A program made the translations under genes and the position numbers. Shown here piece after piece: positions 1-64,000 of a DNA stretch of 64,000 nucleotides. Source of the stretch: Hyphomicrobiales bacterium (GTDB lineage Bacteria > Pseudomonadota > Alphaproteobacteria > Rhizobiales > Rhizobiaceae); the NCBI GenBank assembly GCA_900471605.1, contig UCEY01000020.1, forward strand, positions 1-64,000, written 5' to 3'. Numbering within the stretch: position 1 is the stretch's first letter; the number at the start of each line of letters is the position of its first letter. The notes under the pieces were generated by a model, which was given only the letters and a program-made list of their open reading frames with translations, did not search any database and was not told the origin of the DNA.

Positions 1-73
1 CGATTTTCTCGCCTGCGCGATTGCGGGCGCAGGTGATGCGACGACGAAAATCCTCGCGCAGGCGAGAAAATCG
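1..73. repeat. Perfect 20-bp inverted repeat around a 33-bp spacer
   Basis: Positions 1-20 and 54-73 are exact reverse complements (CGATTTTCTCGCCTGCGCGA and its complement); the spacer is 21-53. The repeat lies inside the partial MmgE/PrpD gene. The spacer is a multiple of three, so both orientations keep the frame open, but only the inverted one encodes the family motif. The repeat may extend left of the window. Confidence 0.9.
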
Positions 74-198
74 ACAATCGCCGTCCGCGCGGCCGTCATC
101 GCGGGGCCATTCGTCGTCGGGTCCGATGCCACGATCGCCTCGGCAAAAGCTTGGGTGCGCGGAAAGGTTTGGCTCGCTGGAAAGGCAGGTGTCGTCAT
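1..198 (-). CDS. MmgE/PrpD family protein, N-terminal part (runs off the window)
   Basis: An open frame starts with ATG at 198, overlapping the stop of the ABC ATPase by ATGA, so it is the next gene of the same leftward operon. The first 50 or so residues contain AMTAARTAIVDFLACA, which aligns with AMGRARDAVVDTIGCM in the MmgE/PrpD protein at 3587-4966 and is typical of this family (2-methylcitrate dehydratase and related dehydratases and epimerases). After DFLACA the sequence stops looking like the family (RIFVVASPAPAIAQ), exactly where a 20-bp inverted repeat begins. Inverting the 33-bp spacer gives DFLACAIAGAGD in the same frame, the expected sequence. The gene is therefore seen with a micro-inversion or an assembly fold-back. 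The family call rests on the N-terminus only. Confidence 0.6.
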   Translation of the reverse strand, partial: MTTPAFPASQTFPRTQAFAEAIVASDPTTNGPAMTAARTAIVDFLACARIFVVASPAPAIAQARKS

Positions 199-998
199 GG
201 CATGGGATCCGGTAAGGCGTCGCCGTTGCGCGCAGCACTTCGTCCGCCCGACAGGCCGCCGACGAACTGACGGATTCGCGAATTGTCCGAGCCGCGGAAG
301 ATCTGCTCCGGCGTTCCCGATGCGACCACCCGTCCGTTCTCGGTGAAGACCACCGTGTCGCTGATCTCTTCCGCAAAGCGCATTTCATGCGTGACGAGAA
401 TGCTGGTCATCCCCTCGCGGATCAGATCGCGGATGACCCACAGGACCTCGCCGACCGTTTCCGGATCCAGCGCGGAGGTGACTTCATCGAACAGCACGAG
501 TTCGGGTTTCATCGCGAGCGCACGGGCGATCGCTACGCGCTGCTGCTGACCGCCCGAAAGTTCGCCGGGATAGGCTTTCGCCTTGTCCGACAGGCGCACC
601 TTTTCGAGAAGCTCCCGGGCAAATACCTCGGTCGCCCGCCGTTCCGCCCCCAGAATGCGCGTCGGAGCCAGTACGATATTGTCGAGCACGGTCAGGTGCG
701 GAAAGAGATTATATTGCTGGAAGACGATGCCTACACGCTTCCGCAGCGCGATCCGCTCGGTCTCGCGCGTCAGCTGGTCAACCCGCGTACCACCGACCGT
801 GATCTGGCCGCTCTGCGGCTGGACGAGTGCATTGATGCAGCGCAGGATGGTCGACTTCCCGGAACCGGATGGCCCGATGATCGATACCGCGTCGCCCCTG
901 TTCACCGTGAGATCGATGCCTTTGAGCACCTGAGTCTGCCCGAAGGACAGATGGACATCCTCCAGCCGGACGAGCGCGGTTTCTGTCGGTTCTGACAT
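195..998 (-). CDS. Polar amino-acid ABC transporter ATP-binding protein (GlnQ/HisP type)
   Basis: 267-residue cytoplasmic ATPase that energises the two permeases upstream. Visible motifs are Walker A (GPSGSGKST), the Q-loop (FQQYNLFPHL), signature LSGGQQQR and Walker B/D-loop (LVLFDEVTSALDPE). The length is normal for the polar amino-acid uptake family. I chose ATG at 998 (MSEPTE), which has AGAGGA upstream; an in-frame ATG at 1031 overlapping the permease stop is the alternative. It is the fourth gene of a leftward operon (binding protein, two permeases, ATPase) and its stop overlaps the start of the partial MmgE/PrpD gene. The amino acid or analogue transported cannot be read from the sequence. 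Confidence 0.93.
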   Translation of the reverse strand: MSEPTETALVRLEDVHLSFGQTQVLKGIDLTVNRGDAVSIIGPSGSGKSTILRCINALVQPQSGQITVGGTRVDQLTRETERIALRKRVGIVFQQYNLFPHLTVLDNIVLAPTRILGAERRATEVFARELLEKVRLSDKAKAYPGELSGGQQQRVAIARALAMKPELVLFDEVTSALDPETVGEVLWVIRDLIREGMTSILVTHEMRFAEEISDTVVFTENGRVVASGTPEQIFRGSDNSRIRQFVGGLSGGRSAARNGDALPDPMP

Positions 999-1020
999 AG
1001 GTGACGTCCTCTCGCTGCTC

Positions 1021-1800
1021 TCAAGCTGCATGGAAGCGCCCCTCCATCCGGCGCGTGAGGCGGGAAATCGGGTAGCAAAGGGTGAAAAACGCGGCCATCA
1101 CGACGAGGTAGGCGATGATGGTGAAATCGAGACGACGCACGGCCGTGCTTGCATCGGTCGCGGCGTGGAGGAGTTCGTGGACGCCCACCAGCGAGGCCAG
1201 CGCCGTGCCCATGGTGATCGAAGCGAGCACGTTCATCCAGGGCGGCAGGGAGCGGCGAAGGCATTGCGGCAGGATGATCCAGCGAAGCGCCTGCCCGTGC
1301 GAGAAACCGAGCCCCTTGGCCGCTTCCCACTGCGTCGTCGGAATAGAGAGGATGGCGCCGCGGGTAATTTCGGCGACATAGGCGCTGGCGGGAATGGCAA
1401 GGCCGATCACCGCCTTCACCCAGTCGGGAAATGGCAGGTACGTTCCGTAGATCACGATCTCGAAGGGAAAGATGTAGGTCGTGGCGAAAATGAGCACCAG
1501 ATGCGGCGCGTTGCGGAACAGCTGCACGTAGGCCGCGACCGGATAACGCACCAGCCGGAACGGCGCCAGCGACAGCATGCCGAAAAGCGCACCGACCACC
1601 GTCCCGAGCGTCATGGCGGACAGCGCAATGACGACGTTCATCATGAAGCCTGAGGCAAGGTAGGGCACCCACTGCAGAAGCTCGCGGCCGAGCGTGGGGT
1701 CGGCGACCGCCGACAGGATGACGACCAGCGGCAGGGCGACGAAGGCGCCATTGCGCAGGATGCGGCCGCCGGTGCGGGGCTGCTGGATTTGTGCGCGCAT
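1021..1800 (-). CDS. Polar amino-acid ABC transporter permease (HisM/GlnP family), second subunit
   Basis: 259-residue inner-membrane permease starting MRAQIQQP. It has several hydrophobic segments and the family's cytoplasmic coupling loop (TQWEAAKGLGFSHGQALRWIILPQ), a His/Glu/Gln/Arg/opine-type signature. The ATG at 1800 overlaps the stop of the preceding permease by one base (TGATG), indicating translational coupling. A longer open frame reaching to 2367 is a shadow of the neighbouring permease. With its partner it should form the heterodimeric channel of the importer. Confidence 0.92.
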   Translation of the reverse strand: MRAQIQQPRTGGRILRNGAFVALPLVVILSAVADPTLGRELLQWVPYLASGFMMNVVIALSAMTLGTVVGALFGMLSLAPFRLVRYPVAAYVQLFRNAPHLVLIFATTYIFPFEIVIYGTYLPFPDWVKAVIGLAIPASAYVAEITRGAILSIPTTQWEAAKGLGFSHGQALRWIILPQCLRRSLPPWMNVLASITMGTALASLVGVHELLHAATDASTAVRRLDFTIIAYLVVMAAFFTLCYPISRLTRRMEGRFHAA

Positions 1801-2546
1801 CAGAGACCGTATCCCGGCACGGCGAGCCTCCGCTCGACCCAGAGCCCGAGGCGGGCGACGACGAAGTTGATCAGGCTGAAGAAGAGCAGGATGACGATCA
1901 TCAGCGACACGACGTTGTCGCGCTGCGTCCACACCATGATGGAGGCATAGGTGATCTCGCTGACGGCGATCGCATTTCCGACAGTCGTCAGCTTCACCAG
2001 GTTGATCAGGTTGTTGACGATGGCCGGCAGCGAAGCCCGGAATGCGAGGGGAACCTCGACATAGCGCAGGATCTGCAGCGGGCTGAAGCCGATACCCCGG
2101 GCCGCCTCCACGGTGGATGCCGGCACCGCCTCGATGCCGGCGCGGATCGCCTCGGCATGGAGTGCCGCGATGTGCAGCCCGACGACCGCCACCACCCAGA
2201 AGAAAGGTGAAAGCGGGTTGTTCTGAACGCCGCCCACGAGGCTGGACACGAACGTGTTGAGCACCAGGAAGCTGAACATCAACTGCACCAGCGTCGGCGT
2301 GTTGCGCGTCACTTCCACGAACGCGCGCACCGGCACCGACAGCCACAGGCGCCCCGAAGTGAGGCAAGCGGCGAAGACGAGGCCGAAGACGAGGCTGACG
2401 GGTATCAACAGCACGATGAGAAAGAGCGTCGTGGCAAAGCCATCACGCCAGATCTGGGCCTCGTAGCCGGTCGAGAGAAACTCGTAATTCAGGCCGATCC
2501 TGCTCGTCAGGCTGACGAACAGGTCGGTAACATTGAAATCGGGCAT
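1800..2546 (-). CDS. Polar amino-acid ABC transporter permease (HisQ/GlnP family), first subunit
   Basis: 248-residue membrane permease. It shows the N-terminal periplasmic stretch seen in GltJ-like permeases (LNYEFLSTGYEAQIWRDG), then membrane segments, the motif VEVTRNTPTLVQL and the EAA loop (VEAARGIGFSPLQILRYVEVP) that contacts the ATPase. It lies 23 bp downstream of the binding-protein gene and overlaps the next permease by one base. The pairing of two related permeases with one ATPase and one soluble binding protein is the normal composition of this family. Confidence 0.92.
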   Translation of the reverse strand: MPDFNVTDLFVSLTSRIGLNYEFLSTGYEAQIWRDGFATTLFLIVLLIPVSLVFGLVFAACLTSGRLWLSVPVRAFVEVTRNTPTLVQLMFSFLVLNTFVSSLVGGVQNNPLSPFFWVVAVVGLHIAALHAEAIRAGIEAVPASTVEAARGIGFSPLQILRYVEVPLAFRASLPAIVNNLINLVKLTTVGNAIAVSEITYASIMVWTQRDNVVSLMIVILLFFSLINFVVARLGLWVERRLAVPGYGL

Positions 2547-2569
2547 GGCGCTCTATCGGTGCATTCGCT

Positions 2570-3406
2570 TCACTGAGCTGCGGAAAGCGCCTTCTGTTGC
2601 TGTTGCAGGTATTCGGTGCTGAGCAAACGGTTGGCTTTCGCGAATTCCAGAATCTTGCCGGAAGCGTGCAGCTTCTTGACGGTGGCGTCCAGTGCCGCCG
2701 TGGTATCGGCCTCGCCCTTTCGCAGCCAGATCACCGAGTCCGACGGAATGAGTTCGGTCGGAAAGAGGATGGCGTAGTCCTTCCACTCTTCGGGCCGGTC
2801 CTGCAGCAGGAGGCCGAGGGTGGCGCCGACATGAACGGCGACGTCGCAATTGCCGCCCTGCAGGGCAAGGAGCGATTCCGGCTGGCTCGGCAGCGCCTTC
2901 ACCTGCGCGCCATATTCCTCGATCAGCGGCTGCGTGTAGTTGGAGCCCTGGGAAACGCAGGCTGTCTTGCCCTTGAGGCCCGCCCAGTCCTTCAGGCCGC
3001 TGTCCTTGCGGCCGATCGCCGCTCCGCCGGCACGGTCATAGGCCGTCGGCACATAGCCGAGCACTTTGGCGCGCTCCTCTGTGTATTGCATGTTGGCGAT
3101 CAGGATATCGACCTTGCCCTGCTGCAGGAACTGGACGCGGTTGGGCGGCGTCACCGTCACTGTCTCCAGCTTTACCCCGAGATCGTCGGCGAGGCCCTTG
3201 GCGATGTCGAGATTGAAACCCTTCTGCTCCTGCGTCTTCGGATCGATGAAGCCGAACGGTGCGCCCGACAGGATGACGCCGACGGTCAACGTGCCGCGCG
3301 CCTTGATCCGGTCGAGTGTCGCATCGGCCGATGCCGTCGTCGCACTCAGGGCGCAGATGGACATGGCAAGCGCGAAAAGGGATTTGATCGGGGTCTTGGA
3401 TGGCAT
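2570..3406 (-). CDS. Amino-acid ABC transporter periplasmic substrate-binding protein
   Basis: 278 residues with a Sec signal peptide (MPSKTPIKSLFALAMS...TTASA, cleavage about residue 27) followed by a type II periplasmic-binding fold: LDRIKARGTLTVGV, then PFGFIDPKTQEQKGFNLDIAKGLADDLG, the usual ligand-contact regions of family 3 binding proteins. AGGAG sits 8 nt before the ATG. It is the first ABC gene of the leftward operon. The MmgE/PrpD gene 180 bp upstream is on the same strand, so the ligand may be a carboxylated amino acid or derivative handled by that enzyme; this is inference. Confidence 0.92.
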   Translation of the reverse strand: MPSKTPIKSLFALAMSICALSATTASADATLDRIKARGTLTVGVILSGAPFGFIDPKTQEQKGFNLDIAKGLADDLGVKLETVTVTPPNRVQFLQQGKVDILIANMQYTEERAKVLGYVPTAYDRAGGAAIGRKDSGLKDWAGLKGKTACVSQGSNYTQPLIEEYGAQVKALPSQPESLLALQGGNCDVAVHVGATLGLLLQDRPEEWKDYAILFPTELIPSDSVIWLRKGEADTTAALDATVKKLHASGKILEFAKANRLLSTEYLQQQQKALSAAQ

Positions 3407-3586
3407 GCGGAAGGCTCCTGTTTTTTGCCGGAGACTACGCGAAGGCTTCCTGGCCCGCGAGGAACAACGTTCTAGACGGCTGGAGGTAGCGGACAGATGT
3501 TTCCGGAAAGGCGGCGAGAGGCAGAACGGGTGTTTTGCCTGGAGGATCGCAATGCCTGCCAGCTTGGAGTGAGCGGTAGTCTGTCC

Positions 3587-4966
3587 TCACCGCCTTTCAG
3601 AATGAGTATCTGCGATCAGGTTCCAGAATGCTGCGTCGTCAGCCAGATTGATGAAATCCGCCAGGTCTCGCAGTTGGGGATAAAAGGTCTCAAAATTGTC
3701 CTGTTTCCCCCAGCGCAAGCAGTCCGCGAACTTGGCTTTTCGCTCGCAATCGCTCAATGGCGCTTCGAGCGAACCTTTCGCGTGCAAGCGAGATTTGCTG
3801 TAGATGCGGCCCTCGCGCGTCGTGACAGTGACGATGTGCGGAAGGCGCTCCACGCCTTTTTCCTCGTCGGCCGAATAGGGCAGCATTTCGATGCGCGGCA
3901 TGAATTGCCGGGTTTCCGGTCGCCCGATCTCCTGCCGTGTAAAGTCGGAAAGGCTGAGGGAGCCTTTGAGGAAAGCGGTCGCCAGGCAATATTGCATCGA
4001 GAAGCGCGCCTGCATCTCGTCGGCGGGGTCGGGATAAGCGAGGTTGCGGGCAGCGGATATGCCGACTTTCGTTTCGATCCTGGCAATGTCGCCTGCCAAA
4101 AGCCCATGCTCCTGCTTCAGATCCAGAAGCGCGTCGATCGCGCGATGGGTCGAGGCGCAGCACGGATGGCGCTTTGTCACCACGCCCCGGCTTTCGATGA
4201 CATGCTCCTCGCCGAATGTCAGGTTTTCCCAGCCCTTGGCATCAGCGCCCCCGAAAAGATCGAGGAAGCCTTGCGGCCGCTCGAGGATATCGGACCGCCC
4301 ACTCATGCCAGCGAGTGCCATGCGCGCCGCATCCACGGCATTGCGTGCTGCAATGCCGGCGTGAAGCGGCTTGGCGGTCGTGCCGAATTGGCCTTTCGGG
4401 CCGCAGGCGAGGCTCGTTGCGAGGCTCATCGCCATGGCCAGGCTCTCTTCGTCGGCGCCGAGAAGCCGCGCCACGCCAGCCGCTGCCCCAATGCTGCCGA
4501 CCGTCGCCGTCGCATGCCAGCCGATGTTGTAGTGAGAGGGATTGACGCCGAAGCCGACTGCCGCTTGCGCCTCCAATCCAGTCAAGTAGCCCTCAAGGAA
4601 CCGCCTCCCGCTTATGGCCTTGCCGCTCGCAGCGACCGCCAGCAGCGCCGGTACCAGCACCGCCGACGCGTGGGCCCTTGCGGGATGAAAATTGTCATCG
4701 AAATCCAGTGCATGCGCTGCGGTTGCGTTGATGAGGGCGGCAAGCGAAGGCGAGGCGGAGCCGCCGGTGACGAGCCGCGCTTTGCCGCCTGCGGCGATTT
4801 CTCCGTCGAAGGCGCGGGTAAGCGCGGCTACACTTTCATCGCCCCTGCCTGCGATCATGCAGCCGATGGTGTCCACCACCGCATCCCTTGCCCGGCCCAT
4901 GGCGAGGTCCGAGAACGCCGTTCGCGACATGACCTGTTGCGCAATCCTGCTGAGAATGGTGGCCAT
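3587..4966 (-). CDS. MmgE/PrpD family protein
   Basis: 459 residues, the usual family length. ATG at 4966 (MATILSRIAQQ) is preceded by AAGGAAAG; the open frame continues upstream to 5185 but would overlap the divergent LysR gene. Family features are VVDTIGCMIAG near residue 35, LDFDDNFHPARAHASAVLVPALLA, and FGTTAKPLHAGIAARNAV, which matches the lysine/histidine active-site region of PrpD-like proteins. The family includes 2-methylcitrate dehydratase, cis-aconitate decarboxylase and iminodisuccinate epimerase, so the reaction cannot be fixed. It lies upstream of the amino-acid ABC operon on the same strand and is divergent from a LysR gene that probably controls it. Confidence 0.88.
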   Translation of the reverse strand: MATILSRIAQQVMSRTAFSDLAMGRARDAVVDTIGCMIAGRGDESVAALTRAFDGEIAAGGKARLVTGGSASPSLAALINATAAHALDFDDNFHPARAHASAVLVPALLAVAASGKAISGRRFLEGYLTGLEAQAAVGFGVNPSHYNIGWHATATVGSIGAAAGVARLLGADEESLAMAMSLATSLACGPKGQFGTTAKPLHAGIAARNAVDAARMALAGMSGRSDILERPQGFLDLFGGADAKGWENLTFGEEHVIESRGVVTKRHPCCASTHRAIDALLDLKQEHGLLAGDIARIETKVGISAARNLAYPDPADEMQARFSMQYCLATAFLKGSLSLSDFTRQEIGRPETRQFMPRIEMLPYSADEEKGVERLPHIVTVTTREGRIYSKSRLHAKGSLEAPLSDCERKAKFADCLRWGKQDNFETFYPQLRDLADFINLADDAAFWNLIADTHSERR

Positions 4967-5074
4967 TGACGAAAGTCTTTCCTTGAGTTTGGTTCTCAGT
5001 GGAAAATGTTCAACTTCCCCCAGGTCCGCAATCTTATGCGGTTTGCGGGTAGGGCTATCGATATTGGAGATGGA

Positions 5075-5980
5075 ATGGCGCGGGACACGAGTGCGGCGAT
5101 CAGCCTGAAGCATATCGAGGCCTATGACGCCATTGCCGCGACGGGCTCGACGATCGCCGCTTCCGCCGAGCTTGGGATTTCGCAATCCAATGCCAGCCGC
5201 CTGTTACAGCAACTGGAAGACTATCTCGGCGTCCGGCTTTTCGAGCGGGAAAAGAACCGGCTTCAACCGACCCGCGAGGGGCTGCAACTCGGTCCGGAAA
5301 TCCGTGCCATTTCCGACCGGCTGCGCGCCTTGAAAACGGCGGCGATGGAGCTCGAGAGCGGGCGGTCGCGCGAAATCATGCTGCGGCTCGCCTTTCCCTC
5401 CAGCCTTTCCTTCACGCGCATTCCGAAGTTGGTGAAGAGTTTTCTCGCAGCGAATGGGCCGATGCGCGTCGAGGTCGCATCCGGCAGCTACCTCGCGATC
5501 GAACGGATGGTGGCCGATGGCGAGGCTGATCTGGGCTTCACGCGTCTGCCGCTGATGAGCCCGGGATTGAAACAGGAGAAGATCCTGTCGTCGCGGGTCA
5601 TCTGCGCCTTGCATAACGATCATCCCAAGGCCGGCAGCGAGCTGTTGTCGGTCGGCGATCTGAAGGGGCAGGATCTGATCATGCTGAACAGGGAGCGCCC
5701 CGTTCGCCATGAGCTGGAGGCGTTGTTCTACAAGGCCGGCATTCGCAAACGCCCCCTCCTCGAAGCGCATTCGGTGGCGAGCGCTTGCGCGCTGGCCGCC
5801 CATGGGCTGGGCATTGCGTTGGTCGGTGAGATCATCGCCCGCGAATATGCGACGCTGCCGCTGCAGTTCATTCCGCTCGAACCGGAACTGCCGATTGCTT
5901 ACGCACTGGTCAGCGGAGAAAAATTTCCGATCCCGAGGGTCGCCAGCCTTTTCCTCCAGAGCATCTCGGACTGGACGTGA
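5075..5980 (+). CDS. LysR family transcriptional regulator
   Basis: 301 residues from ATG 5075 (MARDTSAAISLKHIEAYDAI), with GGAGATGG just upstream. An N-terminal winged helix-turn-helix (GSTIAASAELGISQSNASRLLQQLE, then LGVRLFEREKNRLQPT) is followed by a LysR substrate-binding domain. It is divergent from the MmgE/PrpD gene across a 108-bp gap, the standard LysR arrangement for control of the neighbour. The inducer is unknown and is likely the substrate of the MmgE/PrpD enzyme or ABC importer. Confidence 0.9.
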   Translation: MARDTSAAISLKHIEAYDAIAATGSTIAASAELGISQSNASRLLQQLEDYLGVRLFEREKNRLQPTREGLQLGPEIRAISDRLRALKTAAMELESGRSREIMLRLAFPSSLSFTRIPKLVKSFLAANGPMRVEVASGSYLAIERMVADGEADLGFTRLPLMSPGLKQEKILSSRVICALHNDHPKAGSELLSVGDLKGQDLIMLNRERPVRHELEALFYKAGIRKRPLLEAHSVASACALAAHGLGIALVGEIIAREYATLPLQFIPLEPELPIAYALVSGEKFPIPRVASLFLQSISDWT

Positions 5981-6342
5981 TGACCGCCAGCGGCCGTGCC
6001 GCAAGGCGCCAGGCCAGAAGCTATTGAACGAGTTTCATGCGCCGATGCTCAACGAAGGCGACCATCTTACTTCCATCGTCACAGTGCAGATATTTAAGAA
6101 AAACTAAAATATTTCTCCAACTTTCTAAATTGAGCTAACTCCTTCTTCGTCCTACCATTCCTCTCAGAGCTGCTCGGGAGGCAGCTGGGAGTGGCGGTTG
6201 GAGCCGCGGTTCCCCGGAGGAATTTAGGCTGCATTGGACCGCCAGGAGCCAGCGAGGTGCGACGCCCGTGGCCGGGGGAAACTATGCGCCCATGTCAGCT
6301 GGGCACTCCTCACGTTCATTCCCTAGTCGAGGACGCTGTCTT
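5981..6342 (+). promoter_or_regulatory. Promoter and GC-rich leader region before the SAF-oxidoreductase/TRAP operon
   Basis: No gene is visible in this 362-bp gap. It holds an AT-rich block at about 6088-6130 that includes a short dyad (ATATTT 6090-6095, 11-nt spacer, AAATAT 6107-6112), a plausible LysR-type site or promoter. A GC-rich stretch of about 125 nt follows, whose ends can pair (GGAGTG 6188-6193 with CACTCC 6304-6309). GAGGA lies about 10 nt before ATG 6343. Function is inferred from position only. Confidence 0.4.
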
Positions 6343-7701
6343 ATGAATCTTTCTTCTCTTCTTTCCCTGCGTGCCGCCAATGGCAAGCCTGTTCGCGTGG
6401 GGCTGATCGGCGCCGGCAAATTCGGCTCGATGGTCCTGGCCCAGGCGCAACGCATCGATGGCCTCCACATGGTTGCCGTGGCCGACCTCGACGTAGGCAA
6501 GGCGAAGGACTCGATGAACCGCGTCGGCTGGCCGAAGCAGCGCTATTCCGCCATGAGCAGCGGCGATGCGATCAAGACCGGCACGACCTTCGTGACCGAC
6601 GACGTCAACGCGTTGTTCCAGTGCGGCGAGATCGAATGCATCATCGAAGCGACCGGTCATCCGATTGCCGGCACCCGCCATGCACTTGGCGCCATCGAGC
6701 ACAACAAGCATGTGGTCATGGTCAATGTCGAAGCCGACGTCATGGTCGGCCCGATCCTGGCCGAGAAGGCCCGCGCCAAGGGCCTCATCTACTCCATGGC
6801 TTACGGTGACCAGCCGGCCCTTATCTGCGAACTGGTCGACTGGGCCAGAGCTACGGGCTTCGAAATCACATCTGCCGGAAAGGGCATGAATTTCGAGCCG
6901 CGTTACCGCTACTCCACGCCGGATACGGTATGGGGCCTGTTCGGCTGGACCGAGGAGCAGGTCGCTGCGGACAACCTCAATCCGAAGCTGTACAATTCCT
7001 TCACCGATGGCACCAAGGCGGCGATCGAAATGGCGGCGGTCGCCAATGGAACCGGTCTCGATTGCCCCGATGACGGCCTCGCCTTCCCGCCGGCCGGCCT
7101 GCATGATCTGGCGCGGGTTTTCCGCCCGGTTGCCGATGGTGGCCGCATGGCCCGTTCGGGACTCGTCGATATCGCCGCCAGCCAGGAGCCGGACGGCCGT
7201 GAAGTGTTCAACAATATCCGTTACGGCGTCTTCGTCACTTTCAAGGCGCACAACGAATATGCCCGTTCCTGCTTCAAGCAATACGGCCTGTTGACCGATC
7301 CATCCGGATGGTATGCCTCCATGTGGCGTCCATTCCACATCATCGGGCTTGAAACGTCGATCAGCGTTCTGTCGGCTGTTCTGCGCAACGAACCGACTGG
7401 TTGCTCCAGGGAGTTCCGCGGCGATGCTGTCGCGACAGCCAAGAAGGACATGCAGCCGGGCGAGATGCTGGACGGGGAGGGCGGTTACGCGGTGTGGGCC
7501 AATGCCATCCCGGCAAGCCGCAGTCTTGACCTCAAGGCCCTGCCGATCGGTCTTGCACACAATGTCAAGCTGAAGCGCCCGATCAAGAAGGATCAGATCG
7601 TCTCCTTCGACGACGTCGAGCTCGTGAAGGACCTTGATGTCGTGAACCTGCGCCGGGGAATGGAAGAGCGCTTCCGTCCTGCCAAGATCGCTGCGGAATG
7701 A
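6343..7701 (+). CDS. NAD(P)-binding oxidoreductase with C-terminal SAF domain (COG4091, homoserine-dehydrogenase-like)
   Basis: 452 residues from ATG 6343 (MNLSSLLSLR). The N-terminal Rossmann fold shows VRVGLIGAGKFGS and a following acidic strand end (VAVADLD). The middle part resembles the homoserine dehydrogenase catalytic fold, and the C-terminal ~80 residues form a SAF-type region (LPIGLAHNVKLKRPIKKDQIVSFDDVEL). The COG4091 group is labelled predicted homoserine dehydrogenase but occurs in sugar-acid and polyol catabolic operons, so biosynthetic homoserine formation is unlikely here. It is the first gene of a rightward operon with ABM, HIBADH-type and TRAP genes. Substrate unknown. Confidence 0.85.
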   Translation: MNLSSLLSLRAANGKPVRVGLIGAGKFGSMVLAQAQRIDGLHMVAVADLDVGKAKDSMNRVGWPKQRYSAMSSGDAIKTGTTFVTDDVNALFQCGEIECIIEATGHPIAGTRHALGAIEHNKHVVMVNVEADVMVGPILAEKARAKGLIYSMAYGDQPALICELVDWARATGFEITSAGKGMNFEPRYRYSTPDTVWGLFGWTEEQVAADNLNPKLYNSFTDGTKAAIEMAAVANGTGLDCPDDGLAFPPAGLHDLARVFRPVADGGRMARSGLVDIAASQEPDGREVFNNIRYGVFVTFKAHNEYARSCFKQYGLLTDPSGWYASMWRPFHIIGLETSISVLSAVLRNEPTGCSREFRGDAVATAKKDMQPGEMLDGEGGYAVWANAIPASRSLDLKALPIGLAHNVKLKRPIKKDQIVSFDDVELVKDLDVVNLRRGMEERFRPAKIAAE

Positions 7702-7718
7702 GCGGGGTGGAAGGCGAT

Positions 7719-8024
7719 ATGGAGAGCCAGGCGTTCGTGGTCATCGCTGAGTTTCAGGTAAAACCCGGTAAACTTGCCGCTTTCCTGGAGGCTGCGCAGG
7801 ACGATGCGAAACATTCGGTTGCCGATGAACCCGGTTGCCGGCAGTTCGATGTCATCTGCCCGGAGGGCTCGGGCGATACGGTTGTCTTCTACGAGGTCTA
7901 TGACAGCCGCGCCGCATTCGAAGCGCATCTGGAAACGCCGCATCTTGGACGTTTCCGTGACGCTTTCCCGCTGCTCATCGTGGAGGAGCGGCCGGTTCGC
8001 TTCTCTCGACGGCACTATCCCTGA
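7719..8024 (+). CDS. Antibiotic biosynthesis monooxygenase (ABM) domain protein, putative quinol monooxygenase
   Basis: 101 residues, a single ABM ferredoxin-like domain as in YgiN. AEFQVKPGKLAAFLEA and EPGCRQFDV lead into FYEVYDSRAAFEAHLETPHLGRF, the family's typical ending. ATG at 7719 has GGAAGG 7 nt upstream; an ATG at 7698 overlapping the previous stop lacks a clear ribosome site. Such small proteins are found in many sugar-acid operons and need not be true monooxygenases. Its position between two dehydrogenases suggests an accessory role in the same pathway. Confidence 0.85.
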   Translation: MESQAFVVIAEFQVKPGKLAAFLEAAQDDAKHSVADEPGCRQFDVICPEGSGDTVVFYEVYDSRAAFEAHLETPHLGRFRDAFPLLIVEERPVRFSRRHYP

Positions 8025-8042
8025 TCCATGGGAGATATGGGA

Positions 8043-8927
8043 ATGACCGGTATCATCAATCGCATCGCCGTCATCGGCACCGGCATCATGGGAGCTCCCA
8101 TGGCCGCACGTCTCGCCGGAGGCGGTTTTCAGGTCCAGGCCTGGAACCGCACCCGCGAGAAAACCGGGGTCCTCCGGTCGAGCGGCGTCGTCGCCGCGGA
8201 GAGTGCCGATATCGCGGCGGCCGATGCCGATGCGGTCATCTGCATGCTGAGTTCAGGCCCGGTCTGCGAAACGGTGTTGATGGGCGACGGTGGCGTCATC
8301 GCTGCCATGCGACCCGGATCCGTGCTGGTGGTGATGAGTTCGATACCGGTCGAGACGGCTGTCGCGATCGGGAATGCGGCATCGGCGCGGGGCATTTCGT
8401 GCCTCGATGCTCCGGTATCGGGTGGTGAAAAGGGTGCGAAGGAGGGCACGTTGGCAATCATGGCCGGCGGTGACGCGGCGGTGGTCGATGCCCTTCGCCC
8501 GGCTTTTGCCTGTCTCGGGCGGGTGACGCATGTCGGCCCCTCGGGCAGCGGCGCGCTGACGAAGCTTGCAAATCAGCTGATCGTGGCTTCGACGATCTGT
8601 GCGGTTGCCGAAGCTCTGACGCTTGCCGCGCGCGGCGGCGCGGATCCGGCCAGGGTCCGCGAGGCGCTGCTGGGCGGGTTTGCCGATTCAACGGTCTTCC
8701 GCCAGCACGGACTGCGTATGGTCCAAGGCAACTTCGCGCCGGGCGGTCCGGCAAAATATCAGGTGAAAGACACGTCCACGGCGCTCGGCTTTGCTCGAAG
8801 CCTTGGTTTGACACTACCGGTCGGCGAGGAGGTTGACCGGCTCTTCCAGGCTATGGTCGATAATGGCGATGGCGATCTGGACCACAGCGGCATCATCCGC
8901 GAACTGCAACGCATGAATCAAAGGTGA
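8043..8927 (+). CDS. 3-hydroxyisobutyrate dehydrogenase family NAD(P)-dependent oxidoreductase
   Basis: 294 residues from ATG 8043 with GGGAGA upstream. It shows the Rossmann motif GTGIMGAPMAARL, the substrate-binding motif APVSGGEKGA, the catalytic-lysine region GALTKLANQLIV, and a C-terminal helix with YQVKDTSTALGFARSLG. The beta-hydroxyacid dehydrogenase family acts on short hydroxyacids such as tartronate semialdehyde, L-threonate or 3-hydroxyisobutyrate; the exact acid cannot be read here. It is followed 46 bp later by the TRAP binding-protein gene, so the transported acid is probably its substrate or precursor. Confidence 0.9.
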   Translation: MTGIINRIAVIGTGIMGAPMAARLAGGGFQVQAWNRTREKTGVLRSSGVVAAESADIAAADADAVICMLSSGPVCETVLMGDGGVIAAMRPGSVLVVMSSIPVETAVAIGNAASARGISCLDAPVSGGEKGAKEGTLAIMAGGDAAVVDALRPAFACLGRVTHVGPSGSGALTKLANQLIVASTICAVAEALTLAARGGADPARVREALLGGFADSTVFRQHGLRMVQGNFAPGGPAKYQVKDTSTALGFARSLGLTLPVGEEVDRLFQAMVDNGDGDLDHSGIIRELQRMNQR

Positions 8928-8973
8928 GTGCGCCAAGCGCATGCTGATTTGACTATCAACGGGAGGAATGACC

Positions 8974-9969
8974 ATGAAACGCTTTACCCTTCGCAGCCTG
9001 ATCGCCGCGGCGGCTCTTTTGACCGCGTCCATCGCGCATGCAGAAACCCTGACGCTGTCGACGCCGGATGCGGACACATCGGAAATCACGCTGGCTGCGA
9101 AAAAGTTCGCCGAACTCGTATCCACCAAGACCAACGGCCAACTGACCATCAAGATTTTTCCGAACGGCACGTTGTATGGCGGGGACCCGTCCGCCGGGGT
9201 GAAGCAGCTGGCCGGCGGGTCTCTGGACATGCTGCTGAACTCGACATCGCTCTATGCGACCTTCAATCCGAAGTTCACGGCCATCGCCATTCCGTATCAG
9301 TTCCGCAATATCGAACAGTTGCGTGCCTATCTCGACAGTGATCTCGGCAAGGAACTCCAGGCGGATCTGGGCAAGATCGGCATCAAGGGGCTGGACCTGT
9401 GGTCGCGCCCGCTGCGGCAGATCACCAATTCCAAGGTAGCCATCACCTCGCCGGCCGACATGAAGGGCATGAAGCTGCGTGTCCCCAACAATCCGCTTTG
9501 GGTCGAGTTCTTTGGCGCCATGGGGGCTGCCCCCACGCCGATGGCCTTTGCCGAAGTGTATAACGCACTGCAGTTGAAGGTGGTCGATGGGCAGGAAAAT
9601 CCGGTCAACGTGCCGGTCAGCGCCAAGCTCTACGAAGTGCAGAAATATGTGACGATCAGCAACCACATTGCCGATGCCTGGGTTCTGGGCATGAATCCGG
9701 CACGCTACGAGGGCCTGAAAGACGGATTCAAGACGGCTCTGAACGAAGCCGCGAAGGAGACGGAGGCCTGGAAAGCCGAAAATGACGCCGCCGATATCGA
9801 GAAGTCGCTTGCGACACTGAAATCCAACGGCATGAAAATCAACGAACTGACGGACGAACAGCGCAAGGCCTTTGTCGATGTCGCAGCCGGGCTCGAGGAT
9901 AAATTCTCCGCCCTGGTGAAGGACAAGTCCTTCTTCGATCGCACCCGCGCCTTCATCACCACCAACTGA
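8974..9969 (+). CDS. TRAP transporter periplasmic solute-binding protein (DctP family)
   Basis: 331 residues with a Sec signal peptide (MKRFTLRSLIAAAALL...SIAHA). GGGAGG is 7 nt before ATG 8974; an ATG at 8968 would be too close to it. The DctP fold is clear: GQLTIKIFPNGTLYGGDPSAGVKQLAGG, the carboxylate-binding arginine region MKLRVPNNPLWVEFFGAMGA, and VYNALQLKVVDGQENPVNV. These proteins usually bind organic acids through that arginine. The DctQ and DctM genes follow, and two dehydrogenases precede it in the operon. Confidence 0.93.
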   Translation: MKRFTLRSLIAAAALLTASIAHAETLTLSTPDADTSEITLAAKKFAELVSTKTNGQLTIKIFPNGTLYGGDPSAGVKQLAGGSLDMLLNSTSLYATFNPKFTAIAIPYQFRNIEQLRAYLDSDLGKELQADLGKIGIKGLDLWSRPLRQITNSKVAITSPADMKGMKLRVPNNPLWVEFFGAMGAAPTPMAFAEVYNALQLKVVDGQENPVNVPVSAKLYEVQKYVTISNHIADAWVLGMNPARYEGLKDGFKTALNEAAKETEAWKAENDAADIEKSLATLKSNGMKINELTDEQRKAFVDVAAGLEDKFSALVKDKSFFDRTRAFITTN

Positions 9970-10047
9970 CGCCTCGCCGGCACTTTCCATTCCTCGTAAG
10001 GTGCCGGCCTTCCATCCTCTCTGCACTCTTGCTGGAAGGGCACCTGA

Positions 10048-10599
10048 ATGCGCGCTCCCCTCGGCTCGTTATTGGGCACATTTGTCAAAGTCATCGCCGA
10101 TATCGCCGCCGGCGCAGCCTGTACCGGCGTGCTGATCGTCGTCCTGGTTCAGGTCGCCGGCCGGCTGTCGGGCTATCCGCTCCCCTGGACAGAAGAGGCG
10201 ACGCGGTTCCTCTTCATCTGGATGGTCTTTCTCGGCCTGGCCGCAGGCTTCAGAACGGTGGAGAGCGCGCGGGTCGTCGTCTTCCTGGTCATGGGCCGGC
10301 GCCTTTTCCAGCATCTCGCCGTGCCGATCTATGTCGGGTCGTCGGTCTTCTTTTTCGGGCTGATGGGGTGGACCGGATATACCCTCATGCGCCAGCAGAT
10401 CATGATGCACGAAACGGCGGCCACGCTCCCTATTCCAATGTGGCTTATCGGCATGGTCATGCCGGTTTCCGCGATCATCGCGGTACTTGCGATCATCGAA
10501 TCGCTGCGCACCCGCCGTGACCTGATCGCTCTCCCAGAACTCGGACTTCCAGCGGGTGAGATCGCCCACGCTGATGTGTCCCTCACGTCAGGACATTGA
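10048..10599 (+). CDS. TRAP transporter small permease (DctQ family)
   Basis: 183 residues with four predicted membrane segments, the family topology. The motif PLPWTEEATRFLFIWMVFLGLAAGFR is the typical DctQ signature around the second and third helices. GGAAGGG lies 8 nt before the ATG. It sits 78 bp after the binding protein and 3 bp before the large permease. DctQ associates with DctM in the inner membrane to form the ion-driven importer. Confidence 0.9.
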   Translation: MRAPLGSLLGTFVKVIADIAAGAACTGVLIVVLVQVAGRLSGYPLPWTEEATRFLFIWMVFLGLAAGFRTVESARVVVFLVMGRRLFQHLAVPIYVGSSVFFFGLMGWTGYTLMRQQIMMHETAATLPIPMWLIGMVMPVSAIIAVLAIIESLRTRRDLIALPELGLPAGEIAHADVSLTSGH

Positions 10600-10602
10600 T
10601 CC

Positions 10603-11883
10603 ATGTCGGTCTTTCTTCTCGTTTCCTTCTTCGGTCTGAGCATGCTCGGCATTCCGCTCGCCATTGCCCTGGCGCTCGCCAGCGTCGTCACGCTGTGGCT
10701 TTTCACGTCAATGCCGCTCGATCTGCTTTCCCAGACGATGTTCTCCTCGATGAACTCGTTTCTTCTGGTGGCCGTGCCTCTGTTCATCCTCGTCGGCACG
10801 GTGATGGAGCGCGGGCGGGTCGCCGAGCGCATCTTCGATTTTGCCGAGGCCATCGTCGGCTGGCTGCCGGGCGGTCTCGGCCACGTCAACGTCATTTCAT
10901 CCGTCATCTTTTCCGGCGTGTCGGGCTCATCGGTCGCCGATATCGCCTCGGTCGGTGCCATCGAGATCAAGGCGATGGAACGCCATGGCTTTCCGAAAGG
11001 TTATGCTGTCGGCATGACGCTCTGCACGGCAACGCTGTCGTCGATAATTCCGCCGTCCATTCTCATGGTGATCGCGGGCTCGATCGCCAATGTTTCCATC
11101 GGGACCCTGCTGGTGGCCGGTCTGGTGCCGGGATTGTTCATCGCCTTCGCCTTCATGGTCTTCAACCACGTCTATTCCGTTTATTACGGATACAATCCTC
11201 CCTCGCCCCTCAACCTGCGCATGATCGTCGTGACCGGCCTTCGCGCGATCCTGCCGATGCTGACGCCTCTGATCCTGATCATCGGTATCGCCAGCGGCCT
11301 TTTCACGCCGACCGAAGCGGCTGCGATCGCCGTCGTCTATGTCGCAATATTGGGCGTTCTGGTATACCGCACGCTGCCGGTCAGCGAATTGCCCGAAATC
11401 ATGATCTCGACCGCACGCATCTCGGGTACGATCCTTTTCATCGCCGCGACATCGCAGATCGCCGCCTGGGTGTTCACCTATGACGGCCTGCCGGAAAAGG
11501 TTGCCGACCTGCTGCAGGCGATGAATCTCGGTCCCTTGAGCGGCATTCTGGTCATCTTTGTCTTCCTGCTCATCATCGGCATCTTCATGGAAGCCATTCC
11601 GGCGATGTTCATCCTCATACCGGTTCTCATGCCGCCGGTGCAGGCGCTCGGGATCGATCCGATCCACTTCCTGATCGTCACCGTCATGACGCTGACGCTC
11701 GGTCTGGTCACGCCGCCCGTCGGTGTCTGTCTGTTCGCGGCCGCACAGGTCGCAAACATGAAGGTCGAGGACGTCATCCGCGGCTCGATGGCGCCGATGG
11801 CGGTGCTGACGCTCGCCATCTTCGCTCTCGTGCTGTTTCCGATCCTGACGCTCGGGCCAATCCGCCTGCTGGGGATGTACTGA
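10603..11883 (+). CDS. TRAP transporter large permease (DctM family)
   Basis: 426 residues, highly hydrophobic, the usual DctM length. Signature stretches include PLFILVGTVMERG, FSGVSGSSVADIASVGAIEIKAM, IPPSILMVIAG and LGLVTPPVGVCLFAAAQVA, the last being the C-terminal conserved loop of the ion transporter superfamily. It is the final gene of the rightward operon and meets a convergent LysR gene after 52 bp. It forms the main translocation channel with DctQ. Confidence 0.93.
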   Translation: MSVFLLVSFFGLSMLGIPLAIALALASVVTLWLFTSMPLDLLSQTMFSSMNSFLLVAVPLFILVGTVMERGRVAERIFDFAEAIVGWLPGGLGHVNVISSVIFSGVSGSSVADIASVGAIEIKAMERHGFPKGYAVGMTLCTATLSSIIPPSILMVIAGSIANVSIGTLLVAGLVPGLFIAFAFMVFNHVYSVYYGYNPPSPLNLRMIVVTGLRAILPMLTPLILIIGIASGLFTPTEAAAIAVVYVAILGVLVYRTLPVSELPEIMISTARISGTILFIAATSQIAAWVFTYDGLPEKVADLLQAMNLGPLSGILVIFVFLLIIGIFMEAIPAMFILIPVLMPPVQALGIDPIHFLIVTVMTLTLGLVTPPVGVCLFAAAQVANMKVEDVIRGSMAPMAVLTLAIFALVLFPILTLGPIRLLGMY

Positions 11884-11935
11884 ACACGCAGGATGTTGCC
11901 GGCGAAGTGAAGGTCGCCGTCTCTGCCTGACAGGT

Positions 11936-12847
11936 TCAGCCCGGCAGCGATCCGGCGGGATAAGCCTCCTGCCAGGCCTCCCGTTGCAGACGGAGCCATT
12001 CGAGAAACACGCGGACCTTCTTCTGCCGCAGGTGGTCACGCGGGCAGACGATCCATTGGGTGACGATCCGGACGACGGGGGGAGATGCGACAGGGCAGAC
12101 GAGCCGGCCGCTTTCAAGCTCGTCGCCCATCATCAAGGTGCTTTCGAGGGCGATGCCCATGCCACGCACGGCAGCATCGATCGCCATATGGCTCCGGTCG
12201 AAAAGAACGCGACGCCAGCGCTCCTGGGGGGTGATGCCGGCCAGCGGGAACCAGCTATTCCATTGGGCCTGGGATTTGGCGGAATGAATGAGACGTTGGT
12301 CCAGAAGGTCCTGAGGGGTCATGCTCCCGGCCGGGGCATAGTCAGGCGAGCAGACCGGGTAAAATTGCTCTTCCGCCACGCCCTCGACAAAGAGCCCGGG
12401 CCAGCGGCCATCCCCATGCCTTATCTCGATATCGACGGATTCCTGATTGAAATCGGTCGGTTCGTTTGTGCCATCCAGGCGGAGTTCGAGATCGGGGTGC
12501 TGGTCGAGCAGGTTTCCCAGTCGCGGCAAAAGCCACTTGTTGGAAAGGGTCGGGGTCGCGCGGACCGTCAGGGTGGTGACCGACCGAAAACCGCGGATAG
12601 TTCCCGTTGCTTCTTCGATACCCTCGATCTGATCGGCAATCATCGAGAAATACCGCTCTCCGGCTTCTGTCAGAGCAACGCCTCGTCCGGCTTTTGCCAG
12701 CAGCGTCACTCCGAGCTGTCCTTCGAGCAGCTGAATCTGCTGACTGACTGCCGAGGGGGTCACGCTCAGTTCCTCCGCAGCGCGCGAGATGCTGCCGGCG
12801 CGCGCGGCGGCGTGGAACACGAGAATCGATTTGATCGGCAGTTGCAT
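11936..12847 (-). CDS. LysR family transcriptional regulator (GcvA-like)
   Basis: 303 residues from ATG 12847 (MQLPIKSILVFHAAARAGSI). The helix-turn-helix SISRAAEELSVTPSAVSQQIQLLE and LLAKAGRGVALTEAGERYF are typical of the GcvA/AmpR branch, as is the ligand-domain start VTTLTVRATPTLSNKWLLPRLG. It lies 67 bp downstream of the lyase gene on the same strand, and convergent with the TRAP operon. It could control either unit. Confidence 0.9.
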   Translation of the reverse strand: MQLPIKSILVFHAAARAGSISRAAEELSVTPSAVSQQIQLLEGQLGVTLLAKAGRGVALTEAGERYFSMIADQIEGIEEATGTIRGFRSVTTLTVRATPTLSNKWLLPRLGNLLDQHPDLELRLDGTNEPTDFNQESVDIEIRHGDGRWPGLFVEGVAEEQFYPVCSPDYAPAGSMTPQDLLDQRLIHSAKSQAQWNSWFPLAGITPQERWRRVLFDRSHMAIDAAVRGMGIALESTLMMGDELESGRLVCPVASPPVVRIVTQWIVCPRDHLRQKKVRVFLEWLRLQREAWQEAYPAGSLPG

Positions 12848-12914
12848 GCTTGCCCTGACGTGACCTGACGCGACCAGTCTATTGCAACTCCCCTCCAAGC
12901 GAAACCACTCGGGT

Positions 12915-14246
12915 CTATCTCGGGTCGTTGCGGGCGAGCTTATCCACCAACGTCCCGGAACTGCCCGTATAGCCGGCGGTATCGAGGGTCACCATGTCAT
13001 GGTCGGCCATTTCCGGGTGCTCGGCGATTGCTTGAGTAAAGGGGATGCCCTCCATCACGGACCGCTGGGCGGCGTCGTACAGCATGTGATGGGCGGTATG
13101 ACGGCCGATCCGGTCGGCAAGCTGCATCATCGCCGCCTCGGATACAATAAGGCCGTTGGTTATCTCGACATTGCGTTTCATCGCATCGGCGTGAACGACA
13201 AGGCCGTCTACCAGCCTGGAAAGCGTTTCCGCCACCGATGCACCGAGAATGGCGATCTCCGGAACGGCGACATCGCTGACATTGGACGCGGATGAATCGC
13301 CCTCGTCAAGGCGCAGCATCGAGCCCATCAGCAACGGCAGCCGCGCCGACAGCAGACGGCAGAGGCTGGTCAGGAGAAGCGCTGTCGATGGGTTGCGCTT
13401 TTGGGCCATGGTCGAGCTGCCGACCTTGCCCATGTGGAACGCTTCCTCGACTTCGGCGATTTCGGTCCGTTGCATGAAGACGATATCATGGGCGATCTTG
13501 TCGGCGGTGCCGGCGAGCAGCCCAAGCGCGCAGAAATAGTCATTGGCGCGATCCAGGGAAGAGCGCATCGGCAGGATGGCGGGTTCGAGGCCGAGGATCG
13601 CGGCCATTTCTGCCTCGACGGCCGGACCCTTGTCGCCCATCGCCGCGAAAGTGCCGATCGCGCCGCCAAGGCAGGCGACGAAGGACGGTGCAATGCGATC
13701 CTGCAGGCGCCGCCGGTCGCGGCGGATCTCTTCCAGCCAACCGGTCACCTTGAAACCGAATGTCATCGGCAATGCGTGCTGCCCGTGGGTGCGGCCGGCC
13801 TGCAGCGTGTCGCGGTGGGCAACCGCCAGCCTCGCGAGTGAGGCCGTGACCGTCTCCAGGCTGGCGTCAATCAAGGCGTGGGTGCGCCGCATCTGCAGCG
13901 CCACACCCGTGTCGAAGATGTTCTGGGTGGTGGCGCCCCAATGGATGTAACCGGCGGCCGGTTCGCCGCTGAATTCCTCCAGCTGGCGCAACACAGGCAC
14001 GAACGGATGCTGGGCGTGGGCGATCTCGCGGCTCAGCCGCTCCGTGTCGAAGCGCTCGAAACGGCAGGCTTCGGTGATGACCGGCGCAACGTCCGCCGGA
14101 ATGACGCCGAGGCGGCCCTGCGCCTGGGCCAGCGCTGCTTCCACGTCGAGCCATGCCTGCAGGGTCTGATGATCGCTCCAGATTTCCTTCGCTTGGATGC
14201 TGAACCAGTGGCGGGTGATGAAGGAGTCGAACATTCCAACGGTCAT
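12915..14246 (-). CDS. Adenylosuccinate lyase / 3-carboxy-cis,cis-muconate cycloisomerase family enzyme
   Basis: 443 residues from ATG 14246 (MTVGMFDSF). It has the three conserved regions of the fumarase/aspartase superfamily: C1 around AGRTHGQHALPMTFGFKV, the TTQN(I) substrate region (HWGATTQNIFDTG), and C3 as GSSTMAQKRNP, the mobile catalytic-serine loop. Closest families by eye are PurB and PcaB. With a TctC gene just upstream and no purine or beta-ketoadipate genes nearby, it probably performs a C-N or C-C elimination on a transported polycarboxylate. The real substrate is unknown. Confidence 0.88.
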   Translation of the reverse strand: MTVGMFDSFITRHWFSIQAKEIWSDHQTLQAWLDVEAALAQAQGRLGVIPADVAPVITEACRFERFDTERLSREIAHAQHPFVPVLRQLEEFSGEPAAGYIHWGATTQNIFDTGVALQMRRTHALIDASLETVTASLARLAVAHRDTLQAGRTHGQHALPMTFGFKVTGWLEEIRRDRRRLQDRIAPSFVACLGGAIGTFAAMGDKGPAVEAEMAAILGLEPAILPMRSSLDRANDYFCALGLLAGTADKIAHDIVFMQRTEIAEVEEAFHMGKVGSSTMAQKRNPSTALLLTSLCRLLSARLPLLMGSMLRLDEGDSSASNVSDVAVPEIAILGASVAETLSRLVDGLVVHADAMKRNVEITNGLIVSEAAMMQLADRIGRHTAHHMLYDAAQRSVMEGIPFTQAIAEHPEMADHDMVTLDTAGYTGSSGTLVDKLARNDPR

Positions 14247-14278
14247 GGCAAATCCATTGTCTTGAAAAAGGATGGAAG

Positions 14279-14304
14279 GGGCGCTCCGGCTTGCCGGAGC
14301 GCCC
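14279..14304 (-). terminator. Strong hairpin between tctC and the lyase gene
   Basis: GGGCGCTCCGGC at 14279-14290 pairs perfectly with GCCGGAGCGCCC at 14293-14304, just after the tctC stop. Leftward transcripts then run into a pyrimidine-rich stretch (CTTCCATCCTTTTTC). It may act as a partial terminator or mRNA-stabilising stem, giving more binding protein than lyase. Confidence 0.65.
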
Positions 14305-14309
14305 GGCAA

Positions 14310-15278
14310 TCATTCGATGGTGATCTTGGAGTCCGTAACGATCTTCTGATAGATCACGGCCTGCTGGTCGATGAAGCCGGTGAACTCGCCCATGGCCATC
14401 GGCGAGGCAATGAAGCCGCCGTCGGCTAGGCGTTTCTTGACGTCCTCCTGCTCAACCGCTGCGGCGATTGCATCGCTGAATTTCTTTGCGATCGCCGGGT
14501 CTGTTCCGGCCTTGACGAACAGGCCCTGCCAGAGCGGCAGCGCAAGGCCCTTGAATTCCGGGATTTCCGTCATCGCGGGAACATCCGGCAGGGTGGCGGC
14601 GCGGTCTTGGCTTGTCACCGCGAGGATGCGCACCTTACCTTCCTTGAAGAACGGCAGTGCGGTCGACGTCGTGAAGACGGCGGAATCCAGAATGCCGGCG
14701 AGGATATCGTTGGAGACCTGCGCACCGCCGCGATAAGGGGCGTGAACGAACTTCGCACCGGTCCGTTCGCTGATCATCTCGCCGACCATATGCTGGGCGG
14801 TGCCGATGCCGGGCGTACCGTAGGAAATGCTTTCCGGTTTGGCCTTGGCGGCCGCGACGAGTTCGCCCAGTGTCTTGTAGGGCGAGCCAGCGGGGACGGC
14901 GATCGCCATGGAAGTGATCGCCGTACGGCCGACCGGCAGCGTATCCTTCCGCCAGTCAATCTTCACCGATTTGTTGAGCATCGGGACCGCAACGGTGTCG
15001 TGTCCGCCGTAATAGAGCGTCGATCCGTCCGCCTTGCCGTTGATCAGCTTCTGGAGAGCGATCATCCCGCTGCCGCCGGTGGCGTTTTCCACGACCACGG
15101 AGCGGCCGAGGCGCTTTGTCAGCTCCGGGGCGATGACGCGTGCCGCATAGTCGGCGCTGCCGCCGGCGGAATAGCCGACCAGAAGCGTGATCGGACCGGT
15201 ATCCTGGGCAAGGCCTGCAACGGGTGCGGCCGCGATGGCGAGGGCGGCGGCGGTGAGAAGAAGATTTCGTCTGAGCAT
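14310..15278 (-). CDS. Tripartite tricarboxylate transporter substrate-binding protein (TctC/Bug family)
   Basis: 322 residues with a signal peptide (MLRRNLLLTAAALAIAAAPVAGLAQ). The Bug-family fold is recognisable: ITLLVGYSAGGSADYAAR, GRSVVVENATGGSGMIALQ, and the DVP region (LPDVPAMTEIPEFKGLALPLWQG). These periplasmic proteins bind citrate-like or other carboxylates and deliver them to TctAB. AGGAGG precedes the ATG. The gene is divergent from the regulator-tctB-tctA unit across a 145-bp control region. Confidence 0.93.
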   Translation of the reverse strand: MLRRNLLLTAAALAIAAAPVAGLAQDTGPITLLVGYSAGGSADYAARVIAPELTKRLGRSVVVENATGGSGMIALQKLINGKADGSTLYYGGHDTVAVPMLNKSVKIDWRKDTLPVGRTAITSMAIAVPAGSPYKTLGELVAAAKAKPESISYGTPGIGTAQHMVGEMISERTGAKFVHAPYRGGAQVSNDILAGILDSAVFTTSTALPFFKEGKVRILAVTSQDRAATLPDVPAMTEIPEFKGLALPLWQGLFVKAGTDPAIAKKFSDAIAAAVEQEDVKKRLADGGFIASPMAMGEFTGFIDQQAVIYQKIVTDSKITIE

Positions 15279-15294
15279 GGGTTCCTCCTGATTT

Positions 15295-15314
15295 GATACA
15301 ATATATATTGTATC
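15295..15314. promoter_or_regulatory. Perfect 20-bp palindrome, candidate operator of the adjacent GntR/LacI-type regulator
   Basis: GATACAATATATATTGTATC is its own reverse complement and lies 17-36 nt upstream of the tctC start. The half-site ATTGTAT appears again in two overlapping copies at 15399-15405 and 15404-15410, just before the regulator gene. The shared half-site suggests the regulator controls tctC and its own unit. Confidence 0.6.
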
Positions 15315-15423
15315 GGTTTTGTTTTACTGATATCGTCAAATACCGCGCCAAATGTTCTTCTGCAAGGCCATTTTGTTTCGGCGCCCTTGTATAAATGTAT
15401 TGTATTGTATTATGGAGACCTTG

Positions 15424-16530
15424 ATGACAGACAGCGCACGCCTCCAATCCTACTTGCGTTCGGTCGCGCACACCGCGGCGGCGGGCGAGAAGCTGCCGAC
15501 GGTTCGCCAGCTGATGCGGGATTTTTCGCTCAGCCAGCAGTACGTCGAGCGCGCCTTGAAAATCCTCAAGGATGAGGGGCTTGTCGCGGCTCATGTCGGC
15601 CGCGGGACCTTTTTTACCGGCGGCATGGCCGCGGGGCCAACGACGGTCGGTCGAAATACACTGGACGAAGGTGCCCAGCGCAGCGTGATGCTGCTCAGGC
15701 GCTCGTCGAATAATCTGCGCGGGCGGATTGTTCTCGAGGAGCTGCAGAGACTGCTCAACAGCGGCGGCCATGTCACTCTGGAGGTCGGTTATTCCGATTC
15801 CGAACATGCCAAGCAGGTCTTGCAGACCCTGCCGCGGTTCGACGCCTGTATCGTCCAGAATTCCTTCGACACGATGCCGATCGATATGATCGCTGCCCTG
15901 AAGCGCAAGGCCGATACGATCATTGTCGATGGCGCCTGGCTCGTGGGGACGGACGTGGATGCCGTCGGGTTCGAGTGGGGGCAGTCGGTCGAGACGGCCG
16001 TCACGCGGCTGGTCGCTGCAGGCCACGACTGGATCCAACTCGTCACCACGTCGAGTTTCTTTCTCGCCAACGAGATGGGGTTGCATCGCTGGCGCCTTCT
16101 CAGGGAACAGCCTGCTTTTGCAAGCCTGCTCCAACCGGAAACGCGCATCGTAAAACTCCCCCCCAAGGATTACGAGGAAGCCGCGGCGGCGGCGATCCGC
16201 GCCGCATGTGCCGCAGCACCCGGAGCACGTCGTCCCGCCGTGATTGTCTGGGGCATCGAGGATGGCGCGAAATTCCGCGCGCTGCTCGCCGCCGGCGGGC
16301 TGAGCATTCCGTCCGACCTCTCCGTCATCCTGCTCGGCCGTACGGATCTCGATCCGGAAGCCGGCGCCTTCTTCCACGTGATCGGCTATCGCGCCGCCGA
16401 TCAGGTGAAAGGCGTCCACGATCGGCTGATCGAGCGTTGGCGCGAACCCAATGCACCCTATGGCCTGAGGCTGTTGCCGATGACGGAACGCCCGGGCTCG
16501 TCGCTCCATGATCAGGAGCCAGGCATGTGA
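15424..16530 (+). CDS. GntR-type winged-helix regulator with LacI/periplasmic-binding-like effector domain
   Basis: 368 residues from ATG 15424, with GGAG upstream. The N-terminal ~75 residues are a GntR-like winged helix (EKLPTVRQLMRDFSLSQQYVERALKILKDEGLVAAHVGRGTFF). The remainder looks like a LacI/ribose-binding-type sensor domain (VMLLRRSSNNLRGRIVLEELQRLL ... FDACIVQNSF ... LSVILLGRTDLDPE). It is divergent from tctC and starts the unit with tctB and tctA, so it likely senses the transported carboxylate. Confidence 0.82.
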   Translation: MTDSARLQSYLRSVAHTAAAGEKLPTVRQLMRDFSLSQQYVERALKILKDEGLVAAHVGRGTFFTGGMAAGPTTVGRNTLDEGAQRSVMLLRRSSNNLRGRIVLEELQRLLNSGGHVTLEVGYSDSEHAKQVLQTLPRFDACIVQNSFDTMPIDMIAALKRKADTIIVDGAWLVGTDVDAVGFEWGQSVETAVTRLVAAGHDWIQLVTTSSFFLANEMGLHRWRLLREQPAFASLLQPETRIVKLPPKDYEEAAAAAIRAACAAAPGARRPAVIVWGIEDGAKFRALLAAGGLSIPSDLSVILLGRTDLDPEAGAFFHVIGYRAADQVKGVHDRLIERWREPNAPYGLRLLPMTERPGSSLHDQEPGM

Positions 16531-16552
16531 TTATCGTATCAGGGAGGAAGTT

Positions 16553-17014
16553 ATGACGCTAATACGCGGACCACGGGATTTCGGCATCGGAGCGATCTAC
16601 CTTGCTCTCGGGCTGGCCGGCTTCATCATCGCCCGGAACTACAGTTTCGGAACGTCGGGGCGCATGGGGCCGGGATATTTTCCGACCGTCATCTCGTCCC
16701 TGCTGATCGTGTTCGGACTTGTTACCATCGCGCGCGGTGTTTTCCGGGAAGGCGCGCCGATCGGCGCGATCAACTGGAAGGGCATTTTGCTCGTCACCCT
16801 CTCCGTCTGCGCATTCGGTTATCTCCTTGAACGGGCCGGGCTTGTTGCGGCACTCTTGGCGCTGATCCTGATTTCGGCCGCCGCAAGCGAGCGTTTTCGT
16901 CTGGAGGCGAGAGCGCTTGCCGGCGTCGTCGCGCTGATCGTTTTCTGCGCCGTGGTCTTTGTCGAAGGCCTCGGCCTTCCCATGCCGATCCTCGGCGAAT
17001 GGTTCAGAAACTGA
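16553..17014 (+). CDS. Tripartite tricarboxylate transporter small membrane subunit TctB
   Basis: 153 residues with four predicted membrane segments, matching TctB. The start region (DFGIGAIYLALGLAGFIIARNYSFGTSGRMGPGYFPTV) contains the family's G-x-MGPGYFP motif. ATG 16553 has AGGGAGGAAG upstream. It lies 22 bp after the regulator and 11 bp before tctA. TctB associates with TctA in the inner membrane. Confidence 0.9.
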   Translation: MTLIRGPRDFGIGAIYLALGLAGFIIARNYSFGTSGRMGPGYFPTVISSLLIVFGLVTIARGVFREGAPIGAINWKGILLVTLSVCAFGYLLERAGLVAALLALILISAAASERFRLEARALAGVVALIVFCAVVFVEGLGLPMPILGEWFRN

Positions 17015-17025
17015 AGGCTGGTCCC

Positions 17026-18528
17026 ATGGATATCTTTGCAAATCTCTGGCTCGGCCTGACCGTCGCTGCGACTTTTTCGAACCTGCTCTATTGTCTCGTG
17101 GGCGTTTTCCTCGGCACCGCCATCGGCGTGCTCCCGGGCCTTGGGCCGGTGGCGACCATAGCCATGCTGCTGCCCATCACCTTCGGCCTCCCGCCGGAAT
17201 CCGCCCTGATCATGCTTGCCGGCATCTATTACGGCGCGCAATACGGCGGCTCGACCACCGCCATCCTGGTCAACCTTCCCGGTGAGCCGTCCTCGGTGGT
17301 TACCGCGCTCGACGGTTACCAGATGGCGAGGCAGGGGCATGCCGGCCGCGCGCTGTCGACCGCGGCGATCGGCTCCTTCATCGCCGGCACGATTTCGACC
17401 CTCCTTATTGCAGTCTTTGCCCCGGCGCTCGCTGCCGTCGCACTACAGTTTGGCCCGGCCGAATATTTCTCCCTGATGGTACTTGGCCTGATCGCCTCAA
17501 TCGTCATGGCATCCGGCCCGCTGCTGCACGCCTTGGGGATGATCCTCGTTGGCCTGCTGCTCGGCATGGTCGGGACGGATGTCAATTCCGCGGTGCCGCG
17601 CTACACGTTCGACATGCCCCTGCTCGCGGATGGCCTGAATTTCGTGGTCATCGCCATGGGTGTTTTCGGTCTTGGCGAGATTGCCGCAAACCTTGAGGAC
17701 GAGGCGGGACGCACCGTGATGACCAGGCGGGTGACCGGCCTGATGCCGACGAAAGAGGACTGGAAACGCATCATCGCGCCGATCCTGCGCGGCACCGCAC
17801 TCGGTTCGCTGCTCGGAATCCTGCCCGGCGGCGGTGCGGCACTTGCCTCCTTCGGTTCCTATTCGCTGGAAAAGAAAATGTCGAAGACGCCGGAGCAGTT
17901 CGGCAAGGGCGCCATCGAAGGCGTGGCGGGGCCGGAAGCCGCTAACAATGCGGGCGCCCAGACCTCGTTCATCCCGATGCTGACGCTTGGCCTGCCGTCC
18001 AACTCGGTCATGGCTCTGATGATCGGTGCCATGATCATCCAGGGGATTCAGCCCGGCCCATCGGTCATGACCGAGCAGCCCACTCTGTTCTGGGGATTGA
18101 TCGCGTCCATGTGGATCGGCAACCTCATGCTGCTGGTGCTGAACCTGCCGCTGATCGGCCTTTGGGTGCGGATGATCGCCATTCCCTACCATCTACTCTA
18201 TCCGATCATCATCGTCTTTTGCGCAATCGGCGTGTTCAGCGTCAACAACAACACCTTCGACGTGTTCGCCATGGCGCTCTTCGGTGTTGTCGGATACGTC
18301 TTTCGAAAGCTCGACGCCGAGCCGGCACCGATGCTGCTTGCCTTCATCCTCGGCCCGATGATGGAAGAGTTTCTGCGCCGGGTGTTGCTGTTCTCGAAGG
18401 GCGATCCGAGCGTGCTCGTCACCCGTCCGGTCAGCGCCATTCTTCTGGCGATCGCAGCGATGCTGCTTGCCGCGGTATTGTTGCCGTCTGTGCGCAAGGG
18501 ACGCAAGCAGGCGTTCCAGGAGGAGTAA
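17026..18528 (+). CDS. Tripartite tricarboxylate transporter large membrane subunit TctA
   Basis: 500 residues, the family length, with about a dozen hydrophobic segments. Conserved motifs include [40 protein letters not shown], and [37 protein letters not shown] 17026 (MDIFANLW) has GAAGG 10 nt upstream. With TctB it forms the sodium-driven channel fed by TctC. It ends the rightward unit and is followed by a hairpin. Confidence 0.95.
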
Positions 18529-18535
18529 CTCAATC

Positions 18536-18568
18536 TTGCCCGGCCAACCGACAGGACCGGCCGGGCAA
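18536..18568 (+). terminator. Hairpin after tctA
   Basis: TTGCCCGGCC (18536-18545) pairs perfectly with GGCCGGGCAA (18559-18568), starting 8 bp after the tctA stop. No clear T-run follows, so termination strength is uncertain. The rest of the gap to 18741 shows no gene. Confidence 0.55.
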
Positions 18569-18741
18569 CCATTCTCCAGATCGCTGGCTCTTTAACGCCG
18601 CGATGCTCACTGGACAGCAGGTGGAGGAAACCGCCTGATCGCCATTCGCGGTCCGACGAGGCGGCAGGATTTCAGCGGTCCCCGATCATAAGCCGGCAGG
18701 CGGGCATCGTTGCAAGCAACGGTGGGTGAGCATGCAGCCGA

Positions 18742-19941
18742 TCATGCTCCCAGGCCGTAGCGGGCATGCGTCAGAGTTCGCTCGATGCCGCGAAGCTCCG
18801 CCAGTCCCTTGAGCCGGCCGATGGCAGGATAGCCCGGTTGCGCACCGCGGGTCAGGTCGTCGAGGATTTCCTGCCCGTGATCCGGCCGCATGGGGATGCG
18901 ATGATCCTCTCGGCCTTCCCCGAGCCGACGCGCCTCTTCCGAAAGCAGCGCGGCGATTACGGCAACCATGTCCGTCGCGCCCTCCAGGTGCTCGTCCTCG
19001 AAGAAAGAGCAGGGGACCGTGTTGGTGTCCCGCGTCACATTCCGCAGATGCACGAAATGGATACGGTCGGCAAAGCGCGAGGCGATGAAGGGCAGATCGT
19101 TATCGGCCCTTGCGCCGAGGGAGCCGGTGCAGAGCGTCACGCCGTTGGCCCGCGCGCCGACCTGATCCAGCATGTGTGCGTAATCGGCTTCGGTCGAGAG
19201 GATGCGCGGAAGGCCGAGCAACGGCCAGGGCGGATCATCGCCATGGGCGCAGATGTTGATGCCGACCTCTTCCGCCACGGGCGTGACTTCGGTCAGGAAG
19301 TCGATGAGATTCTGCTGCAGTCGTGCCCGGTCGATACCCTGGTAGGAGCGAAGCTTCTCCAGCAGCTGCTCGAGCGAATAACCGTCCGCCGAGCCCGGCA
19401 ACCCGGCTCCGATGTTCTTGCCCAAGGCTGCGATCTTCGCATCGGCCATCCCGGAAAACCGCTCCGCCGCCTGCTCCTGAAGCCATGCCGGGTAATCGCC
19501 GGCAGCCTCGGGACGTTTGAGGATATGGATATCGAAGGCGGCAAAATCGGTCAGGTCGAACCGCATGGCCTTGGCGCCATGGCGCGTCTCCCAGCGCAGG
19601 TCGGTACGTGTCCAGTCGAGGACCGGCATGAAATTGTAGCAGACCGTGCGGATGCCGGAGGCCGAAAGACGCCGCAGCGTTTCCTGCCAGTTTCCGATAT
19701 GGCGCTTCCAGTCGCCGGTCTGCGTCTTGATGTCTTCGGAAACCGGAACACTCTCCACGACATCCCACACCAGGCCGCCGGCCTTGATCTCCTCGTGTCG
19801 CCTGGCGATCTCGTCGACCGGCCAGACCTCGCCCGTCGCAATATGGTGGAGCGCCGACACGATGCCTTCTGCACCGGCCTGCGCCGCATCTCTTACGCTC
19901 ACCTTGTCGATCGGGCCGAACCAGCGCCACGTATGTCTCAT
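18742..19941 (-). CDS. uxuA: D-mannonate dehydratase
   Basis: 399 residues from ATG 19941 (MRHTWRWFGPIDKV), the UxuA length. Family features are the opening WRWFGP, GIVSALHHIATGEVWP, YNFMPVLDWTRTDL, NICAHGDDPPWPLLGLPRI and the metal/substrate site stretch FVHLRN. It converts D-mannonate to 2-keto-3-deoxy-D-gluconate in cytoplasmic hexuronate/hexonate catabolism. It is the last gene of the leftward GntR-TRAP-dehydrogenase operon, 10 bp after the zinc dehydrogenase. No fructuronate reductase (uxuB) is present in the window. Confidence 0.93.
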   Translation of the reverse strand: MRHTWRWFGPIDKVSVRDAAQAGAEGIVSALHHIATGEVWPVDEIARRHEEIKAGGLVWDVVESVPVSEDIKTQTGDWKRHIGNWQETLRRLSASGIRTVCYNFMPVLDWTRTDLRWETRHGAKAMRFDLTDFAAFDIHILKRPEAAGDYPAWLQEQAAERFSGMADAKIAALGKNIGAGLPGSADGYSLEQLLEKLRSYQGIDRARLQQNLIDFLTEVTPVAEEVGINICAHGDDPPWPLLGLPRILSTEADYAHMLDQVGARANGVTLCTGSLGARADNDLPFIASRFADRIHFVHLRNVTRDTNTVPCSFFEDEHLEGATDMVAVIAALLSEEARRLGEGREDHRIPMRPDHGQEILDDLTRGAQPGYPAIGRLKGLAELRGIERTLTHARYGLGA

Positions 19942-19951
19942 GTCTTGTCCT

Positions 19952-21007
19952 TCAGGCTTTGTCGGTTTGTTCGAATGTGATCTGCACCTTGCAGGCCCGG
20001 GAGCGATCTCCGGCCTGCTCGAAAGCCGCAGTCGCCGCATCAAGCGGGAAACTGTGCGAAATGATCGGCCGCACATCGATGCGCCGCGTTGCGATCAATC
20101 CGACCGCCTCGGCGAATTCGGCATGGAAGCGCTGGGAGCCGCGCCAGACGATCTCCTTGCCGACCAGCGCGTTGACCGGGATCGTCATGTCGCCGGTCAC
20201 GCCCACCTGGACCAGGGTTCCGCGTGGCTTGATCGCAGCAAAGGCCGAGCGCAGGGCCGGCGCTGCCGCCGAGCATTCGAACACCACGTCGAAACTGCCC
20301 TTGTTGCCCTGAAAGGGAAGAAGCCCGTCCGGATTTGAAGCGACGTTGATCGCATCGGTGGCCCCCATGGCTGGCGCGCGCGACAGGGCCGCATCGGCCA
20401 GATCCGTCACCACGATCCTGGCGGCGCCCGCCTGCCGGGCCGCGGCGACCGTCAGAAGCCCGATGGGGCCAGCCCCCGTGACCAGCACATTGCGGCCGGA
20501 CAGGTCTCCGGCCTGGGCGACGGCATGCAGGCATACAGCCAGCGGCTCCGCGCAGGCGGCCTCTCCCGGGGACACATCATGTCCCACCGGATGGCACTGG
20601 ATGGCGGGGACGACCAGTCTCTCGCGGAACATGCCGTTTTCATGCGGCAGGCGCATGGCCGAGCCCATGAAGCGCATGTCGAGGCAGTGAATCGGCTGGT
20701 CGGCCCTGCAGTATTGGCAATGGCCGCAGGGCTGCGACGGGTTGACTGCCACCAGCGCCCCAAGATCTATTCCGGAAACCCCTGCGCCCAGGGCTTCGAC
20801 GAAGCCGGAGGCCTCGTGGCCGGCGACAATCGGCTCGCGAACGCGAACTGGGCCGAAGCCGCCATCCTGGTAATAATGCAGGTCCGAGCCGCAGATGCCG
20901 CCCGACGCCATGGCCAGCAGCACCTCGCCCGGGCCGGGCGTGCGGTAATCAAGATATTCGACCCTGATGTCACGGATACCGTGGAGACGAGCGACGCGCG
21001 TCTTCAT
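19952..21007 (-). CDS. Zinc-type alcohol dehydrogenase, L-idonate/L-gulonate 5-dehydrogenase-like
   Basis: 351 residues of the medium-chain zinc dehydrogenase family. Catalytic zinc ligands are in GGICGSDLHYY and GHEASG; a structural zinc cluster is in CGHCQYCRADQPIHCLD; the NAD-binding motif is VTGAGPIGLL. The resemblance is to IdnD (L-idonate 5-dehydrogenase). Beside uxuA, an enzyme that oxidises L-gulonate or L-idonate to D-fructuronate or 5-ketogluconate would fit, with L-gulonate 5-dehydrogenase a reasonable alternative. The exact substrate is inference. Confidence 0.85.
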   Translation of the reverse strand: MKTRVARLHGIRDIRVEYLDYRTPGPGEVLLAMASGGICGSDLHYYQDGGFGPVRVREPIVAGHEASGFVEALGAGVSGIDLGALVAVNPSQPCGHCQYCRADQPIHCLDMRFMGSAMRLPHENGMFRERLVVPAIQCHPVGHDVSPGEAACAEPLAVCLHAVAQAGDLSGRNVLVTGAGPIGLLTVAAARQAGAARIVVTDLADAALSRAPAMGATDAINVASNPDGLLPFQGNKGSFDVVFECSAAAPALRSAFAAIKPRGTLVQVGVTGDMTIPVNALVGKEIVWRGSQRFHAEFAEAVGLIATRRIDVRPIISHSFPLDAATAAFEQAGDRSRACKVQITFEQTDKA

Positions 21008-21037
21008 GCCTGGATGCCTTTCCTATCGGAGAGATCG

Positions 21038-21069
21038 TGTCCCGTACGCTTCAAAAGGCGTACGGGACA
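21038..21069 (-). terminator. Hairpin between the TRAP large permease and the zinc dehydrogenase
   Basis: TGTCCCGTACGC pairs perfectly with GCGTACGGGACA over an 8-nt loop, immediately after the permease stop at 21075. Only a weak T-run follows, so it may be a partial terminator or stabiliser inside the operon. Confidence 0.55.
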
Positions 21070-21074
21070 GGGCT

Positions 21075-22481
21075 TCAGCGGATCAGTCCCATTTCCGTCG
21101 GCAGCCAGAGGGTAATGGCCGGGATGAACGTGATCAGCAGCAACGCGATGATGAGCGGCACCAGCCAGGGAATGATCGCCATCGTCGTGCGCTCGACGGA
21201 CAGTCGCGCGACACGCGACAGAACGAAGAGCACCATGCCGAGCGGCGGATGCAGGAGGCCGATCATCAGGTTCAGCGTCATTATCAATCCGAAATGCACA
21301 GGATCGATACCGAACTGCTTGACCAGCGGCAGCAGGATCGGGACGAGGATGGTGATCGCCGCAATCGTATCGAGGAAGCAGCCGACGAACAGCATCAGCA
21401 GGTTCACCAGGATGAGGAAGAGCCATTTGTTGCTGGTGATGGAGAGGATCGCATCCGACAGAAGCTGCGCCGTCTGGCTGACCGTCAGAAGCCAGGCAAA
21501 CACGGAGGCTGCGGCCACAATGAACAGGACGGATGCCGTCGTTTCAATCGTGTCGAAGGTCGCCTTTGCGATCGTCCTGAACGTCATGGTACGATAGCGC
21601 ACCATGCCGAGGAACAGCGACCAGAGAACGGCCGCGACGGCTGCTTCCGTCGGTGTAAACCAGCCCATGGTCATGCCGCCGATCAGGATGACCGGGGTCA
21701 TCAGCGCCATCACCGCGGAAAAGTTGAAGTACCAGTCGCATATCAGCAGCACGGCCAGGGCAATGAAAATGGCAACGTTGAGCGATAGGCCGAGCGTCAG
21801 CAGAACCCAGATGGTGGCCGGGACCATCATGACGGCGAGGATCTCCGACGACGCGCCCATCAGGCCCCTGAGGCTGAATGGTGCATCCGAGCCCCAGCCT
21901 TTGACATAGGCAAAGACCGCGACGGTGACCATCATCAGTACAGTCATGACGACGCCGGGCACGATGCCGGCCATGAACAGGGCGCCGATCGAGACATTCG
22001 CCATCATGCCGTAGATGACGAAGGGCAGCGATGGCGGAAAGATAGGCCCGAGCGTGGCAGAGGCAGCGGTAACGCCGACGGCCGCTTCCACCGGATAGCC
22101 GTGATCGCGCATGGCCTTGATCTCGATGGTGCCGATGCCCGCTGCATCTGCCAGTGCCGTGCCCGACATCCCGGAAAATACCACCGAACCGATGATGTTC
22201 ACCTGTGCGAGGCCACCCTTCATCCAGCCGACAAGGGCCACGGCGAAGCCGTAGATGCGGCCGGTGACGCCGGCGATATTCATCAGGTTGCCGGCGAGGA
22301 TGAAGAACGGAACCGCCAGCAGCGGAAAGCTTTCGACGCCGGCAATCAGCCGCTGAGCGGCAATGATGTCGGGCGCGACATCATAGATGACAATGTACAG
22401 GACCGATGACACGGCCATGGAGACGGCGACCGGAAGTCCGATCAGCATCAGGATAAGAAACGAGCCTATAAGCAACAGCAT
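21075..22481 (-). CDS. TRAP transporter large permease (DctM family)
   Basis: 468 residues, strongly hydrophobic. It shows PFFILAGNLMNIAGVTGRI, FSGMSGTALADAAGIGTIEIKAM, IFPPSLPFVIYG and LIGLLHPPLGMVLFVLSRVA, the conserved DctM blocks. It is ~40 residues longer than the other DctM in this window because of an insertion in the middle. It starts 4 bp after the dctQ gene. With its partners it should import a hexonate or hexuronate for the dehydrogenase and UxuA downstream. Confidence 0.93.
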   Translation of the reverse strand: MLLLIGSFLILMLIGLPVAVSMAVSSVLYIVIYDVAPDIIAAQRLIAGVESFPLLAVPFFILAGNLMNIAGVTGRIYGFAVALVGWMKGGLAQVNIIGSVVFSGMSGTALADAAGIGTIEIKAMRDHGYPVEAAVGVTAASATLGPIFPPSLPFVIYGMMANVSIGALFMAGIVPGVVMTVLMMVTVAVFAYVKGWGSDAPFSLRGLMGASSEILAVMMVPATIWVLLTLGLSLNVAIFIALAVLLICDWYFNFSAVMALMTPVILIGGMTMGWFTPTEAAVAAVLWSLFLGMVRYRTMTFRTIAKATFDTIETTASVLFIVAAASVFAWLLTVSQTAQLLSDAILSITSNKWLFLILVNLLMLFVGCFLDTIAAITILVPILLPLVKQFGIDPVHFGLIMTLNLMIGLLHPPLGMVLFVLSRVARLSVERTTMAIIPWLVPLIIALLLITFIPAITLWLPTEMGLIR

Positions 22482-22485
22482 GGCG

Positions 22486-23073
22486 TCAATCCTCCACGCT
22501 CTGGAAAGCTTCCGGCCGCTCCAGAACGGAATAGCCCCGGCGCACGTTGGCGATGAAGACCTGGATCGAGCGCAGCAGCATCAGCACGAAGGCGGCAAGC
22601 ACGGAATAAAAGACGATGTTGCGCGGCAGTTGCACCGTCACCATCTCCTCGTCCGCCACGATCTCCATGTAACGCCACATCAGCCATGATCCGTAGAGGA
22701 AGAAGCCGATGCGGATGAGATCCACCGCCGTCGCCATCACGCGCGTCACGCGGGCGGGCAGATAATGATAGAGGACATCCACCTGGATATGGCGTGATGT
22801 GCGCACGCACATCACAGCGCCCAGAAACACCACGCCGATCAGGCAGTTGACGGCGATTTCCTCTGTCCACGCATAACTGTTGTTGAGGACGTAGCGCGTG
22901 AAGAACTGTAGGAAGACGCAACCCGTCATCAGCCAGAAAAGGGCCAGGGTGATCCAGTCCTCGAACGCATATGTGCTGAGATCGGCCTCGGCTGGCGCCT
23001 CGTCAAATGTATGGGCAAGTTCTTCAGGCGTGACCTGGGTATGAATTTCCTGCGACGCTGACATCGATAGCAT
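22486..23073 (-). CDS. TRAP transporter small permease (DctQ family)
   Basis: 195 residues. An N-terminal acidic extension (EELAHTFDEAPAEADLSTY, about 40 residues) precedes four membrane segments and the DctQ motif LNNSYAWTEEIAVNCLIGVVFLGAV followed by RTSRHIQVDVLYHYLP. ATG 23073 is used; a second ATG three codons later is an alternative. A 173-bp gap with two hairpins separates it from the binding-protein gene upstream. Confidence 0.88.
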   Translation of the reverse strand: MLSMSASQEIHTQVTPEELAHTFDEAPAEADLSTYAFEDWITLALFWLMTGCVFLQFFTRYVLNNSYAWTEEIAVNCLIGVVFLGAVMCVRTSRHIQVDVLYHYLPARVTRVMATAVDLIRIGFFLYGSWLMWRYMEIVADEEMVTVQLPRNIVFYSVLAAFVLMLLRSIQVFIANVRRGYSVLERPEAFQSVED

Positions 23074-23127
23074 CCTGTCCGGATATGAACCTCACTGCGC
23101 CGGGAAAACGTTCGCCGGCCGGGCGAA

Positions 23128-23156
23128 CCGCCGCAGCCTTCGGGAAGGTGCGGCGG
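23128..23156 (-). terminator. Long hairpin in the dctP-dctQ gap
   Basis: CCGCCGCA (23128-23135) pairs with TGCGGCGG (23149-23156), with an inner CCTT/AAGG continuation over a CGGG loop. It is the second of two stems after the dctP stop and could slow or stop leftward transcription, or protect the dctP message. Confidence 0.5.
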
Positions 23157-23217
23157 GCCCGCCTGGTGACCCGCCAATACGGCAGGTCCCATGCGCAATG
23201 GAAGGAATTGTCGAACA

Positions 23218-23240
23218 GGCGCGGTCCCGCAGACCGCGCC
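23218..23240 (-). terminator. Hairpin just after the TRAP binding-protein stop
   Basis: GGCGCGGTC (23218-23226) pairs perfectly with GACCGCGCC (23232-23240), 7 bp past the dctP stop at 23247. No T-run follows. Probable partial terminator or stabilising stem, giving excess binding protein. Confidence 0.55.
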
Positions 23241-23246
23241 ATGGGC

Positions 23247-24221
23247 TTACTTGATTGCGCGGATTGCTTCCCAGTCGGCCTTTTCATAGCCGAACTCTTC
23301 GAGCTTGACCTTCTCGACGACGTTCTTCAGGAAGTCTGCCTTGTCGACTTCCGTCACGGTCAAGCCCTTCTTCTTGAACTCGTCGACCAGTTCCTTTTCC
23401 CGGGCGTCGATCGCTTTCGACGAGCGCACGCTGGCTTCCTGCGCGACGTCGGAGAAGATCTTCTTGTCCTCGTCCGACAGACTGTTCCACAGTTTCTTTG
23501 AAAACAGCGTGTTGAGGTGGTCGACGATATGGCCGGTCAGGACGATATTCTTCTGCACCTCATAAAACTTCTTCGCCTCGATCGTGGTCAGCGGATTTTC
23601 CTGTGCGTCGACCGTGCCGTTCTGCAGGGCGAGGTAAACTTCGGCAAAGGCGATCGGCGTTGTATTGGCGCCGCAGGCCCGCGGCATGGCGAGGTAGGCC
23701 GGAACATCCGGCACGCGCATCTTCACGCCCTGAAGGTCGGCGCACTTGGAAATCGGCTTGTTGGATGTGGTGTGGCGCGTTCCGTAATAGGTTACGGCGG
23801 CGATATGGTTGCCGGTCTTGTCTTCATAGCCCTTGGCAAGACGCTTGAAGATGTCACTCTTGGTATAGGCGATCAGGTGGCTCGCATCGCGGAAGATGTA
23901 GGGATAGTAGGTGACGCCGATCGGCTTGTAATCGCGCGCCGCAAAACTGGAGCCGGAGATGATGATATCCACGGTGCCGAGCTTGAGGCCCTGGTTGATG
24001 TCGGCTTCCTTTCCAAGCTGCGAAGCCGGATAGACTTCGATCTTGTAGCGTCCATTGGTCCGCTTGGCGATCTCGCCGGCGGCCCAGACGGAGTCCGTGT
24101 GGAACGGCTCGGATGTCTCGTAGACATGAGCCCATTTCAGCACGGTTTCGGCATGCGCCGAAAGCGTCGAGGCAATGATGACTGCGGCGGCACCAAGCAA
24201 TGTCTTCAGTCGATGTCTCAT
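23247..24221 (-). CDS. TRAP transporter periplasmic solute-binding protein (DctP family)
   Basis: 324 residues from ATG 24221 with a Sec signal peptide (MRHRLKTLLGAAAVIIASTLSAHA). The DctP fold shows YKIEVYPASQLGKEADINQGLKLGTVDI, the arginine-containing ligand strand GVKMRVPDVPAYLAM, and VYLALQNGTVDAQENPLTTI. The family binds organic acids including sugar acids. It is the first transporter gene after the GntR regulator (60-bp gap, same strand), and its context with UxuA points to an aldonate or uronate ligand. Confidence 0.93.
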   Translation of the reverse strand: MRHRLKTLLGAAAVIIASTLSAHAETVLKWAHVYETSEPFHTDSVWAAGEIAKRTNGRYKIEVYPASQLGKEADINQGLKLGTVDIIISGSSFAARDYKPIGVTYYPYIFRDASHLIAYTKSDIFKRLAKGYEDKTGNHIAAVTYYGTRHTTSNKPISKCADLQGVKMRVPDVPAYLAMPRACGANTTPIAFAEVYLALQNGTVDAQENPLTTIEAKKFYEVQKNIVLTGHIVDHLNTLFSKKLWNSLSDEDKKIFSDVAQEASVRSSKAIDAREKELVDEFKKKGLTVTEVDKADFLKNVVEKVKLEEFGYEKADWEAIRAIK

Positions 24222-24281
24222 TCTTTCCTCCCGGTAAAACGGAACTGTATGGTCAGGCCCCCCGCAATCCATGGCGGAGGG

Positions 24282-24995
24282 TCAGTCTTCTCTTGTCGGC
24301 TCCTCCCCGAAGCTTTCAGAGAATCTCTTTTGCGCCAGCGTCAGATGACGACGCATGGCCTCGCGTGCCGCGGCAGGGTCTCCCGCGGCAATGGCGTCAC
24401 GAATGACGCGGTGCTCCTCAAGCGCCAGCTTCCATGTGTGCGGACCTTCGAAGTAGCTGGCGAGTTTCGTGAAGTATGGCGACATCCGCGTATCGTAGAT
24501 CAGGCCGGTGAAGTGCTTCAGCGCGGAATTGCCGATAATGTCGGCGATTGTGGTGTGAAAATCGCGGTCGCATGCAAGCGCCACAGAGGCGTCGTCCAGC
24601 GACCGTTCCATGCGCTCCAGCAGCAGATCGATCCGGGCAATGCTCTCGGGTGTCACGAGACGCGCAGCCTCTTCCGCGATGCCGCTTTCGATCAGGCATC
24701 GCGCCTGAAGGATCTCGAGGGGGCCGCCCCTGTCGTCGTTCGCCAGGACGCTGCCGGGCTGGCGCGGGCTGCTGCTGATGTAGACGCCGGATCCCATCCG
24801 GATCTGGATCCGGCCTTCGACCTCGAGCACGATCAGAGCCTCGCGGACAGTCGGCCGCGATACGGAAAATCGCTCGGCCAACTCCCGTTCAGGCGGAAGC
24901 CTCGATCCCGGCTTCAGCTCCCCCGTATCGATCAGCGCACGAATCTGCTCCGCGACCTGGCGATAAAGCCGGCGCGGCTCCAAAGCCACGAACAT
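24282..24995 (-). CDS. GntR family transcriptional regulator (FadR/UxuR type, FCD domain)
   Basis: 237 residues from ATG 24995 (MFVALEPRRLYRQVAEQI). The N-terminal winged helix has LPPERELAERFSVSRPTVREALIVLEVEGRI. The C-terminal all-helical FCD domain has metal/ligand positions in FHTTIADIIGNSALKHF and HRVIRDAIAAGDPAAAREAMRRHL. It lies directly upstream of the TRAP-dehydrogenase-UxuA genes, as UxuR-like regulators do, and a clear inverted repeat lies 39-55 bp upstream of its start. It is likely an autoregulated, inducer-released repressor of the operon. Confidence 0.92.
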   Translation of the reverse strand: MFVALEPRRLYRQVAEQIRALIDTGELKPGSRLPPERELAERFSVSRPTVREALIVLEVEGRIQIRMGSGVYISSSPRQPGSVLANDDRGGPLEILQARCLIESGIAEEAARLVTPESIARIDLLLERMERSLDDASVALACDRDFHTTIADIIGNSALKHFTGLIYDTRMSPYFTKLASYFEGPHTWKLALEEHRVIRDAIAAGDPAAAREAMRRHLTLAQKRFSESFGEEPTRED

Positions 24996-25033
24996 CGAAC
25001 TCCTCCGAGCGAATCTCTCCCTGATCCGCAAGC

Positions 25034-25050
25034 GGTCAGATTGTCTGACC
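25034..25050. promoter_or_regulatory. Candidate GntR operator (GGTCAGA-N3-TCTGACC)
   Basis: A perfect 7-bp inverted repeat with a 3-bp spacer lies 39-55 bp upstream of the GntR start. The GGTC...GACC ends resemble the TGGTC-GACCA operators of FadR-type regulators. It is the natural candidate for autoregulation and control of the downstream hexonate operon. Confidence 0.6.
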
Positions 25051-25311
25051 AATTTCTACTATGGGTTAATCGAAAAATCTGTCAAGCGACATGGCGGCAG
25101 GAAAAGCGCGTCGTTCAGCATTTCTTGAAGAGCCGGCATCGATCAAGATGCGCGTCCTATCTTGGGGGAGGAAACATTCGCAGACATTCCAGCCAAGGCT
25201 CCGGATTGAAAAATCGACAAAATAATTTGATTATTTTACTCATCTTTTTCAGTGCGGCGGCACAATCTAGCGTATAGGACCTATCGGAATGATAGGGACT
25301 GGTGGTCGGAT
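25051..25311 (+). promoter_or_regulatory. Upstream region of the ECF sigma gene, with an AT-rich palindrome
   Basis: No gene is visible. The most notable element is AAAATAAT-TTG-ATTATTTT at 25219-25237, a perfect 8-bp inverted repeat 75 bp before the sigma start, in otherwise GC-rich DNA. Because the genes downstream are a haem-uptake system, an iron-responsive repressor (Fur, Irr or RirA type) is a plausible ligand; this is inference. Confidence 0.45.
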
Positions 25312-25821
25312 ATGGATGTTGAGGGCGATAACAGGGATGGCTTGTATTCCAAATACCGCGCCACCCTGGTTTCCTACGCAGTTCCATTTGTCGGGTCTCG
25401 AGAAGAAGCCGAAGAGATCGTGCAGGAAGCATTTGCCAAGCTCCTGCCGGACAGCCTGAAAGGCGTAAAATCGCCGATCGCCTATCTCCACACGATGGTT
25501 CGCAACCTTGCGATCAATCGGCGAAGACGGCAGCGATACGAAATCGAACAGGCAACCGTTCATGCGCCGGAGTGGATTCAGCCGCTGAAGATGCCGTCTC
25601 CAGAACAACAGGCCGTCATCAATGATCAGGTCAGGCTGCTTGCCGCTGCGTTGGAAAGTTACCCGGACCAGACCCGTATCATTATCGAAATGCATCGGTT
25701 CGACGGATATACTTTGCAGGAAATCGCCGCCCGTCTCGACATGTCCGTGACGAGCGTGCATCGCATTCTGTCCTCCGCTATCGCCGACCTGGCCAAACGA
25801 CTGAGTGGAGGCCGGAAATGA
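25312..25821 (+). CDS. ECF RNA polymerase sigma factor, FecI/HasI type
   Basis: 169 residues from ATG 25312. Region 2 is at about residues 10-75 (YSKYRATLVSYAVPFVGSREEAEEIVQEAFAKLL, then SPIAYLHTMVRNLAINRRRR). Region 4 is at about 110-165 (LESYPDQTRIIIEMHRFDGYTLQEIAARLDMSVTSVHRILSSA). It is followed by a FecR-type anti-sigma gene and a TonB receptor with a signalling domain, so it fits cell-surface signalling in which haem uptake activates transcription of the receptor. An upstream ATG at 25252 is an alternative start. Confidence 0.92.
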   Translation: MDVEGDNRDGLYSKYRATLVSYAVPFVGSREEAEEIVQEAFAKLLPDSLKGVKSPIAYLHTMVRNLAINRRRRQRYEIEQATVHAPEWIQPLKMPSPEQQAVINDQVRLLAAALESYPDQTRIIIEMHRFDGYTLQEIAARLDMSVTSVHRILSSAIADLAKRLSGGRK

Positions 25822-25823
25822 TA

Positions 25824-25852
25824 CGGAAAAAATTTCCGCTACGTTTGTCTAG
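25824..25852 (+). promoter_or_regulatory. Putative ECF-sigma promoter upstream of the fecR-like gene
   Basis: CGGAAAAAA, 10 nt, then GTTTGTCTAG. The same two blocks with identical spacing occur at 26954-26982 before the receptor gene. The shared arrangement suggests the -35 and -10 elements recognised by the sigma factor encoded at 25312. Confidence 0.65.
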
Positions 25853-25897
25853 CTATTTGTATCGGCGAATACCCATCACGTTTAGGGCAGAAGGCGC

Positions 25898-26911
25898 ATG
25901 ACACAATCCAATTCTTCGGGCGACATGCCCGACGCCATACGAGAAGAAGCGACCGCCTGGCTCTTGCGTGACGAGATACCTCACTGTCGTAGCGACTCGT
26001 TTGAAAGCTGGCTGGCGCAATCGGCTCAGCATCGGCAGGCATGGGACGAAGTCCAATCGCTGTGGCAGATGCTCCCGGCTGCTCTTCCACACTACGACCG
26101 CCTGACATCTCCTCGCGAACCTTCGGCCCCGGCGAAGGCGCCGGCAGGAGCCGTCCGGCGCCGCGTGAGCTGGGCGGGATCAGGCGCGCGAATTGCGGCA
26201 GGCGGTGGTTTGCTCGCCATGCTCAGTCTCTCCGCATGGATTGGCATGCCTGGCCTTCTCGTTCAGTGGCAGGCAGACTACCGGACATCCGTGGCTGAAA
26301 CCCGCGCTGTGGTGTTGGAGGACGGAAGCGTCGTGCAGCTCGGTGCAAAAAGCGCCATCAAGGCACATTTCACCCAAGGCCGGCGCGAGATAACGCTGCT
26401 GGCTGGAGAAGCCTTTTTCAATGTCGTTCACGATGCCGCCCGTCCGTTCGTCGTTGATGCGCAGAACGTAAAGGTCGAAGTCGTCGGAACAGAGTTCGAT
26501 GTCGGACTGGGCAAGGACACAACCGACGTCGCTCTCGCGCGCGGGGTCGTTCGTGTCTCCCTGCCCCAGAACGGCGGGATGAAAGGTGAAGTGCTGTCAC
26601 CGGGAGACCGGCTGACCGTCGGTCGGCGATCCGGAGAAACAAGCCTTGAGAAGGTTGCGCCGGAAGATATCGGCGCTTGGCGAAGTGGTCGGCTCTTCGT
26701 CGTCAACTCCAGCATCGGCGCGGTAATCGATGAAATACAGCGTTACCACCCCGCCTGGATAACGATACCCGATCGCTCGTTGTCTGATACGCGCGTGACC
26801 GGCATTTATGATCTGTCCGATCCGGACAAGGCGCTGGCGGCTCTGGTCAGCCCTTTTGGGGGAAATGTCTACAGCCTTGCTGATATCGGACGGGTCGTGA
26901 CCCGATACTGA
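25898..26911 (+). CDS. FecR/HasS-type anti-sigma factor with one membrane segment
   Basis: 337 residues. The N-terminal cytoplasmic FecR domain has EEATAWLLRDEIPHCRSDSFESWLAQSAQHRQAWDEVQSLW (about residues 13-55). A single membrane helix lies near residues 100-125 (AGGGLLAMLSLSAWIGMPGLLV), then the periplasmic FecR region (YRTSVAETRAVVLEDGSVVQLGAKSAI, ITLLAGEAFFNVVHDAARPFVVDA) and a C-terminal STN-like part. It should hold the sigma factor and receive the signal from the receptor. It lies 76 bp after the sigma gene, with its own putative ECF promoter in the gap. Confidence 0.92.
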   Translation: MTQSNSSGDMPDAIREEATAWLLRDEIPHCRSDSFESWLAQSAQHRQAWDEVQSLWQMLPAALPHYDRLTSPREPSAPAKAPAGAVRRRVSWAGSGARIAAGGGLLAMLSLSAWIGMPGLLVQWQADYRTSVAETRAVVLEDGSVVQLGAKSAIKAHFTQGRREITLLAGEAFFNVVHDAARPFVVDAQNVKVEVVGTEFDVGLGKDTTDVALARGVVRVSLPQNGGMKGEVLSPGDRLTVGRRSGETSLEKVAPEDIGAWRSGRLFVVNSSIGAVIDEIQRYHPAWITIPDRSLSDTRVTGIYDLSDPDKALAALVSPFGGNVYSLADIGRVVTRY

Positions 26912-26953
26912 CGATCGGGTCACCAACAAACTTTTCATTTTCGTACAAAATTC

Positions 26954-26982
26954 CGGAAAAAACCTTGAGTCTGTTTGTCTAG
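26954..26982 (+). promoter_or_regulatory. Putative ECF-sigma promoter upstream of the haem receptor gene
   Basis: CGGAAAAAA, 10 nt, then GTTTGTCTAG, matching the element at 25824-25852 in both blocks and spacing. It ends 48 bp before the receptor ATG at 27031. Confidence 0.65.
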
Positions 26983-27030
26983 ATTTCAGGCCCCCAATGA
27001 GCGGCCTGAAGTGAGGGACACAGGGGCAGG

Positions 27031-29745
27031 ATGACTCGGTATGTGTTGAGTTCGATGCGTCGGCGGCGCATCGTCAGAGGATTGTGGGCGACGACGGCTC
27101 TCGTCATCGCCCACGTTGCCGGCATCGGCGGCGTTTACGGCCAGGACAGCCAGATTTTGCAGGGTGCCGGGCCTGCGCGCGAAGTGAGGACTTTCGATAT
27201 CCCGGCGCTTCGCGTGTTGAGCGCGATCGGCGCGTTCAACCGGCAATCAGGTCTTCAGGTAAGTCTCCCTGCCGGCGTGGGATCGGACACCATGACCAAT
27301 TCCGTCCGCGGCAGCTACCCGGCCGAGGAGGCGCTGCGGATCATGCTGAAAGGGACGGGCGTCACCTATCGTTTTGGCCAGGCAGGTGAAGCCATCCTCG
27401 GTTCAAGTGGCGACCAGGATGCCGTCGATGAGACGACGCTACGGCCGATCATCCTCAAAACGGGCCGCAACGCCAATACGGGACCGGGTTATCAGGGGAC
27501 GCCCGACTGGGTCTACGAAGAGCCGGCAAGCGTCAGCGTCGTGTCGCGGGAGGCAATCGAGAACAATCCTGCGGCACGTAGCGCCGCCGATACGCTGGAT
27601 TCCGTCCCGGGCCTCATCACCAATCGCGCGGAAGGCCAGAAACCCGGCATCTCGGTCAATGTCCGCGGCCTGCAAGACATGGGCCGCGTGACGACGAGCA
27701 TCGATGGCGCGCGGCAGAACTTCCAGCGGTCGGGTCACGGCGGTTATCAGCAGACTTTCGTCGATACGGCCTTCATCCGCGCGATCGAGGTGGAGAAGGG
27801 AGCGGTGAGGGGCGTCGGCGGTGCCGGATCGCTTGGCGGCCTCGTGGACTTCCGGTCCGTCGGCGTGGACGACATCCTCGAGACGGGCAAGGACATGGGC
27901 GGTGAGATCGAGGGGGGTGCGGGAACGAATGCCTACAATTTTGTCGGCTCCGCAATCGGCGCCATTCGCTTGTCCGAGGATTTCTCGCTGCTCGGCGGTA
28001 TCGCCGTCCGCAACATAGGTGACTACAAGATTGGCACTCATGGGACACTGGCGCCGCCGGACCTGACGGTGCGGAACGACAGCGTGCTCTTCTCGCGCCG
28101 CGAGATCGTCAACACGCTTCTGAAGGCGGAATGGGATGTCACCGACGATCTGAATTTTGTCGGTACCTGGATGCATTTCGATTCGACCGGGGCGAGCGGG
28201 GGCTACGCGACGCTCCCCAACGAGCAGGATTACGTCAACGATACGTTGACCGGCACCTTTGTCTACGACCCGGAATCGGAACTGGTCGATGCGAAATTGC
28301 GTGTCTGGTACAACGACACCGGCAACGACGAAAAGCGGGACTACGGCAACCCCCAAACCGACAACTATTCCTACGGGATGAAGAGCTTCGGCGGAAGCAT
28401 CGAGAACACGAGCCGCTTTTCACTGCCCGTCGGCGATCTCTCGCTCCATTATGGCGTCGAAGGTTATCAGGATACGGGCGATACGTCGGGCCCCAGCCCG
28501 GTCGCGGCGGCCTTCGATCCGGCCTGGGGGCTGCGAGGCGCAAATCCCCCCGGAAAGCGCTGGATGATGAGCGGCTTCGCCAGCGCCACGCTGCAGCATG
28601 ACAACTGGCTGACCCTGACCGGCGGCCTGCGTTACGACCATTATCGTCTGTGGGGATCGACGGTCGTGCATAACCAGCGAAAGGTCCTCAATCCTCCGAG
28701 TAACTGCCAGCAGTGGGATGATCTGGACGGTGATGGTACGCCGGATCCAAGCGGTTTGTGGTACGTGGATTCCGGTGACCCCAATATTCCACCAACCTAT
28801 TATACGACGCCAGGTCCCGGTCGGGATTTCATGGCTCCCAACTGCTCCCTCTGGCAGAATCCGGGTGGCTTGGAAACGGTTTACGACGCGCTTCCGGTCG
28901 ATGTGGACCAATCTGGCGGGGCATGGCTTCCTTCAGCCACAATCGCCGTCAAGCCGCTGGAATGGCTCCAGCCGTTTGTCAGCTATTCGCGAAGCTATCG
29001 TCCGCCGGCAGTCTTCGAAGCGCTGCTCTCCGGCGGGCACCCCAATCAGCCTTTCGAAAACGCACCCAATCCGAATATCCGTCCGGAAAGCGGTGAGACC
29101 TGGGAGTTCGGCGTCAACGTTTCGCAGAACGGTGTATTCGCTCCCGACGACAGCTTTCGCATGAAGGCGGTCTATTTCCGCCGCAATATCAAGGACTACA
29201 TCAGCCTAGGCTACAATTGGTACGAGCCAATCGGTCGTGATCAGTCCTATCTGATGTCCGTCAATCTCGATGGCATCACAAGAATGCAGGGCCTGGAGCT
29301 CGAGGCGAGCTATGATGTCGGTTACGCCTATGTCGGTGGTTCCTACACGCGCACCGAGACGGACTGGGCCGACACTTATACTCCGGTAGTGCAGCCTGGT
29401 GGAGATGACATCGATACCACTCCCGATCCAACTGTTCTTTATCGTCCTCCCAAGGACAAGTTCACGATCGATTTCGGCACGCGTCTCTTCGAGGAGCGCC
29501 TTGGGCTCGGCGTTCGCGTGAACCACGTCAGCGAAACGGCAGCGGGTTTCGGACAGCTCGGAAATTACGTTAATCCGGCGTATACGACCTACGACCTTTA
29601 CGGCTCGTTCGACGTCACCCCACAAGCCAAGCTGCGCTTCGGCGTCGCAAACTTGACCGACGAGCGGTACATCCCGTCGCTTGGCATCTCATCCTATCCC
29701 GCGCCCGGCCGTACTTATACCGCCTCATTGAAAATGAAGTTCTGA
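27031..29745 (+). CDS. hasR: TonB-dependent haem/hemophore receptor with N-terminal signalling (STN) domain, HasR-like
   Basis: 904 residues. An export signal (about 1-37) is followed by an STN signalling domain (FDIPALRVLSAIGAFNRQSGLQVSLP ... YPAEEALRIMLKGTGVTYRF, about 50-120), the plug (ASVSVVSREAIENNPAARSAADTLDSVPGL) and a 22-strand barrel ending in a C-terminal Phe (ASLKMKF). The haem-receptor pattern is present: SYRPPAVFEA, then His670 in SGGHPNQ, then NPNIRPE, equivalent to the FRAP-His-NPNL loop whose His binds haem. The hemophore-like gene and its secretion pair follow, which supports a HasR role. A nearby siderophore role is less likely given that context. Confidence 0.88.
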   Translation: MTRYVLSSMRRRRIVRGLWATTALVIAHVAGIGGVYGQDSQILQGAGPAREVRTFDIPALRVLSAIGAFNRQSGLQVSLPAGVGSDTMTNSVRGSYPAEEALRIMLKGTGVTYRFGQAGEAILGSSGDQDAVDETTLRPIILKTGRNANTGPGYQGTPDWVYEEPASVSVVSREAIENNPAARSAADTLDSVPGLITNRAEGQKPGISVNVRGLQDMGRVTTSIDGARQNFQRSGHGGYQQTFVDTAFIRAIEVEKGAVRGVGGAGSLGGLVDFRSVGVDDILETGKDMGGEIEGGAGTNAYNFVGSAIGAIRLSEDFSLLGGIAVRNIGDYKIGTHGTLAPPDLTVRNDSVLFSRREIVNTLLKAEWDVTDDLNFVGTWMHFDSTGASGGYATLPNEQDYVNDTLTGTFVYDPESELVDAKLRVWYNDTGNDEKRDYGNPQTDNYSYGMKSFGGSIENTSRFSLPVGDLSLHYGVEGYQDTGDTSGPSPVAAAFDPAWGLRGANPPGKRWMMSGFASATLQHDNWLTLTGGLRYDHYRLWGSTVVHNQRKVLNPPSNCQQWDDLDGDGTPDPSGLWYVDSGDPNIPPTYYTTPGPGRDFMAPNCSLWQNPGGLETVYDALPVDVDQSGGAWLPSATIAVKPLEWLQPFVSYSRSYRPPAVFEALLSGGHPNQPFENAPNPNIRPESGETWEFGVNVSQNGVFAPDDSFRMKAVYFRRNIKDYISLGYNWYEPIGRDQSYLMSVNLDGITRMQGLELEASYDVGYAYVGGSYTRTETDWADTYTPVVQPGGDDIDTTPDPTVLYRPPKDKFTIDFGTRLFEERLGLGVRVNHVSETAAGFGQLGNYVNPAYTTYDLYGSFDVTPQAKLRFGVANLTDERYIPSLGISSYPAPGRTYTASLKMKF

Positions 29746-29791
29746 CTGAGCGCAGACGAAATATTCGCGACGATATCGCCGCGAAACCGGG

Positions 29792-29811
29792 GTTCGCCGC
29801 AAACGGCGAAC
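29792..29811 (+). terminator. Hairpin in the hasR-hasA gap
   Basis: GTTCGCCG (29792-29799) and CGGCGAAC (29804-29811) form a perfect 8-bp stem with a CAAA loop. No T-run follows. It probably gives partial termination or a processing/stability point between receptor and hemophore messages. Confidence 0.5.
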
Positions 29812-29836
29812 AATAGTGAAACCAAGGAGATGAAAA

Positions 29837-30622
29837 ATGGTTGCGACTATCAACCTTACATTGGCCAATCGCGATTTGGTTGGGTATTTCAACAATTGGA
29901 CCAGCAACTTTGCTTACAATGGTAACGGCGAGTTCAGCCCCAATTTCGCGGCCGCTACCCAATGGGCTGCTGGAAACACCGCCGGCACGACCAATACCGG
30001 GGTCATCCTGAACGGCAACTTCGCCTATGTTCCTCCGGGCGGCTTCACCGGCACGGTGAACAATCTCCAGTTCGGCACAGACCTCAACGGTTCGGCCGCT
30101 ACCGGCTTCAGCCTTGCGACCGCCGGTCTGACCGTACAGATCGGCGACGCGCCGAATGCGACGTTCAACGGTGCGATCTATTCGCTGTCACACGGTGGTA
30201 GCTTCACCGGTGTCACGGCGTCGAGCGGCAATGCCCAGCCCGGCTTCTATGACTATTTCGGCGAAGTCGGGACGGTGCAGAACGGCACGTCAGGCGCAGA
30301 TACGCTCTATAGCTTCGATGGCAACGACACGTTGAACGGTGCCGCTGGCCGTGACCGCTTCGTGTTCGACCGCGACATCGACGGGGCGCTGTCCACGACG
30401 ATCGGGCATGACACGGTCACCGGCTTCACCGCCGGCGCAACTGGCGATTTCCTGCGCTTTGCGCTTCAGAGCACCGCATTCGACACCTTTGCGGAAGTCT
30501 ATGCAGCGGCCACGCAGGTCGGTGCGGACACGGTGATCGACCTCGGTTCGCTGGGCGACATCACGCTTGCCAACGTGACCAAGACCAATCTGGTCGCCGG
30601 CAATTTCGAATTCGTCGCTTGA
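29837..30622 (+). CDS. hasA: HasA-like hemophore domain joined to an RTX/serralysin-type secretion tail
   Basis: 261 residues without an N-terminal signal, as expected for type I secretion. Residues 1-~140 resemble the HasA fold: VGYFNNWTSNF near 15, GNFAYVPPGG near 60-70, TGTVNNLQFGTDLNGS near 71-85 and AIYSLSHGGSF near 113-123. Tyr64 aligns with the Tyr haem ligand of Serratia HasA (Tyr75). There is no His at the His32 or His83 equivalents; the only nearby His is His119. Residues 148-261 are an RTX-like region (GTSGADTLYSFDGNDTLNG, DRFVFD, HDTVTGFTAG) ending EFVA, like the C-termini of serralysin-type T1SS substrates. Classical HasA is about 190 residues without RTX repeats, so this is a longer, composite form. 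Preceded by AAGGAG. Confidence 0.75.
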   Translation: MVATINLTLANRDLVGYFNNWTSNFAYNGNGEFSPNFAAATQWAAGNTAGTTNTGVILNGNFAYVPPGGFTGTVNNLQFGTDLNGSAATGFSLATAGLTVQIGDAPNATFNGAIYSLSHGGSFTGVTASSGNAQPGFYDYFGEVGTVQNGTSGADTLYSFDGNDTLNGAAGRDRFVFDRDIDGALSTTIGHDTVTGFTAGATGDFLRFALQSTAFDTFAEVYAAATQVGADTVIDLGSLGDITLANVTKTNLVAGNFEFVA

Positions 30623-32487
30623 ACCCACGGATACGAAAATTGTTCGGATTTTTCCAACAGGCGCCGTCGCAGCTCAAAGCTGCGACGGTCGTCCCGGCTT
30701 CCAGACTGGCAGTCATCGGGATAGCTGTGATCAGCGGCGTTGTAAACGTGTTGGCGCTGACCTCACCGCTGTTCATGCTGCAGGTTTACGACCGCGTGCT
30801 GTCGAGTGGCAGCGTGCCGACCTTGATTGGGCTCGCCGTTCTGGCTGCGGGCCTGTTCGCTGTCCAGTGCCTGCTGGACGTCACCCGCGCGAGGGTGCTG
30901 TTGCGCATTGGTGAATTGCTTGACCGGCAGCTCGCTCTTCGCGTTCACAATGCAGTCGTGCGGCTCCCGCTCCTCACGCGCATGCCCGGAGACGGACTGC
31001 AGCCGCTGCGTGATCTCGACAATACGCGCGGGTTTCTTTCCAGCCAGGGACCAACGGCGTTCTTCGATTTACCCTGGATGCCGCTCTATCTCGGCATCTG
31101 CTTCATGTTCCACGGCTGGATCGGTACGACTGCCCTCATGGGCTCATTGATCCTCATAGCCCTGACGCTGGTGACCAACGCGCTCTCACAAGGACCGGCG
31201 CGTGAGAGCGTCCTGCACAATATGAGCCGCAACGCCCAGATGGAGGCCGCGCGGCGCAATGCCGAGGTCATCCAGGCAATGGGCCTCGGCCGGCGAATGG
31301 CGTCACGGTGGCAGAATACGAATTCCGCCTATCTCCAAGTCAATCGTCGGGCAGGAGATGTGGCCGCGGTTCTCGGGGGTATTTCGCGGTCCATGCGTTT
31401 GGTCATCCAATCTGCAATGCTGGGGGTAGGGGCGTGGCTGGTGATCCGCCAGGAGGTTAGCGCAGGTGTGATGATAGCAAGTTCCATCATGATGGGGCGT
31501 GCGCTCGCACCGGTCGATTTGGCGATCTCGAGTTGGAAGCCGTTCCTGATGGCGCGACAAAGTTTTGGTCGTCTCAATGCGCTTCTGGACAAGATGCCCG
31601 CCGACAAGCCGGTAATGTTGCTACCGAAACCGACGCGCGAGCTGAGGGTCGAGAATGCCACAATCGTGCCGCCGGGGGAAAAGCGGGCCTCCGTCGTGGG
31701 CGTGCAGTTTGCGGTCGGCGCGGGAAGTGCGCTCGGCATCATCGGCCCGTCCGGATCGGGCAAATCCAGTCTCTCGCGTATTCTGGTGGGCGCTTGGTCA
31801 CCCGCGATGGGAAAGGTAAGGATCGACGGCGCCAGTCTCGATCAGTGGGACTGCGAAGCGCTCGGGCATCATGTCGGCTACTTGCCGCAGGGCGTCGAGC
31901 TGTTCGACGGGACGATCGCCCAGAATATTGCTCGCTTCGAGGAGGGTGCGGATTCCGATGCCATTGTGGCCGCAGCGCGTGCGGCTGGCGCCCATGAGCT
32001 CATCCTTCGCTTTGACCGCGGATACGAGACGCCGATCGGCGAGGGTGGATCGGCGCTTTCTGCCGGCCAGCGGCAGAGGATCGGCCTGGCGCGGGCGCTT
32101 TACCGCGACCCTTTCCTGGTCGTCCTCGACGAACCAAATGCAAATCTCGACACGGAAGGCGAAATTGCAGTGGTCAAGGCAATCGCTTCGGTACGCGACC
32201 GCAAAGGCATCGCCGTGATCGTCGCGCACCGTCCGAGCGCCATCGCCGCCTGCGATCTGGTCCTGATGATGGATGGCGGACAGATGAAGGCGTTCGGTCC
32301 CCGCGACGATATCCTGGCGCGGGTTTTGAAGGCGGAGCCTGCGAGGCCCGTAATGCCTCAAGGCTTTTCTCTGACGGGGCAGGGTGTCGTGCCGCTGCGT
32401 GTCGTAGCCAACCAGAAGCAGACGGGCAGCCCGGATGCGACCGCGCCAAACGAAACCCGCTCGGGAGAACCAGATGCCACAAATTGA
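30619..32487 (+). CDS. hasD: Type I secretion ABC transporter (HasD/PrtD family)
   Basis: 622 residues with an N-terminal exporter membrane domain (six helices, LTSPLFMLQVYDRVLSSGSVPTLIGL is the PrtD/HasD opening) and a C-terminal ATPase: Walker A GPSGSGKSSL at about residue 376, signature LSAGQRQRIGLARAL, Walker B FLVVLDEPNANLD. No peptidase (C39) domain, as in PrtD. The start is a TTG at 30619 that overlaps the hasA stop (TTGA), so translation is likely coupled to hasA. It should energise export of the HasA-like protein. Confidence 0.92.
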   Translation: MNPRIRKLFGFFQQAPSQLKAATVVPASRLAVIGIAVISGVVNVLALTSPLFMLQVYDRVLSSGSVPTLIGLAVLAAGLFAVQCLLDVTRARVLLRIGELLDRQLALRVHNAVVRLPLLTRMPGDGLQPLRDLDNTRGFLSSQGPTAFFDLPWMPLYLGICFMFHGWIGTTALMGSLILIALTLVTNALSQGPARESVLHNMSRNAQMEAARRNAEVIQAMGLGRRMASRWQNTNSAYLQVNRRAGDVAAVLGGISRSMRLVIQSAMLGVGAWLVIRQEVSAGVMIASSIMMGRALAPVDLAISSWKPFLMARQSFGRLNALLDKMPADKPVMLLPKPTRELRVENATIVPPGEKRASVVGVQFAVGAGSALGIIGPSGSGKSSLSRILVGAWSPAMGKVRIDGASLDQWDCEALGHHVGYLPQGVELFDGTIAQNIARFEEGADSDAIVAAARAAGAHELILRFDRGYETPIGEGGSALSAGQRQRIGLARALYRDPFLVVLDEPNANLDTEGEIAVVKAIASVRDRKGIAVIVAHRPSAIAACDLVLMMDGGQMKAFGPRDDILARVLKAEPARPVMPQGFSLTGQGVVPLRVVANQKQTGSPDATAPNETRSGEPDATN

Positions 32488-33787
32488 TGATGACGGCGGT
32501 GTGTCTCGCTCGGTTCGGTTACATCTCCTGGCAGGATTGCTGGCGAGCGTTGTTCTGGTCGGCGGCGTTGGTGCGTGGGCGGCGGTGACGAACCTTGCCG
32601 GCGCAGTGGTGGCGACGGGCCATTTCGTTGTCAATTCCTACGTCAAGAAGGTCCAGCATCCGACGGGTGGCGTTGTCGGCGAAATTCTTGTCCGAGAAGG
32701 CGATGAAGTGAAGGCAGGCGATATTGTGATGCGGCTCGACGCCACTCAGACCAAGGCCAATCTCGCCATCGTTACACGTCGTATCGACGAGCTCTCCGCC
32801 CGGCTGGCAAGATTGGAGGCGGAGCGTGACGATCTTGACGAAATCGCCTTGCCTGAATGGCTGGCGGCGCGTGAGGAGCAAACCGACGTTGCCTCCGCCC
32901 TCCGCAGCGAAAGGCGGTTGTTCGAGTTCCGGAAGGAATCACGGGACGGGCGCAAGGCGCAGCTTCGCGAGCGTGTCGCTCAGTTCGGGTACGAGATCAA
33001 AGGTCTGAAAGCCCAGGAGGACGCCTTTCAGCAGGGCATCAACGTCCTGGACGAAGAGATTGCCGCTTTGTCGTCTTTACGCAAGCAGGGCGTTGTCTCG
33101 GATCAACGGTTGAACGGATTGAAAACACAGGTGGCCGCATTCGGCGGTGAGCGTGGTGAGAAGATTGCGTTTCAGGCCCAGGCCGCCGGCCGCATTTCCG
33201 AAACGACGCTGCAAATTCTGCAGATCGACCAGGATCTCAAGACCGAGGTGGGGCGTGAACTACGCGAGGTGCAGGCGCAACTAGGCGAGTATATGGAGCG
33301 CAAGGTCGCGGCAGAGGACGACCTGAAACGCCTCGACATCGTCGCACCCCAGTCGGGTGTCGTTCATCAGCTGTCCGTCCACACCATAGGTGGCGTCGTG
33401 ACACCGGCCGATCCCATCATGATGATTGTTCCCAAGGACGAGGATCTGGCGCTCGACGTACAGGTTCTGCCAAGGGAAATCGATCAGATTCATCTTGGCC
33501 AGAAAGCTGTATTGCGCATGTCGGCATTCAATCTGCGCACAACGCCTGAGCTGAACGCACATGTGACGCGTGTTGCCGCTGACGTCACGACGGATCAAAG
33601 ATCCGGGCTGTCCTATTATCTGCTGCGCCTGTCCGTGCCACCCGAAGAGCTGCATAAGCTTGGCGATCTGAAACTTCTTCCAGGAATGCCTGCCGAGGCT
33701 TTCATCGCGACCGGAGAGCGAACCGCGCTTTCCTACCTGGTCAAGCCGCTGTCCGATCAAATCGGCCATGCGTTTCGAGAGGAATGA
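32474..33787 (+). CDS. hasE: Type I secretion membrane fusion protein (HasE/PrtE, HlyD family)
   Basis: 437 residues from ATG 32474, preceded by CGGGAG and overlapping hasD by 14 bp. A single N-terminal membrane segment (LAGLLASVVLVGGVGAWAAVTNLAGAVV) is followed by the lipoyl/barrel part (VKKVQHPTGGVVGEILVREGDEVKAGD), a long coiled coil (about 95-280), and the closing domain with HTIGGVVTPADPIMMIVPKDEDLALDVQVLP. The family bridges the inner-membrane ABC protein to a TolC outer-membrane channel. No TolC/HasF gene is in the window, so a general TolC is probably used. Confidence 0.92.
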   Translation: MPQIDDDGGVSRSVRLHLLAGLLASVVLVGGVGAWAAVTNLAGAVVATGHFVVNSYVKKVQHPTGGVVGEILVREGDEVKAGDIVMRLDATQTKANLAIVTRRIDELSARLARLEAERDDLDEIALPEWLAAREEQTDVASALRSERRLFEFRKESRDGRKAQLRERVAQFGYEIKGLKAQEDAFQQGINVLDEEIAALSSLRKQGVVSDQRLNGLKTQVAAFGGERGEKIAFQAQAAGRISETTLQILQIDQDLKTEVGRELREVQAQLGEYMERKVAAEDDLKRLDIVAPQSGVVHQLSVHTIGGVVTPADPIMMIVPKDEDLALDVQVLPREIDQIHLGQKAVLRMSAFNLRTTPELNAHVTRVAADVTTDQRSGLSYYLLRLSVPPEELHKLGDLKLLPGMPAEAFIATGERTALSYLVKPLSDQIGHAFREE

Positions 33788-34089
33788 TTGCGAGTTTCTG
33801 CGTGTCGCTCTGCTGAGGCAGCCCGACGAGTTCCGCTCCTCTTCGACAGTGCATCCGATCCGGCAGCCACCTGTGCCTGCTTGATCGTCCGCGAAATACA
33901 AGGCGATGTGTGATGCGGCCGCCCAGCGGGCGGCACTGCGGCCGGCGGCCTGAATAGACGAAATATTTCCTTGACCTTCGCGGAGGATAAAAGCTCTAAG
34001 GCGATATGGAGATGTGGGCCTATGCCGTTCCTCCGGGCGCCGCGGCAGATGGGCCACGGGCATGTCAATCAGGAGCACGACCGGGACCA
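33788..34089. other. Gap between hasE and the TetR gene; weak hairpin only
   Basis: No gene is visible. GCCGCCC (33918-33924) and GGGCGGC (33928-33934) can pair over AGC, a possible terminator for the Has locus, without a T-run. AGGAG lies 13 nt before the TetR start. Confidence 0.4.
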
Positions 34090-34722
34090 ATGTCAGCGGA
34101 CGGAAAAGCGGCCAGAAAAACCAGGCGAACCCAGGCCGAACGCTCGGAGGAAACGCGCACAAAACTCTGCAAGGCGGCGCTCGATGCAATGGATGAAGTT
34201 GGATACGGCCGGTTTTCGACAGAGGACGTCGCGTTGAGAGCCAATGTCTCGCGTGGCGCCCTGACGCATCAGTTTCCCAGCCGGAATGCTCTGATCATTG
34301 CCGCATTCCATTATCTCATCTTTTCGTGGGAAGCGGATTGGCTGCAGTTTATCGAAAATAACGAGCGGCGGCTCTCGCCGGACGAGGTGACGGATTTTCT
34401 CTGGGAGAAGCTTTTCCACGCGGAAAACTACATCGCGTCGCTGGAAATCATGCTGGCTTCCCGTAACGACGACGAGCTCGGCAACGGAGTTCGCGAGATC
34501 ATGGTTCGCTGGGCATCGAGCCGCGACAGGGCAATCGCAAGACTGCTCGGCGTCTCGCTGGAGAAGCCTGAAACGGATGAGTTCATCCAGCTCAGCCTTT
34601 GCGTCCTGCGCGGCATTGCGCTTCACAGCAGCTTCAGCTCGAACTCTACCACGGAGCTGCAGAGAAGCCTGCTTGGCAAATGGAAGGAAATGCTTGTCGC
34701 GACCTATGGTGACAGCCGATAG
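34090..34722 (+). CDS. TetR/AcrR family transcriptional regulator
   Basis: 210 residues from ATG 34090 (MSADGKAARKTRRTQAERS). The N-terminal helix-turn-helix is clear (RTKLCKAALDAMDEVGYGRFSTEDVALRANVSRGALTHQFPSRNALIIAAFHYL), followed by an all-helical ligand domain. The upstream open frame to 34006 lacks family character. It lies between the Has locus and the hydroxyproline-type cluster and could control either; there is a strong hairpin after its stop. Confidence 0.88.
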   Translation: MSADGKAARKTRRTQAERSEETRTKLCKAALDAMDEVGYGRFSTEDVALRANVSRGALTHQFPSRNALIIAAFHYLIFSWEADWLQFIENNERRLSPDEVTDFLWEKLFHAENYIASLEIMLASRNDDELGNGVREIMVRWASSRDRAIARLLGVSLEKPETDEFIQLSLCVLRGIALHSSFSSNSTTELQRSLLGKWKEMLVATYGDSR

Positions 34723-34760
34723 GCGTGAGCTTGCCCGGCGCCTCGATTGACGACGAAACC

Positions 34761-34783
34761 GTCGGCGAAATGGTCTCGCCGAC
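34761..34783 (+). terminator. Hairpin after the TetR gene
   Basis: GTCGGCGA (34761-34768) pairs with TCGCCGAC (34776-34783) over a 7-nt loop. No strong T-run follows. Terminator or operator for the dehydrogenase gene starting at 34846. Confidence 0.45.
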
Positions 34784-34845
34784 TGGTCTGGGCACAGAAT
34801 TTAATAGCACTTTGCCACGCATATGCCGAACTGGAGAATTCTGCC

Positions 34846-35883
34846 GTGACAGGACACGTGACGCTTACTCACAAGGAACTCTATCAGCGGGTAGAGGCCA
34901 TTTTTCGCAAGGCGGGCCTCAACGATCCGCAATCACGCGCATTGGCCAAAGTCATTGCGGCGGGAGAGAGGGATGCCTGCAAGTCCCATGGTATCTACCG
35001 CATCGAGGGCGCTATGCGCACCGTGAAGGCGGGCAAGGTGAAGCCCGATGCCATCCCGGAACTGCTTGCCGCGGACGAGACGGCCATCGTCAAGGTCAAT
35101 GCGCGCGGCGGCTTTGCGAATGCCGCCTTCGAACTGGGTTTGCCGGAACTTGTGGCGCGGACGCGGCGCCTCGGTCTTGCGGCGCTGGTCATCAACGACT
35201 GCTCGCATTTTTCGGCCCTCTGGCCGGAGGTCGAGGCGGTTACCGGGGAAGGTCTTGCGGCGCTTGTCATGTGCCCCAGCTATGCGACCGTGGCGCCCGC
35301 CGGTGGCAGCAGGCCGCTGCTCGGCACCAATCCTTTCGCCTTCGGATGGCCGCGGCAGAACCAGTTTCCCTATGTCTTCGATTTCGCCACTTCCGTCGCC
35401 GCGCGCGGCGAGATCGAGCTTCACCGCCGTGCCGGCAAGCCGCTTCCGGAAGGCTGGGCGCTTGATGCCTCCGGCAAACCGACGACCGAGCCGGAGGCTG
35501 CACTGGCCGGCGCCATGCTGACTTTCGGTGGCCATAAGGGATCTGCGATCGGCACCATGATCGAACTGCTTGCCGGCATCATGATCGGTGACCTGACGAG
35601 CCCGGAAGTTCTCGATTATCTCGGCACCACGACGCTTGCGCCTTTCCATGGCGAACTCATCATCGCCATGTCGCCCCAGGCTTTCGCGGCCGGCCGGCCC
35701 GGCGACCCGTTTTCGCGTGCGGAGGTTCTATTCGACGCAATCGTCGGCCAGGGCGCACGGCTTCCCTCGCAGCGGCGTTTTGCAGCGCGCGCACGCGCGG
35801 ATGCCGAAGGCATCCTGCTGGCCGATGCGGAAATCGAACAGCTTGATCGGCTGCTTTCGCTCGGTCTGGACGCGGTTGTCTGA
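34846..35883 (+). CDS. Ldh family (malate/lactate dehydrogenase-like) NAD(P)H oxidoreductase, candidate cyclic-imine reductase
   Basis: 345 residues from GTG 34846 (VTGHVTLTHKELYQRVEAIF), chosen because GGAG sits about 8 nt upstream; the ATG at 34747 adds non-family residues. Family blocks are DACKSHGIYRIEG (catalytic His region), DCSHFSALWP, GTNPFAFGWPR and GGHKGSAIGTMIELLAG. The family (malate/ureidoglycolate dehydrogenases) also contains delta1-piperideine-2-carboxylate/delta1-pyrroline-2-carboxylate reductases. Next to a trans-3-hydroxyproline dehydratase the latter activity, giving L-proline, would complete the route. That assignment is inference. Confidence 0.85.
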   Translation: MTGHVTLTHKELYQRVEAIFRKAGLNDPQSRALAKVIAAGERDACKSHGIYRIEGAMRTVKAGKVKPDAIPELLAADETAIVKVNARGGFANAAFELGLPELVARTRRLGLAALVINDCSHFSALWPEVEAVTGEGLAALVMCPSYATVAPAGGSRPLLGTNPFAFGWPRQNQFPYVFDFATSVAARGEIELHRRAGKPLPEGWALDASGKPTTEPEAALAGAMLTFGGHKGSAIGTMIELLAGIMIGDLTSPEVLDYLGTTTLAPFHGELIIAMSPQAFAAGRPGDPFSRAEVLFDAIVGQGARLPSQRRFAARARADAEGILLADAEIEQLDRLLSLGLDAVV

Positions 35884-35903
35884 TCAACGGCAGCCCGCAA
35901 ACA

Positions 35904-35931
35904 AAAAAGCCCTCCGATCGGAGGGCTTTTT
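35904..35931. terminator. Bidirectional rho-independent terminator
   Basis: AAAAAGCCCTCCGATCGGAGGGCTTTTT is a near-perfect stem flanked by A-runs and T-runs. It lies between the rightward Ldh-type gene (stop 35883) and the leftward DapA-like gene (stop 35951), so it serves both convergent units. Confidence 0.92.
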
Positions 35932-35950
35932 GTTCCTGGCACGACCGTGT

Positions 35951-36913
35951 TCAGGCCTTGTATGCCTGTACGGCGCCGGGGAGCTTGCTCCACTCGGCAT
36001 ACCATGTGTTGAACAGGTTTAACTGCGTCTCGACATAACCGCGCTGGCTTTCAGAAAGCCGGTCGGTTTCGTTGAAGTGCAGCGTGTATTCCTTGTCGCC
36101 CTTCATCACCATCATGTGCTTGAAGAAGAGCACCAGGTCCGGGCCTTCGTCGAACGAGGACAGGACGGCAAGCGCCTGTTCCAGTTCGAGTGCGCGCTGG
36201 CGTGCATCGACATCGCCGCGGGCGGCCGCCTGGGAGAGATTGCAAAGGTGGATCACTTCCTTCGGCAGCACGTTGCCGATGCCGGTGATGGCGCCGGTCG
36301 CGCCGCAATTCACGAAGCCGTGGAAGACCGCGGTATCGACGCCGATCATCAACGACACCCCGTCGTCACGGCCGGTGATGTTTTCCGCCGCATAACGCAT
36401 GTCAGCCGGGCCGCCAAATTCCTTGAAGCCGACGAGGTTCGGGTGCTCGGCGCGAAGGCCGAAGAACAGTTCGGCGCGCGTCGCGAAACCGTAATAGGGG
36501 CTGTTGTAGATGACAGCCGGAAGGTCCGGAGCGGCGGACAGGATCGCCTTGAAGTGGGATTTCTGGGCTGCGACTACCGAACCGCGCGAGAGGACGCGTG
36601 GAATGACCATCAGGCCCTTGGCGCCGACCTTTTGCGCATGTGCGGCGTGCGCGACGGCGGAAGCCGTGTTGACCGCGCCGGTTCCGACGATAACCGGAAT
36701 GCCCGCAGCGGTCAGGCGCGCCACGCCTTCCATGCGCTGGGCATCCGTCAGAAGCGGCCAGTCCCCCATGGAGCCGCAGTAGACGACGGCCGACATGCCG
36801 GCTGCAATCAGTTCCTGTCCCTTGCGCACCAGCGCATCGAAGTCGGGTGTACGGTCATCCTTGCAAGGGGTCATCAGAGCCGGAATGACACCGGAAAAAA
36901 TGCTGGCTTTCAT
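35951..36913 (-). CDS. Dihydrodipicolinate synthase family (DapA-like) aldolase/deaminase
   Basis: 320 residues from ATG 36913 with AAGGAA upstream. It has the DapA barrel features: VIPALMTPCKDDRTPDFDALVRKGQELIAAG, Tyr136 in VIYNSPYYG and the Schiff-base Lys164 in LVGFKEFGG. The usual GTTGE motif is altered to YCGSMGDWP, so true DapA activity is unlikely. Relatives include hydroxyproline-pathway delta1-pyrroline-4-hydroxy-2-carboxylate deaminases and sugar-acid dehydratase/aldolases; in this neighbourhood the former is attractive but unproven. Confidence 0.85.
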   Translation of the reverse strand: MKASIFSGVIPALMTPCKDDRTPDFDALVRKGQELIAAGMSAVVYCGSMGDWPLLTDAQRMEGVARLTAAGIPVIVGTGAVNTASAVAHAAHAQKVGAKGLMVIPRVLSRGSVVAAQKSHFKAILSAAPDLPAVIYNSPYYGFATRAELFFGLRAEHPNLVGFKEFGGPADMRYAAENITGRDDGVSLMIGVDTAVFHGFVNCGATGAITGIGNVLPKEVIHLCNLSQAAARGDVDARQRALELEQALAVLSSFDEGPDLVLFFKHMMVMKGDKEYTLHFNETDRLSESQRGYVETQLNLFNTWYAEWSKLPGAVQAYKA

Positions 36914-37324
36914 CGCAAATTCCTTTTTTGAGCCGGGCCTTGAGCTGGCGCTGCGCATGCGGAATTTCGGCACGAGCCATCGCCTCGTGGCATCAGGTAG
37001 CATCTTGTATTCAACTTGTCGACAGGAAATTCGATGCCGAGTTCGATAACCGGTGCGTCATACAGCTTAAGCAGGTCTAGCTTGCTGGGCGCGCTGCCGA
37101 AGCGAGGTCTGACTACAGTTCGCGATGGTGAGAGCTCCTGGTCTCAGGTTCATCGATCGGATTCGAAGCCGGCTACGGCGCGAGATTGTGCGGCCGCAAT
37201 ATATTTTGCCCGATAAGTGAGCAGATGCAGCATTTGCACCAAAAAGGGCATTCTTCCGATTTTTGCTATTTACAAACAGACATGATCGTTTTTATCTTTA
37301 GGAAAATTGCGAACGAGGGACTTC
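36914..37324. other. 411-bp divergent control region, no gene seen
   Basis: The region separates the leftward DapA-like gene from the rightward prolidase. It turns AT-rich over about 37230-37310, where a promoter for the prolidase is likely. I found no convincing long dyad. A 66-codon open frame at 37016-37216 has no ribosome site or family resemblance and is not called. Confidence 0.4.
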
Positions 37325-38551
37325 ATGGACGGTTACATTCTTCACGGTGGCAAGGTTCTCGACGTCGATAACGGCGTGCTGCTCGATGGCGTTGAAGTGC
37401 AGGTCGAAGGCGACCGCATCGTCCGCATTTCGGCGCGGAAGATCGAGGCCGCAGGTCTGGAGCGCATCGACCTCAAGGGCCGGACACTGATGCCGGGCCT
37501 GATCGACGCACATGTGCATGTCATCGCAACGCTGGTCGATCTTGCCAAGAACGCCGAGCTTCCGTCCTCCCTTATCGCGCTGCGTGCACGCAAGATCATG
37601 CATGAGATGCTGATGCGCGGCTTTACCACGGTTCGCGACCTCGCCGGGGCGGACCTCGGGCTCAAGCTGGCGGTAGAGGAGGGGTTGATCGACGGGCCCC
37701 GGCTGGTCATCTGCGGCAAAGCGCTGAGCCAAACCGTCGGCCATTGCGATTACCGCGCCCGCAACGACAAGCGCGAATTGCATGCCGCCTCGCTTGGCGC
37801 ACTCGGGCGCATCGCCGATGGCGTTGACGAAGTTCGCCGCGCAACCCGCGAGGAGATCAAGGGCGGTGCCGAGTTCATCAAGATCATGGCGAACGGCGGT
37901 GTTTCCTCGCCCAACGATCCGATCCATGTGCTGCAATATTCCCGCGAGGAAATCCGCGCCATTGTCGAGGAGGCGGAAAATTACGGTCTCTACGTTTCCG
38001 CCCACACCTATTCCGATGCATCGATCCGGCGCGCGGTGGAATGCGGCGTGAAATCTCTCGAGCACTGCAACCTCATCACCCTGGAAACCGCGGAATTTGC
38101 CGCGCAAGCCGGTGCGATCGCCTGCCCGACCCTTGCCGCCTACGAAGGGCTTGCCCTGGAAGGGGCTGCTTTTGGTCTCGGCGCGGATTCCCAAGCCAAG
38201 ATAGACACCGTACGGACAGGTGGCCTGGAATCCCTTCGCCTCATGAAGGAAGCAGGTTTGCCGATGGGTTTCGGAACGGACCTGCTTGGGCAGCTGCACA
38301 AATATCAGTCGATGGAATTCGAGATCCGGGCCAAGGTTCTGTCGGCGCACGACATCCTCCATTCGGCGAGCAGGGTCTCCGCGAAGCTATGCATGATGGA
38401 GAACCGGATTGGCGTGATTGCGGAAGGCGCCTATGCGGATTTCGTGGTCGTCAATGGTAATCCGCTGGAGGACGTGGCGATCCTGTCGCGTCCTGAGGAG
38501 AGTCTCGCTGCCATCATTCGCGGCGGTACTTTCTACAAAAACACGCTTTGA
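37325..38551 (+). CDS. Amidohydrolase superfamily Xaa-Pro/Xaa-Hyp dipeptidase (COG1228 prolidase type)
   Basis: 408 residues from ATG 37325 (MDGYILHGG), with GAGGG upstream. Binuclear-metal residues are visible: HVHV in MPGLIDAHVHVIA, Lys186 in EFIKIMANGGV (the carboxylated lysine), His in YVSAHTYSD, His in KSLEHCN, and Asp in MGFGTDLLG. COG1228 members characterised as prolidases cleave Xaa-Pro and Xaa-hydroxyproline dipeptides. The hydroxyproline-type genes downstream support that reading. Imidazolonepropionase-type activity is less likely because no histidine genes are near. Confidence 0.82.
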   Translation: MDGYILHGGKVLDVDNGVLLDGVEVQVEGDRIVRISARKIEAAGLERIDLKGRTLMPGLIDAHVHVIATLVDLAKNAELPSSLIALRARKIMHEMLMRGFTTVRDLAGADLGLKLAVEEGLIDGPRLVICGKALSQTVGHCDYRARNDKRELHAASLGALGRIADGVDEVRRATREEIKGGAEFIKIMANGGVSSPNDPIHVLQYSREEIRAIVEEAENYGLYVSAHTYSDASIRRAVECGVKSLEHCNLITLETAEFAAQAGAIACPTLAAYEGLALEGAAFGLGADSQAKIDTVRTGGLESLRLMKEAGLPMGFGTDLLGQLHKYQSMEFEIRAKVLSAHDILHSASRVSAKLCMMENRIGVIAEGAYADFVVVNGNPLEDVAILSRPEESLAAIIRGGTFYKNTL

Positions 38552-38567
38552 AGGCGGTCTTCTTCTT

Positions 38568-38969
38568 ATGCACAAGCCGTTTGCTGTCTTTGTCGGCATC
38601 GTCGCGGTGAACCTGCCCTGTGTGCTGCTGACTTTGCGGAGCGTTTTCGAAGGCCTCGGCGAGAATGTCGAATACGCAGCTTCCAGCCTTGGGGCAAATC
38701 CGTTCGAGACCTTCGTGCTGGTCAAGCTGCCGCAGATCGTGCCGGGCATTCTCGCCGCAGTCGTGCTGTCCTTTATCCTGACGATGAATGCCTATGCGAC
38801 GCCGGTGCTTCTGGGCGGCCCGTCGTTCCGCATGATGTCGCCGATGATCGCCGGGGAAATATTGAACAAGGCAAACTGGCCATTCGGCGCTGCCCTGTCC
38901 TTCATCCTGTTGTCTGTGGCCGTCTCGATCACGGTTCTCGCTGGCTACTACATTAAACGACGATACTGA
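38568..38969 (+). pseudogene. N-terminally truncated spermidine/putrescine-type ABC permease fragment
   Basis: 133 residues beginning 16 bp after the prolidase stop. It contains only the second half of a PotB-like permease: the EAA loop (EYAASSLGANPFETFVLVKLPQIVPGI), then TMNAYATPVLLGGPSFRMMSPMIAG and the last helices. Full-length members have about 270-290 residues, so four helices are missing. No cognate ATPase or binding protein is adjacent (the next genes are LivG/LivF types). It is probably the remnant of a transporter lost by deletion. Confidence 0.75.
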
Positions 38970-39030
38970 CCTCTCGAGACGATGCTACCACGTCAGACGG
39001 ATCGGTTCGGTTTTCTTCAATGGGGTTGAA

Positions 39031-39786
39031 ATGCTGGAAATCAGCGGAGTAACGCGAAACTTTGGCGGGGTTCACGCCCTGTCCGGCGTCGACCTGACCG
39101 TCGCCAAAGGCGGTATCGTCGGCATGATCGGGCCTAACGGCGCCGGCAAGACGACGCTCTTCAATTGCATTTCCGGCGTGCTTCCGGTGTCGAGCGGCGA
39201 AATCCGGTTCCAGGGAACCCGCATCGACGGCATGCGGCCGGATGAGATTTCGGGCAGGGGCCTGGTGCGCAGCTTCCAGATCGCTCGTGGTTTTCCGCGG
39301 CTGACCGTCTTCGAAAGCCTGATGCTTTACGGCACGGATCAGCCGGGCGAGGGCCTCATTCAGTCCCTGATGCGGGGGAAGGCGAGCATCGATCGCGAAA
39401 AGCAGCTCATCGACAAGGCGCTCGGTATCGCCGAGCGGCTGAGGCTTTCGCATGTGCTGGACAACAAGGCATCCGACCTGTCCGGCGGGCAGAAGAAGCT
39501 TCTGGAAATCGGTCGGGCGATGATGCGCGATCCGGCCATGCTGCTGCTCGACGAACCGATGGCGGGCGTCAATCCGTCGCTCGTTCGCGAGATTGGCGAA
39601 CGTCTTGTCACCATCGCCTCGGAAGGCGTCACCATCGTGCTGATCGAGCATCAGATGGACCTGATTTCGCGGCTCTGCGACCACGTCATCGTCATGGCCG
39701 ACGGCAAAAAGATGATCGAGGGCACCTTCGATTTCGTGGCTGGCAACAAGGATGTGCAGAACGCTTACATGGGGTCTCGCAAATGA
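39031..39786 (+). CDS. livG: Branched-chain-type ABC transporter ATP-binding protein (LivG)
   Basis: 251 residues. Walker A GPNGAGKTTLFNCI, the LivG-specific stretch RGLVRSFQIARGFPRLTVFESL, signature LSGGQKKLLEIGRAM, and Walker B MLLLDEPMAGVNPS. The last four bases overlap the LivF start (ATGA). Together with LivF it drives the LivH/LivM channel. In this cluster the substrate is probably hydroxyproline or a Hyp-containing dipeptide rather than Leu/Ile/Val; that is inference. Confidence 0.93.
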   Translation: MLEISGVTRNFGGVHALSGVDLTVAKGGIVGMIGPNGAGKTTLFNCISGVLPVSSGEIRFQGTRIDGMRPDEISGRGLVRSFQIARGFPRLTVFESLMLYGTDQPGEGLIQSLMRGKASIDREKQLIDKALGIAERLRLSHVLDNKASDLSGGQKKLLEIGRAMMRDPAMLLLDEPMAGVNPSLVREIGERLVTIASEGVTIVLIEHQMDLISRLCDHVIVMADGKKMIEGTFDFVAGNKDVQNAYMGSRK

Positions 39787-40490
39787 GTGTCTTGGCCGTC
39801 GAGAACGTCATCGCTGGTTATTCCGTCGGTGACCAGATCCTCAAGGGCGTCAACTTTCACGTCGGCGCGCGCGAGATCGTCTGCGTGGTCGGTCCCAATG
39901 GCGCCGGCAAATCGACGCTGTTGAAAACCATTGCCGGACTGCTGCGGCCTTCGGAAGGCAGCATCGTCTATGACGGTGCGCCGATCAACGGCATGAAGCC
40001 GCATGACGTCTCGCGCCACGGGATCGCATTCGTGCCGCAGGAGCACAATGTTTTCGGGAACATGACCGTCTACGAAAACCTGGAAATGGGCGGATACATC
40101 GCGCCAAAGCATTTCCGCGCCCGCGCCGACGAGGTGATGAAACACTTCCCCATCCTGCTCAAGAAAAAGACCCAGCTCGCAAGGACGCTTTCCGGCGGCC
40201 AACGCCAGTTGCTGGCGGTCGGGATGGCGCTGATGGTGGATCCTGGCCTTATCCTGCTCGACGAGCCGACCGCGGGTCTTTCCCCGGCGGCGGCAGACGA
40301 GCTTTTCGCTGAAATCCGCAAACTCCGCGATGCGGGCAAGGCGATCGCGCTCGTCGAACAGAATGCGCGCGAAGCCATGGCGATCTCCGACCGGACCTAC
40401 ATCCTGGTCGACGGCAAGAACAGCATCGAGGGACCCTCCCCGGAACTGCTGGCCAACGAGGACATCAACCGGATGTTCCTCGGGGGGTAG
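39783..40490 (+). CDS. livF: Branched-chain-type ABC transporter ATP-binding protein (LivF)
   Basis: 235 residues, the LivF length. Walker A GPNGAGKSTLLKTIAGLL, GIAFVPQEHNVFGNMTVYENLEMG (typical LivF Q-loop), signature LSGGQRQLLAVGMAL, Walker B LILLDEPTAGLSP. It overlaps livG by 4 bp, indicating coupling. The binding-protein gene follows after 38 bp. Confidence 0.93.
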   Translation: MSVLAVENVIAGYSVGDQILKGVNFHVGAREIVCVVGPNGAGKSTLLKTIAGLLRPSEGSIVYDGAPINGMKPHDVSRHGIAFVPQEHNVFGNMTVYENLEMGGYIAPKHFRARADEVMKHFPILLKKKTQLARTLSGGQRQLLAVGMALMVDPGLILLDEPTAGLSPAAADELFAEIRKLRDAGKAIALVEQNAREAMAISDRTYILVDGKNSIEGPSPELLANEDINRMFLGG

Positions 40491-40528
40491 AACTCAAACT
40501 TCGGCAAACGCAAAGAAAAGGGAACGCA

Positions 40529-41716
40529 ATGAACAGAAGAGAATTTCTTTCCGCATCCGCCATCGTCGCCGGCAGCCTTTGCGCTCCTGGCATCCTGCGG
40601 GCAGAGACGGTCATCAAGCTTGGCGTCCTGACGCCGCTGACCGGCGCCGGTGCCTCCGACGGCCCGCGCATGGTCAAGGCGATGCAGGCTGTCGTCGAAG
40701 AGGTCAACAAGGCCGGCGGCGTAATCGGCCGGTCGATCGAACTCGTCGTGGAGGACGACCAGACAAACCCCGAAGCCGCCGTGCGCGCTGCGCAGAAGCT
40801 GGTCGGTGTCGATCGCGTTCCGGTGATCATGGGCACCTGGGCTTCGGCCGTCACTTCGGCCGTGGCGCCGGTGTGCTGGGAGAGCAAGACCTGCCTGATG
40901 ACCGTGTCGGGCGCGGACTCGATTACCCAACTGCCGCACCAGGGCTATATCTTTCGCACGCAGCCGAACACCGCGCTGCAGGCGACCAAGCATGCCGAAT
41001 ATATCGCGTCCGTCGGCGCCAAGAAGGTGTTCTACGTGGCGGTGCAGACCCCGTTCGCAGCAACGATGCGCGAGCAGATCGCCTCCGTGCTCACCGCAAA
41101 GGGCTCCTCGCTCGTCGGCGGCCTGATCTATGAGTCGAACAAGACGAGCTACCGTTCGGAGATCGACAGCGCCATCGCGGCCAAGCCCGATTTCATTTAC
41201 CTCAACAGCTATTCGCCGGATCTCACCGTCCTGCTCAAGGATCTCTATCGCGCCGGTTATTCGGGTGGCCGCATCACGCAATCCTACGCCTATACGAGCA
41301 AGGTGGCCGAAGGCATCCAGGCCGATGTTACCGATGGACTCATTACCGTACAGCCATCCAGCGACGTCGGCAGCGAAGCGTATTCGCTGGTTCAAAAGCG
41401 TTTGAGCAACCCGGCAGCGGATTCCTACGAGGCGCAGGCGACCGACTGGATCAGCCTTGCACTCCTTGCCGTCCAGAAATCCGGCAAAGTCGTCGGAACC
41501 GATATCCGCGATGCCGTTCGCCTGATCTCCCAAGGTGGCGGTACCAAGGTCTATTCGGCGGCTGAAGGCTTGAAGCTTCTGCAGCAGGGCAAGGATGTCA
41601 ACTATGACGGTGCCAGCGGCAACTGCGACTTCAACGAGAAGGGTGACATCATGGATTGCCGCTTCCGTTACAGCGCGGCCAAGGGCGGCAAGATCGAATT
41701 GATCAAGATCGTCTGA
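40529..41716 (+). CDS. Branched-chain-type ABC transporter substrate-binding protein (LivK family)
   Basis: 395 residues with a twin-arginine-like signal (MNRREFLSASAIVAGSLCAPGILRA). The type I periplasmic-binding fold is clear: IKLGVLTPLTGAGASDGPRMVKAM, VVEDDQTNPEAAVRAAQKLV, VIMGTWASAVTSAVAPVC, and SPDLTVLLKDLYRAGYSG. Tat export would place it folded in the periplasm. The family binds amino acids, amides and aromatic acids. It lies between the ATPases and the permeases of the same operon. Confidence 0.92.
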   Translation: MNRREFLSASAIVAGSLCAPGILRAETVIKLGVLTPLTGAGASDGPRMVKAMQAVVEEVNKAGGVIGRSIELVVEDDQTNPEAAVRAAQKLVGVDRVPVIMGTWASAVTSAVAPVCWESKTCLMTVSGADSITQLPHQGYIFRTQPNTALQATKHAEYIASVGAKKVFYVAVQTPFAATMREQIASVLTAKGSSLVGGLIYESNKTSYRSEIDSAIAAKPDFIYLNSYSPDLTVLLKDLYRAGYSGGRITQSYAYTSKVAEGIQADVTDGLITVQPSSDVGSEAYSLVQKRLSNPAADSYEAQATDWISLALLAVQKSGKVVGTDIRDAVRLISQGGGTKVYSAAEGLKLLQQGKDVNYDGASGNCDFNEKGDIMDCRFRYSAAKGGKIELIKIV

Positions 41717-41729
41717 TCGGGGATAGCAG

Positions 41730-42590
41730 ATGAACGTTCTCCAGTTGATTGCGAACGGGATCATGGCGGGAAGCATTCTCGCCATTCCGGCCATCGGATT
41801 GACGGCAATGTATTCCGTGCTCCGGTTCCCCAATTTTGCGATCGCTTCGCATGCCACAGTCGGCGCATTTGCCGGCTGGGTCGCGAATTCCGTTTACGGG
41901 TTCTCGGTACTGCCGTCACTTGCGATAGCACTTCTGATCAGCGGGCTCGTCGGCCTGCTGACCGACGAACTGATCCTGAAACCGTTTAGGTCGGCCGGCG
42001 TCATCACGACGGCCATCGGTTCGCTCGCCCTGACGATCGGACTGGAGAACGTCGTCCGCCTTTTCTTCGGAAACGACCTGCGTGGATACGACTTGCCCTT
42101 GGCACGCGACATCATTGTGGGGGGCATTCACCTCGGCCCGCAGCAATTGAACAATCTTGCAGTGTCGATAGTCGTCATGGCACTGGTCTTCGGCTTTCTT
42201 TTCTTCACCCGCATGGGAAAGGCGATGCGGGCTGTGGCCGACAATCCACGGCTGGCTGATATCAAGGGCATCGATTCCCGGATCGTGGCGCGTATTGCCT
42301 CCTTCATGGGCATGGGGCTCGCCGGTCTGGGCGGAATGCTGATCGGACTCGATTCCTCGATCGACCCGCTGACAGGCTTTCGCTCCATGCTGCCGATTTT
42401 CGCCGCAGCCGTGGTTGGCGGCCTCGGCAGTATTCCGGGGGCGGTGGCGGGGGCCTTGGTGATCGGCATCGCCGAGGAATTGTCGCTTCTCGCGTTGCCG
42501 GCAAGTTACAAGTCCGCCGTAGCCTTCATCGCGATCATGCTCATCCTGACGCTTCGCCCCCAGGGGCTTTTCGGACGCGAGGCCAACTAG
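41730..42590 (+). CDS. livH: Branched-chain-type ABC transporter permease (LivH)
   Basis: 286 residues, about eight hydrophobic segments. LivH features include QLIANGIMAGSILAIPAIGLTAMYSVLRFPNFA, KPFRSAGVITTAIGSLAL, and the coupling loop MGKAMRAVADNPRLADIKGID followed by VVGGLGSIPGAVAGALVIG. It lies 13 bp after the binding-protein gene and 1 bp before livM. Confidence 0.93.
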   Translation: MNVLQLIANGIMAGSILAIPAIGLTAMYSVLRFPNFAIASHATVGAFAGWVANSVYGFSVLPSLAIALLISGLVGLLTDELILKPFRSAGVITTAIGSLALTIGLENVVRLFFGNDLRGYDLPLARDIIVGGIHLGPQQLNNLAVSIVVMALVFGFLFFTRMGKAMRAVADNPRLADIKGIDSRIVARIASFMGMGLAGLGGMLIGLDSSIDPLTGFRSMLPIFAAAVVGGLGSIPGAVAGALVIGIAEELSLLALPASYKSAVAFIAIMLILTLRPQGLFGREAN

Positions 42591-42591
42591 C

Positions 42592-43536
42592 ATGGAAATC
42601 TATATCATCAGCATGTGCGTCGTGGCTGGCATTTATGCGGTCATGGCGCTGGGTCTCAACGTCATGTGGGGCATGGCCGGTCTCGTCAACCTGGGTCTGG
42701 TCGGATCGGCCGCCGCAGGCGCCTATACGAGCGCGATCCTGACCAAGACATTCGCGATACCGATCCCGCTCGGAATCATGGCGGGCGCCATCGTTGCGGC
42801 GGCCGTCGGGGCGGTCCTGTCATTGGTGACTCGCCGTCTGAAGGAACATTACCTGGCGATCGTCACGCTCGGATTTGCCGAAACGATCCGCATCGTCGCT
42901 TCCAATGAAATCTGGCTGACCAATGGCACCGACGGAATTTCCGGCATTGCCGGCCCGTTCCGGGCCGATCTCACGCCGTTCCAGTACAACCTCGTCTATC
43001 TCGGGATCGTCTTGCTGGTCCTCCTTGGACTTTATGTCTGCTGCCAGCGCATTTCGTATTCGCCGTTAGGCCGTGTTTTGCGGGCGGTGCGCGATGACGA
43101 CATGGTGGTCAGCGTCGCCGGCAAGAACGCGCAGTCATTCAAGTTGAAGGCCTTTTCCATCGGTTCCGGCATCATCGGCCTGGCAGGCGGGCTTTATGCG
43201 CACTACACGTCGTTCATCTCGCCGGACCTCTTCGTGCCGCTGCTCACGCTCTACGTGAAGCTGTCGCTTCTCGTCGGTGGTGTCGGGAACAATCGGGGCG
43301 CCGTTGTCGGGGCCGCCCTCATCATCCTCATTCTGGAAGGCTCGCGCTTCGTCGTCCCGTTTATTCCCTACATTTCGCCGGCGCAGGGTGCGGCGATCCG
43401 CGAGCTATTCCTCAGCGCGACCCTTCTCATCGTTCTGCGGTTCAGGGTGACCGGCCTGATACCCGAACCACACGATCATCCTGTCATTCCGCGCCCCGGA
43501 ACCGCCACGGCCGGAACATCCATCAAAGCATTCTGA
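42592..43536 (+). CDS. livM: Branched-chain-type ABC transporter permease (LivM)
   Basis: 314 residues. LivM features include MALGLNVMWGMAGLVNLGLVGSAAAGAYTSAIL, RLKEHYLAIVTLGFAETIRI, NGTDGISGIAGPF, and the coupling loop YSPLGRVLRAVRDDDMVVSVAGKNAQSFKLKAF. It forms the channel with LivH. The GAF-domain gene follows 15 bp downstream. Confidence 0.93.
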   Translation: MEIYIISMCVVAGIYAVMALGLNVMWGMAGLVNLGLVGSAAAGAYTSAILTKTFAIPIPLGIMAGAIVAAAVGAVLSLVTRRLKEHYLAIVTLGFAETIRIVASNEIWLTNGTDGISGIAGPFRADLTPFQYNLVYLGIVLLVLLGLYVCCQRISYSPLGRVLRAVRDDDMVVSVAGKNAQSFKLKAFSIGSGIIGLAGGLYAHYTSFISPDLFVPLLTLYVKLSLLVGGVGNNRGAVVGAALIILILEGSRFVVPFIPYISPAQGAAIRELFLSATLLIVLRFRVTGLIPEPHDHPVIPRPGTATAGTSIKAF

Positions 43537-43551
43537 AAGGAACATATCCTC

Positions 43552-44052
43552 ATGAAAACCAAGGCCCCGGTCCTGGAAGACGTCGCACGTCTGGTTTCCG
43601 TCATCACTGCACGCAACGATATTGCGGAAACTGCGCAGCTTCTGGATGACATCATTCAGGCGCGCTATGGTCACAAGCTCTTTACCCTGTTCCGTATTGT
43701 CGAAAACGGAGAGGCGGTCGAGCGCCTGCATTCCAGCGATAGGGTCGCCTACCCGGCGCGCGGACGCAAGAAGCGGGAGGATACCGTCTGGGGGCGCGTC
43801 GTGTTCGGGGAAGGCAATGTCCTCATTTCGCGGAATGCTGAGGATATCCGGGTCAATTTTCCAGATTACGATGTTATCTTCGGCCTTGGCATCAACAGCA
43901 TGATCAACATCCCCGTCGTCTGGGAGGGCAAGGTGATCGGCTCGGCCAATCTCTCCCACCAGGACGAGGGTTTCTTCGAGGATAAGGACGGCGATTATCT
44001 GGCCATGCTCGTCGGCATCGTTGCGCCCGTCGTCGCCAGCACACTAGACTGA
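43552..44052 (+). CDS. Small GAF-domain protein
   Basis: 166 residues forming a single GAF domain (IAETAQLLDDIIQARYGHKLFTLFRIVENGEAV ... VFGEGNVLISRNAEDIRVNFPDYDVIFGLGINSMINIPVVWEGKVIGSANLSHQDEGFF). There is no attached kinase or DNA-binding domain. It sits in the operon between the LivM gene and the dehydratase, 46 bp before the latter. Free-standing GAF proteins of this kind occur in several amino-acid catabolic operons; a ligand-sensing or catalytic role is unknown. Confidence 0.85.
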   Translation: MKTKAPVLEDVARLVSVITARNDIAETAQLLDDIIQARYGHKLFTLFRIVENGEAVERLHSSDRVAYPARGRKKREDTVWGRVVFGEGNVLISRNAEDIRVNFPDYDVIFGLGINSMINIPVVWEGKVIGSANLSHQDEGFFEDKDGDYLAMLVGIVAPVVASTLD

Positions 44053-44098
44053 CTGCCGACCTTATTGTCCTGATCGATGATCGCCTGGAAGAACGAGC

Positions 44099-45106
44099 AT
44101 GAACATAGAGCGGATGATCTCGACAGTGGAAGTCCATACCGGCGGAGAACCGTTCCGGATCGTGACGAACGGCCTGCCGCGTTTTCCGGGCAGGACGATC
44201 GTCGAACGCCGTGCATGGGTGGAAGAAAACCTCGACGAGGTTCGGCAAGCGCTCATCTTCGAGCCGCGGGGCCACGCGGATATGTATGCCGGATATCTGA
44301 CCGACCCGGTGACCGATGGAGCGGATTTCGGCATCATCTTCGTTCACAACGAGGGCTATAGCGATCATTGCGGGCACGGGGTCATCGCGCTTGCAACGGC
44401 TGCCGTCGAACTTGGATGGGTGCCGCAGGCCGTGCCGGAAACCCGGGTCGGGATCGACGCGCCCTGCGGCTTCATCGAGGCGTTTGTCGAATGGGACGGG
44501 CAGCGCGCCCGGTCTGTCCGCTTCGTCAATGTCCCCTCCTTCGTCTATGTCGCCAATGCCAGCGTCGAGACGCCAAGCTTCGGCCGGGTGGAGGGAGATA
44601 TCGCTTTTGGCGGCGCTTTTTATTTCTATACCGACGGTCGGGCGCATGGGCTGGATATCCGGCCGGACAATGTCGAACGGCTGATCCAGTTCGGCGCTGA
44701 GGTCAAGAAGGCCGCCAACGCGACCTATCCCGTGGTGCATCCCGATATTCCCGAACTCAATCATATATACGGCACGATCATCCATGGTGCGCCGTCACAG
44801 GCCGGATCGACGCAGGCCAACTGCTGCATTTTCGCGGATCGCCAGGTGGACCGTTCCCCGACCGGTTCGGGAACGGCCGGACGCGTCGCGCTGCTGCATG
44901 CGCAATCCGCCATGCCGGACAACGGCTGGCTGGTCAATGAATCGATCATCGGTTCCGTGATGCGGGGGAGGGTGATCGGTGAGGCAACGGTTGGCCGCTT
45001 CAAGGCCGTTGTGCCGGAAGTGTCCGGCAGCGCGTATATTTATGGCCAGTGCAACTGGTTCCTCGACCGGGACGATCCCCTGAAGCACGGCTTCTTCGTC
45101 CGCTGA
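44099..45106 (+). CDS. Proline-racemase superfamily, trans-3-hydroxy-L-proline dehydratase type (Cys/Thr active site)
   Basis: 335 residues, the family length. Cys91 in DHCGHG is the first catalytic Cys. The position of the second Cys in racemases and 4-hydroxyproline epimerases (RSPCG) is Thr255 here (DRSPTGSGTAG). The Cys/Thr pair is the hallmark of trans-3-hydroxy-L-proline dehydratases (human L3HYPDH and bacterial homologues), which release water to give delta1-pyrroline-2-carboxylate. HTGGEPFRIV near the N-terminus and SGSAYIYGQ near the C-terminus fit the superfamily. The operon context (amino-acid ABC, RidA) supports this. Confidence 0.88.
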   Translation: MNIERMISTVEVHTGGEPFRIVTNGLPRFPGRTIVERRAWVEENLDEVRQALIFEPRGHADMYAGYLTDPVTDGADFGIIFVHNEGYSDHCGHGVIALATAAVELGWVPQAVPETRVGIDAPCGFIEAFVEWDGQRARSVRFVNVPSFVYVANASVETPSFGRVEGDIAFGGAFYFYTDGRAHGLDIRPDNVERLIQFGAEVKKAANATYPVVHPDIPELNHIYGTIIHGAPSQAGSTQANCCIFADRQVDRSPTGSGTAGRVALLHAQSAMPDNGWLVNESIIGSVMRGRVIGEATVGRFKAVVPEVSGSAYIYGQCNWFLDRDDPLKHGFFVR

Positions 45107-45150
45107 TCCAGCCAGCCACACCCCGTCATTTTTTGAGGAATTGACGCGCA

Positions 45151-45327
45151 ATGGCTACGCTGTTCACCACTGCACCCATATTTGACAGCTTCGAGAAGGC
45201 ATTGATTGATGCCTCTGAAAACATCGACGTCATCACGTGGCAAGTGACGAGTATTTCTGAAAGACCTGTTTCTCAGCGGCTAGACGTTATCGACGTGATG
45301 GCTCTTCACCGCATGAGCCTGCTCTAA
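45151..45327 (+). CDS. Possible small protein, unknown
   Basis: 58 codons from ATG 45151 with GAGGAA upstream, encoding MATLFTTAPIFDSFEKALID... and ending HRMSLL. The composition (hydrophobic start, acidic middle) is that of a plausible soluble peptide, and the ribosome site is reasonable. I recognise no family. It may be an N-terminal remnant of a lost gene between the dehydratase and RidA genes. No other coding region is evident between 45107 and 45448. Confidence 0.35.
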   Translation: MATLFTTAPIFDSFEKALIDASENIDVITWQVTSISERPVSQRLDVIDVMALHRMSLL

Positions 45328-45448
45328 GCAGTTTGCGCTTGCCTCGGTTTATACAAACCAGCGCACCGGAAATCTCTATTTTCCAAGCCACGGCGTGGCG
45401 GCGATACAGTCGCGGAAACGTAATCTCCCAGAACAAGGAAATCGCACG

Positions 45449-45871
45449 ATGGTCGTTCACAAGCGCGTCCGCCAGTTCAACACCAAGGACACCTATCCGG
45501 AGCAGAAGCTTGACAACGACCTGTGCCAGACCGTGGTCGCCAAAGGCAGCATGGTGTTCGTGCGCGGTCAGATTGGGCAGGATCTCGACACTTCCGAAAG
45601 CGTCGCGATCGGTGACGCGGAAGGCCAGACCGAAAAGGCCATGGCCAATATCAAGATGCTGCTGGAAGAAGCCGGCTCCAAGCTGGAGCATATCTGCAAG
45701 ATCACGATCTACATCATCGATCCGCGTTACCGCGAGCCGGTCTACCGCACGGTCGGCAAGTGGCTGAAGGGCGTCTACCCGGTCTCGACCGGCATCGTCG
45801 TGTCGGCGCTCGCCCGCCCGGAATGGCTGGTCGAGGTGGATGCCATCGCCGTCATTCCCGATGAAGAATAA
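45449..45871 (+). CDS. RidA/YjgF family protein
   Basis: 140 residues from ATG 45449 (MVVHKRVRQF), with AAGGAA upstream. RidA features are VFVRGQIGQDLDT, the trimer-interface stretch QTEKAMANIKMLLEEAGSKLEHICKITIYIID and RPEWLVEVDAIAVIP. The Arg usually seen in the CRAEV-like end is partly replaced (ARPEWLVE), so it belongs to a divergent subgroup. RidA proteins hydrolyse reactive enamine/imine intermediates; a dehydratase that produces a pyrroline enamine makes such a partner sensible. Confidence 0.9.
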   Translation: MVVHKRVRQFNTKDTYPEQKLDNDLCQTVVAKGSMVFVRGQIGQDLDTSESVAIGDAEGQTEKAMANIKMLLEEAGSKLEHICKITIYIIDPRYREPVYRTVGKWLKGVYPVSTGIVVSALARPEWLVEVDAIAVIPDEE

Positions 45872-45883
45872 GCGGATCGCGTC

Positions 45884-46555
45884 ATGACCTTTTCCATCTC
45901 GGCCCGCTGCAGCGAAACGGGTGCGTTCGGCATCGCCATCTCGTCGTCTTCGCCGGCGGTCGCAGCCCGCTGCGCGCATGTCAAGGCGGGCGCGGGCGTG
46001 ATCGCCAGTCAGAATGTCACCGATCCCTCACTTGGCCTTCTGGGTCTTGAACTGCTTGCCGGCGGACGATCGGCTGCACAGGTCAGGGGTGCGCTTGTCG
46101 CCTCCACCCCGTTTGCGGATTTCCGCCAGATCGCCGTCATCGACCGGACTGGTGCGACGGCCGCCTTTTCGGGCAAGGGAGCTCTCGGAGTTCACGGCAT
46201 CGCGGAAGGGCAGGACTGCATTGCCGCCGGCAATCTGCTGATGGACCGGTTCGTCCTGTCGGCCATGGTCGAGGCTTTCGAGCAGAGCCGTGGCTTTCTC
46301 GCCGAAAGGCTTATGGTGGCGCTGAAGGCCGGACAGGATGCCGGCGGCGAGGCGGGTCCCGTCTATTCGGCCGGTGTAAAGGTTGCGCGGGAACTGGATT
46401 GGCCGATCGTCGATCTGAGGGTCGACTGGTCCGAGCAACCGATCGAAAAGCTGTTCGAAATCTGGCGGGTCTACGAGCCGCAGATGGAGGACTACGTGCG
46501 CAGGGCGGTCGCGCCCGAGGCGGCTCCGTCCTTCGGCGTGCCGGGAGACGAATAG
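45884..46555 (+). CDS. DUF1028 family protein
   Basis: 223 residues, the full DUF1028 length. Family features are TFSISARCSETGAFGIAISSSSPAVAARCAHV at the N-terminus, GVIASQNVTDPSLGLLGLELLAGG, AFSGKGALGVHGIAEGQDCIAAGNLL, and DLRVDWSEQPIEKL near the end. The fold is predicted to be Ntn-hydrolase-like, but function is unknown. It follows the RidA gene by 12 bp; RidA and DUF1028 genes are often neighbours in amino-acid or amide catabolic operons. Confidence 0.9.
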   Translation: MTFSISARCSETGAFGIAISSSSPAVAARCAHVKAGAGVIASQNVTDPSLGLLGLELLAGGRSAAQVRGALVASTPFADFRQIAVIDRTGATAAFSGKGALGVHGIAEGQDCIAAGNLLMDRFVLSAMVEAFEQSRGFLAERLMVALKAGQDAGGEAGPVYSAGVKVARELDWPIVDLRVDWSEQPIEKLFEIWRVYEPQMEDYVRRAVAPEAAPSFGVPGDE

Positions 46556-46606
46556 CCGTTTCGGTCGTGCTTGTTTGTTGAGCGTTTGCCGATATAAGCG
46601 AGTGGC

Positions 46607-47557
46607 ATGAGATATACCTTGCGGCAGATCGAGTATTTCATCGCGACGGCGGAAACCGGCAGCATCACGCTGGCGTCGGAGCGGCTCAATATATCGCAGC
46701 CCTCCATCTCCACGGCCATCACCCATCTTGAAGAAGAGCTGGAGACCCAGCTCTTTGTCCGTCACCATGCGAAAGGCCTGTCGCTGACGCCGGCCGGACG
46801 CGTGCTGCTGACCGAGGCGAAGCGTCTCGTCGATCAGGCGGAACACATGTACACGGTGGCGTCGGAGGTCAACGACAAGGTTCGCGGCCAGATCTCGCTC
46901 GGCTGCATGGTCACCTTCGCGCCGATGATCATGCCGGAACTGTCGCATTCCTTCACATCCGCCTTTCCCGCCACGCGGATCGTGCAGACTGTCAGCGATC
47001 ACGAAGGGCTGCTCGACAAGCTTCAAAGGGCGGAGCTCGATATCGTCCTGAGCTATGACCTTCTCGTCCCCGAAGGGTTCGACTTCCTGCCGCTCGCCAG
47101 CCTTCCGCCCCATGTCCTCGTCGGTGAGGCCCATCCCTTTGCCCGCCTCTCGTCTATCGCTTTGGAGAAGCTGGTTTCGGAACCCTTGATCCTGCTCGAT
47201 CTGCCGCTCAGCCGGCAATATTTCCTCGACCTGTTCGCGAAACAGGGGCTGGAGCCGACCATCGCAACGCGCTCCACCCATCAGGACGTCATCCGGACGA
47301 TGGTCGCCAACGGTTATGGCTATACGCTCGCCAACGTCCGGCCAAAATCGCAATTGGCGATGGATGGCCGCCCGGTCACCAGGGTGCCGTTGTCGGGGGA
47401 GCACAAGCCGGTCGTGATCGGCGTCATTTCCCTGCAAAGCGGGCGTAAGTCGAGACTTCTCGAAGCCTTCGAGCAGCACTGCAAGTCGTTCGTCTCCGAC
47501 GCCTACATTCCCGGGATGACGGCGCCGCTTCTCGACCGTCGCCGTTCCGTGACCTGA
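46607..47557 (+). CDS. LysR family transcriptional regulator
   Basis: 316 residues. The N-terminal helix-turn-helix (MRYTLRQIEYFIATAETGSITLASERLNISQPSISTAITHLEEELETQLFVRHHAKGLSLTPAG) is followed by a LysR effector domain (GQISLGCMVTFAPMIMPELSHSF ... DIVLSYDLL). It is last in the hydroxyproline-type cluster, 51 bp after DUF1028 on the same strand, and is the likely pathway regulator. No obvious ribosome site is seen before the ATG. Confidence 0.9.
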   Translation: MRYTLRQIEYFIATAETGSITLASERLNISQPSISTAITHLEEELETQLFVRHHAKGLSLTPAGRVLLTEAKRLVDQAEHMYTVASEVNDKVRGQISLGCMVTFAPMIMPELSHSFTSAFPATRIVQTVSDHEGLLDKLQRAELDIVLSYDLLVPEGFDFLPLASLPPHVLVGEAHPFARLSSIALEKLVSEPLILLDLPLSRQYFLDLFAKQGLEPTIATRSTHQDVIRTMVANGYGYTLANVRPKSQLAMDGRPVTRVPLSGEHKPVVIGVISLQSGRKSRLLEAFEQHCKSFVSDAYIPGMTAPLLDRRRSVT

Positions 47558-47703
47558 CAATGCCAAGTTTTTGGTGAAGCCTCGCTTCGGAAATGATTTC
47601 TTTCCCCGCTATATCAGCGATGCGAAGGTCATCCTGGACCATATCCTTCCTCGCCGCGCCGATCCGTTGCAGGCGCCAGAAACGCATCATCCGGAGACAT
47701 GAA

Positions 47704-50079
47704 TTGACTTATGAGAGACTGATGGACGGCAGGTTTGCAGAACTTGTTGCCGAAATGACGGATGAGGAAAAGGTTGCGCTTCTGGCCGGCCATCGCATGT
47801 GGAAGACGGAGTCCATCGAGCGCCTCGGCATCCCGCGCATCGTGATGACCGACGGCACCTATGGCGTGCGTTACTCCATTCCCCAGATCGATGGTGACGA
47901 GGCCGGCGGCCAGGATTTCGATGCGTTTCTCTCCGTCGTCAACCAGCGTGCCGACCATGTGCAGATCGCCTGGGGCCAGATGAAGCTGGCGACGTGTTTC
48001 CCGAACGGCTCCAGCCTCGGCTGCTCCTGGGATGTGGATTTGGCCCGCCAACTCGGCGAGGCGCTGGCGAAGGAGTGCCAGGAATTCGGCGTTCATCTTC
48101 TGCTCGGTCCTGGCATCAATATCCGCCGCACACCGCTCGGCGGCCGCTCCTACGAGTACTATGGCGAGGATCCGATCCTCTCCGGCGATTTCGCCGCCGG
48201 TGTCATCAACGGCCTGCAGGAGAATGGCGTCGGCGCTTCGTTGAAGCACTTCGCCTGCAACAATTCCGAGGTCGAGCGCACCTCGATGGATTCGGTCGTG
48301 GAAGAGCGCGCGCTGCGCGAAATCTATCTCCGGGGCTTCGAGCGGGCGATCAAGAAAAGCAATCCCTGGACGGTGATGAGTTCCTACAATCGGCTCAACG
48401 GCGTTCAGGCCGCCGAGGATCCGTGGCTGCTCAATCAGGTCCTGCGCGAGGACTGGGGTTATGATGGACTCGTCGTCTCCGACTGGCACGGCATCAAGGA
48501 CCGGCCGGCCTCGCTGATCGCAGGCAACGAGCTGGACATGCCGGAAAGCGGCACCCGCAAGGCCGACCTGCTGGAGGCCATTCGCGCCGGCAAGGTCGAG
48601 CGCGCTGTGGTGGACACGGCCTGCGAACGGGTGCTGAAGCTCGTGCGCCTGGCAAAACTCGGCGAAAACCGCGCCATCACCTTCGATCGCGCCGAACACC
48701 ACGCCCTGGCCCGCAAGATGGCGGCGGAATCGGTCGTCCTGCTCAAGAACGAGGGCGACTTGCTGCCGATCGAGCCCTCCAGGGTCAAGCGCATCGCTGT
48801 CGTCGGCGAAGGTGCGGGCGTGCCGGTCATCCAGGGTTCGGGCTGCGCGACCACCATGCCGACTTCCATCGACGTCCCACTCAAGGAAATCCTCAAGCTC
48901 GCCGGCAGCGACATCGAGATCCTCACGTTCCGCGGCACCAGCGAGATCGAGACGGAACGCGCCGGACTGATTGCCGAAGCGGAAGCCGGCGTCGCCGGCG
49001 CCGACATGGTCGTGGTCTTCGTCAACAACGAAAACGGTTATGACGGCGAAGGTTCCGATCGCCGCACGCTGGCGCTCGCGCCCGGCCATGACGAACTCGT
49101 AGAGCGGCTCGTGGCCGCCAATCCCAATACCGTCGTCGTGGTTGCGAGCCCGGATGCCGTCGTCATGCCGTGGGTCGACAAGGTTCCGGCCGTGGTCGAG
49201 ATCTTCTTCTCCGGCCAGGCCATGGGTGGCGGTATCGCCGACGTGCTCTTCGGTCGCGCCAACCCGAGCGGCAAGCTGACGACTACGTTCCCCAAGCGCA
49301 TGGAAGACATGCCGGCCTATCTCACTTATCCGGGTGAAAACGGCCGCCACGTCTATAGCGAAGGCGTCCATGTCGGTTATCGCTGGTACGACGCACGCAA
49401 GATCGAGCCGCTTTTCCCCTTCGGTCACGGTCTGAGCTATACACGGTTCGCCTATTCCGATGTGCAACTCGACAGGACCGAATTGCACTTCGGCGAAACG
49501 GTGACGATCAGCTTCACTCTGACCAATACCGGCCTCCGTGAAGGCAAGGAAGTCGCGCAGGTCTATGCTCGCTACGGGGCGCCGCGTCTTATCCGTCCGG
49601 TACATGAGCTGAAATCATTCGCCAAGGTCACGTTGAAACCCGGCGAGAGCCGCAGGGTAGCGATCGCAATTCCGGCCGAAGACCTTTGCGCCTACGATAC
49701 GGCACGTCAACGTTGGGCGCTGGACGAGGACATGGTTGTCCTTGAAGTTGCGGCCTCCTCCCGCGATATCCGGTTGGAAGCCCCGCTGCGGACGAAAGGC
49801 TCCGTTTCGGAGCACAGGCGGATTGCCTGGGACACGCAGCCGGTCTTCGTGCTTGCCAATCCCATCGCTCGCAGGATGTTCGGCACCTTCCTGCAGAAGC
49901 AGCTGGCGATCGGCGCCGAAGATGCGGACCGCATGCTGGAGCATTGCGCAAACTCGTTCTTCGGCATCTTCACGACATTCGACCGCCGGCTGCGCAAATC
50001 CTTCGCGCGGGCCGATATCGATGCGTTGATCTTGGACATCAACCGGGAAATGGAAGAGCAGGAACGCCGGATGGCCTGA
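47704..50079 (+). CDS. Glycoside hydrolase family 3 beta-glycosidase
   Basis: About 791 residues. The N-terminal GH3 domain has GPGINIRRTPLGGRSYEYYGEDP, KHFACNNSEVERTSMDSVVEER and the nucleophile Asp260 in LVVSDWHG. The C-terminal GH3 domain has ESVVLLKNEGDLLPI and the acid/base region NENGYDGEGSDRRTL; a fibronectin III-like end starts at FGHGLSYTRFAYSDVQL. No PA14 insert or signal peptide is seen, so it is probably cytoplasmic. TTG 47704 is preceded by GGAGA at good spacing; ATG 47722 is the alternative. Substrate unknown (beta-glucoside or beta-xyloside). It ends before a terminator hairpin. Confidence 0.9.
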   Translation: MTYERLMDGRFAELVAEMTDEEKVALLAGHRMWKTESIERLGIPRIVMTDGTYGVRYSIPQIDGDEAGGQDFDAFLSVVNQRADHVQIAWGQMKLATCFPNGSSLGCSWDVDLARQLGEALAKECQEFGVHLLLGPGINIRRTPLGGRSYEYYGEDPILSGDFAAGVINGLQENGVGASLKHFACNNSEVERTSMDSVVEERALREIYLRGFERAIKKSNPWTVMSSYNRLNGVQAAEDPWLLNQVLREDWGYDGLVVSDWHGIKDRPASLIAGNELDMPESGTRKADLLEAIRAGKVERAVVDTACERVLKLVRLAKLGENRAITFDRAEHHALARKMAAESVVLLKNEGDLLPIEPSRVKRIAVVGEGAGVPVIQGSGCATTMPTSIDVPLKEILKLAGSDIEILTFRGTSEIETERAGLIAEAEAGVAGADMVVVFVNNENGYDGEGSDRRTLALAPGHDELVERLVAANPNTVVVVASPDAVVMPWVDKVPAVVEIFFSGQAMGGGIADVLFGRANPSGKLTTTFPKRMEDMPAYLTYPGENGRHVYSEGVHVGYRWYDARKIEPLFPFGHGLSYTRFAYSDVQLDRTELHFGETVTISFTLTNTGLREGKEVAQVYARYGAPRLIRPVHELKSFAKVTLKPGESRRVAIAIPAEDLCAYDTARQRWALDEDMVVLEVAASSRDIRLEAPLRTKGSVSEHRRIAWDTQPVFVLANPIARRMFGTFLQKQLAIGAEDADRMLEHCANSFFGIFTTFDRRLRKSFARADIDALILDINREMEEQERRMA

Positions 50080-50104
50080 AGGCTCCATCTCGGCCGGTTG
50101 CACG

Positions 50105-50128
50105 AGGCCCGCGCACGCGCGGGCCTTT
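50105..50128 (+). terminator. Terminator hairpin after the GH3 gene
   Basis: AGGCCCGCG and CGCGGGCCT form a GC-rich stem followed by TTTGA, 26 bp past the GH3 stop. It separates this gene from the spermidine-type ABC operon. Confidence 0.75.
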
Positions 50129-50253
50129 GATGTTCTCGGGGCCCATGGCCGATTAGGGCCCCCCTAACCAGAACGCCTAAAATAAATAATTTACATAAGC
50201 GGCACCCGATGGCTTCTAGAAGCCGTAAACAGGCTGTCTAAAGGGGAACTAAT
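50129..50253 (+). promoter_or_regulatory. Promoter region of the spermidine-type ABC operon with a 14-bp palindrome
   Basis: The segment is AT-rich at 50176-50198 (likely promoter) and has the perfect palindrome GGCTTCTAGAAGCC at 50211-50224, 30 bp before the binding-protein ATG. AAGGGGAACTAAT provides a ribosome site. The palindrome is a candidate operator for an unidentified regulator. Confidence 0.5.
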
Positions 50254-51327
50254 ATGGCCAACAAGTTTGGCGTGACGCGCCGCAATCTGCTCAAGGTAGG
50301 GGCCGGCGCCGCGACCGCGCTGACCGCTCCCGCCATCTTCACCAAGGGCGCCTTCGGCGCCGAAGTCCTGAAGATCCAGGACATGGGCGGCGCTTTCGAA
50401 AAGGGTTTTCGCGCGGCTTTCTACGAGAGCTTTGAAAAAGAGAACAACGTCAAGATCAGCGTGACGACCAACGGTCCTGATCCGATCCCGCAGTACAAGA
50501 TGGTCGTCGACACCAAGACGAACCTGTTCGACGTCTGCATGATGACGCCCGAGCATGTCTTCCGGATGAAGGCGCTCGGCGGCGAATACATGCAGAAGCT
50601 GAAGATCAAGGTCGCCGATCCGGAAAACTATGTGGCCGGTTCCATTACCGACGAATTCGCCGGCGTCGCCGTCTTCGCGCTGGCGCTCGGTTATCGCAAG
50701 GACACGTTTGGAGACAAGGGTCCGAAGAACTTCCAGGACTTCTGGAATGTCGAGGCCTTCAAGGGCCGTCGCGGCCTTTGGCGCAGCCCGGTGCTCACCA
50801 TGGAGCTGGCGCTTCTCGCAGACGGCGTTCCGATGGAGCAGCTCTACCCGCTCGACGTCGACCGCGCCTTCAAGAGCCTCGACAAGATCCGCAAGCACGT
50901 CGACGTCTGGTGGACGACCGGCGCCCAGTCGACGCAGCTCATCCAGAGCGGTGAACTGGACCTGATGAGCATCTGGAGCACGCGCGCCCAGACCGCAATC
51001 GACGACGGCGCTCCGGTATCGCTCGCCTGGGGCCAGGGCTTCTACAACATCGACGGCTGGACGATCCCGGTTGGCACGCCGAACACCGAGCTTGCCAACA
51101 AGTTCGTCGAATACTGCATGAACGCCGAACGTCAGGCAAAGTACACGGACATCCTGGCCTGCGGCCCGGCCAACGTGAAGTCCTACCAGTACATCAAGGC
51201 CGAACGCGCCAAGCTGCTGCCGACCGCGCCTGAAAACGTCAAGGGTCTGCGCCCGCTGAACGCCGACTACTGGGGCAAAAACCAGACCGCGCTCACCGAG
51301 CGTTTCGAAAAGTGGATGCTGAGCTGA
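50254..51327 (+). CDS. Spermidine/putrescine-type ABC transporter substrate-binding protein (PotD-like)
   Basis: 357 residues with a twin-arginine-like export signal (VTRRNLLKVGAGAATALTAPAIF). The family 1 binding-protein fold shows LKIQDMGGAFEKGFRAAFYESFEKENNV, FDVCMMTPEHVFRM, FKGRRGLWRSPVLTMELAL, and AYNIDGW-like FYNIDGWTIPVG, common in the iron/polyamine/opine group. It starts the rightward operon; the fused permease follows after 175 bp. The ligand could be a polyamine, opine or organic cation. Confidence 0.88.
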   Translation: MANKFGVTRRNLLKVGAGAATALTAPAIFTKGAFGAEVLKIQDMGGAFEKGFRAAFYESFEKENNVKISVTTNGPDPIPQYKMVVDTKTNLFDVCMMTPEHVFRMKALGGEYMQKLKIKVADPENYVAGSITDEFAGVAVFALALGYRKDTFGDKGPKNFQDFWNVEAFKGRRGLWRSPVLTMELALLADGVPMEQLYPLDVDRAFKSLDKIRKHVDVWWTTGAQSTQLIQSGELDLMSIWSTRAQTAIDDGAPVSLAWGQGFYNIDGWTIPVGTPNTELANKFVEYCMNAERQAKYTDILACGPANVKSYQYIKAERAKLLPTAPENVKGLRPLNADYWGKNQTALTERFEKWMLS

Positions 51328-51502
51328 GCCGCTTGCGTTAGGAAGCCTCTTTCCAGATAGAGTATCCGGTCGGCGCGGGTGCAGTGGGTATCCGCGCCGA
51401 AATAATATAGAGAGATCGGCATCGCGCCCGTTCGATAGACCACCGGTTCCGGCACGCGGCTCGCAAAACCTGCCAGAGACCGACCTACCAGAGACTGACG
51501 AA

Positions 51503-53239
51503 ATGGCCGAACGGCAAATTCCCAGCGCCCGTCGCTTCAAGCTCGATCCGATCTGGCTTGCAGGTCCGGGCATTCTTTACCTCATTCTGCTTCTCATCGT
51601 GCCGGCAGCAGGGCTGATGTTCCTGTCGTTCCGCGACGCATCGGGCAACCTGAGCTTCGAGACCTATCGCCAGATGTTCGGCGCCGGTATCTATGTGCAG
51701 GTGCTGGTCAACACGTTTTCGATCGCCATACAGACGACGATCGCCTGTCTGCTGGTCGGCTATCCGCTGGCCTACTGGCTGGCCCGCATGCCGGAAACGC
51801 GACGGCGCGTTGTCATGTGGCTCGTGCTTTTGCCGTTCTGGATGAGCGCGCTCCTCAAGAACTTCGCCTGGATGGTGCTCCTGTCCCGCCGCGGCGTGCT
51901 TTCTCAGATCCTCACAGGTCTTGGCATGGGCGGTCCCGTCGACCTGCTCTACGGTCGCGGTGTCGTCGTCTTTGCCATGGCGCATACCATGCTGCCGCTG
52001 GCGGCGCTGACCATGCTGCCGACGCTTCTCAGTCTCGATTTCGGTCTGGCACGTGCAGCCAAGACGCTTGGCGCTTCCGGCGGCCAGGCTTTCTGGCGGG
52101 TGGTTTTCCCGCTGTCCATGCCGGGTGTTGCCGCTGCCGGCCTGCTCGTCTTCATCAGTTCACTCGGCTTCTTCATCACGCCGGCACTGCTTGGCAGCCC
52201 GCGTGAAACGGTCATCGGCCAATTGCTGATCACTCAGGTCCAGCAATTGCTGAACTGGCAGCTGGCGGGCGCCATCGCCGTCATGCTGCTGGTGGTAACC
52301 CTCGCGGTCTGCCTCGTCTACGATCGCGCTTTCGGCATTTCCGCCGTCTCCGGCGAGCGTGGCGACCGGAATTCGAATGGCGTATTCGCGCGGCTTGGCC
52401 GGCTCGTTATCGCCGGCCTCGCATGGGCGACCGATCTTCTGGCCGCGGTCTTCGACAAGGTGCCGGGCTTCAAGCGGCGCGACTGGCTGCTGACCGCCTT
52501 CTGCGTCGCCGTGATGATGATGCTTCTCGTCCCGGTACTGATCTTCGTGCCGATGGCCTTCGGCAGTTCGAGCTTCCTGGAGTTTCCGCCGCGCGGTTAT
52601 TCGCTGCGCTGGTTCGAAACCTACTGGAGTTCGCCGAACTGGACGGGGGCGACGATGCGCTCTTTCGCAATCGCGATCGTCTCGGCCTTGCTGGCCTCGG
52701 CCATTTCCAGCATTGCCGCCTTCGGTGTGGCGCGCAGCACCAGCCGGGCGGGCAATCTCGCCTTCCTTATGTTCATGCTGCCGATGATCATCCCCAACAT
52801 CGTCATCGCCGTGGCGCTCTTCTATCTATTCGCCCAGATCGGCCTCGTCGCGACCGATGCCGGCATCGCGCTCGGCCATACGCTAACTGCCTTGCCCGTC
52901 GTTTTCGTCATCATCCTGACGACCTTCAAGAGCTACGACTGGCGTCTCGACCAGGCAGCGGCAACGCTCGGGGCAACGAAAACGGACACGATCCGCAAAG
53001 TCACCTGGCCGATCATCAAGGGAAGCGTCGTTGCGGCCTTCCTGTTCGGCTTCCTGCATTCCTTCGAGGAACTGACCATCGCGCTTTTCGTCGGCGGCGG
53101 CGTGCGCCAGACCTTGCCGAAACAGATGTGGGACGACGTCCTCTTGCAGGTGAGCCCGACGCTTGCTGCCGCATCGGTGATCATCCTTGCCGTCGTCACC
53201 ATCGTCTTCGTCGCTGCCGAACGCGCCCGTCCGCGCTGA
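51503..53239 (+). CDS. Fused ABC transporter permease (PotB-PotC in one polypeptide)
   Basis: 578 residues with two complete permease domains. The first half carries an EAA loop in ARAAKTLGASGGQAFWRVVFPLSMPG, the second in QAAATLGATKTDTIRKVTWPIIKG. Each half has about six membrane segments, and a linker (about residues 265-325) joins them. Spermidine/putrescine systems normally use separate PotB and PotC proteins of about 270 residues; fused forms occur in iron-type relatives. It should pair with the PotA-like ATPase that follows after 25 bp. Confidence 0.92.
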   Translation: MAERQIPSARRFKLDPIWLAGPGILYLILLLIVPAAGLMFLSFRDASGNLSFETYRQMFGAGIYVQVLVNTFSIAIQTTIACLLVGYPLAYWLARMPETRRRVVMWLVLLPFWMSALLKNFAWMVLLSRRGVLSQILTGLGMGGPVDLLYGRGVVVFAMAHTMLPLAALTMLPTLLSLDFGLARAAKTLGASGGQAFWRVVFPLSMPGVAAAGLLVFISSLGFFITPALLGSPRETVIGQLLITQVQQLLNWQLAGAIAVMLLVVTLAVCLVYDRAFGISAVSGERGDRNSNGVFARLGRLVIAGLAWATDLLAAVFDKVPGFKRRDWLLTAFCVAVMMMLLVPVLIFVPMAFGSSSFLEFPPRGYSLRWFETYWSSPNWTGATMRSFAIAIVSALLASAISSIAAFGVARSTSRAGNLAFLMFMLPMIIPNIVIAVALFYLFAQIGLVATDAGIALGHTLTALPVVFVIILTTFKSYDWRLDQAAATLGATKTDTIRKVTWPIIKGSVVAAFLFGFLHSFEELTIALFVGGGVRQTLPKQMWDDVLLQVSPTLAAASVIILAVVTIVFVAAERARPR

Positions 53240-53264
53240 CCCGACCTATCACTGGAATTACCGG

Positions 53265-54335
53265 ATGTCTCAGATACCAACCCAATCGCAGTTCTCGCCG
53301 CAGGCCGCAAACACGGTCAAGCTCAGCGTCAAGGGCATCAAGAAGAACTACGGCCAGACCACCGTTCTGCAGGCGATCGACCTCGACGTGCGCGCCGGAG
53401 AACTCCTGACCCTGCTAGGCCCCTCCGGATCGGGCAAGACGACGCTCCTGCAGATCATCTGCGGGCTGGTGGACCCGACCGCCGGCAGCCTGTTTATCGA
53501 CGGACGCGACGAGACGAACCTGCCCGTCAACCAGCGCGACATCGGCGTCGTCTTCCAGAACTACGCACTGTTCCCGCATCTGACGGTCAAGGAAAACATC
53601 GCCTTCCCGCTGCGGATGCGCAAGATTGCTGGTGCCGAAGTCGACAAGCGCGTCGCCGAGGTGCTGGACATGGTCAATCTTGGCCATGCCGCCGACCGTC
53701 TGCCGAAGGCGCTTTCGGGCGGCCAGCAGCAGCGTGTGGCGCTCGCCCGCTGCCTCGTCTACCGTCCGGGCGTCATCCTGATGGACGAGCCGCTCGGCGC
53801 GCTCGACCGCAAGCTGCGCGAGACCATGCAGATGGAAATCAGGCGCATTCACCGCGAGACCGGTGCGACGATCATCTTTGTCACTCACGACCAGGAAGAA
53901 GCGCTGGCGCTGTCCGATCGCATCTGCCTGATGAACGATGGTTTCATCGCCCAGATCGGCACGCCGCATGAAGTGTACGAGGCTCCCGCGAACCGCTTCT
54001 CGGCCGAATTCATCGGTCTTTCGAACATTTTCGACGGCACTATCGCCGATGGCATGTTGAGAACCAATGAGGGCACGATACCGGCGCCTGGGTTGCAGTC
54101 GGGTGAAAGCCTGCTTATCCGGCCCGAACACGTAACTCTGACCGGCGCAGCCGAAGGCTTCCTGTCCGGCACAGTCAGCGAGACCGTCTATGCCGGCGCG
54201 GAAAGCCGCCTCATCGTCACGCTGAAATCCGGCAAGACGGTCATCGTGCGTCAGCCGGCCGGCGCCGATATCGCGCCGATCGGCACGGAAGTTGGTCTCG
54301 CCTGGGCGCCATCTGCAGTTCGCGCCGTTCGCTGA
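53265..54335 (+). CDS. Spermidine/putrescine-type ABC transporter ATP-binding protein (PotA-like)
   Basis: 356 residues from ATG 53265 (MSQIPTQSQ). Walker A GPSGSGKTTLLQII, Q-loop FQNYALFPHLTV, signature LSGGQQQRVALARCLVY, Walker B VILMDEPLGALDRK, and a C-terminal TOBE domain (LLIRPEHVTLTG ... SGTVSETVYAGAESRLIV). It completes the binding protein-permease-ATPase set and ends at a terminator facing a convergent gene. Confidence 0.93.
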   Translation: MSQIPTQSQFSPQAANTVKLSVKGIKKNYGQTTVLQAIDLDVRAGELLTLLGPSGSGKTTLLQIICGLVDPTAGSLFIDGRDETNLPVNQRDIGVVFQNYALFPHLTVKENIAFPLRMRKIAGAEVDKRVAEVLDMVNLGHAADRLPKALSGGQQQRVALARCLVYRPGVILMDEPLGALDRKLRETMQMEIRRIHRETGATIIFVTHDQEEALALSDRICLMNDGFIAQIGTPHEVYEAPANRFSAEFIGLSNIFDGTIADGMLRTNEGTIPAPGLQSGESLLIRPEHVTLTGAAEGFLSGTVSETVYAGAESRLIVTLKSGKTVIVRQPAGADIAPIGTEVGLAWAPSAVRAVR

Positions 54336-54360
54336 TAACAGGGCATATAGATCGAGAAAA

Positions 54361-54386
54361 GCCGCGCGCGGAGTTCCGCGTGCGGC
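54361..54386. terminator. Terminator hairpin between convergent genes
   Basis: GCCGCGCGCGG (54361-54371) and CCGCGTGCGGC (54376-54386) form an 11-bp stem with one G-U pair and an AGTT loop, with an A-rich flank on one side and a T-rich flank on the other. It can serve the PotA-like gene and, from the other side, the flavin monooxygenase gene. Confidence 0.75.
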
Positions 54387-54465
54387 CTTCGTTTGTCTGA
54401 AAAGAGATGAATTGCCGAAAAGGAGCGCGGACGGCGACGTGATCAGTTGCCGTCCGCGCTGCCCG

Positions 54466-55719
54466 TCATCGCTGAGCTTGTCTTGGGAGGACCATTTGGC
54501 GCTGTGCGATGTGATCTGCGAGATATGCGGCATCGTGCCAGACACCCCAGATGAAGGGCGACGCCCGACGAGAAAGCCAGGCAAGGCCCAGGACATAGAG
54601 ACCAGGCGTGCGGGTTACGCCGCGGTCATGGAACGGCCGCCCCTTGCCGTCGAACCTGCCGGCCTTGATCCAGCTGAAATCCAGTGCATATCCGGTTGCC
54701 CAGACGATGGACTTGATATTGGCTTGGGCCAGGTCGATGCTGAGGATCGGGTTTGTTACACAGTCCGGCGAAGGGCCGATCAGGCGCGCTTCAGGCTCTT
54801 CGGGGAAATCCAGACTATTGGCCGCCACATAGGCGTCCGCTGCATCCATGATGGACAGATAGCTCGCGTCGCCCGCAGCGATGTTCTGCGCCAGATCGGG
54901 TGCGATGTGCAGGACGCCGCTCTGATATTGCTCCGCCTTGCCCAGAAGTTTCATGCCGCGCTCGGCGAAGCGACGGAAATCCACCGTGTGGCCGCCATGC
55001 GCGCCGCTGACGGCAATGGTGACGTGTTCGGTGGAGGGGTCCGGGGTCTTCTTGTCCCACTGGCCGAGGACACCGAGCCACCAGCAGAAATCCTTGCCGC
55101 GATAGCGAAGGGGAGGACGGTCATGCGGGCCGATCGCCAGATAGACCTCGCGCCCCGAGCGGAGCATTTCATCAGCGATCTGCGACCCTGACGAACCCGC
55201 GCCGACCACGATGACCGCGCCTTCCGGCAGCTGTTGCGGGTTGCGGTACTCGTTCGAGTGGATCTGGAATACGCCGGTTTCCTCCGGAACGACTGCCGGA
55301 ATAACCGGGCGCTGGAAGGGGCCGGTCGCGGCGACGACGTTGACGGCCTCGATCGTGCCCTCTGAGGTCTCGACCACAAAACCGGAGCCGTCGGCCTTTT
55401 CCGTGACCGCCTTCACCTCGACCCCGCAGCGGATCGGCGCCTCGATCTGCTTTGCATAGTCCTCGAAATACCGGACGATCCGGTCCTTGCTGGCGAAGGA
55501 ATTCTGGTCGATGTCATCGAAGGTGAGGTTCGGAAAGCGGTCGTGCCAGGCGGGGCCGTTCGCCACCAGCGAATCCCAGCGGCCTGTCCGCCATTTTTCC
55601 GCTATCCGGTCGCGTTCCAACACCAGATGTTCTATTCCTTGCTTGCTCAGATGCTCGCTCATCGCGATGCCGGCCTGGCCGCCTCCCACAACCAGCGTGT
55701 GTATCCGTTCCAATGACAT
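54466..55719 (-). CDS. Flavin-containing monooxygenase-like NAD(P)/FAD-binding protein
   Basis: 417 residues from ATG 55719 (MSLERIHTLVVGGGQAG). The FAD motif is VVGGGQAGIAMSEHLSKQG, the NADPH motif VVGAGSSGSQIADEML, and the linking sequence FQRPVIPAV; WATGYALDFSWI matches the C-terminal ATG motif of FMO/YUCCA-type enzymes. The GGGQAG and W-x-ATGY patterns suggest a class B flavoprotein monooxygenase that oxygenates N, S or carbonyl groups. It is convergent with the ABC operon and divergent from the M20 hydrolase. Substrate unknown. Confidence 0.85.
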   Translation of the reverse strand: MSLERIHTLVVGGGQAGIAMSEHLSKQGIEHLVLERDRIAEKWRTGRWDSLVANGPAWHDRFPNLTFDDIDQNSFASKDRIVRYFEDYAKQIEAPIRCGVEVKAVTEKADGSGFVVETSEGTIEAVNVVAATGPFQRPVIPAVVPEETGVFQIHSNEYRNPQQLPEGAVIVVGAGSSGSQIADEMLRSGREVYLAIGPHDRPPLRYRGKDFCWWLGVLGQWDKKTPDPSTEHVTIAVSGAHGGHTVDFRRFAERGMKLLGKAEQYQSGVLHIAPDLAQNIAAGDASYLSIMDAADAYVAANSLDFPEEPEARLIGPSPDCVTNPILSIDLAQANIKSIVWATGYALDFSWIKAGRFDGKGRPFHDRGVTRTPGLYVLGLAWLSRRASPFIWGVWHDAAYLADHIAQRQMVLPRQAQR

Positions 55720-56069
55720 TGGCGTCCTTTTCCTGTGCCATGTTGCATCCGGCGCATCGCCCGGCATGTACAGACTGGTGTATTGGAGCCGCCTTCCCGC
55801 GAAAAATATGATTTCGTTCAGCCTTGCTTAGTCTCCTCCTAAACCGCACCTGCGCATCTCATCATGCCCACGCCGGGAACGGGGAAGGGGCCGTTCCAAG
55901 GCCTTCGCGGGTACAAGGCCCGGGCCGATTAGGCTGAGGCTCATCAATGGGTCGGAAACGCGTAATTCCGTTTGTCCTTGCTTGCGGTAGGAATTCACGC
56001 GGACGGCGCGAGGATATGGCTGGCGCTCTGGCGTGCCAAACTCCTGCTGTCGCGAACGGAGGCTTCCGC
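55720..56069. other. 350-bp divergent control region, no gene seen
   Basis: It lies between the monooxygenase and the M20 hydrolase starts. A short stem (GGAACGG 55876-55882 with CCGTTCC 55891-55897) is visible. Open frames running upstream of the hydrolase start lack family character. GGAGG lies 8 nt before the GTG start at 56070. Confidence 0.4.
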
Positions 56070-57227
56070 GTGACAACCACCCTTGAAATCCTCGATCGGC
56101 TGATTTCCTTTCCGACGGTCAGCCGGTCCTCCAATCGGGATCTCATCGCCTATGTGACTGGCTTGCTCGACGGTGCCGGGATTGCATGGGAGCTCGCGGA
56201 AAGCGCGGACGGCAGCCGCGCCAATCTGTTTGCGACCGTTGGTCCGAAAGAGGGAAAGGGTGTCGTCCTCTCGGGTCACACCGATGTGGTGCCGACGGAG
56301 GGCCAGGCCTGGAGCCGCGATCCCTTTCGGCTGCATTCGGAAAACGGCAAACTTTATGGCCGGGGTACCGCGGACATGAAGGGCTTCGTGGCGGCGGCCA
56401 TATCGGCTTCCCGGAAGGCTGCGGCGCTGCCATTGCGCACGCCGCTGCATCTGGCGCTTTCCTATGACGAGGAAATCGGATGCGTGGGTGTGCGCGATCT
56501 CCTGGCAAATCTGAAGACACGGCAATCCCGGCCGTTTCTTTGCGTCGTCGGGGAGCCGACGGGGATGCGGATCGCCACCGGGCACAAGGGCAAGCTGGCG
56601 CTGCGAGCCTGCTGCACCGGTCGCGCCGGTCACTCCGCGCTCGCCCCCCGCGCGCTCAATGCATTGCATCTGGGAGCGGATTTCATTGGTGTGCTGCGCG
56701 GCGAGCAGCATCGTCTGGCGATGTCCGGAACGAGGGACGATGCCTACGATATTCCCTACAGCACCATTCACGCGGGGGTGATGCGCGGCGGCAGCGCGCT
56801 CAACATCGTTCCTGAATGCTGCGAGGTGGATTTCGAGATCAGGAACCTTGCAGCCGATGACCCAAGGGAAATCGTGGCGCGGATCACCGAAGGCGCCGAG
56901 GCCATCGCGGCCCCGCTACGGGACGAATTTCCCGAGGCAGCGGTCAAGATCAAGGAGATCAACGCCTATCCTGGCCTCGACACTCCCGAGGATTCGGAAA
57001 TCGTGAACCTGCTGCGCCGGCTTGGGGTTCGCAAGGACCCTTTCAAGGTCGCCTTCGGCACCGAAGCGGGGCTTTTCCATACCGAACTAGGCATGGCTGC
57101 CGCCGTTTGCGGTCCAGGCGATATGGCCCAGGGCCACAAGGCCGACGAATATATCGAGATTGCCCAAATGGAAGCCTGCGACACGATGCTGCTCCGCCTG
57201 GTTGAGATCATGCGGCATGGCCTTTAA
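56070..57227 (+). CDS. M20 family amidohydrolase, acetylornithine deacetylase (ArgE) type
   Basis: 385 residues from GTG 56070 (VTTTLEILDRLISFPTVSR), chosen by GGAGG at 8 nt. Metal ligands are in VVLSGHTDVVPTEG, YGRGTADMKGF, SYDEEIGCVG and VVGEPTGM; a dimerisation domain follows. The C-terminal His is in AAVCGPGDMAQGHKADEYIEI. The family removes acyl groups from ornithine, succinyl-diaminopimelate or N-acyl amino acids. Isolated from arginine genes and facing the carbamoyl hydrolase end-to-end (12-bp gap), it may handle a catabolic N-acyl or N-carbamoyl amino acid. Confidence 0.88.
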   Translation: MTTTLEILDRLISFPTVSRSSNRDLIAYVTGLLDGAGIAWELAESADGSRANLFATVGPKEGKGVVLSGHTDVVPTEGQAWSRDPFRLHSENGKLYGRGTADMKGFVAAAISASRKAAALPLRTPLHLALSYDEEIGCVGVRDLLANLKTRQSRPFLCVVGEPTGMRIATGHKGKLALRACCTGRAGHSALAPRALNALHLGADFIGVLRGEQHRLAMSGTRDDAYDIPYSTIHAGVMRGGSALNIVPECCEVDFEIRNLAADDPREIVARITEGAEAIAAPLRDEFPEAAVKIKEINAYPGLDTPEDSEIVNLLRRLGVRKDPFKVAFGTEAGLFHTELGMAAAVCGPGDMAQGHKADEYIEIAQMEACDTMLLRLVEIMRHGL

Positions 57228-57238
57228 GGACAGCGGTC

Positions 57239-58918
57239 TCAATATTTCAAACCAGGTCCCTGGCTAATCTGATCGCGACTGATGTTGGCCGCTACTGCCG
57301 AGATCGCTTTTACCCATTCTTCGATATCCGGGTTATCGTATGCGGCATCCAGCGTTTCGGCGAGCTTTTGAAGCCGCGCCAGTTCATCGTCAAAAACGGC
57401 TGCATGCAGCGCTTCCCCGTAATGAAGATCCGCAAAGTTCTGCGTGATAAAGGCAAGCATGAAAAATCCTACCGCTCGGCGGGGATCGGCGACGGCAGCC
57501 TCCCGCGCAGCTGAGGCTGCTGCGCGATACGCCCTGACAGCATTGCCTTTCTGCCGGATGATGTCGGTAATATCGGTAAACATGAGACCGGGCTCCTTTG
57601 CCGTCTGGCCTGTCGTTTCTGCGGGGTTCCTGGGTGTGGGCGAGTTCGTCAGGAACTGATGGAGGATAGCGGTGGCGATGGCGAAATCATTGATTTCCAT
57701 CGCCTCCTGCGGGTTATGGGAGCCGTTGCGGTTGCGGATGAAGATCATGCCGGAAGGGATGCCCGCTTCGGAAAACACGGCCGCATCATGTCCGCCGCCG
57801 GAGGGGATCAGCGCCGGCTGCGCGCCGACCGCCCCGAAAGCATGGGCAAGCCGCTCGATCAACGACGTGTCACAGTGCGCCGGGCTCGTCCACAGCGCGT
57901 TACCAAGATCGAACCGTACCGCGCGCTCCTGTTCAATGCGGGCAACCTGTTTCAGGATGAGCGCATGCATGGTTTCCAGCATGGCGCGGTCCTGGCTGCG
58001 AATGTCGAGACTGAATTCGACGCTGTCCGGGATTCGTGAAAGAGCATGTTTCTGCTGATCGGTCGAAACCATGCCGCTGGTCACGACGAGATCGTGGCCC
58101 TTGGCCACGAAATCATGCCAGGCCACATCGAGCACGTTGAGCAACTCGGCCATCGCCAACACCGGATCGTGCCGGTAGGCGAGGGGAACCGCTCCCGAAT
58201 GCCCGGCTTCGCCGAAGCAGGAAATCTTCTTGTAGCGGAAATTGCCGCGGATGCCGGAGACGATGGCTGCCGGAAGATTGCGCTCGATCAGCACCGGTCC
58301 CTGCTCGATATGCACTTCGAGATAGGCCTTTACGGCCCTGCGATCGAGCAGCGGCCTGCCGCGCCGGACCGGCGACATGTCGATGCCGCTCGCCTCCATG
58401 TGCTCGTCGAGGGTCCGGCCATCCTTCTTGTGCAGGGCTGAAAGCTCTGTTTCGGACAATACGCCGAGCAGCGCCTTGGAGGCGATGTAGCATGGGCCGA
58501 ACCAGGCGCTTTCCTCGCCGCGCATGGCGATCACATGCACCGGTTCGGAAAAGCGCGTGCCTTCACGGTTTGCGCGCACGAGGCAAAGCAGCCCGGAGAG
58601 AACGCCGGCCAGCCCATCGAAATTGCCGCCGCGCGGCACGCTGTCGACATGCGAGCCGACCAGGATATAGCGCTCTGCCTTCGCATGTTCCGGCAGTGCG
58701 AAAACGGCATTGCGACCGGCATCCCATTCGGCGGCAAGTCCTTCCGAACGGGCGAAATCGATCAGGAACTGAAGCGTTGCCGTCTCGATATCGGAAAAGG
58801 CAGGGCGGCTTACGCCTTCCACATCGGCGGTGCGCGTAGCGATCTCGGAGAACAGCCGGGCTGCGGTTGCAGTGATGTCGAAGCAAGCAGGTCGTTCGCG
58901 AACGGCGGCATCCATCAT
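57239..58918 (-). CDS. Zn-dependent N-carbamoyl-amino-acid hydrolase (allantoate amidohydrolase family) with a C-terminal extension
   Basis: 559 residues. Residues about 15-435 are an M20 hydantoinase/carbamoylase-type hydrolase: YILVGSHVDSVPRGGNFDGLAGV, HVIAMRGEESAWFGPCYIASKAL, YLEVHIEQGPVLI, GEAGHSGAVPLAYRHD, SGGGHDAAVFSEAGIPSGMIFIRN. The normal length is about 410-430. A further ~115 residues (from about 445) form a helical region unlike the family (FTDITDIIRQKGNAVRAYRAAASAAREAAVADPRRAVGFFML). Likely substrates are N-carbamoyl aspartate, beta-ureidopropionate or similar. It overlaps the PyrD start, so it belongs to that unit. Confidence 0.88.
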   Translation of the reverse strand: MMDAAVRERPACFDITATAARLFSEIATRTADVEGVSRPAFSDIETATLQFLIDFARSEGLAAEWDAGRNAVFALPEHAKAERYILVGSHVDSVPRGGNFDGLAGVLSGLLCLVRANREGTRFSEPVHVIAMRGEESAWFGPCYIASKALLGVLSETELSALHKKDGRTLDEHMEASGIDMSPVRRGRPLLDRRAVKAYLEVHIEQGPVLIERNLPAAIVSGIRGNFRYKKISCFGEAGHSGAVPLAYRHDPVLAMAELLNVLDVAWHDFVAKGHDLVVTSGMVSTDQQKHALSRIPDSVEFSLDIRSQDRAMLETMHALILKQVARIEQERAVRFDLGNALWTSPAHCDTSLIERLAHAFGAVGAQPALIPSGGGHDAAVFSEAGIPSGMIFIRNRNGSHNPQEAMEINDFAIATAILHQFLTNSPTPRNPAETTGQTAKEPGLMFTDITDIIRQKGNAVRAYRAAASAAREAAVADPRRAVGFFMLAFITQNFADLHYGEALHAAVFDDELARLQKLAETLDAAYDNPDIEEWVKAISAVAANISRDQISQGPGLKY

Positions 58919-59850
58919 GCATACTCCGCAAGGGTGATGGCTTCGTATGCAACCTCGACCGTGCCGATAAGCGCATCGACGGACGGCAAGCCGCGCCCGA
59001 CGAGCGCCTGCTCAAGCTCGCGAACGAGGCGTGGCATGGTCGTGGGGCTGATGAATGTGGCGGTGCCGACCTGCACGGCGCGGGCGCCGGCGATCAGGTA
59101 TTCGAGCACGTCGTCGATCGCCGAGATGCCACCGCAACCGATGACGGGAATGGCGACGGCGCGAGCGCATTGGTAAGTCATGCGCAACGTAATGGGTCTT
59201 AGCGCCGGACCCGAAAGCCCGCCCATGATATTGCCGAGCCTGACGCAGCCGGTCCGGCTGTCGATCGCCATGGCGAGCATGGTGTTGGCGGTGACGAGCG
59301 CATCGGCCCCCGCCGCTTCCGCGGCCTGCGCCACTTCAACCACCTCGCCGGTATTCGGCGAAAGCTTGGCCCAGAGCGGCAGGCTCGTGGCGGAACGCAT
59401 CTTCCGGATCACATCACCGGTCGGACCCGGCCGCATGGCAAACGCCTTGCCGTCGTCCTCTATGTTTGGACAGGAGATATTGACCTCGATCGCCGCGACG
59501 CCAGGCACGCTGACCTCTTCGGCAAAGCGCGCGAATTCGTCGGCCGTGTTGGCGGAGATGCTGATTACCAGCGGCGCATCGTAATCCGCATAAAAAGGCA
59601 CGACATTCTTCACGAACCACTCGGCACCCTTGCTTGGAATGCCGATCGAGTTCAGCATCGCACCACCCACCTCGCAGACGCGCGGCATCGGATTGCCCGC
59701 ACGCTTGCCGCGGGTGATCGTCTTCGTGACATGCGCGCCGATGGTGTCGAGGTGGAAGACTTCGGCAAGTTCCTCGGAAAACGTGCCGGAAGCGGGCATG
59801 ATCGGATTTTTCAGCGTCAGCGTGCCGATCTTCGTGGTGAGGTCAGCCAT
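58915..59850 (-). CDS. pyrD: Dihydroorotate dehydrogenase, class 1B catalytic subunit type
   Basis: 311 residues from ATG 59850; AGGAGG lies 7 nt upstream. Class 1B features are KNPIMPASGTFSEE, the FMN region HVTKTITRGKRAGNP, NSIGIPSKG, and the catalytic Cys127 in VNISCPNI. The frame is overlapped by ATGA with the upstream PyrK-like gene, the usual PyrK-PyrD pairing. Alphaproteobacteria generally use a class 2 membrane enzyme for biosynthesis, so an extra NAD-linked class 1B pair near a carbamoyl hydrolase suggests catabolic orotate reduction. That last step is inference. Confidence 0.9.
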   Translation of the reverse strand: MADLTTKIGTLTLKNPIMPASGTFSEELAEVFHLDTIGAHVTKTITRGKRAGNPMPRVCEVGGAMLNSIGIPSKGAEWFVKNVVPFYADYDAPLVISISANTADEFARFAEEVSVPGVAAIEVNISCPNIEDDGKAFAMRPGPTGDVIRKMRSATSLPLWAKLSPNTGEVVEVAQAAEAAGADALVTANTMLAMAIDSRTGCVRLGNIMGGLSGPALRPITLRMTYQCARAVAIPVIGCGGISAIDDVLEYLIAGARAVQVGTATFISPTTMPRLVRELEQALVGRGLPSVDALIGTVEVAYEAITLAEYA

Positions 59851-60698
59851 CACAGTACCTCCTGCAGATCGAAGACGGGGCCTTCCCGGCAGACGCGCAA
59901 GTTTACTGCGCCGGTTTCACGGCGGAAGGGGCGCACACAGGCCTGGCACATGCCGATGCCGCAGGCCATCTGCTGTTCCAGCGCCACCTGGCCGACGATT
60001 CCGTGGCGGGCCCCCATTTCCTGCAGCATCCGCATCAGGCGGGCGGAACCGCAGGTGAAGAAGGCATCGATACCGCGGCTGCGGATCAGGCGCTCGATCA
60101 GCGTCGTCAGGCTTTCAACGCCGGAATTGCCCTCTGCGTCCGTGACGGTGATCACTTCGGCCCCATACGAGCGGAAGAGATCGGTCGACATCAGCAGTTC
60201 CGGCGAGCGGGCACTGCAGACCGCGGTCAGCGGACGGTCGAGCCGGGCACATTCCCGGGCAAGCGGTGCAAGTGTCGCAAGCCCGACACCGCGCGCGAGA
60301 AGCAGCGGCCTCTGCCATTCCGGCCGGATTTCGAAACCCTTGCCGAGTGGCCCGACGATGTTGAGGGTGGCTCCCGGCTGCAACTCGGCCAATGCGCCAG
60401 TGCCTGCGCCGGCGACCTTATAGAGAAAGGAAAGCGTGCCCCTTGCCGCGTCGAAAGAATAGATGCTCATCGGCCGGCGCAGATAGGGCTGGAAGCGATC
60501 TGTCTGCGGGCAAAGCAGATGGAAAAACTGGCCGGGCTCGCAATTGAGTATGGATGCGGGCGCGTCGAGCACCAGCAGGCGGTACTCCCCGTTCACCCAT
60601 TCATGACTCTTAATTCGGGCTCCGACCTCATGAATGGAAGGCGGCCGCGGGGCTCCGGCGGAAATGGAATCGGGAACGACGCAGAGGCTGGCTGACAT
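59850..60698 (-). CDS. pyrK: Dihydroorotate dehydrogenase electron-transfer subunit (PyrK type)
   Basis: 282 residues from ATG 60698 (MSASLCVVPDS). The ferredoxin-reductase-like FAD site includes YLRRPMSIYSFD (RRP-S flavin motif), the NAD region LLLARGVGLATLAPLA, and a C-terminal 2Fe-2S cluster: CGIGMCQACVRPF with the fourth Cys in RVCREGPVF. It passes electrons between NAD(H) and the PyrD FMN. It overlaps PyrD by 1 bp and starts the leftward unit. The N-terminus is ~40 residues longer than typical PyrK. Confidence 0.9.
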   Translation of the reverse strand: MSASLCVVPDSISAGAPRPPSIHEVGARIKSHEWVNGEYRLLVLDAPASILNCEPGQFFHLLCPQTDRFQPYLRRPMSIYSFDAARGTLSFLYKVAGAGTGALAELQPGATLNIVGPLGKGFEIRPEWQRPLLLARGVGLATLAPLARECARLDRPLTAVCSARSPELLMSTDLFRSYGAEVITVTDAEGNSGVESLTTLIERLIRSRGIDAFFTCGSARLMRMLQEMGARHGIVGQVALEQQMACGIGMCQACVRPFRRETGAVNLRVCREGPVFDLQEVL

Positions 60699-61268
60699 GA
60701 AGGTTTCCGGAAAGGAGAAATTGAAGACCCCGGGCGGGCCCTGCCGCCTCAAAGGGTCTGTGTTGAGAGATGGAGCAGCGACGGCTGGATAGAGGTCCGT
60801 ATGTCGCGCGCGGCCGGTCGCTGGGTCAGCGTCAAGCAGAAGGGCGGTCGGACGTCATAGGATGCTCCCGGCGTTCAAAAACAAAGCCTATTTTGGAAAC
60901 GGTACGAATGTCAAGACTTTTATCAAAAATGAGACTTTTTGGATAAAAGTATCCGCATTTCGACTTATCCATATTATGGATATTGAATCGCAGATTTAAC
61001 AGGAATATGACGCCGCCGCCGCGACGCTACATCGTCAGCCGCATTCCACATCGAAAAGCCCATCCCCATCGCAGGTTGCGGCGTAAACGGCTACTCAGAT
61101 TATGAAGTGCAGAGAGATTTTTGATACAAATCTCATCTTTGATATTTCCGTTGCGCCGGTGAAGGATTTGTGAAAGCTTGCGCTCTTTCCCGGCCAGGCG
61201 GACGACCTAAGAGGACACCATCCTCCAGGCTCGTATTGTTTCCCGGTGTCTGAGATATGGAGTTTTGG
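60699..61268. promoter_or_regulatory. 570-bp divergent control region between the PyrK and ABC units, rich in dyads
   Basis: No gene is seen. AT-rich dyads stand out: ACTTTTATC (60916-60924) with GATAAAAGT (60942-60950), around inner AAAAA/TTTTT; GGATA-AAAG-TATCC (60941-60954); TATCC-ATATTAT-GGATA (60966-60982); and GAGATTT-N7-AAATCTC (61114-61134). The GGATA/TATCC half-site recurs four times. These are candidate operators for an unidentified regulator of both units. Confidence 0.55.
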
Positions 61269-62051
61269 GTGGCGCAGTCGGAGCGGATAATTGATATCGC
61301 GGGTGTTCACAAGACATTCGCCGCGGATCATGGGACGGTAACGGCACTGGAGCCCGTCAGCATTACCATCAAGGCAGGCGAGTTCATCTCGATCGTCGGA
61401 CCGTCCGGCTGTGGCAAGTCCACGCTGCTACGTCTGATCTCCGGTCTCGATCAGGCGACCGGCGGGAAGATCACGCTTGATACGGCCGGCCGCAGGCGAC
61501 CGGTGGGCTTCGTCTTCCAGGAACCGGTCCTGTTGCCGTGGAAGACGATTCTCGAAAATGTCCGTTTCCCGCTCGATACCGCAGGCGTCAGCCGCGCGGA
61601 AGCCGACAAGACGGCGCTCGACCTGATCAAGATGGTCGGGCTTGCCGGGTTCGAGAAGGCGCTTCCCCGCCAGCTTTCCGGTGGCATGCGACAGCGCGCC
61701 GCGATTGCCCGTTCGCTCTCCGACGACCCGCCGATCCTGCTGATGGACGAGCCATTCTCGGCCGTCGATCTTCTGACCCGCGATACGCTGAACGACGAAT
61801 TGCTGCGCATCTGGCAATCGACCGGCAAGACCATCCTGCTCGTTACCCACAGCGTCGACGAGGCCGCCTATCTGGCGGACCGGGTGATGGTAATGACCGC
61901 GCGCCCCGGCAAGCTGAAATGCGTCCACGATGTCGACCTCGCTCGCCCGCGTGGCGAAGACACAAAGCTCGATCCTGCCTATCACGCACTTGTCGCCCAG
62001 CTTCGCCGCGATCTCCGGACGTCCGAGAGCCGGGTAGGGGAGGCGCATTGA
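61269..62051 (+). CDS. ABC transporter ATP-binding protein (nitrate/taurine/NMT1-type)
   Basis: About 260 residues. Walker A GPSGCGKSTLLRLISGL, Q-loop FQEPVLLPWKT (typical of the NrtD/TauB/SsuB/ThiZ group), signature LSGGMRQRAAIARSL, Walker B LLMDEPFSAVDLLTRD. GTG 61269 is preferred because GGAG sits 6 nt upstream; ATG 61257 is the alternative. The stop overlaps the permease start (TGATG). The group imports small organic anions, thiamin precursors or pyrimidines. Confidence 0.92.
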   Translation: MAQSERIIDIAGVHKTFAADHGTVTALEPVSITIKAGEFISIVGPSGCGKSTLLRLISGLDQATGGKITLDTAGRRRPVGFVFQEPVLLPWKTILENVRFPLDTAGVSRAEADKTALDLIKMVGLAGFEKALPRQLSGGMRQRAAIARSLSDDPPILLMDEPFSAVDLLTRDTLNDELLRIWQSTGKTILLVTHSVDEAAYLADRVMVMTARPGKLKCVHDVDLARPRGEDTKLDPAYHALVAQLRRDLRTSESRVGEAH

Positions 62052-62815
62052 TGGCGAGGCGCCTTACCGCGTGGTTTGATTACGCACTGGCACTCGCCGT
62101 GCTGCTCGCGGCGTGGTGGTTTGCAACCGGACCGATGGCGATGCCGGGCTATCTGCTGCCGTCGCCGCAGCGCACCTGGAATGCGCTGGCCGGCATCACA
62201 GTCACCGGCGAACTCTGGCTGCATCTCGGCTTTACATTGCAGAATATCGTGCTGGGCCTTATACTTGGCTGCGTCGCAGGGATTGCGCTGGCCTTTCTGA
62301 TGACCCGTTTTCCCAAGCTGGCGATCTGGCTCGACGGCCCGCTGGTCATCCTCCAAACCGCGCCCAAAATCGCGCTTGCGCCGCTGTTCATCGTCTGGTT
62401 CGGCTTCGGCATCCTGTCCAAGATCATTCTGATCTTTTCGCTGGTGTTCTTCCCGGTCTTCATCGGTGCTGCCGCCGGCTTCCGGGCGCTCGACCCGAAG
62501 ATGAAGGATCTCGCCAGCCTGCTCGGCCTCAGCAATATCCAACGGTTCCGCCAGATCGAGCTGCCATCGGCCATGCCGGAAATCTTCGTCGGCTTGAAGA
62601 TCGGCGCGGTTCAGGCCCTGGTCGGTGCCGTCCTCGCGGAATGGATGTCGGGAAAGTTCGGCCTAGGCTACCTGATGACCTATGCCGGTGCCACCTACAA
62701 GACGCCGCTGCTGTTTGCGGCCGTGTTGCTGACGGTCGCGCTCGGGTTGCTGATGCATGTCGTCCTGACCGTGCTGGAGAACCGGCTGCTTTCCTGGAAA
62801 GGCGTGCAAAGATGA
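62051..62815 (+). CDS. ABC transporter permease (nitrate/taurine/NMT1-type)
   Basis: 254 residues from ATG 62051 (MARRLTAWFDYALALAVLLAAWW), overlapping the ATPase stop. Six membrane segments and the group motifs YLLPSPQRTWNAL, TAPKIALAPLFIVWFGFG, LGLSNIQRFRQIELPSAMPEIFVGLKIG (EAA loop) and LAEWMSGKFGLGYLM are present. It overlaps the nucleoside phosphorylase start by ATGA. It forms the channel for the ATPase and binding protein encoded around it. Confidence 0.93.
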   Translation: MARRLTAWFDYALALAVLLAAWWFATGPMAMPGYLLPSPQRTWNALAGITVTGELWLHLGFTLQNIVLGLILGCVAGIALAFLMTRFPKLAIWLDGPLVILQTAPKIALAPLFIVWFGFGILSKIILIFSLVFFPVFIGAAAGFRALDPKMKDLASLLGLSNIQRFRQIELPSAMPEIFVGLKIGAVQALVGAVLAEWMSGKFGLGYLMTYAGATYKTPLLFAAVLLTVALGLLMHVVLTVLENRLLSWKGVQR

Positions 62816-63597
62816 CCAGTGCCGCCTTTCCGTGGAAGAACGGCCGCCCGCCGCATCTGCCCTGCGGCCCCGGCGACATCGCCGAGAACGTGCTGACGCC
62901 GGGTGATCCGGACCGCGTGCGGTTGCTTGCCGATATGCTGGATGACGTGACCGATTTTGGTCGCAAAAGGGAGTTCGCAGTCATCACCGGCCGGTATGAA
63001 GGCCAACGGCTGACGATCTGCTCGACTGGGATAGGCGGCCCGTCCACCGAAATTGCGCTGGTCGAGCTTGCAATGCTTGGCGCCAAACGCGTGGTGCGCA
63101 TTGGCGGAATGTCGTCCCTGGTGGCCCAATATGCGACCGGCTCCTTCGTCGCGGTGGACCGCGCCATCGGCGATACCGGCACAGCCCGTACCTACCGTGC
63201 GGCCAGCGGAGAGGCCAAAGCGTCGCCTCGCATCGTCGCAGGCCTCGTTGATGCGGCGTCGCAACTCGGGCTGACCTGCCGCCCCGGAATGGTCGCCTCC
63301 ACGGACAGCTATTATTTTGGTCAGGACCGCCGCTACCGTCCCGTCGATGATGGAACGGCCTCGTCCGGGAATTTCATCGAGGGCTTCCAGGCCGAGGGCG
63401 CGATCGGCGTCGAGATGGAAAGCGAGATCACAATGACCGTTGGCGGGGCCATCGGCCTCGAAACCGGCTGCCTACTTGGTGTCCATGGAAATCGCGCCAC
63501 CGACGACTGGCTCGACGACTACGAGGCAACACAGCGAAACCTACTGCGCATCGCAGGAAGGGCATTTTCCTCCACAGAATGGGAACACAGGAGATAA
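62812..63597 (+). CDS. Nucleoside phosphorylase family protein (uridine phosphorylase-like)
   Basis: 261 residues. The phosphorylase fold shows VLTPGDPDRVRLLADML (phosphate site), TICSTGIGGPSTEIALVELAMLGA, RIGGMSSLVAQYATGSFV, and AIGVEMESEI, the ribose/base-binding Glu motif. The substrate-discriminating region differs from E. coli Udp, so uridine, thymidine or a modified nucleoside are all possible. It is embedded in the ABC operon (overlap with the permease, 5 bp before the binding protein), which suggests the importer brings in a nucleoside or its base. Confidence 0.87.
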   Translation: MTSAAFPWKNGRPPHLPCGPGDIAENVLTPGDPDRVRLLADMLDDVTDFGRKREFAVITGRYEGQRLTICSTGIGGPSTEIALVELAMLGAKRVVRIGGMSSLVAQYATGSFVAVDRAIGDTGTARTYRAASGEAKASPRIVAGLVDAASQLGLTCRPGMVASTDSYYFGQDRRYRPVDDGTASSGNFIEGFQAEGAIGVEMESEITMTVGGAIGLETGCLLGVHGNRATDDWLDDYEATQRNLLRIAGRAFSSTEWEHRR

Positions 63598-63602
63598 CAA
63601 GA

Positions 63603-64000
63603 ATGATCCAGTTTCGTGTGACGACCGCGGCAAGCCTTGGTGCCCTTATCACCTTGCCGCTGTTCGCCTTGTCTGCCGAAGCCGCAGACAAGGTCGTGCT
63701 GCAGATCGATGGCGCCGCAGCACCTTTCTACGCGCCGCTTTATGCCGGCGTCGAGAAAGGGATATTCGAGAAGAACGGCATAGAGGTGGAGTTCATCTAC
63801 GCCGCCGCCGCCGATATCCTCACCAACATTGCCGCGGGCAATGTCGATTTCGGTTTCCCGAACGGTGACGCCGTCGTCGCTGCCGCCGCCAACGGCTTGC
63901 CGGTCAAGGTCGTTCACACCACCTACCAGCGCGGAATCGGCGCGCTTCTTGCCAAGGAAGCGAGCGGGATCAAGTCCTATAAGGATCTGAAGGGCAAGAA
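63603..64000 (+). CDS. NMT1/THI5-type ABC substrate-binding protein, N-terminal part (runs off the window)
   Basis: 132 codons are visible before the window ends. A Sec signal (MIQFRVTTAASLGALITLPLFALSAEA) is followed by the NMT1/THI5 fold: LQIDGAAAPFYAPLYAGVEKGIFEKNGIEVEFIYAAAADILTNIAAGNVDFGF. The family binds thiamin pyrimidine precursors, taurine, nitrate or other small ring compounds. GGAG lies 9 nt before the ATG. With the phosphorylase beside it, a pyrimidine-type ligand is attractive. Confidence 0.9.
   Translation, partial: MIQFRVTTAASLGALITLPLFALSAEAADKVVLQIDGAAAPFYAPLYAGVEKGIFEKNGIEVEFIYAAAADILTNIAAGNVDFGFPNGDAVVAAAANGLPVKVVHTTYQRGIGALLAKEASGIKSYKDLKGK

Follow-up and report, generated by a model that had tools for sequence, protein, structure and literature searches.

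The window, that is the whole stretch of 64,000 nucleotides analysed here, is C63:1-64000 of a draft assembly of 7,124,970 bp in 110 contigs, and starts where contig C63 (95,258 bp) starts, at base 1. The left end of the window holds the start of an MmgE/PrpD gene read leftwards, and upstream of it lie the genes of an ABC transporter (Table 1). The gene order solute-binding protein, permease, permease, ATPase, PrpD and luciferase-like monooxygenase is kept at 80 of 80 related loci (the best 80 of 173 found by a genome scan, with the best matches among Rhizobiaceae and Phyllobacterium), and in the studied genome the luciferase-like monooxygenase gene carries PF00296. As a whole the transporter-PrpD-luciferase-like monooxygenase cluster spans the window from 1 to 3406 together with L221:1-2565, and a second MmgE/PrpD gene stands beside it.

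Table 1. Features at the left end of the window (contig C63), with positions in the window
Feature	Position	Strand	Remarks
Inverted repeat, outer arm	1-20	+	First bases of contig C63; the identical 20-mer begins contig C38
Spacer	21-53	+	In C63 wrongly oriented with respect to the gene start; in C38 the same bases are ordinary gene (IAGAGDATTKI)
Second arm, inner half	54-63	+	Natural 10-nt stem; also in C38 (54-63)
Second arm, outer half	64-73	+	Absent from C38, which reads CGTCGGTGCG; complements the gene's own upstream strand
MmgE/PrpD gene, true 5' part	54-198	-	ATG at 198; goes on in C38 from base 21
ABC transporter ATPase	195-1031	-	Next upstream gene; PF00005; same neighbour in 80/80 related loci
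Two ABC permease genes	1021-2546 (1021-1797, 1800-2546)	-	PF00528 in both; 80/80 related loci
Solute-binding protein	2570-3406	-	Same transporter; PF00497; 80/80 related loci
Second MmgE/PrpD gene	3587-5185		Beside the cluster; both Pfam domains; 38% identity to the split gene

An earlier note on this DNA had pointed to exact inverted repeats at the very start of the window, around a 33-bp spacer whose two orientations both stay open, and offered three readings: an invertible coding switch, a template-switch mutation at a hairpin or a fold-back error at a contig end. The description itself is confirmed, in that the arms, 33 nt apart, show 100% complementarity, and the frame translations, DFLACARIFVVASPAPAIAQARKS leftwards and DFLACAIAGAGDATTKILAQARKS rightwards, are both open. 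Such a structure is beyond chance in this window, where 126,800 interior starting points on both strands yielded 2 perfect fold-backs of at least 14 nt within 400 bases and none of at least 20 nt. Since the window begins where C63 begins, the outer arm sits exactly at a contig end. Genome-wide the arm is found three times when up to one mismatch is allowed (C38:1-20, C63:1-20 and C63:54-73), and that all three copies are at the starts of C63 and C38 supports a fold-back at the contig end.

Elsewhere in this genome, a search showed contig C38 (367,250 bp) to begin with 63 bases identical to C63:1-63. Past base 63 C38 reads CGTCGG and then the remaining MmgE/PrpD gene, with 421 open codons counted from base 2; C63 past the same point reads GAGAAA, in the outer half of the second arm, and then the complement of the gene start. 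When the first 200 bases of each contig are compared on opposite strands, the longest match is that of C63:54-73, read on the minus strand, with C38:1-20. The part of the gene in C38 holds both family domains, PF03972 (MmgE_PrpD_N, 165.6 bits) and PF19305 (MmgE_PrpD_C, 62.5 bits), each above its gathering score (cut-offs 32.1), and so the family assignment in the earlier note stands. Of the second arm's 20 nt just 10 are in C38, and therefore the contiguous gene has no 20-bp repeat around the spacer.

How the two pieces belong together is seen in the relatives. Each of five close relatives carries the N-terminal piece (from C63) and the C-terminal piece (from C38) on a single contig and in the same frame, with DFLAC or DFLACA as the overlap. 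Among the best 80 of the 173 loci the N-terminal piece is present in 78, being in exact register with the C-terminal piece in 66 and offset from it in 12 (by -3 in seven, by -6 in two, and by 6, 18 and 1 once each), with no N-terminal match in the other two; the offsets are taken to be probable gaps in the local alignments. A wider set of 85 loci, made up of the 80 and five that probably repeat five of them, gives 71 in exact register, 12 offset and 2 with no N-terminal match. Across the 80 loci the spacer residues have a mean identity of 6.2 of 11 to the C38 reading versus 0.05 of 11 to the inverted reading, and the C38 orientation fits better in 79 of these best 80, so that the alternative orientation of the spacer is indeed the family-like one, as had been proposed from the window by itself. 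The remaining locus (L324, the one with offset 1) is out of frame at the spacer in the computed translation. A search of plasmid records returned 22, the best at 77.5% identity. From the shared gene order, the occurrence of the N-terminal and C-terminal pieces together and the fit of the spacer in relatives, C63 and C38 almost certainly adjoin in the replicon, and the gene that they share is an ordinary one. In the draft it is nevertheless cut in two, and a false C-terminus would be assigned to its first part.

Set against these data, an invertible coding switch, in which a recombinase flips the 33-nt spacer between 20-bp repeats for making two protein variants, is vanishingly unlikely. The structure resembles the invertible DNA switches of phase variation in having inverted repeats around a spacer that stays open either way, and a length of 33, a multiple of 3, favours such a switch too. 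However, the contiguous gene of C38 lacks the second arm's outer half and so has no 20-bp pair, which sets it apart from those systems and excludes a switch between 20-bp repeats for the contiguous gene. Even the 10-bp stem that is left is fully paired in just 1 of 80 relatives, and the inverted spacer was not seen at the gene site in relatives among the sense matches listed. That result comes from a permissive tblastn search with the inverted reading as query (E up to 1000), which gave matches in many relatives, with the best match spanning the spacer in 53 of 80 loci. The first qualifying match per locus was antisense in 60 and sense in 18, and the best matches listed, for 6 of 80 loci, are all antisense, lying on the strand opposite to the ordinary gene. 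A first sense match is listed for 61 loci, most of them elsewhere in the locus, and the sense matches that do fall at the gene site are gapped or mismatched alignments to the ordinary spacer, or lie in a different frame at that position.

A fixed template-switch (quasi-palindrome) mutation, by which the strain's gene itself would have the inverted spacer and the perfect arms, is what the C63 sequence taken alone would suggest. But in the same assembly C38 continues from the identical 20-mer with the ordinary spacer, and in relatives the pieces from C63 and C38 form one gene, so a mutation of this kind is extremely unlikely. Both readings, the switch and the hairpin mutation as a fixed change, had been put forward in the earlier note, and both are rejected here, contradicted by the contiguous gene that exists on C38 and in relatives.

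The length of the arm is best considered together with the other contig ends of the assembly, of which 199 of 220 were taken and 181 were readable. An exact stretch of 20 nt is shared by 34 pairs of ends in the same direction and by 12 facing pairs, these including one end paired with itself; other shared lengths are 19 nt in 7 pairs and 14 to 93 in 8 pairs. Thus 20 nt is the usual end overlap of this assembly, and is probably its word length. The C63 arm has this same length, which fits the assembly and not a biological element. When the longest perfect inverted repeat of at least 13 nt was sought within the last 400 bases of each end, 14 of the 181 ends had one, and in 8 of the 14 it begins at base 1, with a length of 14-44 nt. 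Five of these eight look like palindromic repeats, and for those five another cause is needed. The arms of C32, C57, C85 and C98 recur in other stretches among the 375,805 bases searched (overlaps included); the exact arm of C54 was found at its own end only in the same search, and this end resembles the palindromic repeats of the other four. We read all five as dispersed repeats. The palindromic-repeat ends are those of L239:1-101, L185, L188, L224:1-120 and L241:1-80, an example being GGATCCTCGGGTCAAGCCCGAGGATGACG, and their arm recurs in each case except L185.

The fold-back ends whose arms do not belong to a repeat family are those of C63 and C83 (20 nt each) and of C15 (21 nt). Neither 375,805 bases (with overlaps) of the genome nor genome searches with 400 bases, a kind of search that would miss a lone arm, gave a second copy of the C83 or C15 arm. 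C83 adjoins C75 by an exact 20-nt overlap at C83:12-31, and has a natural stem of 9 nt with the outer 11 nt copied; the same anatomy as at C63, with a short stem, a copied stretch and an overlap to the neighbouring contig, supports the fold-back artefact. At its end C83 reads AVLAAG, and relatives read FATAAG in 6 of 7 cases and FASAAG in 1 of 7 (7 of 11 same-genus matches). The C83 start (L240:1-133) is a fold-back end inside a gene of which the C75 start (L121) holds the rest, and in our reading this gene has beta-propeller-like repeats. C15 adjoins C49, in that both match one relative side by side. The match of C15 begins at its base 19, and on the relative the two matches share about 15 nt; between C15 and C49 themselves an exact 20-nt overlap was not found. 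The blastn match of C15 to the relative was obtained with short words, and none with the default long word. The start of C15 (L238:1-56), with its 21-nt fold-back end, lies in an alanine/proline-rich gene, and the start of the neighbour C49 is L096.

In the contiguous gene on C38 the natural inverted repeat amounts to 10 bp, C38:11-20 with C38:54-63, around a loop of 33 nt. From 1 to all 10 of its positions are paired in relatives, all 10 in 1 of 80 loci, and as single-stranded DNA C38:1-75 has a z of -1.07, with 30 of 200 shuffles folding at least as well. The stem is taken as accidental because its pairing is unconserved in relatives and its folding is no better than that of shuffles, and a conserved hairpin in the gene was rejected on the same two counts. 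The corresponding bases of the window (1-75), folded in the same way, reach a z of -7.88 because of the copied arm.

Overall the inverted repeat at the left end of contig C63 is very probably a fold-back (snap-back) junction, and so an artefact, and it is most likely not a real feature of the MmgE/PrpD gene. The third reading of the earlier note is thus the one that fits: position 1 is a contig end, and C38 holds the true continuation. In the mechanism proposed, the true gene runs on the minus strand of C63 from 198 down to 54 and then into C38 from base 21, and happens to contain an inverted repeat of 10 bp with its 33-nt loop (C38:11-20 and 54-63). In some of the sequenced molecules the strand would switch at this 10-bp stem and copy its own complement back. 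The outer 10 nt of the second arm and the C63 sequence that follows are the complement of the upstream strand, and this is the expected product of self-copying at a short stem. An assembler walking a graph of 20-mers from the gene start would presumably then meet a branch past the inner arm, of which the true branch would lead to the start of C38, while the fold-back branch would stay on C63 and would stop after a 20-nt arm, at a word already in C63. For scans of draft genomes this is a caution: a perfect inverted repeat from base 1 of a contig, with an arm the length of the usual end overlap, calls for a comparison with other contig starts before phase variation is claimed. Among the papers listed in a literature search we recognised none on a fold-back or snap-back artefact in bacterial contig ends.

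As to where the strand switch arose, library preparation or amplification, not the cells, seems the most likely source, although real molecules, if rare in the culture, would give an identical picture. Real fold-back DNA could come about when replication switches template at short inverted repeats, giving inverted-dimer or hairpin-capped molecules in some cells, akin to the ODIRA model as set out in the portion of PMC10766183 cited here. That the graph requires molecules crossing the junction, that the stem is short and natural, and that C83 and C15 show similar ends all speak for this. But the stem is unconserved, and chimeras of such a shape made in libraries or by amplification are, in the portions of PMC10908179, PMC13141652 and PMC1855051 cited here, common and well described, and real fold-back DNA is accordingly given very little chance. 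The wider proposal, that natural stems of about 10 bp seed template switches at several loci and that hairpin-capped or inverted-dimer DNA is seen as contig ends, is just as improbable.

The chimeras that these excerpts report are from sonicated and enzyme-fragmented libraries (PMC10908179), from nanopore ligation libraries (PMC13141652) and from amplified single-cell DNA (PMC1855051). Like the junction in C63, the library chimeras of the PDSM model, as the cited part of PMC10908179 has it, form at a short natural inverted repeat, and past the repeat the chimeric read is the complement of its own strand; those are reads of human DNA, whereas here the contig end alone of a bacterial draft is seen. 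The chimeras of multiple displacement amplification resemble it in that their junctions are mostly inverted, and by the corresponding excerpt of PMC1855051 they are primed at 2-21 nt of complementarity, a range that covers the 9-10 nt stems found here.
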